Positions 1 through 64,000 of a stretch of DNA of 64,000 bases are shown here, piece after piece. This DNA is from Chlorobium sp. (lineage in GTDB: Bacteria; Bacteroidota; Chlorobiia; Chlorobiales; Chlorobiaceae). The DNA lies in contig SZXW01000007.1 of NCBI GenBank assembly GCA_005862285.1, forward strand, positions 62,001 to 126,000, read 5' to 3'. Made by a program: the position numbers and the translations under genes. Below the pieces are notes generated by a model. That model searched no databases. It was not told where the DNA came from and saw only the letters and a list, made by a program, of their open reading frames with translations. How positions within the stretch are numbered: the first letter of the stretch is position 1; each line of letters begins with the position of its first letter.

Positions 1-325
1 TACAATCCTTGCAAAGTTCGAAACTGTCGCCATGGTCGAGGTGGAGAACGATAGGAATCGACTTGCCGAGTTCTTCCGCAAAAGCGACGGCACCTTGTGC
101 AAGATAGCGGAGAAGCGTTTCATTTGCATAACTTCTCGCTCCTTTTGAAACCTGAAGAATAACTGGAGAAGAGGTTTCAACACAGGCCATGATGATTGCC
201 TGCATCTGTTCGAGATTATTGAAGTTGTAGGCAGGAATGGCATAGCCTCCAGAGACGGCTTTACTGAAAAGCACTCTGCTGTTGCATAGTCCAAGTTCTT
301 TATAGGTGATTTTTTTCTTTTGCAT
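1..325 (-). CDS. fba: Class II fructose-bisphosphate aldolase, 5' part (cut by window edge)
   Basis: The first 108 codons of a zinc-dependent (class II) fructose-1,6-bisphosphate aldolase, which interconverts FBP with DHAP and G3P in the cytoplasm. Seen: start MQKKKITYKEL, an early FNNLEQMQAI segment and the metal-ligand motif HLDHGDSFE near the truncation, all typical of the family N-terminus. The ATG is preceded by a good GGAGAG ribosome site. In an autotroph using the reductive TCA cycle it would act mainly in the gluconeogenic direction (inference). It is divergent from the S41 protease gene; the two share the region 326-482 for promoters. The C-terminal two thirds lie outside the window. 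Confidence 0.93.
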   Translation of the reverse strand, partial: MQKKKITYKELGLCNSRVLFSKAVSGGYAIPAYNFNNLEQMQAIIMACVETSSPVILQVSKGARSYANETLLRYLAQGAVAFAEELGKSIPIVLHLDHGDSFELCKDC

Positions 326-482
326 TGAAAGCTCTCCTTTTATTATTATTATGTCCGGTGATTTATTACTTCATACTGCATACCGGATACGGTGTATTCA
401 AGCGTTGAGCAACAAAATACAATTTTCTTTTTCAATTTCTGCCTGGATACCGTCTCAAAACCCTCGATCATCATTCTTTGCA

Positions 483-2549
483 ATGTTTAATAGAAGCCTG
501 CTTCTCATTATTGTTCTTTTGGGAAGTGTGTCACCGATATACGGAGCAAATACCACAACATCTACCGCTTCCGCTGCAACGGTGATCCTCAGGCCGACAT
601 CCCCGGAAGAAGAAGCCGGAAAATATATCAGCCAGTACCTCCTCCAGAAGCATTACAGAAGGGTCGCGGTCACAGACTCTCTTTCCCTGCAGATATTCAA
701 TCGTTATATCGAGAACCTTGACGCAGGAAAAAATTATTTTACTGCTGTAGAAGTCGAAAACATTAGAAGATTGTATGGCAACCGTTTTGATGACGAATTT
801 CTTGCCGGGAAATCCGATGCCGGTTTTGCCATCTACAATTTTTTCGTGAAAAGGGCCAGGGACAAAATACGCTTCATGAAAGCTGTTGCAGATACTGTCA
901 ACTTCAATTTCTCTGTTCCCGAAACCCTTGAACTCGACCGGAAAGGAAGCAAATGGCCGGCTGACATGCAGCAGCTTGTCGAGCTCTGGAAAAAAGAACT
1001 GAAATATCAGTGGCTCAATCTGAAGTATACAGGAGAGAACAGTTCAAACATCCGCGCTGCTCTTTCAAAAAGCCTGACGAGCCGACTGAGCACGCTGAAC
1101 AAGCAGCGGCCCGATGATGCCTTCCAGGCTTACATCAATGCGGTAACAACCTCTTTTGATCCGCACACCAATTATTTTTCGCCTGACGAGTATGAAAACT
1201 TTCAGATTGATATGAGTCGATCTCTTGAAGGGATCGGCGCAAAACTGCAGAGTGAAAACGAATTCACCATTGTCAACGAAGTTATCCCCGGCGGTCCTGC
1301 ATTCAGGGGTAACCTGCTGAAAAAAGGTGACAAGATCATCGGTGTGGGACAGGGACCAACAGACGAACTGGTTGATGTAACCGGATGGCGGATCAATGAT
1401 GTCGTGAAATTGATCCGCGGCAGGAAAGGGACATTGGTCCGGCTGAAAGTGCTGCCCGCAAGCCAGGGAGGCCGGGGACCGGCGAAGCTGGTTCAGATCG
1501 TACGTGACAAGATAAATCTCGAGGAACAGGCAGCCCGCAAAAGTGTGATCATGCTGGGAGGAAAGAAGATCGGTGTCATTACCATTCCCTCGTTTTACCT
1601 CGATTTTGATGGACAGGAAAAAAACACGGTTGAATATAACAGCACAACTCACGATGTGACGCGTATCATAGGAGAGCTGGCATCGGATCATGTCGACGGT
1701 ATTGTCGTCGATCTCAGGGACAACGGGGGAGGGTCGCTGGAAGAAGCAGTAAGTGTTACGGGACTCTTTATTCCTTCTGGTCCTGTCGTCCAGATCAGCA
1801 ATGTCAATGGCGGTAAAACCATACTGAGGGATGAAGACCGGCGGGCTCTCTACACTGGTCCGCTAGCCGTACTGGTAAACCGCTACAGTGCATCGGCATC
1901 GGAAATATTTGCTGCCGCTGTTCAGGATTACGGCAGGGGAGTGATTATCGGTGAGAGGACATTCGGCAAGGGCACAGTACAGAGCCTGATCAAACTTGCC
2001 GGGCCGTTCTCATTTTTTGGCAAACCTGCAGATCTTGGTGAGCTGAAGATTACAATTGCAAAATTCTACCGGATATCGGGAGGAAGCACTCAGCATAAAG
2101 GGGTAGTTCCTGATATATCGATGCCGTCGATGGTCGATACGACAACAATCGGAGAGGACACCTATACAAGCAGTCTGCCCTGGAGCAGCATTTCAAAGTC
2201 ATTTTTCCGCCCCTTGGGGGATATTACATCTGAGGATATCGATGTTCTTCGGCAGAAATTCAAGGAACGTTCCTCCAGAAACCGCCTGTACCAGTCCTAT
2301 CTGCATGACCTGGGAGTTCTTGACCAGATACGCCGTAAAAAGTCTGTTTCGCTGCAGGAAACCGCATTCAAGACCGAAACGGAAACAATAAAACAGATTG
2401 AGAAACAGTGGGTTCGTGAACCTGATTCGACAAAAGACATCAACAAGGATGTCGTGCTGAACCAGTCTGCGGCGGTTGTTTCGGACCTTGCGATATTGAA
2501 GGCCGCCCATCGGCAGACGGTCATAAGGGTAATGCCGCCGCTCAATTGA
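483..2549 (+). CDS. Periplasmic S41 carboxy-terminal processing protease (Tsp/Prc type), copy 1
   Basis: A 688-residue tail-specific protease. Order: Sec signal peptide (about 1-22), an N-terminal helical region of the Prc type, a PDZ domain (around GGPAFRGNLLKKGDKIIGVG), then the S41 peptidase domain. The Ser/Lys dyad is visible as the central Ser of NRYSASASE (about residue 471) and Lys in TFGKGTVQ (about 496), 25 residues apart as in E. coli Tsp. Upstream in-frame ATGs at 306 and 351 exist, but only the start at 483 puts the signal peptide at the N-terminus. No strong ribosome site. A second gene at 41638 encodes a near full-length paralogue. Role in degrading or trimming periplasmic proteins is from family knowledge. 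Confidence 0.93.
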   Translation: MFNRSLLLIIVLLGSVSPIYGANTTTSTASAATVILRPTSPEEEAGKYISQYLLQKHYRRVAVTDSLSLQIFNRYIENLDAGKNYFTAVEVENIRRLYGNRFDDEFLAGKSDAGFAIYNFFVKRARDKIRFMKAVADTVNFNFSVPETLELDRKGSKWPADMQQLVELWKKELKYQWLNLKYTGENSSNIRAALSKSLTSRLSTLNKQRPDDAFQAYINAVTTSFDPHTNYFSPDEYENFQIDMSRSLEGIGAKLQSENEFTIVNEVIPGGPAFRGNLLKKGDKIIGVGQGPTDELVDVTGWRINDVVKLIRGRKGTLVRLKVLPASQGGRGPAKLVQIVRDKINLEEQAARKSVIMLGGKKIGVITIPSFYLDFDGQEKNTVEYNSTTHDVTRIIGELASDHVDGIVVDLRDNGGGSLEEAVSVTGLFIPSGPVVQISNVNGGKTILRDEDRRALYTGPLAVLVNRYSASASEIFAAAVQDYGRGVIIGERTFGKGTVQSLIKLAGPFSFFGKPADLGELKITIAKFYRISGGSTQHKGVVPDISMPSMVDTTTIGEDTYTSSLPWSSISKSFFRPLGDITSEDIDVLRQKFKERSSRNRLYQSYLHDLGVLDQIRRKKSVSLQETAFKTETETIKQIEKQWVREPDSTKDINKDVVLNQSAAVVSDLAILKAAHRQTVIRVMPPLN

Positions 2550-2751
2550 CACCTGTTTTCTATTCCTTTCTTTGCTGTCTCCTCTCCTTGCAAATTCTCA
2601 GAGAAAAAGATTGCTTTTCAGTTCATAACGAATAGAAGTAAAGTTTATCCGCAGTGAAAAAATGTTTACTCCTTCAATCCGGATTGATCGAATCTATGAT
2701 CAGCCGTTAAAATTCACTATCAAGTTTTGAATTGATCATACAGTTTGTTAT

Positions 2752-2773
2752 CATATGAGTAAACATTCATATG
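2752..2773. promoter_or_regulatory. Putative ArsR-family operator O1
   Basis: Perfect 7-bp inverted repeat CATATGA-N8-TCATATG. It overlaps the first proposed start codon (2755) of the ArsR-family gene. The same architecture recurs at 3164-3185 before the efflux permease gene. ArsR/SmtB repressors bind such 22-24 bp dyads, so autorepression is the natural reading (inference). Confidence 0.6.
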
Positions 2774-3147
2774 TAATGATCCATCAGTTCAACAACAGAG
2801 AAGAGGGCTGTCAGGAAGAGTGCTTTCATCCCGATATCGTCGATCGTATCCGAAAAGAGATGCCGGAAGAAAAGCTTCTCGAGGGGCTCGCGCAGCTTTT
2901 CAAGGTCCTTGGAGACAATACGAGGATCAGAATACTCAATGCTCTCTATCAAACCGAGCTTTGTGTATGCGATCTCACTTCGGTTCTCGGTATGAATCAG
3001 TCTGCAGTTTCACATCAGTTGCGAGTGCTGAGGGATGCTAAAATCGTGAAGTCGAGAAAAAAAGGGAAAAATGTACTGTACAGCCTTGATGACAGCCATA
3101 TTTCCGGTCTCATTCAGTTGGGGAGTGAACATGTGCATGAACAGTGA
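2755..3147 (+). CDS. ArsR/SmtB-family metal-sensing repressor
   Basis: A 130-residue winged-helix repressor. Seen: recognition region LCVCDLTSVLGMNQSAVSHQLRVLRDA, with ELCVCDL in the helix that carries the metal thiolates of ArsR/CadC proteins, and extra N-terminal cysteines in GCQEEC that could complete a CadC-like site. Such proteins repress efflux genes until thiophilic metal or metalloid binds. It is followed, 69 bp on, by an SO_0444-type efflux permease, with a matching operator in the gap. Start is uncertain: ATG 2755 lies inside operator O1, while the in-frame ATG at 2776 would leave the whole operator upstream and give 123 residues. Neither has a Shine-Dalgarno site. The metal cannot be told from sequence. 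Confidence 0.9.
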   Translation: MSKHSYVMIHQFNNREEGCQEECFHPDIVDRIRKEMPEEKLLEGLAQLFKVLGDNTRIRILNALYQTELCVCDLTSVLGMNQSAVSHQLRVLRDAKIVKSRKKGKNVLYSLDDSHISGLIQLGSEHVHEQ

Positions 3148-3163
3148 TATTTTTTTTCTTTTA

Positions 3164-3185
3164 CATATGAATATATTTTCATGTG
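3164..3185. promoter_or_regulatory. Putative ArsR-family operator O2 before the efflux permease
   Basis: CATATGA-N8-TCATGTG, the same half-sites and spacer length as O1 with one changed base. It lies between the repressor stop codon and the permease start, so the permease probably has its own repressible promoter in addition to read-through (inference). Confidence 0.6.
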
Positions 3186-3216
3186 AGTATTTGTTGTTTT
3201 AAAAAAGGGGGTAAAG

Positions 3217-4386
3217 GTGCCTGATGTATTTAACATAATTTATTCTGTAATTCTTGCATCATGGAAGGTACTGCTTGATTCGGCACCTTTTGTGCTTCTC
3301 GGATTCTTCATGTCGGGATTATTGAAAGCTTTTCTTCCGGATGATTTCGTGGCAAGGCATTTGAGCGGCAGTGGAGTTGGAAGTATCTTTAAAGGCGCTT
3401 TGCTCGGGGTTCCGATTCCTCTCTGCAGTTGCGGAGTTCTGCCTGCAGCTGCAGGCCTTAAAAAGCAGGGTGCGGGTAAAGGTGCGGTCACTTCGTTTCT
3501 CATTTCAACACCTGAAACGGGCAAGGATGCCATAGCGGTTACCTATGCCCTTCTCGATCCGCTTATGGCAGTAGTGCGACCGGTCGTAGCCGTCATTATG
3601 GCGATAGGAACGGGAATATTCGTTTCTTTTTCAGAGAGGGGTAAGGAAGGCCTGGACCATTCTGAACATGATACCGGAAATGGTCATGCACAAACATGCA
3701 GTTCCTCATGCTGCACCAGTCATTCCGTCCATGAAAAGAGAACGGTATACGAAAAATTCAGGGGGGGAATGTCATTTGCATTCGGAGATCTGCTGAAGGA
3801 TGTCGCGGGATGGCTGTTTGTCGGCATCATGATTTCCGGTTTGATATCAGTTTTTATTTCGACTGAAATAGTGGAACGTTTTTTTTCTAACGAATTCTTT
3901 TCAATGATTCTGATGTTCCTGTTTTCAGTACCTCTGTATGTTTGTGCCACTTCTTCCACACCTATCGTTGCGGCTCTTGCACTGAAAGGCCTTTCTCCCG
4001 GTGCGGCTCTTGTTTTTCTTCTTGCCGGACCTGCAACAAATGCCGCTTCACTTCCGGTCATTTCCAGAATTCTCGGAAAAAAAGCCACAGTAGTTTATCT
4101 GTTGTCCATTGTCGTCATATCGATAATTTCCGGATTGCTGGTGAACGATCTTTACCGGTATCTCGGACTGGATATAAAACACTGGGTCAGCCAGGCGATT
4201 CATGAGGAAGGCGGTGTTATTCCTGTAGTATCTTCAGTTCTTCTTGTTGCACTGGTCATCAAATCATTTCTGCCGGCGAAACGCTCCTGTTGCGATACCG
4301 GGGCACATAGCCATGACGGTTCACATGAAGGACACAATGCAAAGATTCACAACGAAGATCATGTACATTGCGAGTGCGTAAAATAA
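3217..4386 (+). CDS. SO_0444-type Cu/Zn efflux permease (DUF318 family)
   Basis: A 389-residue inner-membrane permease of the DUF318/ArsP-related group. Seen: hydrophobic segments from residue 5 on; the conserved GVPIPLCSCGVLPAA and STPETGKDA motifs; a His/Cys-rich cytoplasmic loop (about 145-170) and a His-rich C-terminal tail ending HVHCECVK, both likely metal-binding. Homologues named SO_0444 export copper and zinc. GTG start at 3217 is chosen because a GGGGG ribosome site lies six bases before it. Adjacent ArsR-type repressor and operator O2 indicate metal-induced expression. It converges with copA, leaving only 23 bp between stop codons. Confidence 0.86.
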   Translation: MPDVFNIIYSVILASWKVLLDSAPFVLLGFFMSGLLKAFLPDDFVARHLSGSGVGSIFKGALLGVPIPLCSCGVLPAAAGLKKQGAGKGAVTSFLISTPETGKDAIAVTYALLDPLMAVVRPVVAVIMAIGTGIFVSFSERGKEGLDHSEHDTGNGHAQTCSSSCCTSHSVHEKRTVYEKFRGGMSFAFGDLLKDVAGWLFVGIMISGLISVFISTEIVERFFSNEFFSMILMFLFSVPLYVCATSSTPIVAALALKGLSPGAALVFLLAGPATNAASLPVISRILGKKATVVYLLSIVVISIISGLLVNDLYRYLGLDIKHWVSQAIHEEGGVIPVVSSVLLVALVIKSFLPAKRSCCDTGAHSHDGSHEGHNAKIHNEDHVHCECVK

Positions 4387-4409
4387 TAAAGGGCAGTGCA
4401 AGGCGCCTG

Positions 4410-6686
4410 TTACAGTTTCCTTGTTTTGAGCCGGAGTGAATTGCTGACAACCGAAACGCTGCTTCCCGCCATGGCAAGCCCTGAAAAAACAGGGTTCAGG
4501 AATATCCCCCAGATAGGGTAAAGTGCCCCAGCGGCGAGCGGAATCCCGATGATGTTGTAGATAAATGCCCAGAACAGGTTCTGGCGGATAACGTTCATTG
4601 TGGCATGAGAGAGCGTTATAGCCTGTGCAATTTTTCTGATATCGCCCTTGAGGAGGGTAATGCCTGCCGACTCGATTGCGATATCGGTTCCTGTAGCCAT
4701 TGCGATACCGACATCTGCCAGCGCGAGGGCGGGAGCGTCATTGATGCCGTCACCGGCCATTGCTACTTTTTTTCCGTTTGCCTGAAGGGCCTTGATTTTT
4801 TCAGCCTTCTCGCCGGGCATGACTTCGGAAAAAACATCATCGATCCCTGCCTGTCCGGCAATATATGCTGCAGCTGACTTGTTGTCTCCGGTCACCATGA
4901 TAACCTTCAGGCCCATGCGGTGCAGCGCGGAGATTGATTCGGCAGCATGCGGCTTTACCGTGTCACTCAGAGCGATAAGGCCTTTCAGTGTCCCGTTTTC
5001 TTCGACGATGACAACGGTTTTTCCCTGATCCTGAAGCTTTTTGATTTCAGGATTGCCTTTTTCATTGGTACCGGGTTTTCGAACGATAATCGAACTGCCG
5101 TCGATCGAGCCCGAAACCCCGATTCCTTCAAGAGCCTCGAATGACACTATCTCGCCGGGAACAAGGCCCTTCTGGCCGGCATGTTCAACGATAGCCCTTG
5201 CAAGCGGATGTTCCGAACGGTTTTCAACACTTGCCGCAAGCTGAAGCACCAAATTCTTACCGGCAGCGCCATCAAACGATATGATATCTGTAACCGCAGG
5301 GTTTCCGGTTGTGATGGTCCCGGTTTTATCGAGCACGATGGTATCGACAGCTGCAAGCTTTTCAAGGCTTTCGGCGTTACGGATCAGTATTCCGTATTCC
5401 GCACCTTTGCCGACGCCGACTATGATGGCCGTCGGTGTTGCGAGGCCGAGAGCGCAGGGGCATGCTATCACGAGAATACCGACCATTCCCATGATACCGA
5501 ATGAGAGTGCCTGCGAAAACCCGATGAAATAAGACCCGGCGGTAAGCCAGACGATCAAACAGAGTGCGGCGATAACAAGCACGGCAGGCACAAAAACACC
5601 GGCAATCCAGTCGGCGATATGCTGTATGGGCGCTTTGGACCCCTGTGCATCCTCGACCATCCTGATGATGCGGGAAAGCACCGTATCCTTGCCGACATTC
5701 GAAGCGACAAACGTGAAGGACCCCTGTTTGTTGATGGTTCCCCCGATTACTGTGTCGCTTTTCTTTTTATCGACTGGAAGGGGTTCGCCTGATACCATGG
5801 ATTCGTCAACTGATGAAAAGCCATCAGTGACGGTGCCGTCCACGGGAATTTTAGTCCCGGGTTTTACGATCACCTGGTCGCCCTTTCTTACCTGTTCGAG
5901 AGGAATTTCAATCTCCTTGCCGTTTCTCAGCACAAGGGCGGATTTTGCCTGAAGGCCGATGAGCTTTTCGATGGCTTCCCCGGTTTTCATTTTCGAGCGG
6001 GCTTCCAGATATTTACCGAGCAGAACGAAACCTATCACGACGATAGTGACATCGAAATAAGTATAATCGGGGATTCGAAGAAGCTGCTTTATTGGCGGGA
6101 CAAGCGTTATGAGGGCGCTGAAGATGAAGGCCGTCAGCGTGCCGAGACCGATCAGGGTGTCCATGTTTGCCGCTCCCGTGCGGATAAAGAGCGTTATGCC
6201 ATGAAGAAACGGAGCTCCCGTGCGGAAAACCATGTAGGTCGAAATCGCCATGGAGATGACATTGAACAGCTCCATCGGAACCGGCAGATTGGGTACGGCA
6301 GGGACTATCTTTGCCGCGATATCCCACATCATCAGCAGGAAAACAAGAAGGGCCAGAGGAAATGCAAAAAGCACCTTTGCGAGCTGTTCGTCGAGTTCAC
6401 GCTGCTTTTCTTCCTTAATCAGGGAAACATCCGCAGGAGCGGATGGGAAAACAGGGCAGGTATCACTTTCAGGATGTTCTGCAATCAGATTGTAACCATA
6501 TTTTTCGATGACATCGTTGAGGGCATTGGCGGAAAGAGCTTCGCCCTCGAATTCGATACTTGCTTTTTCCGTAGCAAGATTGACATCGACTTGTCTTATG
6601 CCCTCGACTTTCGAGAGCTTTTTCGAGATGATGGCCGCACAGCTCGCGCAGTGCATGCCTTTGACCGTATATGTTTCCTTGCTCAT
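4410..6686 (-). CDS. copA: Copper-exporting P1B-type ATPase
   Basis: A 758-residue heavy-metal ATPase. Order: one N-terminal HMA domain with GMHCASC (about residues 10-16), membrane helices, actuator domain (SGEPLPV), the ion-path CPC motif in [12 protein letters not shown] (about 411), phosphorylated Asp of DKTGTIT (residue 453), and the [10 protein letters not shown] hinge. CPC plus an HMA domain is typical of Cu(I) export. The start codon overlaps the stop of the upstream DUF305 gene as ATGA, so the two are translationally coupled. The unusual leader described at 7359-7567 precedes this operon. Confidence 0.95.
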
Positions 6687-7264
6687 GGACAGGGGCTCAT
6701 GTCTGCAGTGTTATACCAGGATTTTCTCCATACCCTGAGAAGTGCAAGGTTTTCATGCAGGGACCGTTCGGTTTCATCGGCATTGTCGAGTATTTCCGAA
6801 CGGCCTGATTTCAGGCGGATCGCCCTTGCCATTTGTATTCCTCTTTCATGATGGGCGATCAGTGCGTTCAGGAAACGGAGATCAAACGTATGGTTGTAGG
6901 CTCCGAGATGGACAACCTGAGGGTCCTGACCGATTTTGCTGTTATCGAACCATTGTGTTTTCCATTTTTTCAACTGTTCTATTACTGCTGGTTCATTTTT
7001 GAGTATATCGGAGCACAGTTTCAGGATCTCCGGCCTTCGACTTGCTTTTGCTTCCTGTGCAAGCAGTATCGCTTCACGGTGATGAGCGATCATGTCATCG
7101 ATGTACCTGAGGTCTGTCCATTTGTCCGAGGTATTCATATCCATAACGGATTTGTCATACATCGTCATTCGATACTCGGGAGTAAGCCAGTAACCTGTTC
7201 CCGTACCGATGACGAAGGCCGCAATCATCAGGGAAATTGTCAGGGGCAACGATACTTTCTGCAT
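6683..7264 (-). CDS. Membrane-anchored DUF305 (ferritin-like) protein of the copper operon
   Basis: 193 residues from ATG 7264: an N-terminal membrane anchor or signal (about 5-25), then two DUF305 repeats. Seen: [15 protein letters not shown] in the first and [14 protein letters not shown] in the second, each with the paired His of the family. DUF305 proteins are periplasmic or anchored ferritin-like folds often found with copper resistance genes; function is not settled. An upstream in-frame ATG (7321) would put hydrophilic sequence before the anchor, so 7264 is preferred. It is the first gene of the operon, coupled to copA by a 4-bp overlap. Confidence 0.87.
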
Positions 7265-7358
7265 GGAAGCTCTGTTATTGTTATGCTTTACGTAATGAGC
7301 CAAGAGCGCCTGTGCTTGCATGGCAATTACAGGTGCTGTAATGATAACTATTAATTAA

Positions 7359-7397
7359 AACTTGCAGTTACGGAATTTGGTTCCGGCACTGCAAGTT
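7359..7397 (-). terminator. Terminator-like hairpin in the DUF305-copA leader
   Basis: Perfect 10-bp arms AACTTGCAGT / ACTGCAAGTT enclosing a further 5-bp stem (CGGAA/TTCCG). On the minus strand the 3' arm runs straight into TTTTAATTAATA, a Rho-independent terminator shape. It lies about 95 bases before the DUF305 start codon, so it would stop transcription within the leader, or end a short RNA. A competing CCGGCA/TGCCGG pairing (7399-7404 with 7383-7388) is possible. Confidence 0.5.
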
Positions 7398-7498
7398 ATG
7401 CCGGTATGAAACAATTGTTTTCCTGCAGTCATGCAAACGAATGGCCGGTTATAAAAAATTGAAAAGAATCGTCAGGTTTTCACGTAATAACCATATAA

Positions 7499-7567
7499 AG
7501 GAAGATGATCGCAAAAGAGGGGTTGCGATTCCTATATTGAAAAGCGAGGATTTGTCCACATCTTCCT
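7499..7567 (-). ncRNA. Candidate structured leader RNA (nested stems) upstream of DUF305-copA
   Basis: A 9-bp perfect stem (7499-7507 with 7559-7567) directly followed inside by a 7-bp perfect stem (7508-7514 with 7523-7529), and a small GGA/TCC hairpin (7548-7557), a three-way-junction-like fold. It could be read from either strand; the minus strand is favoured because the terminator-like hairpin at 7359-7397 follows in that direction. No known RNA family is recognised. Confidence 0.35.
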
Positions 7568-7616
7568 CTTATTAGTCCGGCAACAATGAGTCGCAAGAAA
7601 ATCCATGCGACGGGCC

Positions 7617-7715
7617 TGTCATTCTGAATGAAGTGTAGCGTAATGAAGAATCCATTTTGTTACTATAAAATAAGTTATGGATTCTTCGGCCGACTGCATC
7701 GGCCTCAGAATGACA
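7617..7715. repeat. 99-bp inverted-repeat element (dispersed GTCATYCTGA family)
   Basis: Terminal arms TGTCATTCTGA (7617-7627) and TCAGAATGACA (7705-7715) are perfect inverted repeats; inside them GAAGAATCCAT (7645-7655) pairs with ATGGATTCTTC (7677-7687). Ends of this kind (GTCATYCTGARYGAAG) belong to a small palindromic repeat seen widely in bacterial chromosomes. A partial, degenerate copy is at 46651-46686. The in-frame ATG at 7677 lies inside the element, which argues against it as a start for the downstream regulator. Confidence 0.7.
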
Positions 7716-7718
7716 AAA

Positions 7719-7735
7719 TTGGAATTATTGTTGCT
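7719..7735 (+). promoter_or_regulatory. Possible sigma-54 promoter of the response-regulator gene
   Basis: TTGG-N10-GCT: GG at 7721-7722 and GC at 7733-7734 with the obligatory 10-base spacing, and TTGCT matching the -12 element. The -24 side is only TTGGAA. Transcription would begin near 7746, after the ATG at 7743 but before that at 7773. Confidence 0.4.
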
Positions 7736-7772
7736 GACCAGGATGAACAGTTCTAATCGCCGGAATAATAAT

Positions 7773-9113
7773 ATGACACAAATGCAGGTACTTGTCGTAG
7801 ATGACGAGATGAACATAAGAAAGACACTTGCACTTTTCATGGAATCGAGGGGTCACAAAGTAACAACGGCAAACAGTTCACGTTCTGCGCTGGACGAAAT
7901 TGCACGGAACCGTTATGATCTCGCATTTGTCGATATCAGGCTTGGTACCGAGAGCGGACTCGATCTGGTAAAGGTTTTTACAAACACTTGCCCATCGATG
8001 AAGGTTATTGTCATAACGGCTTATGCTTCGATCGATACCGCTGTTGAAGCCATGAAACGCGGAGCCTCCGATTATCTCGCCAAACCATTTACACCCGCTC
8101 AGCTCGAAATGATGATTGAACGGCTGGCTGCGATGTGTGAAATGGAAAAAAGGATCGCATTCCTCCAGGACACGCTCGACAACATCAATCCTGAAGTAAC
8201 ATTTGTTTCCCGGGATGCGGCAATGCAGAAAACAATTGAACTTGCAAAGCAGGTTGCCTCTTCGGAAGCAGTTGTGATGCTTCGCGGACCGAGCGGCACC
8301 GGAAAAAGTGTCCTGGCCCGATCGATCCACCAGTGGAGCAAACGGTCTCATAATCCTTTCAGCATTATTTCCTGTCCATCACTAAGTCATGAATTGCTTG
8401 AAAGTGAACTTTTCGGACATGTAAAAGGTGCTTTTACCGGAGCGCTCAGGGATAATCCCGGCAGGATTGCCGCAAGCGAGGGAGGCACCCTTTTTCTTGA
8501 CGAAATAGGTGACATCCCGCTCTCAATTCAACCGAAACTGCTGCGGTTCATTCAGGAAAGGGAATATGAACGGGTAGGCGATCATCTCACCAGAAAAGCC
8601 GATGTCCGTATTTTAGCAGCGACAAACAACGATCTTGAAAAAGCTCTCGAGAAAGGGTGCTTCCGTGAAGATCTCTATTATCGTCTGAATGTCGTCCAGA
8701 TTTTTCTGCCGCCGCTTGCTGAGAGAAAAAGAGATATACCTGAACTGGCCGAAAAAACGCTTGCCGGTTTCAACGCTCAATACCACAAGAGTATCCATGC
8801 TTTCAGCAATGAAGTCATCTCCATGTTTCAGGAATATTCCTGGCCGGGAAACATAAGGGAACTCAGGAATGTAATTGAACGTGCAGTTATTCTCTGTGAA
8901 AACAACATCATCGGTAAAGAGCTTCTTCCTGATTCTATCTCGGCAAAAAGTTCACCGGTAAGAATCGGTGATATGGTTACCCTCGAGTCAATTGAAGAAA
9001 TGCATATACGACAGGTTCTTGAGAGCACAAAATCACTTCAGGAAGCGGCAAGCGTTCTTGGTATCGACCAGGCAACCCTCTGGAGAAAACGAAAACAGTT
9101 CGGCATTCTGTAA
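7773..9113 (+). CDS. Sigma-54-dependent NtrC-family response regulator, AlgB-like
   Basis: 446 residues in three domains: receiver (1-120; acidic pair in VVDDE, phosphoacceptor Asp54 in FVDIR, Lys in LAKPF), AAA+ sigma-54 activator (Walker A GPSGTGKS, the sigma-54 contact loop GAFTGA, DEIGDI), and a C-terminal Fis-type helix-turn-helix ending in [16 protein letters not shown]. The TLWRKRK ending resembles AlgB. Start 7773 is chosen because it puts the phosphoacceptor at residue 54 as in NtrC, has CGGAA upstream, and lies downstream of the possible sigma-54 promoter; in-frame ATGs at 7677 and 7743 are less likely. The next genes are a transporter and a KinB-like kinase, its probable targets and partner. 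Confidence 0.93.
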
Positions 9114-9133
9114 TCACAGCTTGCAGCACCCTC

Positions 9134-9180
9134 ATTGCAAAATGCAATTTTCGATATGTCGAATAATTGCGTTTTGCAAT
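9134..9180. promoter_or_regulatory. Composite palindrome, likely enhancer for the AlgB-like activator
   Basis: Two 15-bp palindromes, ATTGCAAAATGCAAT (9134-9148) and ATTGCGTTTTGCAAT (9166-9180), with centres 32 bp apart (about three helical turns), and TTCGA-TATG-TCGAA between them. The halves are also near-perfect inverted copies of each other, so the whole can fold into a 21-bp stem with one wobble and one bulge. It ends 78 bp before the -24 GG of the next promoter, a usual enhancer distance. It might also act as an mRNA hairpin after the regulator gene; there is no T-tract. Confidence 0.6.
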
Positions 9181-9255
9181 CCGTCCTTTTGAACAATTTC
9201 ATGCTATCATTATTCATCTTGTTAATTTAAAATGACTTTTATGTTTTAAAGCGAA

Positions 9256-9272
9256 ATGGCACGGTTTTTGAT
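9256..9272 (+). promoter_or_regulatory. Sigma-54 (-24/-12) promoter of the KimA-like transporter
   Basis: ATGGCACGGTTTTTGAT: GG at 9258-9259 and G at 9270 with correct spacing; the -24 element TGGCACG is perfect and the -12 TTGA differs from TTGC at one base. AT-rich DNA between this and the palindrome at 9134-9180 could bend. Expected start of transcription is near 9282. Confidence 0.6.
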
Positions 9273-9420
9273 CTACCAAAAAGTCGTTTTATGGAGAGAG
9301 TGCAAGTCATGCATGAATACCTGTTATGTCCGTATGTCTGCATATCAGGATATGTAAGGCTTTCGGTTAATGCTTGCCTGTTCATTTTTCATGATCTCTT
9401 GTCAACATCAGTTACGTATT

Positions 9421-11403
9421 ATGACAGTCAAACAGCAGTTCGCGCAGGTAAAAAAATTTTTTGTAGGCGGTTCCCGCGATTTTCGTGACAGCAGAATATT
9501 TCATGCAATCTCTCTTACAGCTTTTCTCGCCTGGGTAGGGCTCGGTTCCGATGGTCTTTCATCATCGTGTTACGGCCCGGCTGAAGCCTTCAAAGCCTTG
9601 CAAAGCCATCCCACACTTGGAATTTTTGTTGCGATTGCCACAGGCCTTACCATTCTTGTCATCGCTTCCAGCTATTCACACATCATCGAGCTGTTTCCTT
9701 CCGGCGGAGGGGGATATCTGGTCGCGAGCAAACTGCTTTCACCTGAAGTCGGCGTCGTTTCAGGCAGCGCCCTGCTCATCGATTATGTCCTCACGATCAC
9801 GATTTCCGTTGCTAGCGGGGCCGATGCCATTTTCAGTTTTCTGCCTCCTTATTTACTGACCTACAAGCTCTGGTTTGCGATCGCCGGAGTCCTTATCCTG
9901 CTCATTCTGAACCTGAGAGGTATCAAAGAAGCCGTTTTGCCACTCGTACCCGTTTTCATGCTTTTCGTCCTGACCCACTTGATCGCTATCGCTTTTGCCG
10001 TCGGCTCTCATCTTATGAATTTCAGCACTGTGTATCATGAGACAGCAACGGAACTTGACCGGTCTTTTCATTCACTCGGCCTTTTCGGCGTCATGTTTCT
10101 GATTCTAAAAGCCTACAGCCTCGGTGCCGGTACCTTTACCGGTATCGAAGCGGTAAGCAATGGACTGCCTGTGCTCAGGGACCCGAAAATCCGCACGGCA
10201 AAAGTCACGATGCGTTATATGGCATGGTCGCTCTCGATAACCGTTATGGGACTTATGGCGGCCTACATCCTGCTCGGCGTACAGGACACCCCCGGCAAAA
10301 CCCTCAATGCGGTGCTGTTCGAATCGATCACGGCTTCATGGGGGCATGTGAGCGGCGTCGCATTTGTATGGATCACTCTGTTATCGGAAGCGATCCTGCT
10401 GTTTATCGCGGCTCAGACAGGTTTTCTCGACGGTCCGAGAGTTCTGGCGAACATGGCCCTTGACAACTGGCTGCCAAAGAAATTCGCCATGCTCAGTGAC
10501 CGTCTTGTCACGGAACGAGGAATTCTTGTCATGGGGCTTGCATCACTCGTCATGATGATAGTATCGAATGGTTCCGTCGATTTCCTCATCGTGCTTTACA
10601 GTATCAACGTTTTCATCACGTTCACCCTTTCCCAGCTTGGCATGGTCAGGCACTGGTGGCAGGAAAGAGGAAGCGAAAAAAAATGGATCAGCAAGATCAC
10701 GATCAACGGTATCGGCCTGGTGCTCACCACCTTCATCCTGCTTGCAGTCCTGCTGCTCAAGTTCAATGAAGGCGGGTGGATCACCATGCTTATAACCGGT
10801 TGTCTCGTCCTGTTCGCTCTTTATATCAAAAACCATTACAACAAAACATACGAAATCCTCAAGCGGCTCGATATCATTGTGGAAGCGGCTGTCCTGTCAG
10901 GCAGTGATGTCATCGCAAAAGAAAAGCCGGAGCCGGTTTACAACCCGAAAGCCAAGACGGCGGCTATTCTCGTGAACGGATTCAACGGGCTTGGCCTGCA
11001 TACGCTTTTCAGTGTCAATCGCCTGTTCGGCGGGGTTTACAAAAATTTTGTTTTTGTGGAAATCGGTGCAATCGATGCAGGCAGTTTCAAGGGCGCCGAT
11101 GAAATCGGCCATCTGAACGAGTATATCAGAAGCGAAAGCGGTAAGTATGTCGATTATATGAAAGAGAATGGTTACTATTCCGAAGCGTTTACATCGCTCG
11201 GAACGGATATCGTTGAAGAGATCAACAATCTTGTACCGAAAATCACGGAAAAATTTCCTGATATCGTCTTTTTCGGCGGGCAGCTTGTTTTTTCCAATGA
11301 ATCGCTGCTCGACAGGGTTCTGCATAACTACACCGTATTTGCCGTTCAGCAGAATCTTTACCTGCAGGGAATTCCCTTTCTCATTCTGCCGATACGGGTA
11401 TAA
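9421..11403 (+). CDS. APC-superfamily transporter, KimA-like (probable K+ or amino-acid uptake)
   Basis: 660 residues: about 12 membrane helices, then a soluble C-terminal region of roughly 160 residues. Seen: GSDGLSSSCYG early, FPSGGGGYLVASK, and SGSALLIDYVLTITISVASGADAI, which parallels the equivalent stretch of Bacillus KimA, a c-di-AMP-controlled K+/H+ symporter. Substrate is inference; other APC members carry amino acids. Start at 9421 (MTVKQQF) is chosen because the in-frame ATG at 9370 adds an atypical Cys-rich segment; neither has a good ribosome site. A strong GGAGAGAG at 9292-9299 precedes only a short out-of-register leader. The gene lies between the AlgB-like regulator and the KinB-like kinase and has its own sigma-54 promoter. 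Confidence 0.82.
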   Translation: MTVKQQFAQVKKFFVGGSRDFRDSRIFHAISLTAFLAWVGLGSDGLSSSCYGPAEAFKALQSHPTLGIFVAIATGLTILVIASSYSHIIELFPSGGGGYLVASKLLSPEVGVVSGSALLIDYVLTITISVASGADAIFSFLPPYLLTYKLWFAIAGVLILLILNLRGIKEAVLPLVPVFMLFVLTHLIAIAFAVGSHLMNFSTVYHETATELDRSFHSLGLFGVMFLILKAYSLGAGTFTGIEAVSNGLPVLRDPKIRTAKVTMRYMAWSLSITVMGLMAAYILLGVQDTPGKTLNAVLFESITASWGHVSGVAFVWITLLSEAILLFIAAQTGFLDGPRVLANMALDNWLPKKFAMLSDRLVTERGILVMGLASLVMMIVSNGSVDFLIVLYSINVFITFTLSQLGMVRHWWQERGSEKKWISKITINGIGLVLTTFILLAVLLLKFNEGGWITMLITGCLVLFALYIKNHYNKTYEILKRLDIIVEAAVLSGSDVIAKEKPEPVYNPKAKTAAILVNGFNGLGLHTLFSVNRLFGGVYKNFVFVEIGAIDAGSFKGADEIGHLNEYIRSESGKYVDYMKENGYYSEAFTSLGTDIVEEINNLVPKITEKFPDIVFFGGQLVFSNESLLDRVLHNYTVFAVQQNLYLQGIPFLILPIRV

Positions 11404-11498
11404 ATAATTCAAGTAAATGTTAAAAAAAGTATAGAGTTGAAAATATTGATAATCGGAAGAGAGTTCTGCAGGCATTAGAACCGGAGACAAATTAACTC

Positions 11499-13313
11499 AT
11501 GATCAGCATTCGGTACAAACTTGTCCTCGGGTTTGTGGGGATTCTGGCAATGATAGCGGTTATCGGCACACTGACGATAAACCAGGTCGATCAGCTCGGC
11601 AACGCCATCAATGTTATTCTGACGCAGAATTACCGCAGTGTCGCTGCCAGCCAGGAGATGAAGGAAGCGCTGGAAAAAATGGACAGCGGCATCCTTTTTT
11701 CCTTTGCCGGGCATCATGAAACCGGGCAGCGTAATATCCGTGAGAATGAAACCCAGTTTCGAAAAGCACTGAAAATCGAGCTTGGCAATATAACCATTCC
11801 GGGGGAAAAGGAAAAAGCAGATAGGATAGCTCAACTGTTTGAAGAATACGTTACGGTTCTGCATCAGGTAGTCGATGACAGAATACCTTTATCGAAAAGG
11901 ACCGAAACCTATTTTTCCACACTGTTGCCTCTCCTGACGGAAATCAAAACCCTTGCCCAGCAGGTTCTCGATATGAATCAGGCAAAAATGGATGAAGCCA
12001 ACTATTCCGCAAGGCTTCTCGGGGTTTCAGCACATAACCGGATTCTCGCTGCGATCGCGGCAAGCGCTGCATTTGCGGTGTTCTTCAGTTTTCTTTCACG
12101 CAGATGGATTCTCAAACCCATCCGGAAACTTATCAATTCCACCAATGAAATCCGGAACGGAAATCTTGACCTTGTTCTTGAAACAGAGACAAAGGATGAA
12201 ATCGGTCAGCTTTCATCGGCGTTCAATGATATGGCCCTGACCTTGCGCCAGGTCCGCAATAATGACAGGGAAAAGATCCAGAGAACCAGCAGGGCCACAC
12301 AGGAGGTAATGAACATCCTCCCTACGCCGATAGCTATTTTTGATACCGGCGGCAAGGTTGATGTGGCAACAAGAACGGCAATACGATATTTCGGGTTGAA
12401 TCCAGGGGTATCGGCAGAAAATACAGGTTATTCATGGCTGCCGTCATTGCTCCGGAAAGCAGCCCGTGAAGGCTGCGCGGTCGAAACGGAAAACGGAAGC
12501 TGCATTCAGAAATTTATCGATAACCGTGAATTTTTCTTCAGGCCTGCAGCAGTGCCCATTCCTCCGTTTTCAAACACGGAAGGTGTCAGCGGTACCGTGC
12601 TGGTGCTGCATGACATGACACAGGTTCATGAACAGAAAGAACTGAAAAGAGGTGTCGTGTCAACAGTTTCCCATCAGCTCCGTACCCCTTTGACTTCCCT
12701 GCGTATGTCCATTCATCTGTTACTTGAGGAACGGTTAGGCTTGCTGAATGAAAAACAGTGCGAGCTGCTGCAGACAGCAAAGGATGAGAGCGAACGTCTT
12801 GCGGATATTCTTGACGAACTGCTCGATCTCAACAGGATCGAAGCGGGTAGGGCCCGGCTTGATATGCAGTCATTCGATCCGGAAACGCTTGTAAGGTCAT
12901 GTCTGGAACCTTTCTACAACCAGGCAGAGGAAAAGGGCATTGCCCTGGTGGTTGAGCTTCCGGAATCGCTTCCGGAAGTTCTTGCGGACAGACAAAGTAT
13001 TCAGCATGTATTTGCAAATCTTCTTTCAAATGCTATCCGTTTCACAGGACCTGGAGGAAAGATAACCGTGACAGCTGCAGCAGGGCTTTCCGGGATCAGG
13101 TTTTCCGTGCTCGATACCGGAGAGGGTATCGCTCCGGAACATCTTAAACATCTTTTCGACCAGTTCTACAGGGTTCCCGGTCAGGACGATAAATCCGGTA
13201 TCGGGCTCGGTCTTTCGATAGCCAAGGAAATCGTCAGTGCTCATGGCGGGAGCGTCGGTGTCGAAAGCACCATCGGGAAGGGATCTGTTTTTCATTTTAC
13301 CCTTCCTGTATAA
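11499..13313 (+). CDS. Membrane sensor histidine kinase, KinB-like
   Basis: 604 residues: TM1 (about 8-28), extracytoplasmic helical sensor domain, TM2 (about 180-202), HAMP, a PAS-like segment (about 265-375), HisKA with phosphoacceptor His392 in VSHQLRTPLTS, and HATPase with N-box LLSNAIRFT, G1 DTGEGI and G2 GIGLGLSIAKEIV. This is the domain order of Pseudomonas KinB, partner of AlgB, and an AlgB-like regulator lies two genes upstream. Ribosome site GGAG about 14 bases before the start. Signal unknown; position beside a KimA-like transporter suggests osmotic, K+ or envelope sensing (inference). Confidence 0.92.
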   Translation: MISIRYKLVLGFVGILAMIAVIGTLTINQVDQLGNAINVILTQNYRSVAASQEMKEALEKMDSGILFSFAGHHETGQRNIRENETQFRKALKIELGNITIPGEKEKADRIAQLFEEYVTVLHQVVDDRIPLSKRTETYFSTLLPLLTEIKTLAQQVLDMNQAKMDEANYSARLLGVSAHNRILAAIAASAAFAVFFSFLSRRWILKPIRKLINSTNEIRNGNLDLVLETETKDEIGQLSSAFNDMALTLRQVRNNDREKIQRTSRATQEVMNILPTPIAIFDTGGKVDVATRTAIRYFGLNPGVSAENTGYSWLPSLLRKAAREGCAVETENGSCIQKFIDNREFFFRPAAVPIPPFSNTEGVSGTVLVLHDMTQVHEQKELKRGVVSTVSHQLRTPLTSLRMSIHLLLEERLGLLNEKQCELLQTAKDESERLADILDELLDLNRIEAGRARLDMQSFDPETLVRSCLEPFYNQAEEKGIALVVELPESLPEVLADRQSIQHVFANLLSNAIRFTGPGGKITVTAAAGLSGIRFSVLDTGEGIAPEHLKHLFDQFYRVPGQDDKSGIGLGLSIAKEIVSAHGGSVGVESTIGKGSVFHFTLPV

Positions 13314-13434
13314 TCTTGTACGGATATCAGCAGTGCATCGTTAACTCTTTGCATGAATTCCGTCTGTTGCCAGGGTAACTGATTACTGAAATTCAGCTTG
13401 CAGAATGCACTGGCTTTAACCATTTCTCTGATGC

Positions 13435-13463
13435 GGTTCCGGATTTTCAACGGAACCTTTTTT
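13435..13463 (+). terminator. Rho-independent terminator after the sensor kinase
   Basis: GGTTCCG (13435-13441), 9-base loop, CGGAACC (13451-13457), then TTTTTT. Confidence 0.75.
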
Positions 13464-13555
13464 ATTGCAAATTTGCGGTTGAATTTATCAGTTCATATAA
13501 ATAAATGGACGAGCAGGGGTTTTCATCAGGAGAAAAGATTGGTAACTATGTATTT

Positions 13556-14287
13556 ATGAGAAATATTCGGATAAATGTAGAGTATGACGGCACCGATTAT
13601 GCCGGATGGCAAAGGCAGCAGGGAAATATTTCGACGATTCAGGGTGAAATAGAGAAGGCGCTCGGCAGGATCCTGCAGGAAAACATATCGCTTGCAGCGG
13701 CAGGAAGAACCGACAGGGGGGTGCATGCAAAAGCCCAGGTCGCTAACTTTACAACGGCTTCCCGTCTGGAACTTTCCAGAATTGTGCATTCCCTCAATTC
13801 ACTTCTTCCCGAAACTATACGGGCAAGTTCACCCGCGGAAGAATCCGCGGATTTCCATGCCCGCTTCAGTGCAAAGGAACGGGAATACCGATATTTTCTT
13901 CTCGAAGAACCTTCGGCCATTTACGGAAGGTTCGCCGGCTGTGCATTTGGAAAACCTGATATCGGCATTATGAACGTGATCGCCGCAACGCTGAAAGGCA
14001 CGCATGATTTTTCAGCATTCTCCAGACAGGATCGCGACAGTCAGGGACGGTACTGTACTGTAAACACGTGCGAATGGTATCGATACAATCGTTATCTTGT
14101 ATTGAGAATTTCAGCGAACAGGTTTCTCAGAAGCATGGTGCGTTATCTTGCTGGAGCTATGATATCTGCAGGAAATGGGAAGTTTTCTTCAAGCGAGATT
14201 AACAGGATGCTGGAAACAGGTGATTTCAATGACATGCTGAAGCCTGCTTCGGCTAACGGGCTTTTTCTCTGGGAAGTTACATACTGA
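13556..14287 (+). CDS. truA: tRNA pseudouridine(38-40) synthase TruA
   Basis: 243 residues. TruA isomerises uridines 38-40 of the tRNA anticodon arm. Seen: N-terminal IRINVEYDGTDYAGWQRQ, catalytic Asp53 in AAGRTDRGVHA, and FLRSMVRYLAGAMI near the C-terminus. Start 13556 matches the family N-terminus and usual length; the in-frame ATG at 13505 would add 17 residues without homology. No strong ribosome site. It stands alone between a terminator and a cell-wall enzyme gene. Confidence 0.95.
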   Translation: MRNIRINVEYDGTDYAGWQRQQGNISTIQGEIEKALGRILQENISLAAAGRTDRGVHAKAQVANFTTASRLELSRIVHSLNSLLPETIRASSPAEESADFHARFSAKEREYRYFLLEEPSAIYGRFAGCAFGKPDIGIMNVIAATLKGTHDFSAFSRQDRDSQGRYCTVNTCEWYRYNRYLVLRISANRFLRSMVRYLAGAMISAGNGKFSSSEINRMLETGDFNDMLKPASANGLFLWEVTY

Positions 14288-14430
14288 TTATCCCCCGATT
14301 GTTTGCTATTTTACCTAAAGAGTTATTGTAATAATCAGGAACTGTTTTTATGTTATTGATACTGATACGGTGATTTTGTTTCAGCTGATGGTTTTGTGTC
14401 GGGATACTATTAAAAGAAGATGCCAACTCT

Positions 14431-16146
14431 GTGAATATCCGTTTTTTTCATAAAGGCTTAAAGGTTTTTCTGCTGGCACTGGCACCGCTTTCTCAGGCAT
14501 TGCCCTTATTTTCAGCCAGCGCACTTGCTGATGAAAAAGGAGTGGCCGTAAGGTCATCGGTATCGGATATTCTGGACAGCCTTGTCAATGTTACCTATTT
14601 CAGGGACGAGCACTTTTCTCCCGCATCAAAAGAAGCTGACAAGTACGGATTTCCTTCCAATTTCATACCCCAGTTCAGTGATTCGGTCTACGCTTCCAGG
14701 ATAGCGGCATTGCGGAGGAAAACGCCGTTCAATCTTGTCTATAACGACCACGTCAAAGGTTTTATTAAAATTTACGCTGTCGACAAAAGGAATCTTACTT
14801 CAAAAATTCTCGGGTTGACGAAGATCTATTTTCCGCTGTTCGAGGAAAAACTGGACAAATTCAATATCCCGCTCGAGATGAAGTACCTTGCCATTGTCGA
14901 GTCCGCCCTCAACCCGGCCGCAGTTTCTCCCGCCGGAGCGAAAGGATTGTGGCAATTCATGTTCGGAACCGGTAAAATGTACGGACTGCAGTCTTCTTCG
15001 TACATCGAGGACCGTAATGACCCATACAAGGCAACGATTGCAGCAGCCAGACATCTGCGCGATCTGTACAATATTTACGGGGACTGGTTCCTGGTTCTTG
15101 CAGCTTACAACGCCGGTCCGGGCAATGTGAACAAGGCGATAAGAAGATCCGGCGGTGTCAAGGATTACTGGGCGATCTGGGATTATCTGCCAGCCGAAAC
15201 GAGAGGTTACGTTCCAGCTTTCATAGCTGTGAACTATATAATGAATTATTACAAAGAACATAATATCCGTCCAGTCGAGCCGGGGTATCTCTACCAGGAT
15301 ACCGATACACTCAGGACATCGCATTTTCTTTCTTTTGAACAGATCACCGGAACTATCGGGATACCGTCGCAGGATCTTCAGTTCCTCAATCCCCAATATA
15401 AGCTCGGTATCATTCCTTCATCTTCGAGCACAGCACCGAATGTTCTCAGACTGCCGAAAAAATATATTTCCCAGTTCCAGAACCGCGAACAGGAAATCTA
15501 TGCCTACAGGACTCCCAGGACGATCGAGCAGGAAATGCTGCTGGCACGTATAGAAGGGAACAGCCAGGGAGGCAACGTTCAGTCATCCGATCAGAAAATA
15601 GAAAAAGTTCATATCGTTCAGGATGGGGAAACCCTCGGATCGATTGCTCGGATGTACCGGACCTATGTCAGTCAACTGATTGTCTGGAACAATCTTAAAG
15701 ATGCCGATGTAACTCCGGGACAGAAACTTGTCGTGTTCGGAGGAAGCGACAACACGATTTCCTTCAGCGGTCGTGGGGCCAGGAATAATGATGGGGGAGA
15801 GTCGGGTGAGACTTCCATCAGGAAGAAAATTGTTGTTCACAAGGTCGGCAGGCATGACACACTTGAAAAGATAGCCCGCAAGTATCATACCACCGTACAA
15901 AAAATTGTTTCATTGAATGGCAGCAGATCGATATCCCCGGGTAAACGCCTTAAGGTTGAGACCCAGGTTGTTGAACGCAAATCAAAATCACGCTCATCAC
16001 GTTATGAAGTTGCAGGAAAAGGGAAGCGCGGTCACGGGGTTAAAAGCTCACGAAGGTCAAGAAGCGAAGGAAAACAGCATGCCGTTCGAAAAGGGAAAAA
16101 ATCCGCAGCTTCATCAGGCGCTAAAAAAGGCAAGCGCAGGCGTTAA
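14431..16146 (+). CDS. MltD-like lytic transglycosylase with two LysM domains and a basic tail
   Basis: 571 residues. Signal peptide (about 1-34), family-1 SLT domain with catalytic Glu157 in [24 protein letters not shown]-type context followed by ALNAGPGNV-like [10 protein letters not shown], then two LysM modules (about 390-440 and 470-515) that bind peptidoglycan. It would cleave the glycan strand with 1,6-anhydro product formation in the periplasm. Odd: the last 55 residues are dense in Lys, Arg and Ser (ends GAKKGKRRR), an extension beyond usual MltD that may bind polyanions or wall polymers. GTG start with AGAAGA about 10 bases upstream. Confidence 0.92.
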
Positions 16147-16423
16147 TTCCTTTCCCCAAAAACATTAAATCGTTACACTTTTTTCAGTCAGATCGATGCC
16201 GTCTGTTACCTGTGCTGTTATTTGAATCTTGTGGCCGGATCTTCGATTTTCCAATATCCATTTCCGAATCTTCAATACCGTTTTTTCTTCTATGGCAATT
16301 AATCGTATATCTATTCCTTTAAACAATAAATTTATTATCTTAAGCCTTTTCAAGTGAAAAGGAATGATGTTTGCTGGAAACGGCTGTATTCATTAATTCA
16401 TTAAATGAGGATCATTAAAACGT

Positions 16424-17614
16424 ATGCGTAATATCATTTTTACCGGAAAGGGCGGGGTGGGCAAAACCTCTGTCGCAGCTGCAACAGCGCTCAAAGCGGC
16501 AGATATGGGTTACAAGACCCTGATTATGTCTACCGATCCGGCACACAGCCTTGGAGATTCACTCGATATGCAGCTTGGGCCTTCACCTGTAAAAGTTGCT
16601 GAAAATCTCTGGGGACAGGAAGTCAGCGTTTTCGGTGATCTCAATCTCAACTGGGATGTTGTCCGCGAGCATTTCGCTCACCTGATGGAAGCACGCGGCA
16701 TTGAAGGTGTCTATGCAGAAGAGATGGGTGTCCTTCCAGGTATGGAAGAGCTTTTCTCTCTCTCGTATATCAAACGATACAACAACGAACAGAAGGATTA
16801 CGATCTTCTCGTCGTCGACTGTGCCCCTACCGGAGAAACACTCCGTCTTCTTTCTCTTCCCGAAACATTCGGCTGGTTCATCAAGATGATCCGCAATGTC
16901 GAAAAATACATGGTGAAGCCGGTTATAAGGCCTCTTTCAAAGAAAATCAAGAAAATAGACGACTTTGTCGCCCCTGTCGAAGTGTATGACAAGGTTGACA
17001 ATCTTTTCGCATCTACGGAAGGCATTATCGAGCTTCTGGCCGATGGCTCCAAGACAACCATGCGACTGGTCATGAACCCCGAGAAAATGGTTATCAAAGA
17101 GTCCATGCGCGCTTTGACCTACCTCAACCTTTATGGCATCACGGTTGACAGGATCACCATCAACAGGGTCATGCCTGACCAGAGCCCCGATCCGTATTTC
17201 CAGAAATGGCGTGCCATTCAGCAGAAATATATCGAGCAGATCGAGGACGCTTTCGCTCCGATCCCGATCGCCGAAGTACCCCTGTTCGATGACGAGGTCG
17301 TGGGTCTTGCCATGCTCCGCAAGGTCGGCGAGAAAGTTTACGGCGACGAGAATCCGCTCGATATCTTCTTCAAGGAAGATCCTATCGATATCAAGAAAAT
17401 CTCGGACGGCCATTACAAAGTCAGGGTCAGGCTGCCTTTCATGGAGCATATGGGACTCGAACCGAAGATCATGAAGCTTGGCGACGATCTTACGATCCGA
17501 ATCGGCGATTACCAGAAAATTGTTGCACTGCCGATATTTCTTGCCGGAATGGAATCAACAGGAGCATCCTACGAAGACAAATGGCTCAGCGTTGATTTTG
17601 CAAAGGTCGAATGA
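16424..17614 (+). CDS. arsA: ArsA/Get3-family ATPase
   Basis: 396 residues, single ATPase half like Get3. Seen: P-loop GKGGVGKTS (8-16) with the signature deviant Lys, switch [11 protein letters not shown], switch [14 protein letters not shown], and a C-terminal alpha-crystallin-like stretch (about 320-396). Chlorobi carry several such single-half ArsA proteins with no arsenite pump; roles proposed include protein or membrane targeting. No arsB or arsenate reductase gene is adjacent, so arsenite transport is not supported here. The 277-bp upstream region holds ATTCATTA direct repeats and a small CCTTTTC-AAGT-GAAAAGG hairpin (16345-16362) but no gene. Confidence 0.92.
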
Positions 17615-17652
17615 TAATTGTTTTCAACTCTTTTCAGGCGTAGCCTGACAAT

Positions 17653-17683
17653 AAAAAAACCTGCTTTCAAGGCAGGTTTTTTT
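17653..17683. terminator. Bidirectional terminator between arsA and serA
   Basis: A-tract, CCTGC, 7-base loop, GCAGG, T-tract; works for both converging genes. Confidence 0.85.
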
Positions 17684-17704
17684 ATTGATCGTTTTTATCC
17701 GAAT

Positions 17705-19285
17705 TCAGAGCGACACAAGATCGGCGCAGGAAACTCCATTTACGTTCCGTATTTCTTCAAGAAGAACCGGCGTTACATCTCCGTCAACGACAATTGCAGT
17801 CATCGCGATGCTTTTTTCCTCATCCCTTGACAAAGCAATATAAGCGACGTTGAGATTATGCAGCAGCAGCAGCTGGGTAACCTGTGCTATGATGCCCGGC
17901 TTGTCAATATTATTATAGATGATAATGTTGCCTTCGGGTTTGAATTCGACAAGGAACCTGTCGATCATGACAATCCGTACTTCCTTGTCTCCAAATACGG
18001 TGCCGCCGATCATCCGTTTTTCCGTTCCGTTTTCAAGTTCCAGGCTGATAAGATTGGTATAATCGGTATTTTCTTTTTCAAACCGCTGTTCAAGGCTCAA
18101 TCCGCATTCCTTTGCCTTCGTGAAGGCATTGATATAATTCGTATCTCCGGATTGCCTGATCTCGAGAAGCCCTTTGAGAGCGGCTGCCGTAATGACTTCA
18201 TTGTATTTGTGGAGAAATTCTCCTGAAGTGCGTACCGTCATCTTGTTTACATGTGCCGGAGCAAGCTGGGCCAGAGTTGCGCCGAGCTTTTCGGCAAGGG
18301 TGAGATATGACTGCACCCCAGGGGACTGGGCAAGTTCAACGGCCGAAGCATTTACCGCACCTTCAAGTTTTCCTTTCTGTTTCCACTCAACAATCTGCTC
18401 GGCGATCTGCAGTGCAACCTTTTCCTGCGCTTCGTTTGTGGATGCAGCGATGTGAGGAGTGGCAATCACCTGGTCAAGCTTGAGCAGTGGATTGTCCGGA
18501 TTGACCGGTTCAGCTTCGAAAACGTCAAGTGCTGCAGCCGCAACTTTACCTGAAGTTATGGCATCGGCAAGATCCTGTTCATTGATAATTCCTCCTCTTG
18601 CACAGTTGACGATGATCACGCCTTCCTTCATGAGATCGAATGTGTCTTTCGATATGAGATTCCGGGTCGATTCATTGAGGGAAGAGTGAATGGTGATGAA
18701 ATCGGCCCGCTTGAAGTTTTCATGCAGGGGAAGCAGTTCGATATTAAGATGTGCTGCATATTCATCCGGGATCATCGGATCGTATGCAATTGTTTTCATC
18801 CTGAATGACTGCATGCGGGTAGCAACTTCACGTCCGATTTTTCCGAGTCCGATAATAGAAAGCGTTTTACCTTCCAGTTCAACACCGGTAAATTTTTTCT
18901 TGTTCCAGTTTCCTTCCTTAAGATCTGCGGTTGCCTGGGGGATGCGGCGGGCCGCTGACAGCATCATGGCGCAGGCATGTTCGGCGGCGGATATGGTATT
19001 TCCACCGGGGGTGTTCATCACAATAATGCCTTTTCGTGTCGCAGCATCAATATCAATATTGTCCACACCCGCACCGGCTCTTCCGATAAGCTTCAGGTTT
19101 TTTCCGTACTCGATAATTTCTGCGGTTACTTTTGTTGCACTTCTGACGATAAGCTTGTCGAACTCACCGATGATCTCTTTAAGTTCTTCCTTGCTGATTT
19201 TCGGCTTTTCAGTAACTTCAAAGCCGTTCTGCGCGAGGATTTGACCGCATTGCGGATCGACGCCGTCAGTGATCAATACTTTCAT
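17705..19285 (-). CDS. serA: D-3-phosphoglycerate dehydrogenase
   Basis: 526 residues, the long form. Catalyses NAD-dependent oxidation of 3-phosphoglycerate, first step of serine synthesis. Seen: NAD-binding LSIIGLGKIGREVA (about residue 145), catalytic Arg in NCARGGIINEQDL, Glu in DVFEAEP and His in TPHIAAS, then an intervening ASB domain and a C-terminal ACT domain (about 450-526; NIDKPGIIAQVTQLL) that usually mediates serine feedback. Alone on its strand, ending at the shared terminator. Confidence 0.97.
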   Translation of the reverse strand: MKVLITDGVDPQCGQILAQNGFEVTEKPKISKEELKEIIGEFDKLIVRSATKVTAEIIEYGKNLKLIGRAGAGVDNIDIDAATRKGIIVMNTPGGNTISAAEHACAMMLSAARRIPQATADLKEGNWNKKKFTGVELEGKTLSIIGLGKIGREVATRMQSFRMKTIAYDPMIPDEYAAHLNIELLPLHENFKRADFITIHSSLNESTRNLISKDTFDLMKEGVIIVNCARGGIINEQDLADAITSGKVAAAALDVFEAEPVNPDNPLLKLDQVIATPHIAASTNEAQEKVALQIAEQIVEWKQKGKLEGAVNASAVELAQSPGVQSYLTLAEKLGATLAQLAPAHVNKMTVRTSGEFLHKYNEVITAAALKGLLEIRQSGDTNYINAFTKAKECGLSLEQRFEKENTDYTNLISLELENGTEKRMIGGTVFGDKEVRIVMIDRFLVEFKPEGNIIIYNNIDKPGIIAQVTQLLLLHNLNVAYIALSRDEEKSIAMTAIVVDGDVTPVLLEEIRNVNGVSCADLVSL

Positions 19286-19493
19286 GTTGGTTTGTGATGA
19301 GGATTGCTCCTGATTTTTTGAAAATACAAGCTGTTTATGCTCTTGTTTTCGCTCTTTGAAAACATAATCGGTATAATATATTTCTTTAACATGATAAGAT
19401 TAAAGAATTCTTGCCAGTATACTTTACCCAATCATCATCGAGACAGCAGCAGGTAAGGAATAAATCCGGAATCGGAGGAATTTATAGCCATAC

Positions 19494-19547
19494 ATGCTGA
19501 TTATATTATGGTTGTTTTTTATCTTGCGTGCGGAATTTTCAAGATGA
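19494..19547 (+). CDS. Possible 17-residue leader peptide before DAHP synthase
   Basis: Short reading frame [17 protein letters not shown] ending 19 bases before the proposed DAHP synthase start. It holds three Phe and one Trp, which would suit aromatic-amino-acid control. Against it: the GGAGG at 19474-19478 is 15 bases from its ATG, too far for efficient use, and no terminator hairpin follows. Confidence 0.2.
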
Positions 19548-19566
19548 TATTATTGCGGTAAAAGGA

Positions 19567-20637
19567 ATGGAACAGTTACATGATTTAAGAGTTTCGAGAA
19601 TTATCCGTCTTTGTTCTCCAAAGGCGCTTAAAGAAAAACTGCCTGTTGACGAGCGGGTTGCAGCAACTGTGGTCACCGGCAGACATGAAGTGGAAAATAT
19701 ATTGACTGGGCAGGATTCAAGACTGCTGGTAATTGTAGGTCCCTGCTCCATACATGATGTTGACGCTGCAAAGGAATATGCGTCTAAGCTTAAGGTTTTG
19801 CGCACGGAATTCCAGCATGATCTCTGCATTCTGATGCGGGTTTATTTCGAAAAACCGAGAACAAGCGTTGGCTGGAAAGGATTTATTAACGATCCTCATC
19901 TAAATGACACATACGATATCGAGCACGGTCTCTATCATGCGCGCAAGCTTCTGATTGAAATCAATGCGCTTGGATTGCCGACAGCAACGGAATTTCTCGA
20001 TCCGATCACTCCGCAGTATGTCGCCGATCTGGTGAGCTGGGCAGCGATCGGAGCAAGAACGATAGAATCGCAGACGCACCGGCAGATGGCCAGTGGTCTT
20101 TCAATGCCGGTCGGGTTCAAGAACTCGACGGACGGAAGAATCAATGTGGCTGTGGATGCAATCCGTTCTGCCATGCACCCGCACAGTTTTCTCGGTATCG
20201 ATCAGGAAGGGCACAGCAGTGTGATTACGACAAAAGGAAACCCTTTCGGTCATCTTGTGCTGCGGGGAGGCGAAAAACCGAACTATGATGCCCAAAATAT
20301 TGCCGTTGCTGAATCCCTGATGGAAAAAGCCGGTCTGGAACAATCGATACTTGTCGATTGCAGTCATGCAAACTCCGGGAAAAAACACGAGCAGCAGTTG
20401 AAAGTTTGGGAAAATATCCTTGACCAGAAGAAAAATGGTAATAAAAGTATTGCCGGTGTCATGATAGAAAGCAATATATGCGGCGGTAATCAGCCGTTTC
20501 CGGAAGATCCCGATAAACTGAGGTATGGTGTTTCCATAACTGATGAGTGCCTGTCCTGGAGTGAAACAGAAAGAATGCTGCGTGAAGGTGCTGAGGTCAT
20601 TAAGAAAATCAATCAAAAACCGGAAATCAGTAAATAG
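19567..20637 (+). CDS. aroG: 3-deoxy-7-phosphoheptulonate (DAHP) synthase, AroG type
   Basis: 356 residues, class I alpha type. Condenses PEP with erythrose 4-phosphate, entry to the shikimate pathway. Seen: [29 protein letters not shown], the substrate-binding [20 protein letters not shown] region and [14 protein letters not shown]. Start 19567 aligns within one residue of the E. coli AroG start; the GTG at 19528 in frame would add 13 residues. Neither has a well-spaced ribosome site. Followed after 10 bp by a small membrane protein gene. Confidence 0.95.
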
Positions 20638-20647
20638 ATAATACCGT

Positions 20648-20851
20648 ATGAATATTGATCGTTTCGTACTGGCCATTGCCGGTACATTTATTCTTTCGAG
20701 CCTTCTGCTTGCATATTTTCATAACCCCAACTGGCTTTGGTTCACCGGATTTGTAGGAGCGAACCTTCTGCAAACGTCGTTTACAGGCTTCTGCCCCCTT
20801 GTTTTCATTCTAAAGAAAGCCGGAGTCAAGCCGGGTCAGGCATTCAAATAG
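20648..20851 (+). CDS. Small DUF2892 (YgaP-like) membrane protein
   Basis: 67 residues: MNIDRF start, two hydrophobic helices (about 6-24 and 28-46) and [13 protein letters not shown], the DUF2892 hallmark found in the membrane part of YgaP rhodaneses. Here it stands without a rhodanese domain. Function unknown. Ten bases after aroG, so probably cotranscribed. Confidence 0.85.
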
Positions 20852-20954
20852 CCATATCGGGTTCAGATGTCATTTTTCAGCAGCAAGACTGTTTCGTGAA
20901 TGTTGTTTTCATATTGAATTCGGCGTTCCTCAAACAAACCAGGGAGAGATGGTA

Positions 20955-22088
20955 ATGGCTATAGAGATCCGACAGGTCAGTAATAAAAAAGAGCGGAAAG
21001 AGTTTATCAAGTTTGCATGGCAGATTTATCGCAAGGATCCTGAACTCAAAAAAAACTGGGTTCCGCCGGTCATTGACGATTACATGAAAACCCTCGATAC
21101 GGAAAAATTTCCGTTATATGACCATGCTGAACTTGCCATGTTCACGGCCTGGAAAGACGGTGTTATGGCCGGTACGATCGCTGCAGTTAAAAATCGTCGG
21201 CACAATGAGGTTCACAATGATAAAGTCGGGTTCTGGGGTTTTTTCGAGTGCATCAACGACCAGAAAGTCGCCGACGCCCTTTTTGGCGCTGCGGCAGGAT
21301 GGCTGAAGAAGAAAGGGCTCACAGCCATGCGGGGGCCGGTAAGCCCGTCCATGAACGACCAGTGCGGCATGCTGACAAAGGGATATGACAGCCCGCCTGT
21401 TTTCCTCATGCTTTATAATCCTCCTTATTACAATGACCTTGTCATAAGATCCGGTCACCATATCGGTCAGGAACTGCTGGCATGGTACATCGATCAGAAA
21501 CTTATCGATATCGGTCGCCTTCGCCGCATCGCTGATCATGTCATGAAAAGGGAGGGACTGACTATCCGAATAATTAACATGAAAGATTTCGATAACGAAA
21601 TCGAACGTATCCGCGATATCTACAACAAGGCATGGGAGAAAAACTGGGGTTTTGTGCCGATGACCAGGAAAGAGTTCGATTTTCTGGCAAAAAGCCTCAA
21701 GCCGCTTGCCAATCCTCATTATATCTATTTCGTTGAGGATCGGGACAAGCGAACGGTCGGCTTTTCGCTTTCTCTGCCCGATATAAACCAGGCGCTGAAG
21801 CATGTGAACGGCAATCCCTTCTCACCGCTTGGTCTCATCAAGTATCTCTGGTACAGCCGCAATATTTCCATGGTGCGAACCATAACGATGGGCGTACTTC
21901 CTGAATACCGAAACAAGGGAATTGACAGTATCATGAACGCGCATATTTCCGATTACGGCGGCAAGCATGGTGTCTTTGCTTCCGAAATGAGCTGGGTGCT
22001 CAAGGCGAATGAAGCCATGAGCAAGCTCGCAAAGGTTATTGGCGGTATTCCATACAAGGAGTATGTGATCTACGAAAAGGATATCTGA
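20955..22088 (+). CDS. GNAT-like acyltransferase family protein, function unknown
   Basis: 377 residues, cytoplasmic. N-terminal IEIRQVSNKKERKEFIKFAWQIYRKDP and a C-terminal half with acetyl-CoA-fold features: a VGFSLSLPD strand and the pantetheine-loop-like MGVLPEYRNKGIDS. Conserved large GNAT-like proteins of this kind occur in Chlorobi and Bacteroidetes without known substrate. Start at the second Met (20955), six codon-bases after 20949, gives proper spacing from GGGAGAG (20942-20948). Confidence 0.75.
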   Translation: MAIEIRQVSNKKERKEFIKFAWQIYRKDPELKKNWVPPVIDDYMKTLDTEKFPLYDHAELAMFTAWKDGVMAGTIAAVKNRRHNEVHNDKVGFWGFFECINDQKVADALFGAAAGWLKKKGLTAMRGPVSPSMNDQCGMLTKGYDSPPVFLMLYNPPYYNDLVIRSGHHIGQELLAWYIDQKLIDIGRLRRIADHVMKREGLTIRIINMKDFDNEIERIRDIYNKAWEKNWGFVPMTRKEFDFLAKSLKPLANPHYIYFVEDRDKRTVGFSLSLPDINQALKHVNGNPFSPLGLIKYLWYSRNISMVRTITMGVLPEYRNKGIDSIMNAHISDYGGKHGVFASEMSWVLKANEAMSKLAKVIGGIPYKEYVIYEKDI

Positions 22089-22107
22089 TTGACTTTGTGT
22101 AATAAAC

Positions 22108-22141
22108 AAAAAAAGGAGCCTGAACAAAAGCTCCTTTTTTT
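22108..22141. terminator. Bidirectional terminator
   Basis: A-tract, AGGAGC, 10-base loop, GCTCCT, T-tract, between converging genes. Confidence 0.85.
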
Positions 22142-22163
22142 GTTGTAGCAGGCAACGGAAATC

Positions 22164-22823
22164 TTAGAATGATGCCATTAAAACGAGGTGGGATGCTTCA
22201 GTATCAGGATTGTAGATGAAAGAAGCCGTAAATCTGTCCTTCGATACCGAAAAACCGGTGTTGACTACTTTGAACGAGCCATCGGATGTATATTCATATT
22301 GATCACCTGCTCCGACAAAGGCTTTTGCTGAATATCCGTCTTTGTCATAGAACTTGTATCCGGCTTCAAAATATTTTGCATTTTTCACATCATTCGCTGC
22401 AATATTGACTGCTCCAAGCAGGCTGAGGTTTTCAATTGAATAACCAAGGCTCAACTCGACAGTGTTTGGACCGTCACCGGTGAAATCAAATGTTTTACCG
22501 AAATTGGGAAAATGGTAATCTGTAAGGGTAATGCTTGCATTACCGATTGGTACAGTCACGTAGGCATCAATTTCCTTGTAACGGTCGCCGCCATCATGTT
22601 CGAGGCCGTAAGAACCCCAGAATCCTACAACCACGCCGATACCGGGAAATGTATAGGAAACGGCCGGCTGGACATTGAAAGAGTTGTCAACTTCGACACC
22701 CCTCCAGATATAGCTGCTGACAAGATCAGCACCGATCTTGAAACCTTCGGCGGCATAAGCTGCGCTTCCGGTTCCAACGAAAATTGCTGCTGCAAGACAT
22801 AAGAGTTTTACTGTTTTTTTCAT
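22164..22823 (-). CDS. TorF-like outer-membrane porin
   Basis: 219 residues with a clear signal peptide (KKTVKLLCLAAAIFVGTGSAAYA) and alternating beta-strand sequence. Seen: ADLVSSYIWRGVEVDN near the N-terminus, characteristic of the Gcw_chp/TorF putative porin family, and a terminal aromatic (ends LMASF) as in outer-membrane barrels. ATG 22823 has AGGAG at ideal distance; the longer frame to 22877 adds residues before the signal peptide. Substrate unknown. Confidence 0.82.
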   Translation of the reverse strand: MKKTVKLLCLAAAIFVGTGSAAYAAEGFKIGADLVSSYIWRGVEVDNSFNVQPAVSYTFPGIGVVVGFWGSYGLEHDGGDRYKEIDAYVTVPIGNASITLTDYHFPNFGKTFDFTGDGPNTVELSLGYSIENLSLLGAVNIAANDVKNAKYFEAGYKFYDKDGYSAKAFVGAGDQYEYTSDGSFKVVNTGFSVSKDRFTASFIYNPDTEASHLVLMASF

Positions 22824-23086
22824 CACTGAACTCCTGTTTCGTGTTAAAACTGTTGTGTGTTTGTTGTTTATGTTCAAGCACCCTCAAATATTTGAATTCT
22901 TTAAGAGAACTTCTTTAAGAATATAAAAATATTATTAATTAATACAAAAAAGTAAATTTATTTAGGTAAAAGCGCGATGAAGCATTAATAAACCCTCTAT
23001 TCTGTAGATTCTTTTAAGATTTGCTGACACGGCATCAGCATTGTAAATTCTCTATCAGCTCAAGATTATTGTCAAACAGAGTATTG

Positions 23087-23494
23087 ATGAAGCGCGCTGA
23101 AGTCGTTCTTACAGGCGGTTACCAGTCTTACATAGAGCTGCAGGAATTCATTGAACTTTTTGCAGAAGAATCGGGCTATGACCGTCAATTCACGGATACG
23201 CTGCAGCTTACCCTGAAAGAAGCGTATGTCAATGCAGTCAGGCACGGAAACAGGGAAAAGGATGGACTATCTGTAACCTGTTCTCTGACCGCAGGTGAAA
23301 ATCGGCTTCAGGCAGCTATCCATGACAATGGCAGTGGTTTCGATCCCGATGAATTGCCTGATCCGTCAGAGAATGGTGCTCTTATGAAACTTTCAGGAAG
23401 AGGCATTCATATTATCCGTAATTTTGCAGATATATCTGTCAAAAGGCATGATGGAAAAGGAGCGACACTTTTTTTGCGCTATCTTATCCCTTAA
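23087..23494 (+). CDS. RsbW-like ATP-binding regulatory kinase (anti-sigma type)
   Basis: 135 residues, a GHKL/HATPase_c_2 fold. Seen: N-box LTLKEAYVNAVRHGN, G1 DNGSGFDPDELPDP and G2-like GRGIHIIRNFAD. Such proteins bind and phosphorylate anti-sigma antagonists or sigma factors in partner-switching systems. No STAS antagonist or SpoIIE phosphatase gene is nearby, so the partner is unknown. Start 23087 chosen to match family length. Confidence 0.85.
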   Translation: MKRAEVVLTGGYQSYIELQEFIELFAEESGYDRQFTDTLQLTLKEAYVNAVRHGNREKDGLSVTCSLTAGENRLQAAIHDNGSGFDPDELPDPSENGALMKLSGRGIHIIRNFADISVKRHDGKGATLFLRYLIP

Positions 23495-23553
23495 CAATAC
23501 CGGCACACACTTCGATAAAAGGTTTCAATCTTAAAAAGGTACAATAAAATATT

Positions 23554-25242
23554 ATGGACTTGTCTCGTAGCGCGGCATGGAGTGCTCTTGAATTTCATAA
23601 GCAGGAAATGGGAGATCTGCATATGAGAGAGATGTTTGAACTCGACAGTTTACGTTTCAGCAGGTTTTCTGTCAGGTGGGGAGAATTTTTTCTCGATTAC
23701 TCGAAAAACCGGATTATCCCGAAAACCATTGAACTTCTCATGGATATGGCACGAAATGCCGGACTTGAAAAAAAGCGCAACGACATGTTCAGCGGGAGTA
23801 CTATCAATTTTACGGAAAATCGTTCGGTGCTTCATACCGCCTTGAGGAAACCGCCCGGTTACCTGCTCGAGATTGACGGAATGAATGTCGCAGAAGAAGT
23901 TGCCGATGTTCTTGCCCAGATGAAAAGTTTCTGCAAAAAGGTTATTTCCGGATCATGGAAAGGGTATACCGGAAAACAGATGACCGATGTGGTGAATATC
24001 GGTATCGGTGGTTCCGATCTCGGCCCTTATATGGTGACGGAAGCGCTCCGGCCTTTCGCTCACGGAAAGCTCGGCGTTCATTTCGTTTCCAATGTTGACG
24101 GCTCTCATGTCAGTGAAGTCCTGAAAAAACTTGATCCTGAAACGACGCTCTTCATCATTGCATCCAAAACGTTCACAACACAGGAGACACTGACCAACGC
24201 CATGACCGCTCGCGAATGGTTTTTAGGTCATGCGGGAAATGAGTCGCATATAGCAAAACACTTTGCAGCAGTATCCACCAATCGTGACAAGGTCGTCGAG
24301 TTCGGCATCGATGAATCCAGTATGTTCAGATTCTGGGACTGGGTAGGGGGGCGATATTCGCTTTGGTCATCCATAGGGCTTTCCATCGCTCTGTATATCG
24401 GTTTTGAAAAGTTCCGGGAATTGCTCGATGGTGCCTATGCCATGGATCAGCATTTCTGTAATGAGCCTTTTGAACGCAACATTCCTGTCCTGCTTGCTGT
24501 TCTGGGGATCTGGTACAACAATTTCTTCAATGTGCCATCACATGCAGTTATTCCTTACGACCAGTACTTGCATCGTTTTCCGGCCTATCTCCAGCAGCTC
24601 GATATGGAAAGTAACGGAAAGCGCGTTGACCGGCAGGGAAATACCATCAATTATGCTACCGGCCCGGTAATCTGGGGAGAACCCGGAACAAACTCCCAGC
24701 ATGCCTTTTTCCAGCTTCTGCATCAGAGCCCGAAATTCATTCCGGCCGATTTCATTGTGCCGATGAAAACCCAGAATCCTGTCGGTGACCATCACGACCT
24801 GCTTCTTGCAAACTGTTTTGCCCAGACGGAAGCTCTCATGAAAGGTAAAACGGAGGAGGAGGTTCTAACTGAACTTGAAGCATCCGGTGCAGATAATGAA
24901 GAAATGAATATGCTTCTCCCGCACAAGGTATTTCCTGGTAACAGGCCTTCAAATACCATTCTTGTCAGCGAAATCAATCCATATACTCTGGGAAGCCTGA
25001 TCGCCATGTATGAACATAAAGTGTTTGTACAGGGAATCATCTGGGATATCAACTCCTTCGATCAATGGGGAGTTGAACTCGGCAAACAGCTTGCGAAAAA
25101 AATATTTCCCGAGCTGAAGGAAAGTGAACCGGTGGCAAGCCATGACAGCTCGACAAATGGACTGATAAACGCATGCCGCGAATTCAGGTTGAGACAGAAC
25201 CCTCCGCAGAGTCCGCAACTCTCTTTTTTTGATAAAGAATGA
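23554..25242 (+). CDS. pgi: Glucose-6-phosphate isomerase
   Basis: 562 residues, interconverts glucose 6-phosphate and fructose 6-phosphate. Seen: [20 protein letters not shown], the phosphate-binding [14 protein letters not shown], and [17 protein letters not shown] with catalytic residues. In a green sulfur bacterium it would serve gluconeogenesis and glycogen synthesis (inference). Ends ten bases before a terminator. Confidence 0.97.
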
Positions 25243-25252
25243 CTCTTTCATG

Positions 25253-25281
25253 AAAAAAGCCGCCTGTGAAAAGGCGGCTTT
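25253..25281. terminator. Terminator between pgi and the PII gene
   Basis: AAAGCCGCCT, 6-base loop, AGGCGGCTTT, flanked by A and T runs; usable from both sides. Confidence 0.8.
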
Positions 25282-25313
25282 GAATTCGAGTCCCTGTTTT
25301 TAATGGAGTCTTG

Positions 25314-25652
25314 TTACATCACGGACGGATCGCCAATCTCACCGGTTCGGATACGATAGGAATCTTCCACGTTCAGAACGATGATCTTGCCATCACCGAC
25401 CTCACCTGTATAGGCTACTTTCATGATGCAATCGACTGTTTTTTTCAGATTAACATCCCGAACAACGATATCGAGCTGCAAACGTGAAATAAAATCAGTA
25501 TCGGAAGATCCCCGGAAAACCTCTTTCTTGTGTTTTTCATTTCCTACCCCGTAGCACTCATTATAGGAGAAGAAGTCGATATCGATAGCATGCAATGCCG
25601 CTTTGACTTCCTCAAACTTCGAGCGTCTTATAATTGCCTCTATTTTTTTCAT
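25314..25652 (-). CDS. glnK: PII nitrogen regulatory protein, variant lacking Tyr51
   Basis: 112 residues. PII trimers read ATP/ADP and 2-oxoglutarate and plug Amt channels. Seen: N-terminus MKKIEAIIRRSKFEEVK, B-loop TGEVGDGKI and C-terminal RTGE, all nucleotide-site features. The T-loop differs from E. coli GlnB: the YRGAEYMVDF segment reads FRGSSD-TDF, so uridylylated Tyr51 is missing and the loop is one residue shorter, and the 2-oxoglutarate ligand Gln39 is replaced by Glu in GVGNEK. It lies downstream of amt on the same strand, with a long hairpin between them, so gating of that transporter is its likely job. Confidence 0.9.
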   Translation of the reverse strand: MKKIEAIIRRSKFEEVKAALHAIDIDFFSYNECYGVGNEKHKKEVFRGSSDTDFISRLQLDIVVRDVNLKKTVDCIMKVAYTGEVGDGKIIVLNVEDSYRIRTGEIGDPSVM

Positions 25653-25726
25653 GTTAGTTTGTTTTAAGTGAAAAAGCCCTTTTCAACACGGATAACCTAC
25701 AAATAAACACAGATATTATCGAAAGG

Positions 25727-25766
25727 TGCATGAAAACGGGCAGAAAGCCTTACCCGTTTTCATGCA
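25727..25766. other. 14-bp perfect hairpin between amt and PII genes
   Basis: TGCATGAAAACGGG and CCCGTTTTCATGCA with a 12-base loop, eleven bases past the amt stop. No T-tract follows on the minus strand, so it is more likely an RNA-stability or processing element that sets the amt/PII ratio than a plain terminator (inference). Confidence 0.6.
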
Positions 25767-25777
25767 GCAGCAGAACA

Positions 25778-27319
25778 TCAGTGGTTATATGCTTCAGCAC
25801 CATGTTCAAAGACGTCAAGACCGCCGACTCCTGTTTCACCTTCCGGCTCAACACGCAGCTTGAACGGATATGGAAGCTGGTTGATCACCCACATGACGAT
25901 AAGTGCAACAAAAAGGGTTGTCAGTGTAATGATTCCGTTTCCAATCACTTGCGCGATCAATACGTCCCACCCGCCGCCATAGAACAGTCCGGTTACAGGA
26001 GCGGAATTGTCTGCACCGGTCGGAGTCGTCGCGCCATATTTTCCGCAGGCGAAAAGGCCGATAGCCCAGGTTCCGAAAATACCGTTCATGCCATGGACCG
26101 GAACAGCTCCGACAGGGTCATCGATACGAAGATACTCGAGAAGATAGATGCCAAAGAATACAATTGCGCCTGCGATAAGCCCGATAATCACCGAACCGAA
26201 AGGTGAAACCCAGTAACATGGAGCCGTAATGGCGACCAGTCCGCCCAGCAAGCCGTTAACCGTGAAACCGACGTCGAATTTACCTTTGAACGAACCGGCA
26301 TAATAAGCCAGGGTCATGGCGCTCAGGGCACCGCCGCATGCAGCGAGCGTGGTATTTGCAGCAACTCGGCCTATACCTGCGATATCCATCGCTGAAAGCG
26401 TGCTGCCAGGGTTGAACCCGTACCATCCGAACCAGAGCAGGAAAGCTCCTGTAACTGCAAGCGGAAGGTTATGCGCTGCCGGAAGACCGCCTCTTTCCTT
26501 GTCATCGGGAAGAAATACCCTTCCGATTCGTGGCCCAAGTACAATCGCACCGGCAAGAGATACTACACCGCCAATGGTGTGAACAACTGTCGAACCGGCG
26601 AAATCACGGAAACCGTTTCCAAGTTCAGGCAGGAAATTACCCTTTGTTCCCATTGTAACAAGGAATCCATCAGGTCCCCATGCCCAGTGTCCGATGATAG
26701 GATAGATGAATGCTGTCACCATAATGCTGTAAAGGATATCTCCCCTGAAGCTGGTACGGCCGATCATTGCACCGGATGTGATAGTGGATGCTGTATCGGC
26801 AAAAGCGAACTGGAATATCCAGTGAGCAAGAAGGGCAACTCCTGTTGTTTGATAGGTTTCAGGAGCTCCCTGCAGGAAAAACCAGTGCTGGCCGATGAAG
26901 CCGTTTCCTTCGCTGAACATGAAGGCATAGCCGATAGCCCAGAATGAGATACCGCAGATGGCTGTATCAAGAATACATTCAAGAAGAACGTTGACGGTTT
27001 CCCTTTTTCTTGCAAAACCCGCTTCGAGCATAACAAAACCGGCTTGCATACCGAATACGAGGAAAGCAGCTACAAGCGTCCAGACCGTGTTTATTGAATT
27101 TACAAGTTTGGTTTCCGCAGGGGTGAATGTATCAGCAGCGAAAACAGGGATACCTGTCAATCCGGTGAACAAGTTCATTGCCATTAAAACGAGAATCAGA
27201 CCGACCAATTTTCCTGAAAAAATGGTTAATCCAAGTTTCCAGTTGATCGGTTTTGAAAGATTCTCCCGTATTCGGGAAAGAGAGTGGCCCCGTGGAGGAC
27301 CGATTACTGATGGTTTCAT
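25778..27319 (-). CDS. amtB: Ammonium transporter
   Basis: 513 residues. Amt/Rh channel for ammonium uptake. Seen: N-terminal extension with a hydrophobic signal-like helix (about 30-60, ending VFAADTF), then 11 helices including GMQAGFVMLEAGFARKRETVNVL, DFAGSTVVHTIGG with the first pore His, and PVHGMNGIFGTWAIGLF with the second. The 29 residues before the first hydrophobic segment (rich in Arg and Ser) are longer than usual and an internal start cannot be excluded. Probably one transcript with the PII gene. Confidence 0.96.
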   Translation of the reverse strand: MKPSVIGPPRGHSLSRIRENLSKPINWKLGLTIFSGKLVGLILVLMAMNLFTGLTGIPVFAADTFTPAETKLVNSINTVWTLVAAFLVFGMQAGFVMLEAGFARKRETVNVLLECILDTAICGISFWAIGYAFMFSEGNGFIGQHWFFLQGAPETYQTTGVALLAHWIFQFAFADTASTITSGAMIGRTSFRGDILYSIMVTAFIYPIIGHWAWGPDGFLVTMGTKGNFLPELGNGFRDFAGSTVVHTIGGVVSLAGAIVLGPRIGRVFLPDDKERGGLPAAHNLPLAVTGAFLLWFGWYGFNPGSTLSAMDIAGIGRVAANTTLAACGGALSAMTLAYYAGSFKGKFDVGFTVNGLLGGLVAITAPCYWVSPFGSVIIGLIAGAIVFFGIYLLEYLRIDDPVGAVPVHGMNGIFGTWAIGLFACGKYGATTPTGADNSAPVTGLFYGGGWDVLIAQVIGNGIITLTTLFVALIVMWVINQLPYPFKLRVEPEGETGVGGLDVFEHGAEAYNH

Positions 27320-27859
27320 GATGTATATTTTTTGGTTGTTAAAGAATTAAGAAAACATATGCATGAAGAAATTCTCGAACCTGCCCCGAAAACTGACCGT
27401 CAAACCGGCCTGATAATCCTTTTTAAAGAGCAGTTGTAAAAGAACAGGTGACCCGATAAATTTTAAGCTACAGCTAAATATTAAAATATTTTATTAAATA
27501 AAAAACACATTTATGTAAAAAATTTAATGAAATAACGATTATTTACAATAAATACCACAATAATGAAGCTGAGAAGCTTAAAAGATTGAGGTCAGCTGTT
27601 GTAATTTGAAGTATAGAAATCAGGATATGCCGGAAGGAAAGATTGTCATGTGTTGCTCACCAAGCATGAAGATGAAGCTGAAAAGGTTATGAGTACGGTG
27701 CGTGAAATTGTAGAAATACAAAGCTTCCTTTTTTATGGAAACTCTGAATTACTCTATATTGTAACGGGCATCAAAATATTGAGGTACAGCTTTTGGCGAT
27801 CCTGTCAAACTTGCCCAACCATGACAAAATTCTGACGATCAATCATTGAGGCACATTCC
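27320..27859. other. 540-bp AT-rich divergent intergenic region
   Basis: Lies between divergent amt and antiporter genes and must hold both promoters. Very AT-rich around 27470-27560. I looked for a sigma-54 site towards amt and found none. A 61-codon frame (27650-27835) has no recognisable features and is not called. Confidence 0.5.
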
Positions 27860-29194
27860 ATGCATCATCCTCCTGTCTGGCTGATCATCCCGTTCATCTG
27901 CCTCCTCTTGATGATTTCAACAGGACCCCTTTTTTACCATCAATTCTGGGCACGACATTATGCCAGAATTGCAATCGGCCTTGGCGCTTTTGTGGCTGTT
28001 TTTTACGGTTTCATGATGGAAAACGGAGGTCAAGTGCTCATGCATACCCTGCAGGAGTATCTGTCATTCATTGCTCTGTTGTCATCTCTTTTTGTCGTAT
28101 CCGGCGGTATTTTCATAAAAATTCAGAGACAAGCCACACCGGTTGTCAACGGCATCATACTCTTTTCAGGTGCAGTCCTGTCCAACCTGATCGGTACGAC
28201 AGGAGCATCGATGCTGCTTATCCGCCCATTCCTGCGGATGAATAAAGGACGGATAAAGGCTTTTCATGTTGTGTTTTTCATTTTCATTGTCAGCAATACC
28301 GGAGGAGCGCTTACCCCTGTAGGTGATCCCCCTCTTTTCCTCGGCTTTCTGAAAGGAGTGCCTTTTTTCTGGGTAATTTCAAGGGTATGGATTCCCTGGA
28401 TGGTAACGAACATACTTCTTACCGGTATTTTCATGTTCATGGATGCAAAGAGTGGTAAAAACGAGCCCGCATCAACATCGGGCAGCGGAGGAGTGTCGAT
28501 TGCGGGAGCACAGAATTTCTTCTACCTGTTCATCATCATTGGTTCGATATTTCTCGATCCTGCGATTATCGATGGCTTTCCCAGTCTGCAGAATCTGTTC
28601 GGATTTCCTTTCGGTATCCGTGAAATTGTCATGGTCGGGGTCGCAGTCGCTGCTTATCTGACATCGGACAAGGATGCACTGAAGGGAAACGAATTCAACT
28701 TCGAACCGATAAAGGAAGTCGCATTTCTCTTCATAGGTATATTTGCAACCATGATTCCCGCTCTGGAACTGATCGGCAATTATGCGGCCAATCATGCAGC
28801 GGAATTGTCGGTAACAAAATTTTACTGGATGACGGGCTTTTTGTCATCCATACTTGACAATGCTCCGACATATCTCAATTTTCTTGCCGGTGCAGCAGGA
28901 AAATTCGGAATTGACATTGCCAGTCCTGAACAGATCAGAAATTTTTCGGGAGGTATCGTTTCCCCTGTTTCAGGCGATGTTGCATCGGATGTATACCTTA
29001 CGGCGATTTCGCTGGCATCGGTGTTTTTCGGTGCCATGACCTATATCGGTAATGCGCCGAATTTCATGGTCCGCAATATCGCAGCACAGGCAGAGGTCGA
29101 AGTGCCTGATTTTCTGGAATATGTGTACAAGTACTCTCTTCCGGTTCTTATGCCGGTTTTTCTGGTATTGTGGTTTCTGCTTTTCAATTTCTGA
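27860..29194 (+). CDS. NhaD-type sodium/proton antiporter
   Basis: 444 residues, about 12 helices, of the ion-transporter (ArsB/NhaD) superfamily. Seen: GAVLSNLIGTTGASMLLIRPFLRMN, VSNTGGALTPVGDPPLFLGFLKG and LDNAPTYLNFLAGAAG, the paired conserved half-sites of NhaD proteins. It would exchange cytoplasmic Na+ for protons. Convergent with phoH with 31 bp between. Confidence 0.85.
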   Translation: MHHPPVWLIIPFICLLLMISTGPLFYHQFWARHYARIAIGLGAFVAVFYGFMMENGGQVLMHTLQEYLSFIALLSSLFVVSGGIFIKIQRQATPVVNGIILFSGAVLSNLIGTTGASMLLIRPFLRMNKGRIKAFHVVFFIFIVSNTGGALTPVGDPPLFLGFLKGVPFFWVISRVWIPWMVTNILLTGIFMFMDAKSGKNEPASTSGSGGVSIAGAQNFFYLFIIIGSIFLDPAIIDGFPSLQNLFGFPFGIREIVMVGVAVAAYLTSDKDALKGNEFNFEPIKEVAFLFIGIFATMIPALELIGNYAANHAAELSVTKFYWMTGFLSSILDNAPTYLNFLAGAAGKFGIDIASPEQIRNFSGGIVSPVSGDVASDVYLTAISLASVFFGAMTYIGNAPNFMVRNIAAQAEVEVPDFLEYVYKYSLPVLMPVFLVLWFLLFNF

Positions 29195-29225
29195 CTATGA
29201 AACCATTTCAGACAGGAGGCAACCG

Positions 29226-30185
29226 CTATTTCTGCTCGTGAACTTCATATGCGTTGATGATATCCCGTACCAGTTTATGCCTTACAACGTCTGATTTGTC
29301 AAGGTAGACAAAACTGATTCCCTTGATGTTTTTCAAAATTTTCGGGGAATTGGTGAGTCCGGATTCGATTTCACGGGGAAGATCGATTTGCGTGACATCA
29401 CCGGTGATGATGGCTTTGGAGTTCAAACCGAGCCTGGTCAGGCACATTTTCATCTGTTTGTTGGAAGCGTTCTGTGCCTCATCGAGAATGATGAAAGAGT
29501 TGTTCAACGTCCTTCCGCGCATATACGCGAGCGGAACGATTTCAATCACCCGTCTTTCAGTGAGATATTTCAGCTTTTCGGCAGTCAGCATATCCTGCAG
29601 CGCATCGTAAAGCGGTCGGAGGTAGGGATCGATTTTCTGGGCCAGGTCACCGGGAAGGAACCCCAGACTTTCGCCTGCTTCGACGGCCGGCCTTGCCAGA
29701 ACGATTCGTTTGACCTGTTTGGATTTCCATGCCGCTACGGCAATTGCGACCGCGGTATAGGTTTTTCCCGTTCCTGCAGGACCGATAGCGAAGACGATGT
29801 CGTTTGATTTCGCTTCGGCAACCATACGGCGCTGTCCGTCAGTTTTCGCCCTGACAACATAATCCGCGGTAGAGACGATGATGTCTTCATCGCCGGGTTG
29901 CGGTGCTTTCTGCCGGGGAGCACCGGAGAACGCAAGGGAGATCAGGGCATTGAGGTCATTGTCGAGCACTTCGCCATGTTTGTCGGCCAGAAAAATCATC
30001 TCTTTGAAAATCTGTTCGAGAAGAGCAACTTCATCGGGTTCACCGCGGAATGATATCTTTGATCCACGCGCGGTAATGACGGCATTCGGAAATTCGGCCT
30101 TTATTTTCTTCAGGTTGGAATCGTAAGGCCCGAAAAGGATAACAGGCTCGATACCTTTGATTTCGATATTTTTTTCCGTGATCAA
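29226..30185 (-). CDS. phoH: PhoH-like ATPase
   Basis: 319 residues, cytoplasmic. Seen: an N-terminal KH-like RNA-binding segment, Walker A GPAGTGKTYTA (about residue 134), Walker B FIILDEAQNAS and RGRTLNNSF. PhoH-like proteins are linked to RNA metabolism, often beside ybeY; no ybeY gene is in the window. Separated by 23 bp from the upstream hldD gene on the same strand. Confidence 0.93.
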   Translation of the reverse strand: MITEKNIEIKGIEPVILFGPYDSNLKKIKAEFPNAVITARGSKISFRGEPDEVALLEQIFKEMIFLADKHGEVLDNDLNALISLAFSGAPRQKAPQPGDEDIIVSTADYVVRAKTDGQRRMVAEAKSNDIVFAIGPAGTGKTYTAVAIAVAAWKSKQVKRIVLARPAVEAGESLGFLPGDLAQKIDPYLRPLYDALQDMLTAEKLKYLTERRVIEIVPLAYMRGRTLNNSFIILDEAQNASNKQMKMCLTRLGLNSKAIITGDVTQIDLPREIESGLTNSPKILKNIKGISFVYLDKSDVVRHKLVRDIINAYEVHEQK

Positions 30186-30208
30186 ATCTGCGTTTTGTTA
30201 ATCTTTAT

Positions 30209-31201
30209 TTACAGAGCTGTACTGATATCTAAATAGGGATTAGCCTTGCCGAGGTAACCCTGAATATAATCCCTGACACCGTCTTCAAGAGTGGTGAATG
30301 GTTTTTCATAGCCGGCGGCACGAAGCTTCGCCATATCGGCACAGGTATAGTACTGGTATTTATCCCGGAGCGTTTCGGGCATCGGTATGTATTCGATTTC
30401 AGGTTCACGTTCAAGCGCCGAAAAAGCCGCATTCACCAGGTCCCGGAAACTTCTTGCCTTACCGCAGCCGATATTGAAAATACCGCTGACAGCAGGGTTT
30501 TCAAGCATCCAGGCCATAATGGCAGTGCAGTCCTTTACAAAAACGAAATCCCTCAGCTGCTCACCATCCTGATACTCCGGCCTGTGAGACTTGAAAAGCG
30601 TAACTTTACCCTTGTCGTGTATCTGGTGAAAAGCCTTATAGACAACGCTGCTCATGTCACCCTTGTGATATTCGTTCGGCCCATAGACATTGAAGAATTT
30701 CAGCCCGGCAGCGTGTTCAAGGATTTGATTCCGCTCTGCCCACCGGTCAAAAAGATGTTTTGAATAACCATACATGTTGAGAGGCCGAAGATTGCCGATT
30801 CCCGATATATCGTCATTGTACCCGCTGGACCCGTCTCCGTAAGTTGCGGCACTTGAGGCATAGATAAACCTGATATTATGTGCCAGGCAATACGTCGCTA
30901 TTTTTTTTGAATAGCCGTAATTGTTTTCGAGGAGATGATCGGCGTCTGTTTCGGTTGTAGAGCTGTTTGCCCCCATATGGATAACAGCTCGTATGCCGGA
31001 GAGGGAATTTTTTTCAAGCAGTCCGGGGAAATGATCTTTGGAAATGAAATCTGCAAAATGAAGACCGGAAAGGTTTCTCCATTGCCCGGTAGTTGTCGGT
31101 CCGAGGTCGTCAACGATAATGATGTTTTCTTCACCGAGACGGTTCAGTTCCCAAAGCATTGCACTTCCGATAAATCCCGCTCCGCCGGTGATAACGATCA
31201 T
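30209..31201 (-). CDS. hldD: ADP-L-glycero-D-manno-heptose 6-epimerase
   Basis: 330 residues, short-chain dehydrogenase/epimerase fold. Seen: NADP-binding TGGAGFIGSAMLWEL, SSAATYG with the catalytic Ser, YGYSKHLFD with the Tyr-x3-Lys pair, and FFNVYGPNEYHKGDMSSVVYK, typical of HldD/RfaD. Converts the D,D to the L,D heptose for lipopolysaccharide core. Likely cotranscribed with phoH. Confidence 0.94.
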   Translation of the reverse strand: MIVITGGAGFIGSAMLWELNRLGEENIIIVDDLGPTTTGQWRNLSGLHFADFISKDHFPGLLEKNSLSGIRAVIHMGANSSTTETDADHLLENNYGYSKKIATYCLAHNIRFIYASSAATYGDGSSGYNDDISGIGNLRPLNMYGYSKHLFDRWAERNQILEHAAGLKFFNVYGPNEYHKGDMSSVVYKAFHQIHDKGKVTLFKSHRPEYQDGEQLRDFVFVKDCTAIMAWMLENPAVSGIFNIGCGKARSFRDLVNAAFSALEREPEIEYIPMPETLRDKYQYYTCADMAKLRAAGYEKPFTTLEDGVRDYIQGYLGKANPYLDISTAL

Positions 31202-31272
31202 AGTTCCGTAAACATAAAATTATTTAAGTCATGAATGCTTAACGAATATAAAGAGAGGTCTGCACGAAAACA

Positions 31273-31310
31273 AAGAGGCTGACTCAGAAGTAAAACCGAG
31301 GCAGCCTCTT
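31273..31310 (-). terminator. Terminator after the ECF-like gene
   Basis: AAGAGGCTG/CAGCCTCTT 9-bp perfect stem with 20-base loop; on the minus strand followed by TTGTTTT. Confidence 0.5.
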
Positions 31311-31428
31311 CAATCTATCAACCACTATAGTTCATCTGGTCCGGAAGCAGATCATTTTAAGAACCAGGGGGAGAAAAGTCTTCGACAGAATTTGAGTGTT
31401 CAAAGAGCCCCCACTGGATCAATGCATA

Positions 31429-31851
31429 TCAGGCTGATGCTTTCAGAAGACAGTCATCAACAAGAATTTTCCTTCCATGCAACAGCCATTCTCTGACTGT
31501 ATCGACCGGCTTTTCTACAATTGCAGCTATCTGGCTGTGTTTCAATCCCGAAATTTCGCTCAGCAGTACGGAAAGCTTTATGTCTGCTGCCCAGAGTTTC
31601 AGAGAATCGAGAACAGGCAGGAAACTCTTGCAGGATTTTTCGCTTATACAAAAATCGATTTTCTGACCATACCGTTCTACGTAACGTTCTCTGAAAATTC
31701 TTAAAAGATCCGTTTCCTTTCTGCCATTATCCGCATAGATATAGGTTTCCTTAACCAGGTTTCTCGATTCATCCTCGCTTCCTGTCATCCAGTAGGCAAG
31801 GCTATATATATCGTCAAGAATATCGAGGGGTGTTTTTTTTATCTGTGACAT
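31429..31851 (-). CDS. Small ECF-sigma-like DNA-binding protein
   Basis: 140 residues. The N-terminus DIYSLAYWMTGSEDESRNLVKETYIYA parallels region 2 of ECF sigma factors (LYRLAYRLTGNREDAEDLVQETF pattern) and the C-terminus LLSEISGLKHSQIAAIVEKPVDTVREWLLHGRKIL parallels region 4. The middle is short and the promoter-melting basic/aromatic part of region 2 is not evident, so it may be a degenerate sigma factor or a regulator. No anti-sigma gene is adjacent. A good run of AGGAGGCAACATG-like spacing (GGAGGCAAC before ATG) supports the start. Confidence 0.7.
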   Translation of the reverse strand: MSQIKKTPLDILDDIYSLAYWMTGSEDESRNLVKETYIYADNGRKETDLLRIFRERYVERYGQKIDFCISEKSCKSFLPVLDSLKLWAADIKLSVLLSEISGLKHSQIAAIVEKPVDTVREWLLHGRKILVDDCLLKASA

Positions 31852-32040
31852 GTTGCCTCCTTATATTGGATAAATTTTGTCCTGTTTTAATTTATAAAAA
31901 AAATGGGGATTGTAGAGATTTTTTTCATGAATTTCTTAAAAAAGATGTTTTTTATGAAAAAATGTCAGGGACAGGCGTTTTAACAAACGGTCTATGCCTG
32001 ACTGATCATAAACCATTCAACAGGAGTAAAATAACTGCTT

Positions 32041-33108
32041 ATGCAGAGAGATATAAGGAACCTGCTGAATCCTGCCCTGCGCAATATCGCTGTATACAAG
32101 GTTGAAGGGGGGCAGCAGGCGGAAATAAAGCTGAATCAGAACGAGAGTCCTTTTGACCTGCCGGTCTGGCTTAAAGAAGAAATCCTTGGAGAATTTCAAA
32201 GAGAACCATGGAACCGTTATCCCGAGATCCTTCCTTACAAGGGAATGAAAGCATATGCCGATTTTCTGGGTGTATCACTGGATTCGGTCATGATGAGCAA
32301 CGGTTCGAACGAGATGCTTTATACGATATTTCTTGCCTGTCTCGGTCCTGGAAAGCAGGTACTGATTCCCGACCCTTCGTTTTCTCTGTATGAAAAAATT
32401 GCACTGCTCCTGCAGTCGCAGATCATCAGTGTACCGATGCATCCCGGGCTTGATTTCGATACTGAAGCGATCCTTCGGACCGCAAATGATGAAAAGGTCG
32501 ATTTCATCGTCCTTTCAACTCCGAACAATCCTACATCGAAATCCCTCACGATAGACGAGATACGGTTGATTGCCGGATCGGTTGATGCCATCGTGCTTGT
32601 GGACGAAGCTTATATCGAGTTTTCGAGGCAGCGTTCCGCACTCGAACTGATCGATGAACTGCCGAATGTCATTGTTCTGCGCACCATGTCGAAGGCTCTT
32701 GCCCTTGCCGGTATCAGGATCGGTTTCGCCATTTCCAATCCCTTGCTCATGGCCGAGATTTCCAAACCGAAAATTCCTTTCGCTTCTGGCAGGCTTGCCG
32801 AGATAACATTGATGCATGTCCTGGCGAATTATTCCCTTGTCAACGATATGGTTTCATATATACTGAGCCAGCGTGATAAAATCTACGGTGAACTGCTCTC
32901 CATTGATAATATCGAAGTCTTTGCAAGCGATACGAACTTTCTCATTATCAGGGTCAAGGATGCCGTGTCCGTTTTCCGTTCGCTTCATAAAGAAGGTATC
33001 CTTGTTCGAAATGTTTCCGGGTACCATCTGATGGAAAACTGCCTGCGGTTCAATATCGGTCTTGTCGAAGAAAATCAGCGGCTGATCGACAAGCTCAGAA
33101 CCCTTTGA
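32041..33108 (+). CDS. hisC: Histidinol-phosphate aminotransferase
   Basis: 355 residues, class-I/II PLP aminotransferase. Seen: LNQNESPFDLP at the N-terminus, NGSNEMLYTIF, STPNNPTSKSL, VDEAYIEF and the PLP Lys in TMSKALALAGIRIGFA. Converts imidazole acetol phosphate and glutamate to histidinol phosphate. AGGAG is present but 16 bases upstream. One base separates its stop from the next start. Confidence 0.94.
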   Translation: MQRDIRNLLNPALRNIAVYKVEGGQQAEIKLNQNESPFDLPVWLKEEILGEFQREPWNRYPEILPYKGMKAYADFLGVSLDSVMMSNGSNEMLYTIFLACLGPGKQVLIPDPSFSLYEKIALLLQSQIISVPMHPGLDFDTEAILRTANDEKVDFIVLSTPNNPTSKSLTIDEIRLIAGSVDAIVLVDEAYIEFSRQRSALELIDELPNVIVLRTMSKALALAGIRIGFAISNPLLMAEISKPKIPFASGRLAEITLMHVLANYSLVNDMVSYILSQRDKIYGELLSIDNIEVFASDTNFLIIRVKDAVSVFRSLHKEGILVRNVSGYHLMENCLRFNIGLVEENQRLIDKLRTL

Positions 33109-33109
33109 C

Positions 33110-33652
33110 ATGAATGAATTCAGGAAACTGCACGGTGCGGAAATGAACCGCCTGAGTGCAGATGGGTATGCCAGTGCGCGGAAGCATCCAGTCACGCTCA
33201 TGCTTCACAATATAAGGAGCATGTGGAACGTCGGTTCGATGTTCCGGACGGTTGAAGCTGCCGGTATCGAAAAAATCATTCTTTCCGGATATACGGCAAC
33301 ACCTCCCAGAAAGGAGATCGATAAAACGGCTCTCGGTGCACAGGATATCGTCATGTGGGAGTATTGTGCCGAACCAGCAGAAGCCCTCGAGTCAATGAAA
33401 AGAGAGGGGACAACAATTTTCGGACTTGAAATTACTGAAGGAAGCCGTCCTTATCACCGGATTGAAAAAAGTGATTTTCCAATCTGCCTGATTGTTGGAA
33501 ATGAAGTTGAAGGTATTGAAGATGATGTTCTCAATAGATGCGACGGGGTACTGGAAATTCCACAGTACGGGACGAAACACTCTCTAAATGTTGCCGTTGC
33601 GGCAGGCATAGCATTGTTTGAGCTGGTAAGGATTATACGAAGTGATGCGTAA
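33110..33652 (+). CDS. SpoU/TrmH-family RNA 2'-O-methyltransferase
   Basis: 180 residues, SPOUT fold with deep knot. Seen: motif 1 HNIRSMWNVGSMFRTVEAAG, motif 2 LIVGNEVEGI and motif 3 IPQYGTKHSLNVAVAAGIALFEL. Methylates ribose in tRNA or rRNA; exact target not determinable. Directly behind hisC, so cotranscribed. Confidence 0.92.
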   Translation: MNEFRKLHGAEMNRLSADGYASARKHPVTLMLHNIRSMWNVGSMFRTVEAAGIEKIILSGYTATPPRKEIDKTALGAQDIVMWEYCAEPAEALESMKREGTTIFGLEITEGSRPYHRIEKSDFPICLIVGNEVEGIEDDVLNRCDGVLEIPQYGTKHSLNVAVAAGIALFELVRIIRSDA

Positions 33653-33860
33653 CTTTTTAAATAGAGTTTTTGTTGTCTTGTTTATATTGTCGTGCTGAAG
33701 CAGGAATATCGTGAGCTTTTTTTCTTCAGACGTTGCAGGTTAAAAATCATAGATGCATATTTGATAAACGTGTAAGTTTTCCTGCAGAACCGGAAATGTT
33801 TGGTAAAACGCTTTACAGAAGTACTCTGAATTGGTCAATCAGCAATAACGTTGTTCTTCA

Positions 33861-34697
33861 ATGCTTCATTACAAGACATATGAACTGGATGATGCTCAGG
33901 CCCCGTGGGTAGTTTTTGTTCACGGCGCCGGCGGCAGTTCATCAATCTGGTTCCTGCAAATCAAGGAGTTTATCAAGCATTTCAATGTGCTGCTGGTCGA
34001 TCTAAGGGGACATGGGAAATCGAAAAGCATTATCATGCACAAGGAAGACCATCACTACAATTTTGAGGATATCACCCGTGATATCATTGACGTGCTTGAT
34101 TCCCTGAAAATAGAAAAAGCTCATTTCATCGGTATATCGCTCGGAACTATTCTCATTCGCAATCTAAGCGAACTTGCTCCTGACAGGGTCAGTTCGATGG
34201 TTATGGGAGGAGCTATCATAAGGCTCAATATCCGTGCCAAAGTGCTTGTAACCATTGGCAATATGTTCAAGCGATTTGTTCCGTACATGTGGCTTTACGG
34301 CTTTTTCGCCTGGATCATCATGCCTCGCGAACGCCACAAGAAATCCCGGCTGCTTTTTGTGAACGAAGCGAAAAAAGTTGCACAGAAAGAGTTCATGCGC
34401 TGGTTCCGCCTGACCTACGAACTGACTCCGCTCCTTAGATATTTCGAAGAAAAAGATACCGGGATTCCCACACTCTATCTGATGGGGGACGAGGACCACA
34501 TGTTCCTGCCCGCCGTCAGGCAAATCGTTATCAGGCACTCGAATTCATGGCTCGAAGTCATCAATGATTCCGGACATGTCTGCAATGTCGATCAGCCAAG
34601 GGAATTCAATGCAAGAGCGATCGTCTTCCTGAAAAAAATATCCTCCGGAAACAGCCAGCCGGTCGATATGCCCGTGGCAGGTCTGGTTGCCTGCTAA
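33861..34697 (+). CDS. Alpha/beta hydrolase
   Basis: 278 residues. Seen: oxyanion motif VHGAGGSSSIW, nucleophile elbow GISLG, acid in MGDEDHMF and His in NDSGHVCNVDQP, a full catalytic triad. An internal segment (about 112-150) is hydrophobic and may form a lid or membrane contact. Substrate unknown. Its stop codon overlaps the end of the convergent pth gene by 4 bp. Confidence 0.88.
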   Translation: MLHYKTYELDDAQAPWVVFVHGAGGSSSIWFLQIKEFIKHFNVLLVDLRGHGKSKSIIMHKEDHHYNFEDITRDIIDVLDSLKIEKAHFIGISLGTILIRNLSELAPDRVSSMVMGGAIIRLNIRAKVLVTIGNMFKRFVPYMWLYGFFAWIIMPRERHKKSRLLFVNEAKKVAQKEFMRWFRLTYELTPLLRYFEEKDTGIPTLYLMGDEDHMFLPAVRQIVIRHSNSWLEVINDSGHVCNVDQPREFNARAIVFLKKISSGNSQPVDMPVAGLVAC

Positions 34698-35266
34698 ACA
34701 AGGACCTTGTTGAAGTGGTTCATCGAGTGCTCGATACCATTGATCGTAAAGTCGAGAGCCGCTTCTGCACAGAAAGGCAGCACCTTATCCATGATTTTCC
34801 GCTCATCTTCACTGAACTTTCCCAGAACGAAAGAAGAAAAGGAGTAGAGCGGTTTTTCGTCTGCTCTTATTCCTATTCTCAACCTCGCGAATTCATCACT
34901 GCCAAGACATTCGATAATGTTTTTCAGGCCGTTCTGGCCTCCAGCCGATCCTTTTGAACGAAGACGAACAGTCCCTGCGGGAAGATTCAGATCATCGCAG
35001 ATAACGAGGATGTCCTTCCTCTCGATTTTATAAAAATTCATTGCAGAAACGACCGCCTGGCCGGAAAGATTCATGTAGGTCATCGGCTTGAGCAGGATCG
35101 CCGGTTCCCGTCCATGGATGATTTTTGCCGCATGGTATTTTCCTTTACCCGCACTGAATAAGCTCCTGAAAGATTCCGCAATTTTTTCCACGACCTCAAA
35201 ACCCACATTGTGCCGGGTTCCAAGATAGCGGGATTCCGGATTTCCAAGACCGACAAGTAATTTCAT
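34694..35266 (-). CDS. pth: Peptidyl-tRNA hydrolase
   Basis: 190 residues from ATG 35266. Releases tRNA from dropped-off peptidyl-tRNA. Seen: LLVGLGNPESRYLGTRHNVGFEV with catalytic His, KPMTYMNLSGQAV, CDDLNLPAGTVRLR and GSAGGQNGLKNI. The frame extends to 35359, but the added 31 residues precede the universal N-terminus. Confidence 0.96.
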   Translation of the reverse strand: MKLLVGLGNPESRYLGTRHNVGFEVVEKIAESFRSLFSAGKGKYHAAKIIHGREPAILLKPMTYMNLSGQAVVSAMNFYKIERKDILVICDDLNLPAGTVRLRSKGSAGGQNGLKNIIECLGSDEFARLRIGIRADEKPLYSFSSFVLGKFSEDERKIMDKVLPFCAEAALDFTINGIEHSMNHFNKVLV

Positions 35267-35554
35267 GGCATTCAGCAAAAATTTTTCGAGAGGGCTTGAA
35301 GGTTTCAAGTTCCCGGATGAGTTAAAAAGAGAATAGAATATAGCAGAGTGATCAATCAATCAGGAAATGAAGATTGATGTTATCCGGTAAAACAGCCTCA
35401 TGAAACGTGCATCACGATATTTTATATGGCTGTATAATCACAAGACGACTGTAAAAAGCATATTGAGAATCGTGAAAAAAGTTGCAAATTACAGCTCCCT
35501 GCATACAACGGGGTTGTTCCTTGTAATAACTCTGCTGGAAAAATCCTTTTTCCG

Positions 35555-35598
35555 GTGCAATGAAAAAAAACAGTGAAAAAACAGTGCAATGAAAAAAA
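35555..35598 (+). repeat. Direct repeat duplicating the hppA start region
   Basis: GTGCAATGAAAAAAA occurs at 35555-35569 and 35584-35598. The first copy opens a 10-codon frame (MKKNSEKTVQ) whose TGA overlaps the hppA ATG by two bases. Confidence 0.6.
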
Positions 35599-38015
35599 CG
35601 TTTAAAGTGACGTGGTGGGCCAGAGCTGTTTCGGTTCTGGGAGGCCTCGGGATTTTGCTGCAGGCGCAGAACGCCTTTGCAAGCGAGGCTGATCTTGTAT
35701 TACCGGATTTGAATTCGGTAACGTTTCTTGGGGGGATTCCGGGACATACCCTGTTGATGTACGGCCTTTTTGTATGTCTTTTTGGTGTTTTATTCGGCGT
35801 TGTACAGTACATGGGTATCCGCAACCTGCCCGTACACAGTGCCATGCGCGAGATCAGTGAGCTGATTTACGAAACCTGCAAGACCTATCTGATCACTCAG
35901 GGAAAGTTCATTCTCATCCTCTGGGTGCTTGTCGGCGCGATTATTGTTGCCTACTTCGGCTGGCTCAGCCAGTTGGCTGTAACCAAGGTCATCTTCATCC
36001 TGATATGCAGCCTGATCGGTATTGTCGGAAGCTACACGGTTGCATGGTTCGGCATGAGGATCAACACTTTCGCCAACTCGAGAACAGCCTTTGCAAGCCT
36101 CGGTGGAAAACCGTTCCCGACCTATGCCATTCCGCTCAGAGCAGGTATGAGCATCGGTATGCTGCTGATCAGCATCGAACTCTTTGTCATGCTTTGCATT
36201 CTTCTTTATGTTCCCAACGATTACGCAGGCCCTTGCTTCATCGGTTTTGCGATCGGTGAATCGCTCGGCGCTTCGGTGCTTCGTATCGCCGGCGGTATCT
36301 TCACCAAGATTGCCGATATCGGTTCCGACCTCATGAAGATCGTTTTCAAGATCAAGGAAGACGATGCCCGCAACCCCGGTGTTATCGCCGACTGTACCGG
36401 TGACAACGCCGGTGATTCTGTCGGACCTACGGCTGACGGTTTCGAAACCTACGGTGTAACCGGCGTCGCCCTGATCTCTTTCATTCTGCTCGCCATCAAG
36501 GACCCGATCATTCAGGTCATGCTTCTTGTCTGGATTTTCGCCATGCGTCTTGTCATGATCCTTGCCAGCGCTCTTTCCTACGGGCTCAATGCCGCCCTTG
36601 CCAAGGCGAAATACGGCAATGCTGACGAGATGAATTTCGAAAAGCCTCTGATCACCCTTGTCTGGCTTACCTCCATTGTTTCGATCGTGCTTACCTATGC
36701 GGCATCCTTCTACCTGATCCGTACGCTTGGCGACGGGACCATGTGGTGGAAGCTCGCATCGATCATCACCTGCGGCACGGTTGCCGGAGCCCTGATTCCA
36801 GAGCTGGTCAACCGCTTTACCTCCACCGAGTGTGCCCATGTGCGCAACGTGGTGCAGTGCTCGAAAGAAGGTGGAGCCCCGCTGAATATTCTGGCAGGTC
36901 TCGTTGCCGGTAATTTCAGCGCCTACTGGATGGGATTAGCCATTCTTGCGCTTATGGGTGCAGCATACGGCTTCAGCACGCTCGGCCTCGATGTCATGAT
37001 GCTTGCTCCTTCGGTTTTCGCCTTCGGTCTCGTGGCGTTCGGCTTCCTGAGCATGGGCCCGGTCACGATTGCAGTCGACTCCTACGGTCCGGTAACCGAC
37101 AATGCCCAGTCTGTCTATGAGCTTTCGCTGATCGAAACGCTTCCGAACGTAAAGCAGAACATCCAGAGCGAGTTCGGTTTCCAGCCCAACTTCGACAATG
37201 CAAAACGTTATCTTGAAGCAAATGATGGTGCCGGCAATACTTTCAAGGCAACGGCAAAGCCGGTGCTGATCGGTACCGCCGTGGTCGGTTCGACGACCAT
37301 GATTTTTTCTATTATCATGATTCTGACGAAAGGACTCAGCCCTGATCTGATCGGGAACCTGTCGATTCTTCATCCTCCGTTCCTGCTCGGCCTTCTTGCC
37401 GGAGGTGCGGTCATTTACTGGTTCACCGGGGCGTCTATGAATGCTGTGACCACCGGTGCTTACTATGCCGTCGAGTTCATCAAGAAGAACATCAAGCTCG
37501 AAGGCGTTATAAAAGCCTCGGTCGAGGACAGCAAGAAGGTTGTTGAGATTTGCACGAAGTTCGCCCAGAAAGGCATGATCAACCTTTTCCTTGCCATCTT
37601 CTTCAGCACGCTCGCCTTTGCCTTCCTCGATTCGTATTTCTTTATCGGCTATCTCGTCTCGATCGCCCTTTTCGGTCTCTATCAGGCAATCTTCATGGCC
37701 AACGCCGGCGGTGCCTGGGATAACGCGAAGAAGGTCGTTGAGACTGAGCTTAATGCAAAAGGCACAGAGCTTCACGACGCCACCATCGTGGGTGACACGG
37801 TCGGCGATCCGTTCAAGGATACCTCTTCGGTGGCCCTGAACCCGATCATCAAGTTCACCACCCTGTTCGGTCTGCTTGCCATTGAACTGGCCATCAAGCT
37901 TTCAGTGGATCAGAAACCCCTGGTGTTGGGTCTTGCAGTGCTCTTTTTTGTACTGTCGATGGTCTATGTCACCCGTTCCTTCTACTCGATGAGGATCAAG
38001 GTGGACGCTCACTGA
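35589..38015 (+). CDS. hppA: Membrane-bound proton-pumping pyrophosphatase
   Basis: 808 residues, about 16 helices, preceded by an unusual signal-like N-terminus. Couples PPi hydrolysis to ion export. Seen: the substrate-binding DNAGDSVGPTADGFETYGVT, a second acidic cluster PVTDNAQS, and C-terminal NAGGAWDNAKKVVE with VGDTVGDPFKDTSS. At the K+-dependence site (GNTTAA versus GNTTKA) it reads GAGNTFKATAK, the Lys form, pointing to K+ independence. Overall it is divergent from plant-type enzymes and fits the Na+-regulated H+-pumping group described from Chlorobium limicola. Ends at a strong terminator. Confidence 0.93.
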   Translation: MKKTFKVTWWARAVSVLGGLGILLQAQNAFASEADLVLPDLNSVTFLGGIPGHTLLMYGLFVCLFGVLFGVVQYMGIRNLPVHSAMREISELIYETCKTYLITQGKFILILWVLVGAIIVAYFGWLSQLAVTKVIFILICSLIGIVGSYTVAWFGMRINTFANSRTAFASLGGKPFPTYAIPLRAGMSIGMLLISIELFVMLCILLYVPNDYAGPCFIGFAIGESLGASVLRIAGGIFTKIADIGSDLMKIVFKIKEDDARNPGVIADCTGDNAGDSVGPTADGFETYGVTGVALISFILLAIKDPIIQVMLLVWIFAMRLVMILASALSYGLNAALAKAKYGNADEMNFEKPLITLVWLTSIVSIVLTYAASFYLIRTLGDGTMWWKLASIITCGTVAGALIPELVNRFTSTECAHVRNVVQCSKEGGAPLNILAGLVAGNFSAYWMGLAILALMGAAYGFSTLGLDVMMLAPSVFAFGLVAFGFLSMGPVTIAVDSYGPVTDNAQSVYELSLIETLPNVKQNIQSEFGFQPNFDNAKRYLEANDGAGNTFKATAKPVLIGTAVVGSTTMIFSIIMILTKGLSPDLIGNLSILHPPFLLGLLAGGAVIYWFTGASMNAVTTGAYYAVEFIKKNIKLEGVIKASVEDSKKVVEICTKFAQKGMINLFLAIFFSTLAFAFLDSYFFIGYLVSIALFGLYQAIFMANAGGAWDNAKKVVETELNAKGTELHDATIVGDTVGDPFKDTSSVALNPIIKFTTLFGLLAIELAIKLSVDQKPLVLGLAVLFFVLSMVYVTRSFYSMRIKVDAH

Positions 38016-38037
38016 GCGATACAAACATCGCAACCAG

Positions 38038-38071
38038 AAAGGGAGGTGCAGCAATGCGCCTCCCTTTTTTT
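38038..38071 (+). terminator. Rho-independent terminator after hppA
   Basis: AAAGGGAGG, 12-base loop, CCTCCC, seven T. Confidence 0.85.
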
Positions 38072-38117
38072 ATTCCCGCCTTTTTGCTTTCATCACAGCG
38101 TTCGGTATATAGGAGGT

Positions 38118-38159
38118 ATGGATGTCAGGAAAGCATTAAATTGTCCGGGATACCGATGA
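38118..38159 (+). CDS. Possible leader mini-ORF upstream of umuD
   Basis: A consensus AGGAGGT (38111-38117) precedes two ATGs, neither in the umuD frame. ATG 38118 opens 13 codons (MDVRKALNCPGYR) whose TGA overlaps an in-frame umuD ATG (38156) as ATGA, but is only one base from the AGGAGG. ATG 38122, ideally spaced at five bases, opens MSGKH only. Either could set translation of umuD. Confidence 0.25.
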   Translation: MDVRKALNCPGYR

Positions 38160-38188
38160 AACTCTGCAGAGTGCATAAAGGCGGCGTT

Positions 38189-38608
38189 ATGGATTTCTAT
38201 TCGGCCGACCTCTCCACCGAACTTTCCCTGCCTTTTGCCGAAACCGGCGTAGCTGCGGGATTTCCGTCGCCGGCCGACGATTTCATGGAGCTCAGCCTCG
38301 ACCTCAACAAGGCACTTATCCAGCATCCTGCAGCCACTTTTTATGCAAGGGTGAAAGGAACATCCATGACCGACGCAGGTATCGAAGACGGGGATATTCT
38401 CCTGATCGACAAGTCCCTCGACCCGAAAGACGGCGATATCGCGGTCTGTTTCCTCGACGGGGAGTTCACCGTCAAGCGTATCGCATGCAGGGAAGAGGGC
38501 CTTTTCCTGGTTCCGGCGAACAATGAGTTCCGGCCCATCAGGATCACAGATGAGAACGATTTCCTAGTCTGGGGGGTCGTGACCTACATCATCCACAAGG
38601 CACGTTAA
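38189..38608 (+). CDS. umuD: UmuD-type SOS mutagenesis protein (S24 self-cleaving)
   Basis: 139 residues, the length of E. coli UmuD. Seen: self-cleavage site Ala-Gly in VAAGFPSPADDF, DLNKALIQHPAATFYARVKGTSMTDAGIEDGD with nucleophile Ser, and Lys in GEFTVKR. Removal of the N-terminus activates polymerase V. Start 38189 is chosen for length and for AAAGG seven bases upstream; ATG 38156 is an alternative that would be coupled to the leader frame. Translation from 38054 is excluded since it begins inside the hppA terminator. First gene of umuD-umuC-DUF1848; composition is higher in G+C than most of the window. Confidence 0.92.
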   Translation: MDFYSADLSTELSLPFAETGVAAGFPSPADDFMELSLDLNKALIQHPAATFYARVKGTSMTDAGIEDGDILLIDKSLDPKDGDIAVCFLDGEFTVKRIACREEGLFLVPANNEFRPIRITDENDFLVWGVVTYIIHKAR

Positions 38609-38620
38609 GGAGGGCTCACC

Positions 38621-39901
38621 ATGTTTGCCCTGGTTGACTGCAACAATTTCTACGTTTCATGCGAGCGGGTTTTCAATCCTGCGCTCTGCGGCAGACCGGT
38701 GGTGGTGCTTTCCAACAACGACGGCTGCTTCATCGCCCGTTCGGAGGAGGCCAAGGCGATCGGGCTCGGCATGGGAGCCCCTGCCTTCAAGAGCGAGCAT
38801 TTGCTCCGCAGGCACAAGGTGGCACTCTATTCGGCAAATTTCACCCTCTACGGCGACATGTCCGCCCGCGTCATGAACACGCTTGCCGGATTTTCGCCTG
38901 ATATCGAGATCTATTCCATAGACGAATGTTTTCTCGGCCTCGATGGCTTCGGGCGCTTCGACCTCGAAGAGTATGCCCGCCGGATACGCCGGACGGTGCA
39001 CCGAAACACCGGCATTCCCGTCAGTATCGGTATAGGGCCGACGAAAACCCTCGCCAAGGCGGCAAACCGCATGGCGAAGAAAAACCATGCCCTGCAGGGC
39101 GTCGCCATACTGCGGTCCGAAGCAGATATCCATGCAGCCCTGAAAACCATGGATGTCGAACAAGTCTGGGGAATCGGTCACCGCTACGCAGCATTCCTGC
39201 AGGAGAGAGATGTTTATACCGCGCTCGATTTCGCCCGGCTTCCGGCGCCATGGGTGCGCAAACACCTGCATATCACCGGAGCGAGGGTGCAGGAAGAGCT
39301 GAACGGCCGTTCCTGCCTCGCGCTTGAACTGGTGCGTCCTGCGAAACAGACCATCTGCACCTCCCGCTCCTTCGGTTCGCCGGTAAGCGCATTTGAAGGG
39401 CTGCAGCATGCCGTGGCGCACTTCACTTCGAAATGCGCCTTAAAACTGCGGCGTGAGCATTCGAAGGCATCGCTGCTGACCGTCTTTGCCTGCACCAGCC
39501 CTTTTGCACCGAAAGAGGAGCGGTACTGGGGCACACGGACGATCGGCCTTTCCGAGCCATCGAACGATACCATCGTGCTGCTTGCCGCCGCACAGCGGAC
39601 GCTCGCCGCTCTTTTCAGGACAGGGTACGCATACAAGAAAGCCGGGGTGATCGTCGGCGGCATGGTGCCCTGCGGAAGCCCCGGGCAGACAGTGCTTCCG
39701 CTCTTCGATGAGGGAATGCTGCCGGAAAAAGAGGTTCGCTCCGGTCTGGTCATGGAGGCGATCGACCGGCTGAATGCCCGTTACGGCCCCGGCACGGTAC
39801 GCATGGCTTCGGATGTCCGGTCCGGATGGAAACAGCGGCAGGAAAGGCTTTCCCCGCATTACACCACCTCCTGGAACGACATTATCGAGGTCAGGACATG
39901 A
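38621..39901 (+). CDS. umuC: DNA polymerase V catalytic subunit
   Basis: 426 residues, Y-family polymerase. Seen: DCNNFYVSCERVF with the first metal Asp, SNNDGCFIARS, YSIDECFLGLDG with the catalytic Asp-Glu, and the UmuC-specific C-terminus. Performs translesion synthesis after damage. Ribosome site AGGAGG directly upstream, 12 bp after umuD. Its stop overlaps the proposed DUF1848 start as ATGA. Local G+C is near 60 per cent by eye against the low-to-mid 40s in some other genes, hinting at acquisition. Confidence 0.96.
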   Translation: MFALVDCNNFYVSCERVFNPALCGRPVVVLSNNDGCFIARSEEAKAIGLGMGAPAFKSEHLLRRHKVALYSANFTLYGDMSARVMNTLAGFSPDIEIYSIDECFLGLDGFGRFDLEEYARRIRRTVHRNTGIPVSIGIGPTKTLAKAANRMAKKNHALQGVAILRSEADIHAALKTMDVEQVWGIGHRYAAFLQERDVYTALDFARLPAPWVRKHLHITGARVQEELNGRSCLALELVRPAKQTICTSRSFGSPVSAFEGLQHAVAHFTSKCALKLRREHSKASLLTVFACTSPFAPKEERYWGTRTIGLSEPSNDTIVLLAAAQRTLAALFRTGYAYKKAGVIVGGMVPCGSPGQTVLPLFDEGMLPEKEVRSGLVMEAIDRLNARYGPGTVRMASDVRSGWKQRQERLSPHYTTSWNDIIEVRT

Positions 39902-40902
39902 ATCTTGCGGAAAGTAGCGGAACGGAAACGGTTGCCGGGCACACCGGAAAACCATCTCATACCAGCCGGGGAAAAAAGAACATGATCATCAGTGCGAGCC
40001 GGAGAAGCGATATCCCGGCTTTTTACAGCGGTTGGTTCATGAACCGCCTGAGAGCGGGGGAGGTGCTGGTGCGCAATCCCATGCAGCCAAGGCAGGTCAG
40101 CCGGATCGAACTTTCCCCGGACACGGTCGATGGCATTGTGTTCTGGACGAAGAATCCGGCAGATTTTCTTCAGAACCTGCCGGAAATAGATGCCATGGGG
40201 TACCGGTACTATTTCCTTTTCACCATCACGCCTTACGGCAGCACTATCGAGCCCGGACTTCCCGGAAAGCAATCGGTTATTGAAACCTTCCGGCAGCTCT
40301 CCGGAATGATCGGGCCGGAAAGAACGGTCTGGCGGTACGACCCCGTTATCCTGACACCGGAACTGACGCCCGAATTGCATACAAAGGCGTTCGAGCGGCT
40401 TTCGGAAGAACTTGCAGGGTATACTGAACGGTGCATCCTGAGCTTTCTCGACGAATACCGCAAGGTGAAAGCCCGGATGCGCCATATTCCCTGGAGCCTT
40501 CCCGACAGGGCCGTCATGAGCGCACTGGCGGAACAGTTCTTCCGCACTGCGGAAGGGCATGGTATCAGGCTTTTTACCTGCAGCGAAGATATCGATCTTT
40601 CATGTTCCGGTATCGGGCACAGCCGATGTATCGACAGGGAGCTGATGGAGCGCATCGGAGGAAGAGCTTTGCAGGGCGTGAGAAAAGATCAGGGCCAGCG
40701 CAAGGCATGCGGCTGCATGGAAAGCCGCGATATCGGAACGTATGACACCTGTGCGCACGGCTGCCTCTACTGTTATGCCATATCCAGCCATCAGGCGGTT
40801 TCCCGGGCACGGCATTCGTTTGATCCTTTTTCACCAATGCTTTGCGACCGTCTGCGGGGCGACGAGGTCATCTCCGTTTATCCAAGCTGCTCGACAAGGT
40901 AG
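39898..40902 (+). CDS. DUF1848 protein with C-terminal Cys cluster, coupled to umuC
   Basis: 334 residues. Family start MIISASRRSDIPAFYSGWF appears at Met 39982; the start here (39898) is chosen because it overlaps the umuC stop as ATGA, adding a 28-residue polar extension. Seen: VFWTKNPADFL, FTITPYG, TVWRYDPVIL, and near the end ACGCMESRDIGTYDTCAHGCLYCYA, whose CxxxCxxC resembles a radical-SAM or other Fe-S ligand set placed unusually at the C-terminus. Function unknown. Position in a pol V operon suggests DNA repair. Its last 25 bases overlap the convergent bacterioferritin gene. Confidence 0.85.
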   Translation: MNLAESSGTETVAGHTGKPSHTSRGKKNMIISASRRSDIPAFYSGWFMNRLRAGEVLVRNPMQPRQVSRIELSPDTVDGIVFWTKNPADFLQNLPEIDAMGYRYYFLFTITPYGSTIEPGLPGKQSVIETFRQLSGMIGPERTVWRYDPVILTPELTPELHTKAFERLSEELAGYTERCILSFLDEYRKVKARMRHIPWSLPDRAVMSALAEQFFRTAEGHGIRLFTCSEDIDLSCSGIGHSRCIDRELMERIGGRALQGVRKDQGQRKACGCMESRDIGTYDTCAHGCLYCYAISSHQAVSRARHSFDPFSPMLCDRLRGDEVISVYPSCSTR

Positions 40903-41345
40903 TTCTGGATGCCCATCTGGCCGATCTGGTCGATCTGGGCTTCGAGCCAGTCGATATGTGCTTCCTCGTCCTTCAGGATCGATTCGAGGAGTTCACGCGT
41001 GCCGTTGTCACCGATTTCAACGGCGAGCCGGATACCGTCATTATATGAGGAAATCGCATCCTCTTCAGCCACCCTGTCGTTTTCGTGCTGCACTGCGACT
41101 TCGGAGCCGATCGATATCTTGTTCAGATTGCTGACCAGAGGAATGCCTTCGAGGAAAAGAATACGTGCAATGAGTTTTTCAGCATGCTTCATCTCGTCGA
41201 TAGCGCGCTTTTCATCAGCGGAATGGAGCTTTTCGTATCCCCAGTTGCTGCACATCTCGGAATGAACGATATACTGATTGATCGCGGTCAGCTCGTCGGA
41301 AAGAAGGCTGTTGAGCTTTTCGATCATTTTCGGGTTTCCTTTCAT
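40878..41345 (-). CDS. bfr: Bacterioferritin
   Basis: 155 residues, four-helix ferritin. Iron storage and peroxide-driven iron oxidation. Seen at the E. coli Bfr positions: Glu18, Glu51, Met52 (haem ligand), His54, then Glu in the third helix and EEAH with Glu127/His130. All ferroxidase ligands and the haem Met are kept. AAGGAG five bases before ATG. Converges on DUF1848 with a 25-bp coding overlap. Confidence 0.95.
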   Translation of the reverse strand: MKGNPKMIEKLNSLLSDELTAINQYIVHSEMCSNWGYEKLHSADEKRAIDEMKHAEKLIARILFLEGIPLVSNLNKISIGSEVAVQHENDRVAEEDAISSYNDGIRLAVEIGDNGTRELLESILKDEEAHIDWLEAQIDQIGQMGIQNYLVEQLG

Positions 41346-41637
41346 ATTTTTCTCCTTGGTTCTGCTTTTCTGCTATGTTGACTATCTGATAAATATTGAA
41401 TAGTAATTAAAATGACAAATCGGTTTCCTGCAACACTTTTTTCATCTCAATGTTAAACAGACAGATAAATCAGTTCTTTATTTTCAGGGAAAAATGCACA
41501 TTGTTTTCCGGCTTAACGGAATGACGGATACAATGTGATCCCTTGTTGTTAAAGCTTTATTTTTTTATTGTAAATTGTTGAAGTGAATTGCTTTGATGTT
41601 GGTATTCCGCTGAAGAGGCGATCAATCCATAACTGCC

Positions 41638-43692
41638 ATGTCCCGAAAAAATCTTCTGTTTGTTTTTATCCTGTTTCTTCTCGTAGCTCCGGCATTGGCC
41701 AGAAATATCGGGAAGCAGGCGCCCGTTACAGCCCCGGAGGCATTACTGAAACCGACCGCAGCGGAAGAGGAGGCTGAAAAGTATATCAGCCAGTTTCTTC
41801 TGCAGAATCACTTCAGAAAAGTTACCGTCAACGATTCTCTTTCCCAGGAGATATTCACCCGGTTTGTCGAGAATCTTGACGGTAACAAAAACTATTTTAC
41901 CGCAAAGGAGATAGACAGTCTACGGAACTGCTACGGCAACCGTATTAACGAAGAATTTCTTGCAGGGAAATCCGAAACCGGTTTTGCCATCTATAACTTC
42001 TTCCTGAAAAGGGCCAGGGACAAAATGAGTTTTATGAAAGCCGTTGCCGATACTATTCATTTCAACTTTACCGTTCCCGAAACCCTCGATCTTGACCGGA
42101 AAGCAAGCCAATGGCCTGCGGACAGTGAGCAACTCGTCAATCTCTGGAAAAAAGAACTGAAATACCAATGGCTGAACCTGAAGTTTACAGGGGAAAATAA
42201 GAAACCGATTCGCTCTACCATTGAAAAAACCCTGACAAGCCGCCTGAACCTGCTGAACAAACAGAAACCGGACGATGCCTTCCAGGCTTACAACAATGCC
42301 ATAACCACGTCATTCGATCCGCATACGAACTATTTCTCCCCGGACGAGTATGCAAATTTCCAGATCGACATGAGCCGTTCTCTTGAAGGGATCGGTGCAA
42401 AACTGCTTATTGAAAACGAATACACCGTTGTCAACGAGGTAATTCCTGGCGGTCCTGCTTTCAGGGGTAAATTCCTGAAAAAGGGTGACAAGATCGTCAG
42501 CGTTGGCCAGGGACAGACTGGAGAATTCGTCGATGTGATCGGTTGGAGAATAAATGATGTCGTGAAGCTGATACGCGGCAAGAAAGGCACATTGGTCCGG
42601 TTGAAAATCCTGCCTGCAAACCAGGGAGGGCGCGGACCGGCGAAGGTGGTTCAGATTGTGCGCGACAAGATCAACCTCGAAGATCAGGCTGCACAGAAGA
42701 GTGTGATCATGCAGGATGGCAGAAAGATCGGAGTTATCACAATTCCGTCTTTTTATCTCGATTTCGAAGGACAGCGGAAGAATGCCGGAGGTTATAACAG
42801 CACTACCCGCGATGTTTCACGCATCATCGATCAGCTTGTTGCGGAGCACGTTGACGGCATCGTCGTCGATCTCCGGGACAATGGCGGAGGATCGCTGGAG
42901 GAAGCGGTGAACGTCACCGGTCTCTTTATTCCTTACGGTCCTGTCGTACAGATCAGTAATCCAAAAGGTGAAAATCTCGTGCTCAAAGATACGGACAGCC
43001 GGGTGCAGTATGGAGGTCCGCTTGCGGTGCTGGTCAACCGGTACAGTGCATCGGCATCGGAGATATTTGCGGCGGCAATCCAGGATTACGGCAGGGGAGT
43101 GATCATAGGCGAGAGAACATTCGGCAAGGGAACGGTACAAAGCCTTATCAAGCTTACAAGGCCATTCACCTCTATTGGTAAAGCACCTGAACTGGGGGAG
43201 ATAAAGCTGACAATTGCGAAATTCTACCGGATTTCAGGGGAAAGCACACAGCATAAAGGAGTTGTTCCTGATATCATAATGCCTTCGATGATTGACGCAA
43301 AAACTATCGGGGAGGACACATACAAAAGCAGTTTGCCGTGGAGCACCATTCCTCCGACATTATTCAAGCCTGTAGCATCTGTCGTTCCAAACGATATCGA
43401 TATGCTCCAGCAGCATTTCAAGGAACATTCCGCGAAAAATCCCAAATATCAATCCTATCTGCATGACCTCGAGGTTCTTGATGAGATCCGCCGGAAAAAA
43501 TCCGTTTCACTGCAGGAAACTGCTTTCAAGACCGAAACTGAGACGATAAAGAATATCGAAAAACAGTGGGTTCGTGAACCTGATTCCAAAAAGGATACCA
43601 GCATGAAAAAGGATGTCAGCAAGGATGTATTGCTTAACGAAGCCGCAGCCGTGGTTTCAGACCTTGCAGTGCTTAAAGCAGGATCACATTAG
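41638..43692 (+). CDS. Periplasmic S41 carboxy-terminal processing protease, copy 2
   Basis: 684 residues, same architecture as the gene at 483: signal peptide (about 1-21), Prc N-terminal region, PDZ (GGPAFRGKFLKKGDKIVSVG), S41 domain with Ser472 in SASASE and Lys497 in GKGTVQ. Long stretches match copy 1 closely, including the substrate-domain C-terminus, while the signal peptide and a linker near the end (DTSMKKDVSKD) differ. Both catalytic residues are intact in both copies, so neither is a pseudogene. Standalone, closed by a terminator. Confidence 0.93.
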   Translation: MSRKNLLFVFILFLLVAPALARNIGKQAPVTAPEALLKPTAAEEEAEKYISQFLLQNHFRKVTVNDSLSQEIFTRFVENLDGNKNYFTAKEIDSLRNCYGNRINEEFLAGKSETGFAIYNFFLKRARDKMSFMKAVADTIHFNFTVPETLDLDRKASQWPADSEQLVNLWKKELKYQWLNLKFTGENKKPIRSTIEKTLTSRLNLLNKQKPDDAFQAYNNAITTSFDPHTNYFSPDEYANFQIDMSRSLEGIGAKLLIENEYTVVNEVIPGGPAFRGKFLKKGDKIVSVGQGQTGEFVDVIGWRINDVVKLIRGKKGTLVRLKILPANQGGRGPAKVVQIVRDKINLEDQAAQKSVIMQDGRKIGVITIPSFYLDFEGQRKNAGGYNSTTRDVSRIIDQLVAEHVDGIVVDLRDNGGGSLEEAVNVTGLFIPYGPVVQISNPKGENLVLKDTDSRVQYGGPLAVLVNRYSASASEIFAAAIQDYGRGVIIGERTFGKGTVQSLIKLTRPFTSIGKAPELGEIKLTIAKFYRISGESTQHKGVVPDIIMPSMIDAKTIGEDTYKSSLPWSTIPPTLFKPVASVVPNDIDMLQQHFKEHSAKNPKYQSYLHDLEVLDEIRRKKSVSLQETAFKTETETIKNIEKQWVREPDSKKDTSMKKDVSKDVLLNEAAAVVSDLAVLKAGSH

Positions 43693-43716
43693 GAAAACGA
43701 AAGCATATGCCCACAG

Positions 43717-43747
43717 AAAAAGCCGGCCTCAAAACCGGCTTTTTTTT
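43717..43747. terminator. Terminator after S41 copy 2, before argH end
   Basis: A-tract, GCCGG, 8-base loop, CCGGC, eight T. Confidence 0.85.
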
Positions 43748-43767
43748 ATTACTTGAGAAACGGCCTT

Positions 43768-45150
43768 CTACAACACTTTTCTGGCTTCTTCCAACTGAAC
43801 TGCAACGGAAGCGAATGAACAACTGCCATGTGTTTTTTTCGAGTTCACGCTGGCTTCAGGTTTCAGGCAGTCATAAATGTCATTGTCGATCACATCCGAG
43901 AATTCCCTGAACTGTCCGAGCGGAATTTTCGGCAGCGTAACGCCGTTGGATATGCTCCAGGTGACTATTTTGCCTGTGATACGGTGCGCATCACGGAACG
44001 GGATCTGTTTGCGCACCAGGTATTCGGCGATTTCCGTGGCAAGGCTCAGATCTTCAGCAGCAAGACGGGCCAGACGATCCTCTTTCAATGCGGTATTTTC
44101 CAGCATCCTGGCAAATATGATCACGCTTTGCACCGTGGTCTCGGCGCTGTCGAACAAAGGCGGCTTGTCCTCCTGCATATCCCTGTTGTAGGAAAGAGGC
44201 AGGCCTTTCATGATAGTGAGAATAGTCATGAGGTTGCCGTAGACCCGCCCGGTCTTGCCGCGGACAAGCTCAGCGATGTCAGCATTCTTTTTCTGAGGCA
44301 TGAGCGAAGAACCGGTAGCGAAAGCGTCGCTGATCTCCAGGTAGCCGAACTCGTATGAGCTCCACAGAATCACGTCCTCGGCAAAACGGGAAAGGTGCAT
44401 CATGACAGTCGCACAAGCCGAAATGAATTCGATGATGATGTCCCGGTCACTGACCGCATCGATGCTGTTCGGAAAAAGCATGTCAAAACCAAGCAGTTCG
44501 GCACTCCTTGCCGGGTTGAGCGGCAGCGTGCTGCCGGCAAATGCCGCAGCACCGAGAGGAGAAACATTGACCCGCTTCCTGAGGTCACGAAGACGCTGCC
44601 GGTCCCGGTTGAACATGTTGAAATAGGCGAGGTAGTAATGACCTGCGGAAATGGGCTGGGCCCTCTGGAGGTGCGTATAGCCGAAAATGATCGTTTCACG
44701 GTATGTTTCCGCCTTGTCGAGCAGCACTTTCATGATGCCGCCCAGCGCTTCTTCCAGCTCCGATATCTGCCGGCGCATGTACAGCCGTGTGTCGGTTGCC
44801 ACCTGGTCGTTTCGGCTTCTGCCGGAATGCAGTTTCCCCGCTACGGGGCCGATTTTTTCCTTGAGCCTGTTTTCAATGACCGTATGAATGTCTTCATCCT
44901 CCCATTGCGGGACCAGAGTGCCCTCCGAAAGCTCGACTTCTATCTCGCCAAGTCCGGTAATGATCTGCGCAGCTTCTTCCCGGCTGACGATATTTTCCTC
45001 GGCAAGCATCGTGACATGGGCAATCGAACCGCGAATATCCTCACGGTAGAGTTTCCTGTCAACATGGACCGACGATGAAAACAAGAGGGCATCCCGGTCA
45101 AACGGTAGCGAGAAGCGGCTTTGCCAGAGTAATTCTTTGTTCTTGCTCAT
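43768..45150 (-). CDS. argH: Argininosuccinate lyase
   Basis: 460 residues. Last step of arginine synthesis, releasing fumarate. Seen: [21 protein letters not shown]-type [10 protein letters not shown] and the fumarase/aspartase signature [10 protein letters not shown]. Start 45150 ([13 protein letters not shown]) fits the family; the frame continues to 45234 without homology. Downstream of argG on the same strand, with a hairpin in between. Confidence 0.96.
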
Positions 45151-45244
45151 AACGGCATGGAAGGTTGAAAGAATGAAACTGCCGGAAGATAATAAAAATG
45201 AGGGGAATTCGTGCCATGCATGAACGGGGGACATAAAAGAACAA

Positions 45245-45270
45245 CGCAGGCGTTTTGATGCGCCTGCGTG
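45245..45270 (-). terminator. Hairpin between argG and argH
   Basis: ACGCAGGCG/CGCCTGCGT 9-bp stem, 8-base loop; minus strand continues TTGTTCTTTT. Likely partial terminator that reduces argH expression relative to argG. Confidence 0.6.
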
Positions 45271-45294
45271 TAGATACTCTTCTTTTAGTCGGAA

Positions 45295-46497
45295 TTATTT
45301 ACCGGAATGGACCTGGCTGAATGTCTTCAGGCCGAGACCATAGAGATGGATAAAACCGGCTGCAGCCTTGTGGTTGAAGGTGTCGGCTTCCGTGTAGGTT
45401 GCGAGCTCCTCGTTGTACAGTGAATATGGTGAATTTCTGCCGAGCAGGCTGACACCGCCTTTGTAAAGCTTCAGACGGACAAGGCCGGTAACCGGTTTCT
45501 GTGTTTCGTCGACGAAAGCGTCAAGCGCCTTGCGCATCGGAGAAAACCAGGTGCCGCTATAGATGATATTAGCATAATCCTGGCTGATGTTCTTCTTGTA
45601 CTGGAAGACGCTCTTTTCAAGGGTGAGCCTTTCGAGCTCGCGATGAGCGAAATGCAGGATGGTGGCAGCCGGCGCCTCGTAGATCTCGCGCGATTTGATG
45701 CCGACGACACGGTTCTCGATCATGTCGAGGCGGCCCACACCGTTGGCTGCTCCGATCTCGTTCAGTTTGATGATAAGATCGAGGCCGCTCATCTTCCGGC
45801 CGTCAAGCGAAACAGGGATGCCTTCTTCGAATTCGAGCTCGACCACTGTCGGAGTGTCCGGAGCTTTCTCGGGTGAAGTCGTGATCTGGTAGGCGTCCTC
45901 TGGCGGCGAAACCATCGGGTCTTCGAGCACGCCGCATTCGATGCTGATGCCCCAGATGTTTTCGTCGATGGAGTACGGGCTTTTCTTCGTTGCTGAAACC
46001 GGGATATTGTGCTCGAGCGCATAGGCGATCTCGGCCTCGCGTGACGTGAATTCCCATTCACGCAGCGGAGCGAGCACTTTCAGGTGCGGTGCAAGGGAGG
46101 CAAAGGTCACTTCGAAACGGACCTGGTCGTTGCCTTTGCCGGTGCAGCCATGGGCGAGCATGGTGCAGTTTTCCGCAAGCGCAGCATCGACAAGCGCTTT
46201 TGCAAGCAGCGGACGTCCGAGAGCGGTTGCGAGCGGATAGACATCCTCATACAGGGCGCCGGCCTTCAGGGCCCGCCAGATATACTCTTCGACAAACTCC
46301 TTGCGGAGATCGACGAACTGGAATTTGGAAGCGCCAGTGGAGATGGCCTTCGATTCGAGATTTTCGATCTCTTTCGTCTGGCCGAGGTTTCCGGTAACGG
46401 CTACGATTTCAGCATCATACTTGTCTTTCAGCCATTTGATCATGACGGAGGTGTCAAGCCCTCCGGAATAGGCCAGTGCAATTTTTTCCTTGCTCAT
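45295..46497 (-). CDS. argG: Argininosuccinate synthase
   Basis: 400 residues. ATP-driven joining of citrulline and aspartate. Seen: PP-loop [30 protein letters not shown] and YSIDENIWG. Leader contains a GACGGC/GCCGTC hairpin (46541-46559). No clear ARG box was found within 150 bp upstream. Confidence 0.97.
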
Positions 46498-47157
46498 GCG
46501 TCATTGATTGATTGTCGGTTTAGTAAAAATAATTTATTCTGACGGCCCCTGCAGCCGTCATGCCGCAATCCCGCCATAAAACGGTCAATACTCTACGTGC
46601 AAAGATAAAAAAAACCGGGAATTTACTTGGATTTGAATGAACAATAAGATGTATCCAACACTCTGCGATGCTTCGTTCAGGATGACTGGAAAAGCTCATA
46701 CCCATCTGTGCAATCTGTAGATACAACAGGAGTAATTTCATCAGATATGGACGCTGAAGTGGGATCAGGGGTATTCTGGGTACGGGCCTACAAGGCCTGC
46801 AAAGCCCTGAAAACTATCCTCAAAGCCGAAATCAACCATGAAGCCCGGCCAACCCTCAACATCAACATTTCCCGTCCGTTCTACAAACCCTCAACAGGGT
46901 AAATCGCCGTAAGGGTTATAAATCATCCCTGGGATGAGGTTATGAAGGTGTACAGGATTTCATGAAGAATCAAATGCTTTTAGAAATGGTCTTTAACAAG
47001 CAAGAAATACTGCTTTATTGAAAAAAACCGTTGTTATGGTATCAACATGAAAGAAGATGGTTTTTCAGGATTTGATTACTTTTATTTAGTGATATTTTTT
47101 TCTGTTGCTATAGACTGACTCAAGAACAGTTTCCAAAAATCAATCGGAGATGCCTGA
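46498..47157. other. 660-bp intergenic region with a repeat remnant
   Basis: Between divergent argG and the CARDB gene. Holds a GACGGC hairpin (46541-46559) and a degenerate copy of the GTCATYCTGA repeat (46651-46686, minus strand). A 64-codon frame (46708-46902, ends FYKPSTG) has no recognisable domain or ribosome site and may be a remnant. The stretch 46910-47150 shows nothing but promoter-type AT-rich DNA. Confidence 0.5.
46651..46686 (-). repeat. Degenerate half-copy of the GTCATYCTGA repeat
   Basis: Minus strand begins GTCATCCTGAACGAAGCA, sharing most of its first 16 bases with the element at 7617-7715. The matching second arm is absent. Confidence 0.5.
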
Positions 47158-47673
47158 ATGATCAAAAAATTACTGCGACTTTCACTTCCGGTATTGCTGC
47201 TGGGCTTTTCTTCATCTGCTTTTGCTGCTCAAAATACTGTCGCCCCGCTCACACCGAAAGAGGTAAAGTCAAACCCCAATCTGATTCTGAAATCTGATTT
47301 GAAGGCTTCTATTACCGGCTCCTACGATCAGGCAGGGGCGAAACCCTTCCAGAATGGCGCTACGCTCGCAAGCGGAGGAGTTATTCCAACCGAATGGATT
47401 CATGTGAAAATTGAAAATCTGGGGGCCGGTGTCGCCGGTAATTTCAATACAGATGTGACCGTGACCGGGGCAAACACAACAAGTCCGTTGACTTTTCAAA
47501 CAGCATCATTGAATGCCGGTGAATCATTCCAGAAAGATATCGAGGTCATTACCAATGGGATGACCCATCATGTAACCGTTTTTGTCAAGACGGATACTGC
47601 CAACAAGGTCAATGAAACAAACGAGGGTAACAATTCCGCCAGATTCATTTACACGGTGAAAAACGTGAAGTAA
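47158..47673 (+). CDS. Secreted CARDB-domain protein
   Basis: 171 residues: signal peptide (about 1-23, ends SSAFAA), then one immunoglobulin-like CARDB domain. Seen: VKIENLGAGVAGNF and the closing DTANKVNETNEGNNSARF, the classic D-x-x-N-x-V-x-E-x-x-E-x-N-N signature. Such domains mediate adhesion or surface assembly. No membrane anchor or repeat; function unknown. GGAG about 9 bases before ATG. It interrupts the arginine genes and is closed by its own terminator. Confidence 0.82.
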   Translation: MIKKLLRLSLPVLLLGFSSSAFAAQNTVAPLTPKEVKSNPNLILKSDLKASITGSYDQAGAKPFQNGATLASGGVIPTEWIHVKIENLGAGVAGNFNTDVTVTGANTTSPLTFQTASLNAGESFQKDIEVITNGMTHHVTVFVKTDTANKVNETNEGNNSARFIYTVKNVK

Positions 47674-47701
47674 GCTTCCCATTGAAGCGGCATTGTAGAG
47701 G

Positions 47702-47733
47702 GCGGTTTCTTTTTTTTCCTGAAACCGCTTTTA
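47702..47733 (+). terminator. Terminator after the CARDB gene
   Basis: GCGGTTTC, 11-base T-rich loop, GAAACCGC, TTTTAT. Confidence 0.75.
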
Positions 47734-47935
47734 TAAAGATTTATCGCTAGCCACCCAATTATGAGCTGCAATCGCTCGGGACTGAAAACCAGTTATCTGA
47801 AGTGTAAGGGAAGCAGGAATTGAACCCGAAAATAACAAGAGCAAGATATCTTTCATACCGCACAGTATTTTCCTGAAACGTAGTGGACGGCACGGAAAGC
47901 TCAGCAGGATTCTGAAATACGTTTCTTTACCAATA

Positions 47936-48382
47936 TCAGTTTTTTGAAACGTTCCTGTGGATGAAGGTGATCAATGCATCGATGTTGTTGATCGAAGCGG
48001 GAATGATGAGAACGGTGTCATCTCCCGCGATGGTGCCGAGAATGAGCGGACTTTTGAGTTGGTCGATGTAGGAGCCGACGCCATGCGCCCTTCCGGGCAG
48101 GGTTTTGATGATCACGGCGGTCTCGTTTGCCGTGACGGTCAGCACCTCGACGCCGACAAGCCCCTTGATGATCTTTCCTGCATGGTCTTCCGGAAATACA
48201 AGCCGGTAGCCGCCCGCTGCCCTTGTGCGGATGATGCCGAGTTCGGCACAATCCCGGGAAAGGGTGGCCTGAGCGACAACCATGCCTGTTTCCTTCAGAA
48301 GCCTGAGAAGATCATGCTGGTTCCCCACGTTGTGCCGCTGCAGGATCTCCCTGATCTTCAGCTGTCTCGCATTTTTATTCAT
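47936..48382 (-). CDS. argR: Arginine repressor
   Basis: 148 residues. N-terminal winged helix (ATLSRDCAELGIIRT recognition region) and C-terminal hexamerisation/arginine-binding domain with GTIAGDDTVLIIP. Represses or activates arginine genes with L-arginine as co-ligand. Last gene of argCJBFR, 13 bp after argF, so its product would control its own operon; a candidate ARG box lies before argC. Confidence 0.95.
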   Translation of the reverse strand: MNKNARQLKIREILQRHNVGNQHDLLRLLKETGMVVAQATLSRDCAELGIIRTRAAGGYRLVFPEDHAGKIIKGLVGVEVLTVTANETAVIIKTLPGRAHGVGSYIDQLKSPLILGTIAGDDTVLIIPASINNIDALITFIHRNVSKN

Positions 48383-48395
48383 AGCATGCGCTCCT

Positions 48396-49412
48396 TCATG
48401 CCTTTATTTTTTTTGCAGCATTCTGAAGCCGGTGGGTAAGATGGAATTTCCTGTATTCCTCATGGTTCAGCAGCTTCACCAGAAGCGCTTTCTGAACATG
48501 AAGACGGTTTTCGGCCTGATCGATGATTATGGACTGCGGCCCGTCCATCACCTCGTCGCTTATTTCCTGGCCGCGGTGCGCCGGCATGCAATGCATCACA
48601 ACAGCACCCGGTTTAGCCAATGCAAGAAGTGCGCAGTTGACCTGGAAAGGGAAGAAGATCTTCAGGCGCTTTTCTATCTCGTCCTCCTGGCCCATGCTGG
48701 TCCAGACGTCTGTATAGAGCACATCGGCATCTGCAGCGGCTACCTCAGGATCGTGAATGACCTCGATCCGGCTGATCCCGCTTTTCCTCGCAGCCTCGAG
48801 CAGCCCGTTGTCCGGGGTAAATCCTTCAGGGCAGGCAAGCACGAAATGGATTGGCAGCAATCCTGCAAGCTCGATCCAGGAATTGGCGACATTGTTGCCG
48901 TCACCGACAAAAACGACCTTTATACCTTCACGCCACAACCCATGTTCATAAAGTGTGAATGCATCCGCAAGGACCTGGCAGGGATGAGAAAGATCGGTAA
49001 GCGCATTGATGACCGGGATCGTGGAATACCCGGCCAGACCTTCGATGACAGAATGGTCATGCAGTCGAGCGACAATGGCGTCGTTGTAGCGTGAGAGAAG
49101 CTTTGCAATATCCTCGACGGCTTCACGTGAACCGAGCCCGATCGATTTTCCGTCAAGGTTTATGGCATAACCTCCGAGCTCATGAATACCGAGCTCGAAA
49201 GAGACTCTTGTCCGGAGAGAGGGTTTGCTGAAAATCATGGTGACCGTTTTACCCTGCAGCGGGAGAAACGGCAACGATGTCGGGTTTTCTTTCCTTTTTT
49301 TCTTGATGAACAGTGAATAATCGAACAACTCTATGACCTTTCCCGCATCGAGTCCCGAAAAGCCGAGAAAGTCGCGTTTCGCCTTTGTATTGTTGTTATG
49401 TGCTTCTTTCAT
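48396..49412 (-). CDS. argF: Ornithine carbamoyltransferase
   Basis: 338 residues. Makes citrulline from ornithine and carbamoyl phosphate. Seen: carbamoyl-phosphate loop SKPSLRTR (usual STRTR has Leu in place of Thr), LTDLSHPCQVLAD and HCMPAHRGQEIS. The N-terminus is about 20 residues longer than in many OTCases (MKEAHNNNTKAKRDF). Confidence 0.95.
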   Translation of the reverse strand: MKEAHNNNTKAKRDFLGFSGLDAGKVIELFDYSLFIKKKRKENPTSLPFLPLQGKTVTMIFSKPSLRTRVSFELGIHELGGYAINLDGKSIGLGSREAVEDIAKLLSRYNDAIVARLHDHSVIEGLAGYSTIPVINALTDLSHPCQVLADAFTLYEHGLWREGIKVVFVGDGNNVANSWIELAGLLPIHFVLACPEGFTPDNGLLEAARKSGISRIEVIHDPEVAAADADVLYTDVWTSMGQEDEIEKRLKIFFPFQVNCALLALAKPGAVVMHCMPAHRGQEISDEVMDGPQSIIIDQAENRLHVQKALLVKLLNHEEYRKFHLTHRLQNAAKKIKA

Positions 49413-49418
49413 GGCCCT

Positions 49419-50333
49419 TTAGCTGTTTAAAGTTTGTTCGCAGTCCTCTTCCGCGATGAACTGGGTGCCGACACCTTCGTGGGTGAATATTTCAAGAAGG
49501 AGCGAATGCGTCGATTTTCCGTCTATCAGGTGAACTTTCCCGACTCCGCTGTCGAGTGTTTTGAATGCCGAAAGCACTTTCGGGATCATGCCGCCGGAAA
49601 TAATGCCCTGCTCGATATAATCCGCAGCCTCGGCCTTGCAGATCGTCTTCAGAATCCTGTCGCCGACATTGATGCCTTCAACATCGCTGACATAGATCAG
49701 CTTCTCGGCCTTCAGTGCAATCGCTATGCTGCTCGCAGCGTCATCGGCATTGATGTTGTAAATATTTCCGCTCTTGTCGAACCCTATCGGAGCGATGACC
49801 GGTATCAGTCCCGCATTGCAGAGCAGATCGATATAGGGGGTGTTGATTGACTCGACATCCCCGACAAGACCGAGCTTTTCGGCATTGGGGGAGGGTACGG
49901 CACTGATTGTATCAGCGTCAAGCCCGGTCACGCCAACTGCCTTGCCCCCATGTTCGCTGATAAGCTGTACGATATCCTGGTTCACTTTTCCGGCAAGGGT
50001 CATTTGTACCACATTAATCATATCACTGTCCGTCACCCGTTTGCCCTGGAAGAAACGGGATGAAAGGCCAAGCTTTTCAGCCGTCCTGGTTATGGCGTCA
50101 CCGCCCCCGTGCACGAGAACTATCTTGATGCCCACCTTGCGAAGCAGGGTGACATTCTGGGCGAAAGTGTTCTTGAGGCAATGGTCTTTCATTGCCGATC
50201 CGCCGTATTTTATGACAAACGTTTTCCTTTCGAATTTGCAGATATAGGGAAGGGCTTCGATCAGCACCTGTCCTATTGCTGCCGGAGGAGTCGGCCTTTC
50301 CGGCTTCGTTTCACAGAACGGTATTTGTTCCAT
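49419..50333 (-). CDS. argB: Acetylglutamate kinase
   Basis: 304 residues, amino-acid-kinase fold. Seen: [20 protein letters not shown] and [12 protein letters not shown]. The long N-terminal part preceding the kinase core fits the arginine-feedback-inhibited hexameric type (inference). Six bases from argF. Confidence 0.96.
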
Positions 50334-50370
50334 CGAAAAAAATCATCGTTTAATTGTTATCGCTGCCATT

Positions 50371-51654
50371 TCAGCTTCTGTAACTGCCATTGATCTCGAC
50401 GTATTCCTTGCTCAGGTCACACGTCCAGATCGTTGCCTTTCCCGGGCCGTTTCCAAGGCGGAGTGTTATATCGTAAGCTTGTTTCGCCATGATAGCCGAG
50501 GCGTCTTCCTCCGAAAAATCGGCAATGAAGCCGGGCTTGAGAATGCACAGGTCATTGAAATGCAGTTCAGCTTCTTCCTGTATGAATCTGGCACCAGAAC
50601 GTCCGGCCGCGGCAATGATCCTGCCCCAGTTAGCATCTTCACCGTGAATAGCGGTTTTTACAAGGCTCGACTGCGCGATGGTCCTCGCGGCAAGTTCCGC
50701 CTCACGGTCATCCACGGCTCCTTCTACGATAATGCTCACAAGCTTCGTGGCACCTTCTCCGTCAATGACGATGAGTTTCGCAAGGAAGGTCATCAGGGCT
50801 TCGAGAGCCTGGCAGAACAGACTGAAATCTTCGCTTCCCGGCATGATCTCGACACCGAAACCGCTTGCCATGATCATTGCCATATCGTTGGTACTTGTGT
50901 CGCCGTCAACCGTTATCGCATTGAAACTCCTGCTGTTTGCCGATTCGAGTGCCTGCTGCAGCAGGTCCGGAGCTATTCTCGCATCGGTCGTCATGAATGC
51001 GAGCATGGTCGCCATGTTCGGGCAGATCATGCCCGATCCTTTCGCAATGCCGCTCAGCCTGCATTTTCCGCCTGACAGCTCGACATCGAGCGTAAAAAAC
51101 TTCGGAAAGGTATCTGTCGTCATGATGGCTTCCGCCGCATCGAGACAGGATTCGCGCTGCAAAACCAGAGGAAGTGACGAAATGCCGGCGACAACTTTTT
51201 CCATGGGAAGCAGCTGCCCAATCACTCCTGTCGATGCGACCATGACTTCTTCTGGTTCAAGGCCGAAATCGGACGCGACGGCTTCAGCCATCGCAATGGC
51301 GTCTGCCATGCCTTTTTCACCGGTCGCGGCATTGGCGTTTCCGCTGTTGCAGACAAGGGCCCGCATCATCGAGGACGACTTTTTCATCTGTTCGCGTGAA
51401 AGGATCACGGGTGCGGCACAACAGAGGTTCGTCGTATAGACGGCCGCTGTGCTTGCAGGAACATCCGCGAGGAGAATCATGAGGTCATTCCTGTCATACC
51501 GGATGGACGCCGAAACGGCCCCGGACGAAAAACCGGCTGTCCAGAACCCTTCATCGCCGTTCGAATCCCGGGACATCGGGGTGACCGTCCGAGGCCAGGA
51601 AGTTGAAGCTGAAAGCTCACGAATAACAGTGAGCCCTTTTTCAAGTTTGTTCAA
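50371..51654 (-). CDS. argJ: Glutamate N-acetyltransferase / ornithine acetyltransferase
   Basis: 427 residues. Recycles the acetyl group from N-acetylornithine to glutamate. Autocleavage motif GSGMICPNMATMLAF with nucleophile Thr after Ala, plus VDGDTSTNDM. Possession of argJ and the absence of argA and argE here indicate the cyclic pathway; whether it also uses acetyl-CoA (bifunctional) cannot be told. Confidence 0.96.
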   Translation of the reverse strand: MNKLEKGLTVIRELSASTSWPRTVTPMSRDSNGDEGFWTAGFSSGAVSASIRYDRNDLMILLADVPASTAAVYTTNLCCAAPVILSREQMKKSSSMMRALVCNSGNANAATGEKGMADAIAMAEAVASDFGLEPEEVMVASTGVIGQLLPMEKVVAGISSLPLVLQRESCLDAAEAIMTTDTFPKFFTLDVELSGGKCRLSGIAKGSGMICPNMATMLAFMTTDARIAPDLLQQALESANSRSFNAITVDGDTSTNDMAMIMASGFGVEIMPGSEDFSLFCQALEALMTFLAKLIVIDGEGATKLVSIIVEGAVDDREAELAARTIAQSSLVKTAIHGEDANWGRIIAAAGRSGARFIQEEAELHFNDLCILKPGFIADFSEEDASAIMAKQAYDITLRLGNGPGKATIWTCDLSKEYVEINGSYRS

Positions 51655-51675
51655 TTGAGAAGACAGTTAAAATAG

Positions 51676-52710
51676 TTAAAAAAGCAGACCGGCAGTCTGT
51701 TCGATACCAAGCATGATGTTCATGTTCTGTACGGCCTGACCGGCAGCGCCTTTCAGTAGGTTGTCGATTGCGCTCACAATGACAAGCGTTCCGTTTTTCG
51801 TGACATTGGCAATATGAACGTCACAATAATTCGTGTAAGCCACATGCCTGATTTCCGTCATGGTATCCCGCAGCCTGACAAAGGGTGCTGCACAATAAAA
51901 TTCTTTATAGAGATTGTTGATCATCTCTCCATCAGCCGGATTTTCAAGCTGTACCGCAAGGGTGCTGTAGATGCCTCTCACCAGAGGTCCGATCATCGGC
52001 GTGAAGGTGAATTCGAACGAGGGATCGGATGCGGAGGTCCCGAGCGCCTGCATGATTTCAGGTGTATGCTGGTGCGTTCCAACCTTGTAAGCCCGGAGAT
52101 TTTCGCTCATTTCCGGGAAAGAGAGTTCTGTCTTGCTGCTTCTGCCGGCTCCCGAGATACCTGAAACCGCGGTACAGCTGACACTTTTGACCTTCAGAGA
52201 AGGTTCATTTCCAAGAAAAAGCGGGGCAAGCCCGAGAATGATACTGGTTGCATAACATCCTGGATTGCTTATCGCCTTCACGGCCCGGATCTCATCGAGG
52301 AAAATCTCCGGCAGACCGTAGGTCATGACAGCTTCCGGTGACTTGATCTGCTTGTAGAACCGTTCATGTTCCAATGTGTTCTTCAGCCTGAAATCACCCG
52401 AAAGATCGATAACCATCCTGCCGGCATCGGCAAGAGCCGGAACGATATTCAGAGCTTCGCCGTGCGGAAGCGCAAGAAAGCAGATGTCACTGTCCTGTTC
52501 TCCGTTGTACTGCCGGTAAACCATGTTACAGGAAAGCGAAGGATAGAGTTCCGAAACAGTTTTTCCAGCTTGTGAGAAAGCATACAGTGCCTTAAGTTCG
52601 ACAGAAGGATGCAGGCGGAGAAGCTTTGTAAGTTCGGCGCCTGAATAACCGGATGCACCGATAATCGATACACTGTATTTCTTTGATGATGCTGACACAC
52701 TTCCCGCCAT
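51676..52710 (-). CDS. argC: N-acetyl-gamma-glutamyl-phosphate reductase
   Basis: 344 residues. Seen: NADP-binding [16 protein letters not shown] and active-site Cys in [10 protein letters not shown], and HQHTPEI. First gene of argC-J-B-F-R, with an ARG-box-like sequence 84-101 bp upstream. Confidence 0.96.
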
Positions 52711-52793
52711 TTCTGTAAATTGTCTTGAAATAAATGTAAATGAAATAAAATCCGGACAGGCAATCCGGAACAGATTACGATATGTTCCCGACC

Positions 52794-52811
52794 TATGAAT
52801 ATTTATCCAGA
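52794..52811. promoter_or_regulatory. Putative ARG box upstream of argC
   Basis: TATGAATATTTATCCAGA fits the 18-bp ArgR consensus (TGAAT-N4-ATTCA core) at all but one position. Only one box is clear; a usual second box 2-3 bp away is not. Confidence 0.45.
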
Positions 52812-52975
52812 GAAGCGGAAATATGAAGTTTTTTTACATGATTTTCAAAGATTAAAATATTTTTTTTCAAATGCGGGAAAAGGGTTTTCTGATATAGCCA
52901 AGTTATTTATATGATTTATTTTAGCGCCTTTTCACCTGCTGCGGGACTTAAAATGAACTCCTCTTACCGGAAACC

Positions 52976-53875
52976 ATGAATATCCATGCATTAAGTAAAA
53001 AAGCATTCATGTATACAAAATTGATGCTTTTACCGTTTTCACTGCTTGTCCTTATTAACTGCTCGCAGCAGCAAACCGGTGATACCGCACGCAGCGGGGC
53101 GATGACGCTGGCTGCTGACAGTCAGCTTGAAAAAATTGCGAAAACGCAGGTGGAGATGTTCCGGAGCTACTACCCTGAGGCTAAGGTATCCATCCTTCCG
53201 ATGGCTCCTGTAAAAACCATGGAGCGTCTTCTTGACAAAAGCGCACGTGCAGCCTTGATAAGCGGCGATTTTGACGCTGCTGAAGATTCGCTTTTTTCAG
53301 AATTGAAGACACCGTTGCGTAAAGAACCCGTGGCCCTTGATGCAGTCGTCTGTATTGCCGCCCGGACAAATCCGGTAAAAACATTGTCTGTAAAGGAACT
53401 TGCCTCGCTGGTTTCAGGAAAAGGGCAGAGCCTCACGATTTTTGTCAAAAAGGATGATTACCGTCTGATTTCGGTTTTTTCGAGACTTGAAGACCTGAAG
53501 AAAAACGAGCTGCATGCCTGGTCATGCAGTAATGACATTGAACTGATCGATCGGGTTTCAGCATCGAACAATGCTTACGGGCTGCTTTTCAGCTCTTCAC
53601 TGGAAAGCGCCAGGATTTCAGGTGCTGACCTGGAAAAGATAAAATTGATCCCTGTGTCAGGAAAGTCAACGGAAAACAAAGCTTATCTCCCGGACCGGGA
53701 AAATATTTTCGAAGGGCTTTATCCTCTCGTAACAACGGTTTACTATGTATATTATCCCGGCGATGCACTTGCCGCGGGATTCGGTTCATGGATAAGCAGC
53801 GCGGGACAGAAGGCTTTTGAACGAAGCCCTTACATTCCGTTCAGGCTGACCCAGAGAACCATTATTCTGCGCTGA
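52976..53875 (+). CDS. PstS-like substrate-binding lipoprotein
   Basis: 299 residues. Lipobox LLVLINC (Cys near residue 29) predicts lipid attachment. The mature part resembles PBP-like/PstS domains: LAADSQLEKIAKTQVEMFRSYYPEAKVSI, a VALDAVVCIAARTNPVKTLSVKELASLVSG segment typical of PstS-like proteins, and FEGLYPLVTTVYYV. Ligand unknown and no ABC uptake genes of pst type are here. Second in-frame Met at 53009 is a possible alternative start. Followed after 12 bp by the diguanylate cyclase gene. Confidence 0.8.
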   Translation: MNIHALSKKAFMYTKLMLLPFSLLVLINCSQQQTGDTARSGAMTLAADSQLEKIAKTQVEMFRSYYPEAKVSILPMAPVKTMERLLDKSARAALISGDFDAAEDSLFSELKTPLRKEPVALDAVVCIAARTNPVKTLSVKELASLVSGKGQSLTIFVKKDDYRLISVFSRLEDLKKNELHAWSCSNDIELIDRVSASNNAYGLLFSSSLESARISGADLEKIKLIPVSGKSTENKAYLPDRENIFEGLYPLVTTVYYVYYPGDALAAGFGSWISSAGQKAFERSPYIPFRLTQRTIILR

Positions 53876-53887
53876 CAGTTACGAGTA

Positions 53888-55174
53888 ATGGATAACAACA
53901 AAAACAGAAACCCTTTACAGACCATCATCATAACAGGAACGCTCGGCATCCTGATTGTGATCGGTGGAACTGCGGGGTTTCTCGCCAAGCAGAAGCAACT
54001 GCTTGACAGGCTTGAGCAGAAACAGGCTTGCTTTCTCGATCTTGTTGACTTCAGGGGACGGCTTATAGAATTCGAACTGTCGCGGAAAAAAACATTCCGC
54101 AATAGCCATGCTTTTTCAAAACAGGATACCAGGGGAGAAAAAAAAGCAGCTTCGCTTCTTTTCATATATGACAAGCTTCTGACCGATATGAAAACAACCG
54201 GATTGCAGCCACTTCCTTCGCTTACGGAAAGCAGAGAAGGCCGGGTTGTCATATCCGGATTATATCTTGAAAACTTCCTCTCTGAATTGAACAAAGCAGT
54301 TGAAAAGTCAGAATCAGAAACAAAAAAAGCAACCGGAGAGCTGGTTGTCATCAATGAATTCTTTCTGTTTTTCATCCTCATAATACTTCTCACCCTGAGT
54401 ATAACTGCAGGATGGCAGCTGCACAGAAATTACCGCCGTACCCTTATTCCGCTTGCCCAGCTTGCCGCACAAATGAAACTGCTGAACAGAAACATTCCTG
54501 AAAGTATCCATGACACCGCTGAAGAAATAAAAAAAGAGCTCTCAGGAACATCGCATTCCAGCGATATCACGCAGATAACCGAATCAATCGTGGAATTTTT
54601 TACCGAGATCGAGGCGAAGAACAAAAAACTCGATGAAGTGAATATCAGGGATGAAAAAACAGGCCTTTTCAATTACCGGCATTTCAAAGAGCATCTCATT
54701 ATTGAGACCGAACGCACAAAACGTCAGGGCAACAAGGTTTCTCTCGCCATGATCGATATCGATCACTTCAAGGAGTACAATGACAGAAACGGTCATCTGG
54801 CCGGAGACCAGGTACTGAAAACGCTTGCGGAACTGATCAGCAACCTGTGCCGTTCTTCCGACATACCTTCGAGGTTCGGAGGAGAGGAATTCGCCGTTCT
54901 TTTTCCGAATACCGATTCCGGAACAGCAAGGGAAATTGCGGTACGACTGCGCAGGGCAATAGCCTCAGAGCCTTTTGAAAACGAAGAATATCAGCCTTCC
55001 GGCCAATTGACGGTCAGTATCGGTGTTGCGACTTTTCCTTGCGATGCCGATGACTGGCATGCACTGATTGAAAATGCCGACCGGGCGCTCTATTCTGCGA
55101 AATCATCCGGAAGGAACAGTGTCGTGACCTTCGCTTCAATCGAAAAAGCCGAGCCCTCCCGTAATGAAACCTGA
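53888..55174 (+). CDS. Membrane diguanylate cyclase (GGDEF)
   Basis: 428 residues: TM1 (about 13-33), periplasmic region (about 34-155), TM2 (about 156-178), HAMP-like linker and GGDEF domain (about 255-420). Active site reads SRFGGEEF; an inhibitory site RSSD stands five residues before it. Makes c-di-GMP with product inhibition. The periplasmic part is a helical sensor of unknown signal; the adjacent lipoprotein is a candidate ligand-bearing partner (inference). Its end overlaps the next gene by 11 bp. Confidence 0.93.
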   Translation: MDNNKNRNPLQTIIITGTLGILIVIGGTAGFLAKQKQLLDRLEQKQACFLDLVDFRGRLIEFELSRKKTFRNSHAFSKQDTRGEKKAASLLFIYDKLLTDMKTTGLQPLPSLTESREGRVVISGLYLENFLSELNKAVEKSESETKKATGELVVINEFFLFFILIILLTLSITAGWQLHRNYRRTLIPLAQLAAQMKLLNRNIPESIHDTAEEIKKELSGTSHSSDITQITESIVEFFTEIEAKNKKLDEVNIRDEKTGLFNYRHFKEHLIIETERTKRQGNKVSLAMIDIDHFKEYNDRNGHLAGDQVLKTLAELISNLCRSSDIPSRFGGEEFAVLFPNTDSGTAREIAVRLRRAIASEPFENEEYQPSGQLTVSIGVATFPCDADDWHALIENADRALYSAKSSGRNSVVTFASIEKAEPSRNET

Positions 55175-56429
55175 ATTTTACCTGGCAAAACGGTTTGCCT
55201 TCAACAAGCGGTCGGCATCAAAACCAACGTTCATCGTCATGGTGGCAGTAATCGGAATCGCTGTCGGAACTGCCGCACTTATTCTCACCCTTTCTATCGT
55301 CAAGGGTTTTGCTGACAGTATCGAAAGCAAACTGATCGGTTTCAGTACACACATGCAGATCCGTCAGCCGGATGACCGGCTTTTCCCGGAACGCCGTACC
55401 GACCTTGCAATGATAACCGGCAATGGTAACGTAGAGAACGCTTTCCCTTTTCTTGAAAAAAGTTTTGTCATACGAAGTCGTATTGCAGACGGCAGTTACC
55501 GCAGCAAACCCGTTATTGTAAAAGGAATCACCGGACAGCAGAGAACGGCATTCCTGAAAAACTACCTGAGGAACGGCACGACTCAATATGAGAGCAACAT
55601 AAAAGAGCTCTCGCTTTTTGCCGGCGGGACCCTTGCCGAAAACCTGCATCTCACAACAGGTAAAAAAGTGCTGTTGATAGGACTCGGAAACGGATCCGAA
55701 GGAACGAAGCTCATAACAGAGAACAAAAACATGGTTGATCTGCTCTCCTCGCTCAATATCGAGGTCGGGATCATACGTGGTATTTATGATACGGGACTGC
55801 AGGAGGGATTCGACGATTCGGTCCTGTTGTGCGACCTCGACCAGTTGCAGGAACGCTTCGATCCGGCGAAGATCAGCGGTTATGATGCAAACGTTCGAAA
55901 TCTGGCCTATCTGCCGGCTACCGTCAGGAGCGTCACGGAAAAACTGGGTTATCCATTTTACGGCTATACGGTTTTCGAACGTTATGCCAATCTTTTCGAG
56001 TGGCTCAAACTTCAGAAAAATATCATGCCGCTGCTTATTGTAACGATTACGGTCGTGGCTGTTTTCAATATCATTTCAACGCTTCTTGTCCTGATTATCG
56101 AAAAGACCAGGGAAATAGGCATGCTCTGCGCATTAGGGCTCGAACCCCGGAAAATCAGCATGGTTTTTTTATCACAGGCTTTTCTGATTTCGCTCATCGG
56201 CATCGCGGCGGGAAATATGATAGCTCTCTCTTTTTCCCTGTTCGAACAGCGTTTTCATCTTATAACTCTGCCTGAGAAAAGCTATTTCATCAAATATGTC
56301 GCGATCCTTATCGATCCTCTTGACTATGCCTCAGTATCTCTCGCTGTTCTGGCCCTGACCCTGTTTTTTGCATTCATACCGGCAAGGATAGCTGCATCGC
56401 TCAAACCGGGAACCGCTCTCGGAACTTAA
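55164..56429 (+). CDS. LolC/E-type ABC permease, first of pair
   Basis: 421 residues: N-terminal TM, large periplasmic domain, three C-terminal TMs (FtsX fold). N-terminus LAKRFAFNKRSASKPTFIVMVAVIGIAVGTAALILTLSIVKGF is typical of the LolC/E family that extracts lipoproteins from the inner membrane. No lolD ATPase gene lies within the window. Start overlaps the cyclase by 11 bp, so translation is coupled. Confidence 0.88.
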   Translation: MKPEFYLAKRFAFNKRSASKPTFIVMVAVIGIAVGTAALILTLSIVKGFADSIESKLIGFSTHMQIRQPDDRLFPERRTDLAMITGNGNVENAFPFLEKSFVIRSRIADGSYRSKPVIVKGITGQQRTAFLKNYLRNGTTQYESNIKELSLFAGGTLAENLHLTTGKKVLLIGLGNGSEGTKLITENKNMVDLLSSLNIEVGIIRGIYDTGLQEGFDDSVLLCDLDQLQERFDPAKISGYDANVRNLAYLPATVRSVTEKLGYPFYGYTVFERYANLFEWLKLQKNIMPLLIVTITVVAVFNIISTLLVLIIEKTREIGMLCALGLEPRKISMVFLSQAFLISLIGIAAGNMIALSFSLFEQRFHLITLPEKSYFIKYVAILIDPLDYASVSLAVLALTLFFAFIPARIAASLKPGTALGT

Positions 56430-56441
56430 CGGAATGGTCCT

Positions 56442-57692
56442 ATGAAAATCGGTTTATGGATTGCGCGACGTTTCAGCTTCGCACGGAAGAGGTTCAGGAT
56501 TATCAATGTGATATCCGCCATCAGCCTTGCGGGAATAGTCATCGGCGTCAGCACTCTTCTTGTCGTGATGAGCGTACTGAACGGTTTTCAGAAAATTGCC
56601 CGCGATCTCTTTATCACCATCGAAAGCCCGGTACAGATCATCTCTGCCAATGGAAACAAAGTGGCAGTGCCCGATAGCCTTCTTCATGCCATCAGGGCTA
56701 TCGGAGGTGTTTCGATCGCCGAACCTTTTGTGGAAGGGGAAGCCGTCATCGCGAGCGGAAACAGAAGCGAGCTTGTTATGGTGAAAGGCATCAGCGATTC
56801 AGCGCAACGGAAGCTCATGTCAGACACTCACACATCCAGACCATATTTTGATGATAATACAATTTCGGCGGGGGAAATGCTGTCCGCAAGAACACGCCTG
56901 CACGTATATGATCAGGTCAAGATTTTCAGTCCGGAACTGATTTCCCTCGGGCTTGAAAGCCTTTCCGAACCGTATTTGCTGCCTGCGCTCAATATTCCTG
57001 AAACGACGGTCTATTCGATATTTTCACTGCAGAGGATTTTTAACGATCGATATGTGCTGACCTCAGGAAATTTTGCCCAGAAAATTCTTCTTCATGAAAG
57101 GGGAGAGTATTCAGGAATCGATATATGGGGCAAGAACGGACGACAGGACAAAAAACTCGAGCATGAAATCAGGAAATGGCTAGCGCAAAGCCCATGGAAA
57201 AACACCTGTCGGGTCAGAACGCTCGAAGAAAAATACAAAAATGTGTTTATGGTTATGCAGCTTGAAAAATGGGTCACGTTCAGCGTGCTCATGCTGATTA
57301 TTCTTGTAGCCGCGCTCAGCCTGACCGGAGCTCTCGCCATGACGGCGATCGACAAACAGCGGGAGCTGTTCTACCTGCGCTGTCTTGGCATGGAAAAACC
57401 GCAGTTCATGTCGATTTTCATCATTCAGGGAGGTATGACCGGTGTTGCCGGTACGGCTGCGGGATCGATCATTGCATGGGGAATATGCAGGCTCCAGGAA
57501 CTATACAAGATTGTCAAACTGCCATCACAAAGCGCTTTTATCATTTCCTCATACCCGGTCAGTATGCATCTCGAGGATTTTATCGTTGTGGGAGTTACGG
57601 CCGTCCTGTTCTGTTTTGCCGTAAGCCTCTATCCGGCAAGAAAAGCCGCATTGATCGCAACGAGCCGTTCCCTCGAACTGAAAACCAACTGA
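56442..57692 (+). CDS. LolC/E-type ABC permease, second of pair
   Basis: 416 residues with the same fold. N-terminus [42 protein letters not shown] matches LolC/E closely, with TALAMTA-type [24 protein letters not shown] before the last helices. The two permeases would form the heterodimer of a Lol-type complex. Thirteen bases after the first. Confidence 0.88.
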
Positions 57693-57697
57693 AGCGG

Positions 57698-58147
57698 TCA
57701 AGTGATGAGTTTTCTGAAAACAGCCATCCCTGAACGCAAAAAGCCTCGTGAAATATAAAACTGCTGGCCTGTTTCATTGTCATGATCGGTCAGCAGGGTA
57801 ATACGCCTGATTCCGGAACTCCTGGCAAAATCAATGGCACGATCGATGAGCCGGGAACCGTATCCCTTGCCCCGGTAAGCCGGAGCTACGATCATATCCT
57901 CCAGCAAGGCAACCTTCTCGCCGAGGTAAGTACTCACAGTAAAGAGCAGCATGACCATTCCCTGAATGCTGCCGTCTACCTCACAGACGAAAACCCTGCC
58001 TATCTCCGGATTGCCTATAACCATGCCGAGAGCTTTCGACTGGTTTGTTCTGTCGGCCGAAAACTCATGCTCCTGGCTGAAGAGAATCCCAAGAAGTTCA
58101 ACACAGCGAGCTATGTCTTCAGGTGTTGCCGTTCGGATAATGGACAT
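57698..58147 (-). CDS. GNAT-family N-acetyltransferase
   Basis: 149 residues. Acetyl-CoA motif VAPAYRGKGYGSRLIDRAIDFAR and QFYISRGFLRSGM. Small-substrate or protein acetylation, target unknown. Ends 5 bp from the convergent permease stop, with no terminator visible. Confidence 0.88.
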   Translation of the reverse strand: MSIIRTATPEDIARCVELLGILFSQEHEFSADRTNQSKALGMVIGNPEIGRVFVCEVDGSIQGMVMLLFTVSTYLGEKVALLEDMIVAPAYRGKGYGSRLIDRAIDFARSSGIRRITLLTDHDNETGQQFYISRGFLRSGMAVFRKLIT

Positions 58148-58284
58148 GTTCCGATAAAATGATTTTTCGTTGAGAAGGTACTTTTATATGACAATTCGGA
58201 CCAAACAGGATTACTACTTTTTAATCGCTGGAGTAATTACCAGCATATCATTTCATTTCGGATAATCAAAACTGACAGATTGTC

Positions 58285-58312
58285 CATTTTCCTGGGAAAA
58301 AACAGGAAAATG
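58285..58312. other. 10-bp perfect hairpin upstream of the GDT1-family gene
   Basis: CATTTTCCTG/CAGGAAAATG with 8-base A-rich loop, followed by the small palindrome ACAGGAGCCTGT. It lies about 110 bp before the transporter start. It does not match the yybP-ykoY Mn riboswitch motifs I know. Confidence 0.4.
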
Positions 58313-58419
58313 CCTGATACAGGAGCCTGTCCCGTGCTGTGCTTTTTTATTTGTACATACCCGTGGATTGCCCTATACTTGTGCATTCTTGAACATTCAT
58401 CCAACCTGTATCACCATCG

Positions 58420-59067
58420 ATGGACGCATTCTGGCTCTCACTCGTGATAATTTTTCTTGCCGAGCTTGGAGATAAAACCCAGCTTGTAGCCCTGACCCTT
58501 GCAACCTGCTACAATACCGGTGTCGTGCTGTGGGGAATTTTCTGGGCAACGCTTGCCGTCCACGTTTTTTCTGCAGGAATCGGCTGGTTTATCGGCGGGA
58601 AGCTGCCGGTCGAATGGATCAAATTCATCGCCGGAGCCGCATTCATCGCTTTCGGGTTCTGGACCCTCCGCGGGGATCATCTCGATGAAGATGAAAAGAG
58701 CTGCAAAACGGGCATAAACCCTTTCTGGCTTGTGTTTTCAACGTTTTTCATGGCCGAACTTGGGGACAAGACAATGCTTTCCACCATCACCCTCGCATCG
58801 ACAAAACCTTTCCTCCCGGTCTGGCTCGGCTCGACGGTCGGCATGGTTATTTCGGATGGACTGGCAATAATCGTTGGAAAAATGCTCCATACGCAGTTGC
58901 CTGAAAAAGCTGTCAAGATCGGAGCATCGATCATCTTTTTCCTGTTCGGTATCTTCAGTATGTATGAAGGCGGATCAGGGTTCAGCTTCGTTATCTGGGC
59001 AATCGCTGTTCTGGTTGTCCTGCTTACCGGCTATCTTTTTCTCAGAAAACCGTCAATCAATGCCTGA
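58420..59067 (+). CDS. GDT1/TMEM165 (UPF0016) family Mn/Ca transporter
   Basis: 215 residues, six helices in two halves. Each half carries the family motif [18 protein letters not shown] (about residue 15) and [12 protein letters not shown] (about 111). Bacterial members export Mn2+. Standalone gene; the 272-bp leader holds a hairpin. Confidence 0.9.
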
Positions 59068-59103
59068 TGAACAGAGCCCGGCTCATAATTGATGTGCCCA
59101 AAA

Positions 59104-59952
59104 TTACACCACTTTTGCTCCCGATCGCTTCATGCTGAAAAATATGACACCGCTTGCAACGATCATGAGGAAACAAAGCACCTGTCCCATTGAAAAATTC
59201 AGAAAGACAAACCCGAGCTGCGCATCCGGTTCGCGGAAATATTCGATAAAAAAGCGGAACAGACCATAACAGAAAAGATACATGGCTGACAGAAATCCGG
59301 TGAACGGGGATTTTTTGCGGAAAAGCCAGAGAATCGAAAAGAGCACGATGCCTTCAAAAAGTGCTTCGTAAAGCTGCGAAGGATGCCTGAGCTCATGGGT
59401 CGGAGCAGAAGGAAAATACATGCCGATTGCCGCAGTGGTCACTCTGCCGTACAATTCACCGTTGATGAAATTGCCGAGACGGCCAAATGTATAGCCAAGA
59501 GGCACCGAAGCTATGAACAGGTCGAAGGTTTCGAAAAAACCTTTTTTCCGTGATCGTGAAAAAGCCCACAGGGCAATGATGGTACCGATAATCCCCCCAT
59601 GGTATGACATACCGGTGATACCCGTAAAACGGCAAGTGCCGGAAGATGATGCCCAGGGCAGAAGCATGCCGAGGGGATCGCTCATAAACGATTCCATACC
59701 ATAAAAGATAATATATCCGATCCGGCCTCCCAGAACGACACCCGCCATTGCCCAGGTTAGTGCATCCCCGATATAGGAGCGTTCGAAATGCAGTTTCTCT
59801 GTTTTCAGGCGATAGAGGGACATGACATAAACAACGGCAAATGCAACGATGTACATCATACCGTACCATCGGATCGGAAAATTGCCGATTGTAACAATCA
59901 CAGGATTCATCCGGGAAGGCAAATGCTGCCACCAGAGAAGGAAATCGTTCAT
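59104..59952 (-). CDS. lgt: Prolipoprotein diacylglyceryl transferase
   Basis: 282 residues, seven helices. Seen: GGRIGYIIFYG, MSYHGGIIGTIIAL and the signature GRLGNFINGELYGR. Transfers diacylglycerol to lipobox cysteines, the first maturation step for proteins such as the lipoprotein at 52976. Confidence 0.96.
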   Translation of the reverse strand: MNDFLLWWQHLPSRMNPVIVTIGNFPIRWYGMMYIVAFAVVYVMSLYRLKTEKLHFERSYIGDALTWAMAGVVLGGRIGYIIFYGMESFMSDPLGMLLPWASSSGTCRFTGITGMSYHGGIIGTIIALWAFSRSRKKGFFETFDLFIASVPLGYTFGRLGNFINGELYGRVTTAAIGMYFPSAPTHELRHPSQLYEALFEGIVLFSILWLFRKKSPFTGFLSAMYLFCYGLFRFFIEYFREPDAQLGFVFLNFSMGQVLCFLMIVASGVIFFSMKRSGAKVV

Positions 59953-60093
59953 AAATGAATTATTTCTATGGTTTTTTCGCCCGTAAAAACGGACAGAGTG
60001 TTGGATTATATTAAAATATAGTTAATTTGAAACCTTGCGCATTTCCGTTTTCCGTTTTTCATACCCAATAACATAATAAACCCGTAATAGAGT

Positions 60094-61290
60094 ATGGCTA
60101 AAATACTTGAAGGGCCCGCTATGAAGTTATTCAACAAATGGGGCATTCCTGTGCCTAATTATGTTGTCATCATGGACCCTAACCGTCTCGAACAGCTTGG
60201 TGAAGCTAATAAATGGCTGAGAGAATCAAAACTTGTCGTTAAAGCCCATGAGGCTATCGGCGGCCGTTACAAGCTCGGTCTCGTCAAACTCGGTCTGAAC
60301 CTTGAAGGTGCTCTCGAGGCCGCAAAGGAAATGATCGGCCACAGGATCGGCACTTCTGTTGTGCGCCAGGTCATTGTCGCAGAGATGCTTGACCATGATG
60401 AGGAATATTATGTATCCATCGCCGGAAACCGGGACGGAGCCGAACTTCTTCTTTCAAATAAAGGTGGTGTCGATATCGAAGACAACTGGGATACCGTAAG
60501 GCGCCTTTTCATCCCGCTCGATGAAAATCCGACCATCGAAAGACTGACCGAAGTTGCAGAAGAAGCCGGTTTTACTGGGGAAGTAGCCGAGCGTGTCGGC
60601 AAAATCGCTTCACGCCTGATTCTCTGTTTTGATAACGAAGATGCGCAGTCTATCGAGATCAACCCGCTTGTCATCAGGAAAAGTGATATGCGTTTCGCCG
60701 CACTTGATGCCGTCATGAACGTGGACTGGGATGCCCGGTTCCGTCATGCCGACTGGGATTTCAAACCTGTTTCTGAAATAGGTCGCCCTTATACCGAGGC
60801 GGAACAGCAGATCATGGATATCGATGCCCGTATCAAGGGTTCCGTAAAGTTTGTAGAGGTTCCCGGCGGAGATGTCGCACTTCTTACCGCTGGCGGCGGA
60901 GCATCGGTTTTCTATTCGGATGCTGTCGTTGCAAGAGGAGGCACTATCGCCAATTATGCCGAATATTCGGGTGATCCCCCCGACTGGGCAGTGGAAGCGC
61001 TTACAGAAACCATCTGCATGCTGCCGAACATCAAGCATATCATTGTCGGAGGCGCCATAGCCAACTTCACCGACGTGAAAGCGACGTTCAACGGTATCAT
61101 CAACGGTTTCCGTGAAAGCAAATCCAAAGGATACCTTGAAAATGTCAAAATCTGGGTCAGACGTGGTGGCCCGAATGAAGCCCAGGGTCTCGCCATGATG
61201 AAAAAGCTGCAGGAAGAAGGGTTCGATATCCATGTCTACGACCGCAGCATGCCAATGACAGATATCGTCGACCTTGCGATGAACTCGTAA
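60094..61290 (+). CDS. aclB: ATP-citrate lyase, small subunit
   Basis: 398 residues, the size of Chlorobium AclB. ATP-grasp/succinyl-CoA-synthetase beta-like. Seen: N-terminal EGPAMKLFNKWGIPVPNYV, IEINPLVIRKSD, TAGGGASVFYSDAV and KHIIVGGAIANFTDVKATF. With AclA it cleaves citrate to acetyl-CoA and oxaloacetate, the key step of the reductive TCA cycle. 61 bp before aclA. Confidence 0.96.
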   Translation: MAKILEGPAMKLFNKWGIPVPNYVVIMDPNRLEQLGEANKWLRESKLVVKAHEAIGGRYKLGLVKLGLNLEGALEAAKEMIGHRIGTSVVRQVIVAEMLDHDEEYYVSIAGNRDGAELLLSNKGGVDIEDNWDTVRRLFIPLDENPTIERLTEVAEEAGFTGEVAERVGKIASRLILCFDNEDAQSIEINPLVIRKSDMRFAALDAVMNVDWDARFRHADWDFKPVSEIGRPYTEAEQQIMDIDARIKGSVKFVEVPGGDVALLTAGGGASVFYSDAVVARGGTIANYAEYSGDPPDWAVEALTETICMLPNIKHIIVGGAIANFTDVKATFNGIINGFRESKSKGYLENVKIWVRRGGPNEAQGLAMMKKLQEEGFDIHVYDRSMPMTDIVDLAMNS

Positions 61291-61351
61291 GACCGGACTT
61301 GTCTGAAAAACCCTATAGAGATATTTCCAAACTTATTAAACCGAAACAATC

Positions 61352-63184
61352 GTGAGCATATTAGCAAATAAAGACACACGAGCGGTCATCATTGGCGGTG
61401 CAGCCGGTTTGAATGCGGCAAGACGGATGGCTCAGTTCGATTTTCTCATCAATCGGCCTCTTACCGTACAGGCTTTCGTGTATCCTCCCGAAGAGGGACA
61501 GCAGAAGGAAATTTACCGCGGCGGCGAGTTGAACAACGTTCACGTGTATGCATCGCTTGAAAAAGCGCTGGAGGAAAATCCGCAGATCAATACCGCGCTT
61601 ATTTACATAGGCGCATCGAGGGCATACCAGTCGGCCAAGGAAGCCATCGAGTCAAAAAATATCAAACTTGTCTCGATGATCACCGAAGGTGTCCCTGAAA
61701 AGGATGCGAAAAAACTGTGTAAAATCGCCTTAACTAACGGCAAGATTTTTAACGGACCATCCTCGATAGGAATCATGTCGGCAGGGGAGTGCCGTCTTGG
61801 CGTTATCGGAGGCGAGTACAAAAACCTCAAGCTCTGCAACCTATACCGTCCCGGTTCGTTCGGCGTCATCACCAAATCCGGCGGACTTTCGAACGAAACC
61901 ATGTGGCTTTGCGCACAGAACGGCGACGGCATTACTTCAGCCGTGGCGATTGGCGGCGATTCCTATCCCGGTACCGATTTCGTCACATACCTTCAGATGT
62001 TTGAAAATGACCCGGATACGAAAGCCGTCGTCATTGTCGGTGAAGTCGGCGGAACGCTCGAAGAGGAAGCTGCTGATTGGCTGAAACAGGAAAAACGCAG
62101 GATCAAGGTAATTGCCGCAATCGGCGGTACCTGCCAGGAGGTGCTTCCTCAGGGTATGAAATTCGGCCATGCCGGCGCCAAGGAAGGAAAGAAAGGACTC
62201 GGCTCCGCACGTTCGAAAATCAATGCTCTTCGTGAGGCGGGTGCTCATGTTCCTGATACTTTCGGAGGGTTGAGCAAAGCAATCAAACAGGTTTACCAGG
62301 AACTCATCGCGAACGGCGTGATCAAGCCGGAGGCGGAGATCGACGAAAAACTGCTGCCCGCACTGCCGCCAAGCGTACAGGAAGTCATGAAGCAGGGTGA
62401 AGTCATCGTCGAACCGCTCATCCGCACCACGATTTCCGACGATCGCGGAGAAGAGCCTCGCTACTTAGGCTATGCTGCTTCCGAGCTCTGCGAAGAAGGA
62501 TATGGCATCGAGGATGTGATCGGCCTGCTCTGGAACAAGAAACTCCCGACAAAAGAAGAGTCTGAAATCATCAAACGCATCATTATGATCTCGGCTGACC
62601 ACGGCCCGGCGGTATCAGGAGCATTTGGCGCCATTATCGGGGCTTGTGCCGGCATCGACATGCCTCAGGCAGTCTCGGCAGGTATGACCATGATCGGACC
62701 AAGGTTCGGCGGTGCCGTTACCAATGCGGGCAAATATTTCAAATTAGGTGTCAAAGAATATCCGAACGATATCGCAGGCTTCCTTGCATGGATGAAACAG
62801 AACGTCGGCCCGGTCCCGGGTATCGGTCACAGGGTCAAGAGCGTAAAAAATCCTGACAAGAGGGTAAAATACCTCGTAGAGTATGTAAAACACCAGACAT
62901 CGCTGCATACTCCTTGCCTTGATTACGCTCTGGAAGTCGAAAAGATCACGACAGCCAAAAAAGACAATCTTATCCTGAATGTCGATGGTACAATCGGCTG
63001 TATTCTTGTCGATCTCGATTTCCCGGAGTATTCACTGAACGGGTTCTTCGTTCTTGCGCGAACAATCGGCATGATCGGGCACTGGATCGACCAGAACAAC
63101 CAGAACTCACGCCTTATCAGATTGTACGATTACCTGATCAACTATGCCGTAAAGGAAGAACGTCCTGTTCCGGCAAAGAAGTAA
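61352..63184 (+). CDS. aclA: ATP-citrate lyase, large subunit
   Basis: 610 residues: CoA-ligase alpha-like part with phosphorylated His273 in KFGHAGAKEG, then a C-terminal citrate-synthase-like part (about 340-610; ISADHGPAVSGAFGAIIGACAG, PGIGHRVKS). GTG start at 61352. Operon with aclB, ended by a strong terminator. Confidence 0.97.
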   Translation: MSILANKDTRAVIIGGAAGLNAARRMAQFDFLINRPLTVQAFVYPPEEGQQKEIYRGGELNNVHVYASLEKALEENPQINTALIYIGASRAYQSAKEAIESKNIKLVSMITEGVPEKDAKKLCKIALTNGKIFNGPSSIGIMSAGECRLGVIGGEYKNLKLCNLYRPGSFGVITKSGGLSNETMWLCAQNGDGITSAVAIGGDSYPGTDFVTYLQMFENDPDTKAVVIVGEVGGTLEEEAADWLKQEKRRIKVIAAIGGTCQEVLPQGMKFGHAGAKEGKKGLGSARSKINALREAGAHVPDTFGGLSKAIKQVYQELIANGVIKPEAEIDEKLLPALPPSVQEVMKQGEVIVEPLIRTTISDDRGEEPRYLGYAASELCEEGYGIEDVIGLLWNKKLPTKEESEIIKRIIMISADHGPAVSGAFGAIIGACAGIDMPQAVSAGMTMIGPRFGGAVTNAGKYFKLGVKEYPNDIAGFLAWMKQNVGPVPGIGHRVKSVKNPDKRVKYLVEYVKHQTSLHTPCLDYALEVEKITTAKKDNLILNVDGTIGCILVDLDFPEYSLNGFFVLARTIGMIGHWIDQNNQNSRLIRLYDYLINYAVKEERPVPAKK

Positions 63185-63213
63185 AGAAGGAATTGTTCAA
63201 GGGCCAATCACTC

Positions 63214-63246
63214 AAAAGAGCGGGGAAAGTCAAACCCCGCTCTTTT
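63214..63246 (+). terminator. Rho-independent terminator of aclBA
   Basis: AAAAGAGCGGGG, 9-base loop, CCCCGCTCTTTT. Confidence 0.9.
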
Positions 63247-63350
63247 AGTTTGGAATCCGTATTTGTTGTATAATATATATTATGTATAGTAATAAGATAA
63301 AATGAAACCTCTTCATGATAATCTCTTTGTCGCTATACGGAAAGTCATGT

Positions 63351-63536
63351 TCATGTATTGTTTTCGATCAGCATGATGAAGGCATCTTCAATCCCTGGAT
63401 CGGCTTTTTTTACCAGAGCATCTGTAATGCCTTTCGAAACGAGCCATGTCTTGATCTCACAGGGATCAGGCCCGGGACGGCTGTCAGAATAATGCATTTC
63501 GGAACCGAAAACATTGACCGATACGGCATAAGGTGA
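63351..63536 (-). pseudogene. Remnant of an ABC-2 type transporter ATPase (C-terminal end only)
   Basis: On the minus strand an open frame ending in TGA at 63351 reads PYAVSVNVFGSEMHYSD ... KADPGIEDAFIMLIENNT. This resembles the C-terminal domain of ABC-2 ATP-binding proteins (pattern FGEALH ... PSLEDVFIALI). Upstream the frame has no Walker motifs and no plausible start before a stop near 63640, so only about 60 codons remain. The rest of 63185-63799 holds no gene I can support. Confidence 0.45.
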
Positions 63537-63799
63537 TTTCGCCAGGTTCGCTGGAGAGTGACATAAAGGTTGATAAACAAAGCCCCTGAAACTGCAGCAA
63601 TCGATCTGGCCATGATATTCCTGTTGATATTCATGCTCCGATTTTCACTTGAATATAATTTTTCTATACGTTACCGTAATACATTGGGGCATCATGAAAG
63701 GCCTTATTTTGCCCCCGACGAACCATGAATTGCTGAGAAATGCAGCATTCCTGTTCAACTTTATTTTATAAAATTCACCCACTAAACAATAGAGGCCTG

Positions 63800-64000
63800 A
63801 TGAAGCTGGAAATAATTTCCGCAACCAGACATTCCAAAGAAGAATTCTGGAAAAGCAGTGCGCTGGGTATTTCACTGAAAAGACTTGCTTATGATAAACG
63901 CCTGAATCCGCTCATCTCGACTGAAAACCGGAATGGGCTCTCTGCAGTCTATAATGAGCGTATTACGATGGCTGACGAGGGAAGCATTCTTGTTTTCATG
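63800..64000 (+). CDS. Probable glycosyltransferase, N-terminal part (cut by window edge)
   Basis: First 67 codons. Seen: MKLEIISATRHSKEEFWKSSALGISL, then NRNGLSAVYNERITMADEGSILVFM, the pattern of cell-surface glycosyltransferases in which N-x-x-GL-x-x-VYN precedes LVFxHDD. AGAGG lies four bases before ATG. Call limited by truncation. Confidence 0.55.
   Translation, partial: MKLEIISATRHSKEEFWKSSALGISLKRLAYDKRLNPLISTENRNGLSAVYNERITMADEGSILVFM

Follow-up and report, generated by a model that had tools for sequence, protein, structure and literature searches.

Enteric NtrC (E. coli) is an AAA+ activator that binds two palindromic dimer sites about three helical turns apart, ~100 bp upstream of the promoter, and acts by DNA looping. 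In Desulfovibrio vulgaris Hildenborough, DVU3334 is the sigma54 response regulator of kdpFABC, for which a conserved binding motif and sigma54 control have been reported (PMC3333781, PMC4641369); sigma54 control of potassium uptake is therefore not new as a kind. The NtrC proteins of Rhodobacter capsulatus and Caulobacter are reported to be bEBPs that lack GAFTGA and work from sigma70 promoters (PMC10274813 and works cited there). The literature searched contained no report of a sigma54 two-component system controlling kimA or of a TTGC-N5-GCAA operator.

We analyzed a 64-kb window (the whole 64,000-nucleotide stretch of Chlorobium sp. DNA) containing a double palindrome; in this green sulfur bacterium, the regulator encoded next to the palindrome very probably activates the gene of a potassium importer. 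As in enteric NtrC, paired dimer sites lie about three turns apart upstream of a sigma54 promoter, but the half-site (TGCACC-type in NtrC), the target and the signal differ. The window regulator resembles DVU3334 in being an NtrC-type two-component protein with GAFTGA and with potassium-uptake genes as presumed targets; DVU3334 targets kdpFABC, whereas in the window kimA is the presumed target and the sites follow the regulator gene. With AlgB/KinB (Pseudomonas) it shares an NtrC-type response regulator beside a membrane sensor kinase gene, but target and context in the window point to potassium. New here are the assignment of the transporter to the KimA family of K+ importers and the finding of the element again, ahead of a kinase-kdpABC operon elsewhere in this genome. 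The features of the locus are as follows.

7773 to 9113, plus strand: NtrC-type sigma54 response regulator, with REC, AAA+ and Fis-type HTH domains (Pfam PF00072, PF00158, PF02954).
9134 to 9148, no strand assigned: site 1, an exact palindrome of ATTGC and GCAAT around AAAAT (ATTGCAAAATGCAAT), presumed activator dyad.
9149 to 9165, no strand assigned: 17-bp spacer between the sites, including a small palindrome of TTCGA and TCGAA around TATG (9150 to 9163).
9166 to 9180, no strand assigned: site 2, an exact palindrome of ATTGC and GCAAT around GTTTT (ATTGCGTTTTGCAAT), presumed activator dyad.
9257 to 9272, plus strand: sigma54 -24/-12 promoter, TGGCACG and TTGAT separated by GTTT (TGGCACGGTTTTTGAT), score 15.7 of 17.7 (p 0.004 against shuffles).
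9421 to 11403, plus strand: KimA-family potassium importer (APC superfamily, PF13520; phmmer to KimA 6S3K, E 3.3e-66), presumed target.
11499 to 13313, plus strand: membrane sensor histidine kinase (HAMP-HisKA-HATPase, Pfam), presumed partner, probably in the same operon.

The first-pass annotation had described two 15-bp ATTGC palindromes 32 bp apart, and both are exact and lie where it had placed them. Their centers, 9141 and 9173, are about three helical turns apart, and site 1 starts 21 bp past the regulator stop codon (9111 to 9113). ATTGC-N5-GCAAT has two matches in the window, both within 9134 to 9180, compared with 0.11 expected in the shuffled window and 0 of 100 shuffles with two, and a chance origin of the double palindrome is excluded. 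Genome-wide, the exact two-site pattern has one match in 2.6 Mb, and the next-best two-site matches carry 3 mismatches, at about the background of a reversed control. The two sites had also been read as inverted copies of each other around a third small palindrome. The window does have both the inverted arms (16 nt, 94% complementary) and the central palindrome, but the latter is not conserved: L008, the nearest relative, has it broken (TTTCAAGAAGTCGAATA) with the half-sites intact, and we therefore regard it as incidental.

Conservation was assessed with transporter orthologs drawn from 61 genomes and with regulator orthologs drawn from a species-level collection, for which the stretch past each regulator stop codon was extracted; relatives outside Chlorobi came from one tblastn-type, pattern-based scan, and the genomes compared are mostly MAGs. 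A TTGC-N5-GCAA pair (consensus also written TTGC-N5-KCAA) lies just 3' of the regulator gene in most orthologous loci of Chlorobiaceae, Syntrophaceae, Lentisphaeria and Acidobacteria, and the regulator gene adjoins the sites in nearly all of them. The best-scoring pair is spaced at exactly 32 bp in 34 loci, at 31 bp in four and at 33 bp in three. A whole-locus scan (total mismatches ≤2) found spacings of 31, 32 and 33 bp 5, 36 and 3 times, respectively; other spacings mostly occurred 1-3 times, apart from 39 bp (7 times, for the most part the same sites in a shifted register). Across 20 non-redundant sequences, half-site columns mostly carry 1.7-2.0 bits and spacer columns mostly 0.1-0.7 bit. 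Ahead of orthologous transporter genes, where the first-pass annotation had suggested looking, the half-sites thus recur at a constant 32-bp phase, and they do so upstream of kinase-kdp operons as well. Two loci (L042, L125) have no sites directly after the regulator, with a pair found before their kdp genes, and no sites were found in L059 or L065.

A relaxed two-site pattern occurred in 18 of the 61 genomes, at a single place in each, and its reversed control in 1 genome. In 17 of these 18 genomes the pair lies upstream of kimA; in the eighteenth (G018) it lies beside kdp, at a relic locus between remnants of the regulator and the kinase and next to kdpA. At three kimA loci (L013, L017, L025) the upstream regulator is a remnant or missing and both sites are kept, with the hexamer TATGTT, described below, changed to TATCTT or TATTTT. 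In three spirochaete loci (L078, L079, L082), perfect ATTGC-N5-GCAAT pairs at 31-32 bp follow the stop codon of an activator with related AAA+-HTH parts and no detected receiver domain; in L079 and L082 the next genes are small iron-molybdenum-cofactor-type and MinD-like genes, i.e., the same operator with another function. Since these spirochaete regulators carry the same motif and spacing, the motif is not unique to this regulator clade.

The promoter at 9257-9272 begins 76 bp past 9180, and its GG lies 77 bp from that position and 85 bp from the center of site 2, close to the 78-bp gap to the -24 element given in the first-pass annotation. Its -12 element has GA (TTGAT) and not the canonical GC (TTGCW), an A or T being common at that place in the lineage. 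Sigma54-like promoters of Chlorobiaceae often have GA or GT for the -12 GC (TTGAT, TTGAA, TTGTA), and the Syntrophaceae and Lentisphaeria relatives have TGC at the same place. A significant sigma54 promoter was found downstream of the sites in 21 of the 22 loci examined. Relative to the center of site 2, the GG stands at +81 to +88 in the kimA loci (the window and seven other kimA loci of the clade) and mostly at +58 to +62 in the kinase-kdp loci. In two more distant relatives (G043 and G054; L149 and L152), kdpA is preceded by a sigma54-like promoter but by no TTGC-N5-GCAA pair, so kdp may there be under a different activator.

Residues 10-485 of the 660 of the importer match PDB 6S3K, which assigns it to the KimA family by sequence. 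In relatives, the kinase gene stands either behind kimA or directly behind the regulator, and at loci with the kinase first the next gene is kdpA (identified by sequence and, within the genus, by PF03814). Because the kinase-first loci lead into kdpA, the regulators of the whole clade appear to control potassium uptake. The window's own genome (G000) holds a second such locus (C1:594-587 kb), where a relic of a regulator is followed by the pair TAGCAAAAAGCAA and TTGCGTTTTGCAA at 31 bp with 1 mismatch, a sigma54 promoter (TGGCATGGTATTTGAT), a kinase gene, kdpA, kdpB, kdpC and kdpD-like genes. The relic (6058-6510, reverse strand, of L165, G000:C1:585500-600500) retains the HTH half only, with an in-frame stop and no ATPase domain. 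The simplest reading would be that the intact regulator of the window now serves both kimA and kdp. A third pair in the same genome (C1:475036-475079, L167; 2 mismatches, 31 bp) has no obvious target gene and was left out of the counts. With a KimA-family target, and with the element found again ahead of a kinase-kdpABC operon in this genome, what the module regulates is probably potassium and not alginate.

The first-pass annotation had ascribed the motif to an AlgB-like clade; the conserved operator holds for the clade, and nothing found speaks for the AlgB label: the target is a KimA-family importer and sister loci carry kdpFABC. Neither NCBIfam nor the literature searched yielded an AlgB model, a binding motif or an alginate gene, leaving AlgB identity without support there, and the best named models for the regulator are AtoC and NtrC, all below their cut-offs in a model set without an AlgB model. 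The window regulator has an intact GAFTGA motif. Its recognition helix (DQATLW) goes with the inner half-sites GCAA and TTGN; in a paralogous clade the helix DKATLW goes with GCAC and GTGC half-sites, the spacing still being mostly 32 bp. This covariation of helix and operator is a single evolutionary (clade) event, and it therefore supports, and does not prove, binding by the regulator. Four features of a sigma54 enhancer are present together: a cognate activator with the expected domains and GAFTGA, a -24/-12 promoter downstream within the approximate 70-150 bp expected of such an enhancer, phased and conserved dyads, and rpoN (PF04552), which was found in G000 and nearly all relatives. With high confidence we interpret the double palindrome as a bipartite upstream activating sequence (enhancer) for the adjacent regulator, predicted to activate kimA through the sigma54 promoter.

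From these data we infer the following course of events. Two dimers of the 7773-9113 regulator would bind the two TTGC-N5-GCAA dyads on the same face of the DNA, 32 bp apart; this arrangement had been proposed in the first-pass annotation, and the conserved half-sites and constant 32-bp phase argue for it. The kinase encoded at 11499-13313 would phosphorylate the regulator, which would then oligomerize on the site pair. The oligomer would loop to RNA polymerase-sigma54 at 9257-9272, and its AAA+ domain would open the promoter, driving the KimA-type importer gene and probably also the kinase gene behind it. The signal is probably potassium limitation.

Geometry by itself names no protein, and an unrelated dimeric repressor could bind such dyads, so the sites might be operators of another DNA-binding protein, e.g., a repressor of kimA, and not of the adjacent regulator. 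We consider this improbable: the sites accompany the regulator gene in different phyla, whether the target is kimA or kdp, a recognition-helix residue and a half-site letter co-vary, and the element stands at enhancer distance from a sigma54 promoter, a promoter type that requires an activator. Within the genus, moreover, the exact element occurs once per genome and is confined to the transporter locus or, in G018, to the kdp locus with the regulator relic.

Slightly less probable again is that the region acts as RNA, in the form of a 21-bp hairpin ending the regulator mRNA (a terminator or stabilizer) with incidental palindromic arms. Folding of the plus strand gives an almost perfect hairpin (-22.7 kcal/mol, z -5.7) that starts 21 bp past a stop codon, and this good fold is the reason the RNA reading needed testing; a pair of dyads of like sequence, however, pairs with itself automatically, so that such a fold is expected. 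Pairing in the central stem was 3.15 of 9 against 3.49 in a permutation null (p 0.90, 20 non-redundant sequences), and the break in L008 disrupts that stem while the half-sites stay. Pairing between the two N5 centers was slightly above null in the same number of non-redundant sequences (3.45 of 5 against 2.91, p 0.003), which we attribute to the A-rich/T-rich asymmetry of the two centers and to relatedness. The first-pass annotation had named conserved stem pairing with poorly conserved half-sites as the outcome favoring an RNA hairpin; what we found was spacer pairing at or below the permutation null and near-invariant half-sites. The hairpin has no following T run and the sites no Rfam match, and a terminator or structured RNA was rejected on these grounds (spacer stem not conserved, no U-tract, no Rfam family on the sites). 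Short intergenic inverted repeats are common, but a chance palindrome or mobile repeat element can be practically discounted, as the exact element is single-copy in each genome and its place and phase are conserved over several phyla far beyond the shuffling expectation.

The bipartite enhancer has a counterpart in a sister lineage in which the promoter type appears to have changed. At 13 Chlorobium kimA loci the sites are kept at 32 bp before the same target gene (~78% identical), and no sigma54 promoter above shuffle level was found in these 13 loci (median p 0.75); an overlooked sigma54 promoter was rejected because the best scores equal those of shuffles. The hexamer TATGTT is invariant at +30 to +35 from the center of site 2, between flanks that vary. 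It resembles the TAnnTTTG -7 element of Bacteroidota; acting as a -10 element, it would put the operator centers near -42 and -74. Mapped start sites of Chlorobaculum were sought in the literature, and none were found.

The regulators of this lineage have GSFPGA (seven), GSFAGA (one), VSFTGA (one) or GSFTGA (four) in place of GAFTGA, while the loop threonine is kept in the regulators wherever the locus has a sigma54 promoter. The loop changes fall in at least 3 places on a tree from which the loop columns had been left out, and rpoN is kept in nearly all sister-lineage genomes. NifA was inactivated by a threonine-to-proline change in the loop, and GSFTGA is considered to be functional (PMC4641369). 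The four GSFTGA members without a sigma54 promoter are ambiguous as GAFTGA-less bEBPs. That GSFTGA had been kept for a sigma54 promoter at kdp was considered for G003 and G012 and rejected, as none with paired sites was found there. Some members of the GSFPGA group (L009, L011 and L016) have GTGKN in place of GTGK[ST] as Walker A motif, along with an altered Walker B neighborhood, a hint of weakened ATPase activity.

On balance we favor, with moderate confidence, the reading that a sigma54 enhancer-activator pair was converted in place, within one genus, to an activator for the housekeeping sigma factor. The -24/-12 promoter would have been lost and TATGTT gained, after which the GAFTGA loop would have decayed (T to P, T to A, G to V), with the regulator, the double operator with its 32-bp phase and the kimA target all retained through the switch. 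The Rhodobacter capsulatus and Caulobacter NtrC proteins (PMC10274813) parallel the sister lineage in loss of the sigma54-contact motif and, for the sister lineage presumably, activation at housekeeping promoters. There the loop is deleted, whereas the sister lineage shows point erosion (GSFPGA, GSFAGA, VSFTGA); also unlike those proteins, orthologs of the sister-lineage regulators still stand at a sigma54 promoter, with the same operator and target gene.

The analysis yields a predicted operator, TTGC-N5-GCAA twice at 32 bp, for a widespread and uncharacterized clade of sigma54 response regulators that green sulfur bacteria share with several further phyla, together with a predicted physiological role for that clade in potassium uptake by way of KimA and Kdp. 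The sister lineage makes the change from sigma54 activator to ordinary activator testable with natural intermediates; if the reading is true, the GSFTGA intermediates without a sigma54 promoter would form a natural series for an enhancer-binding protein changing its sigma factor.
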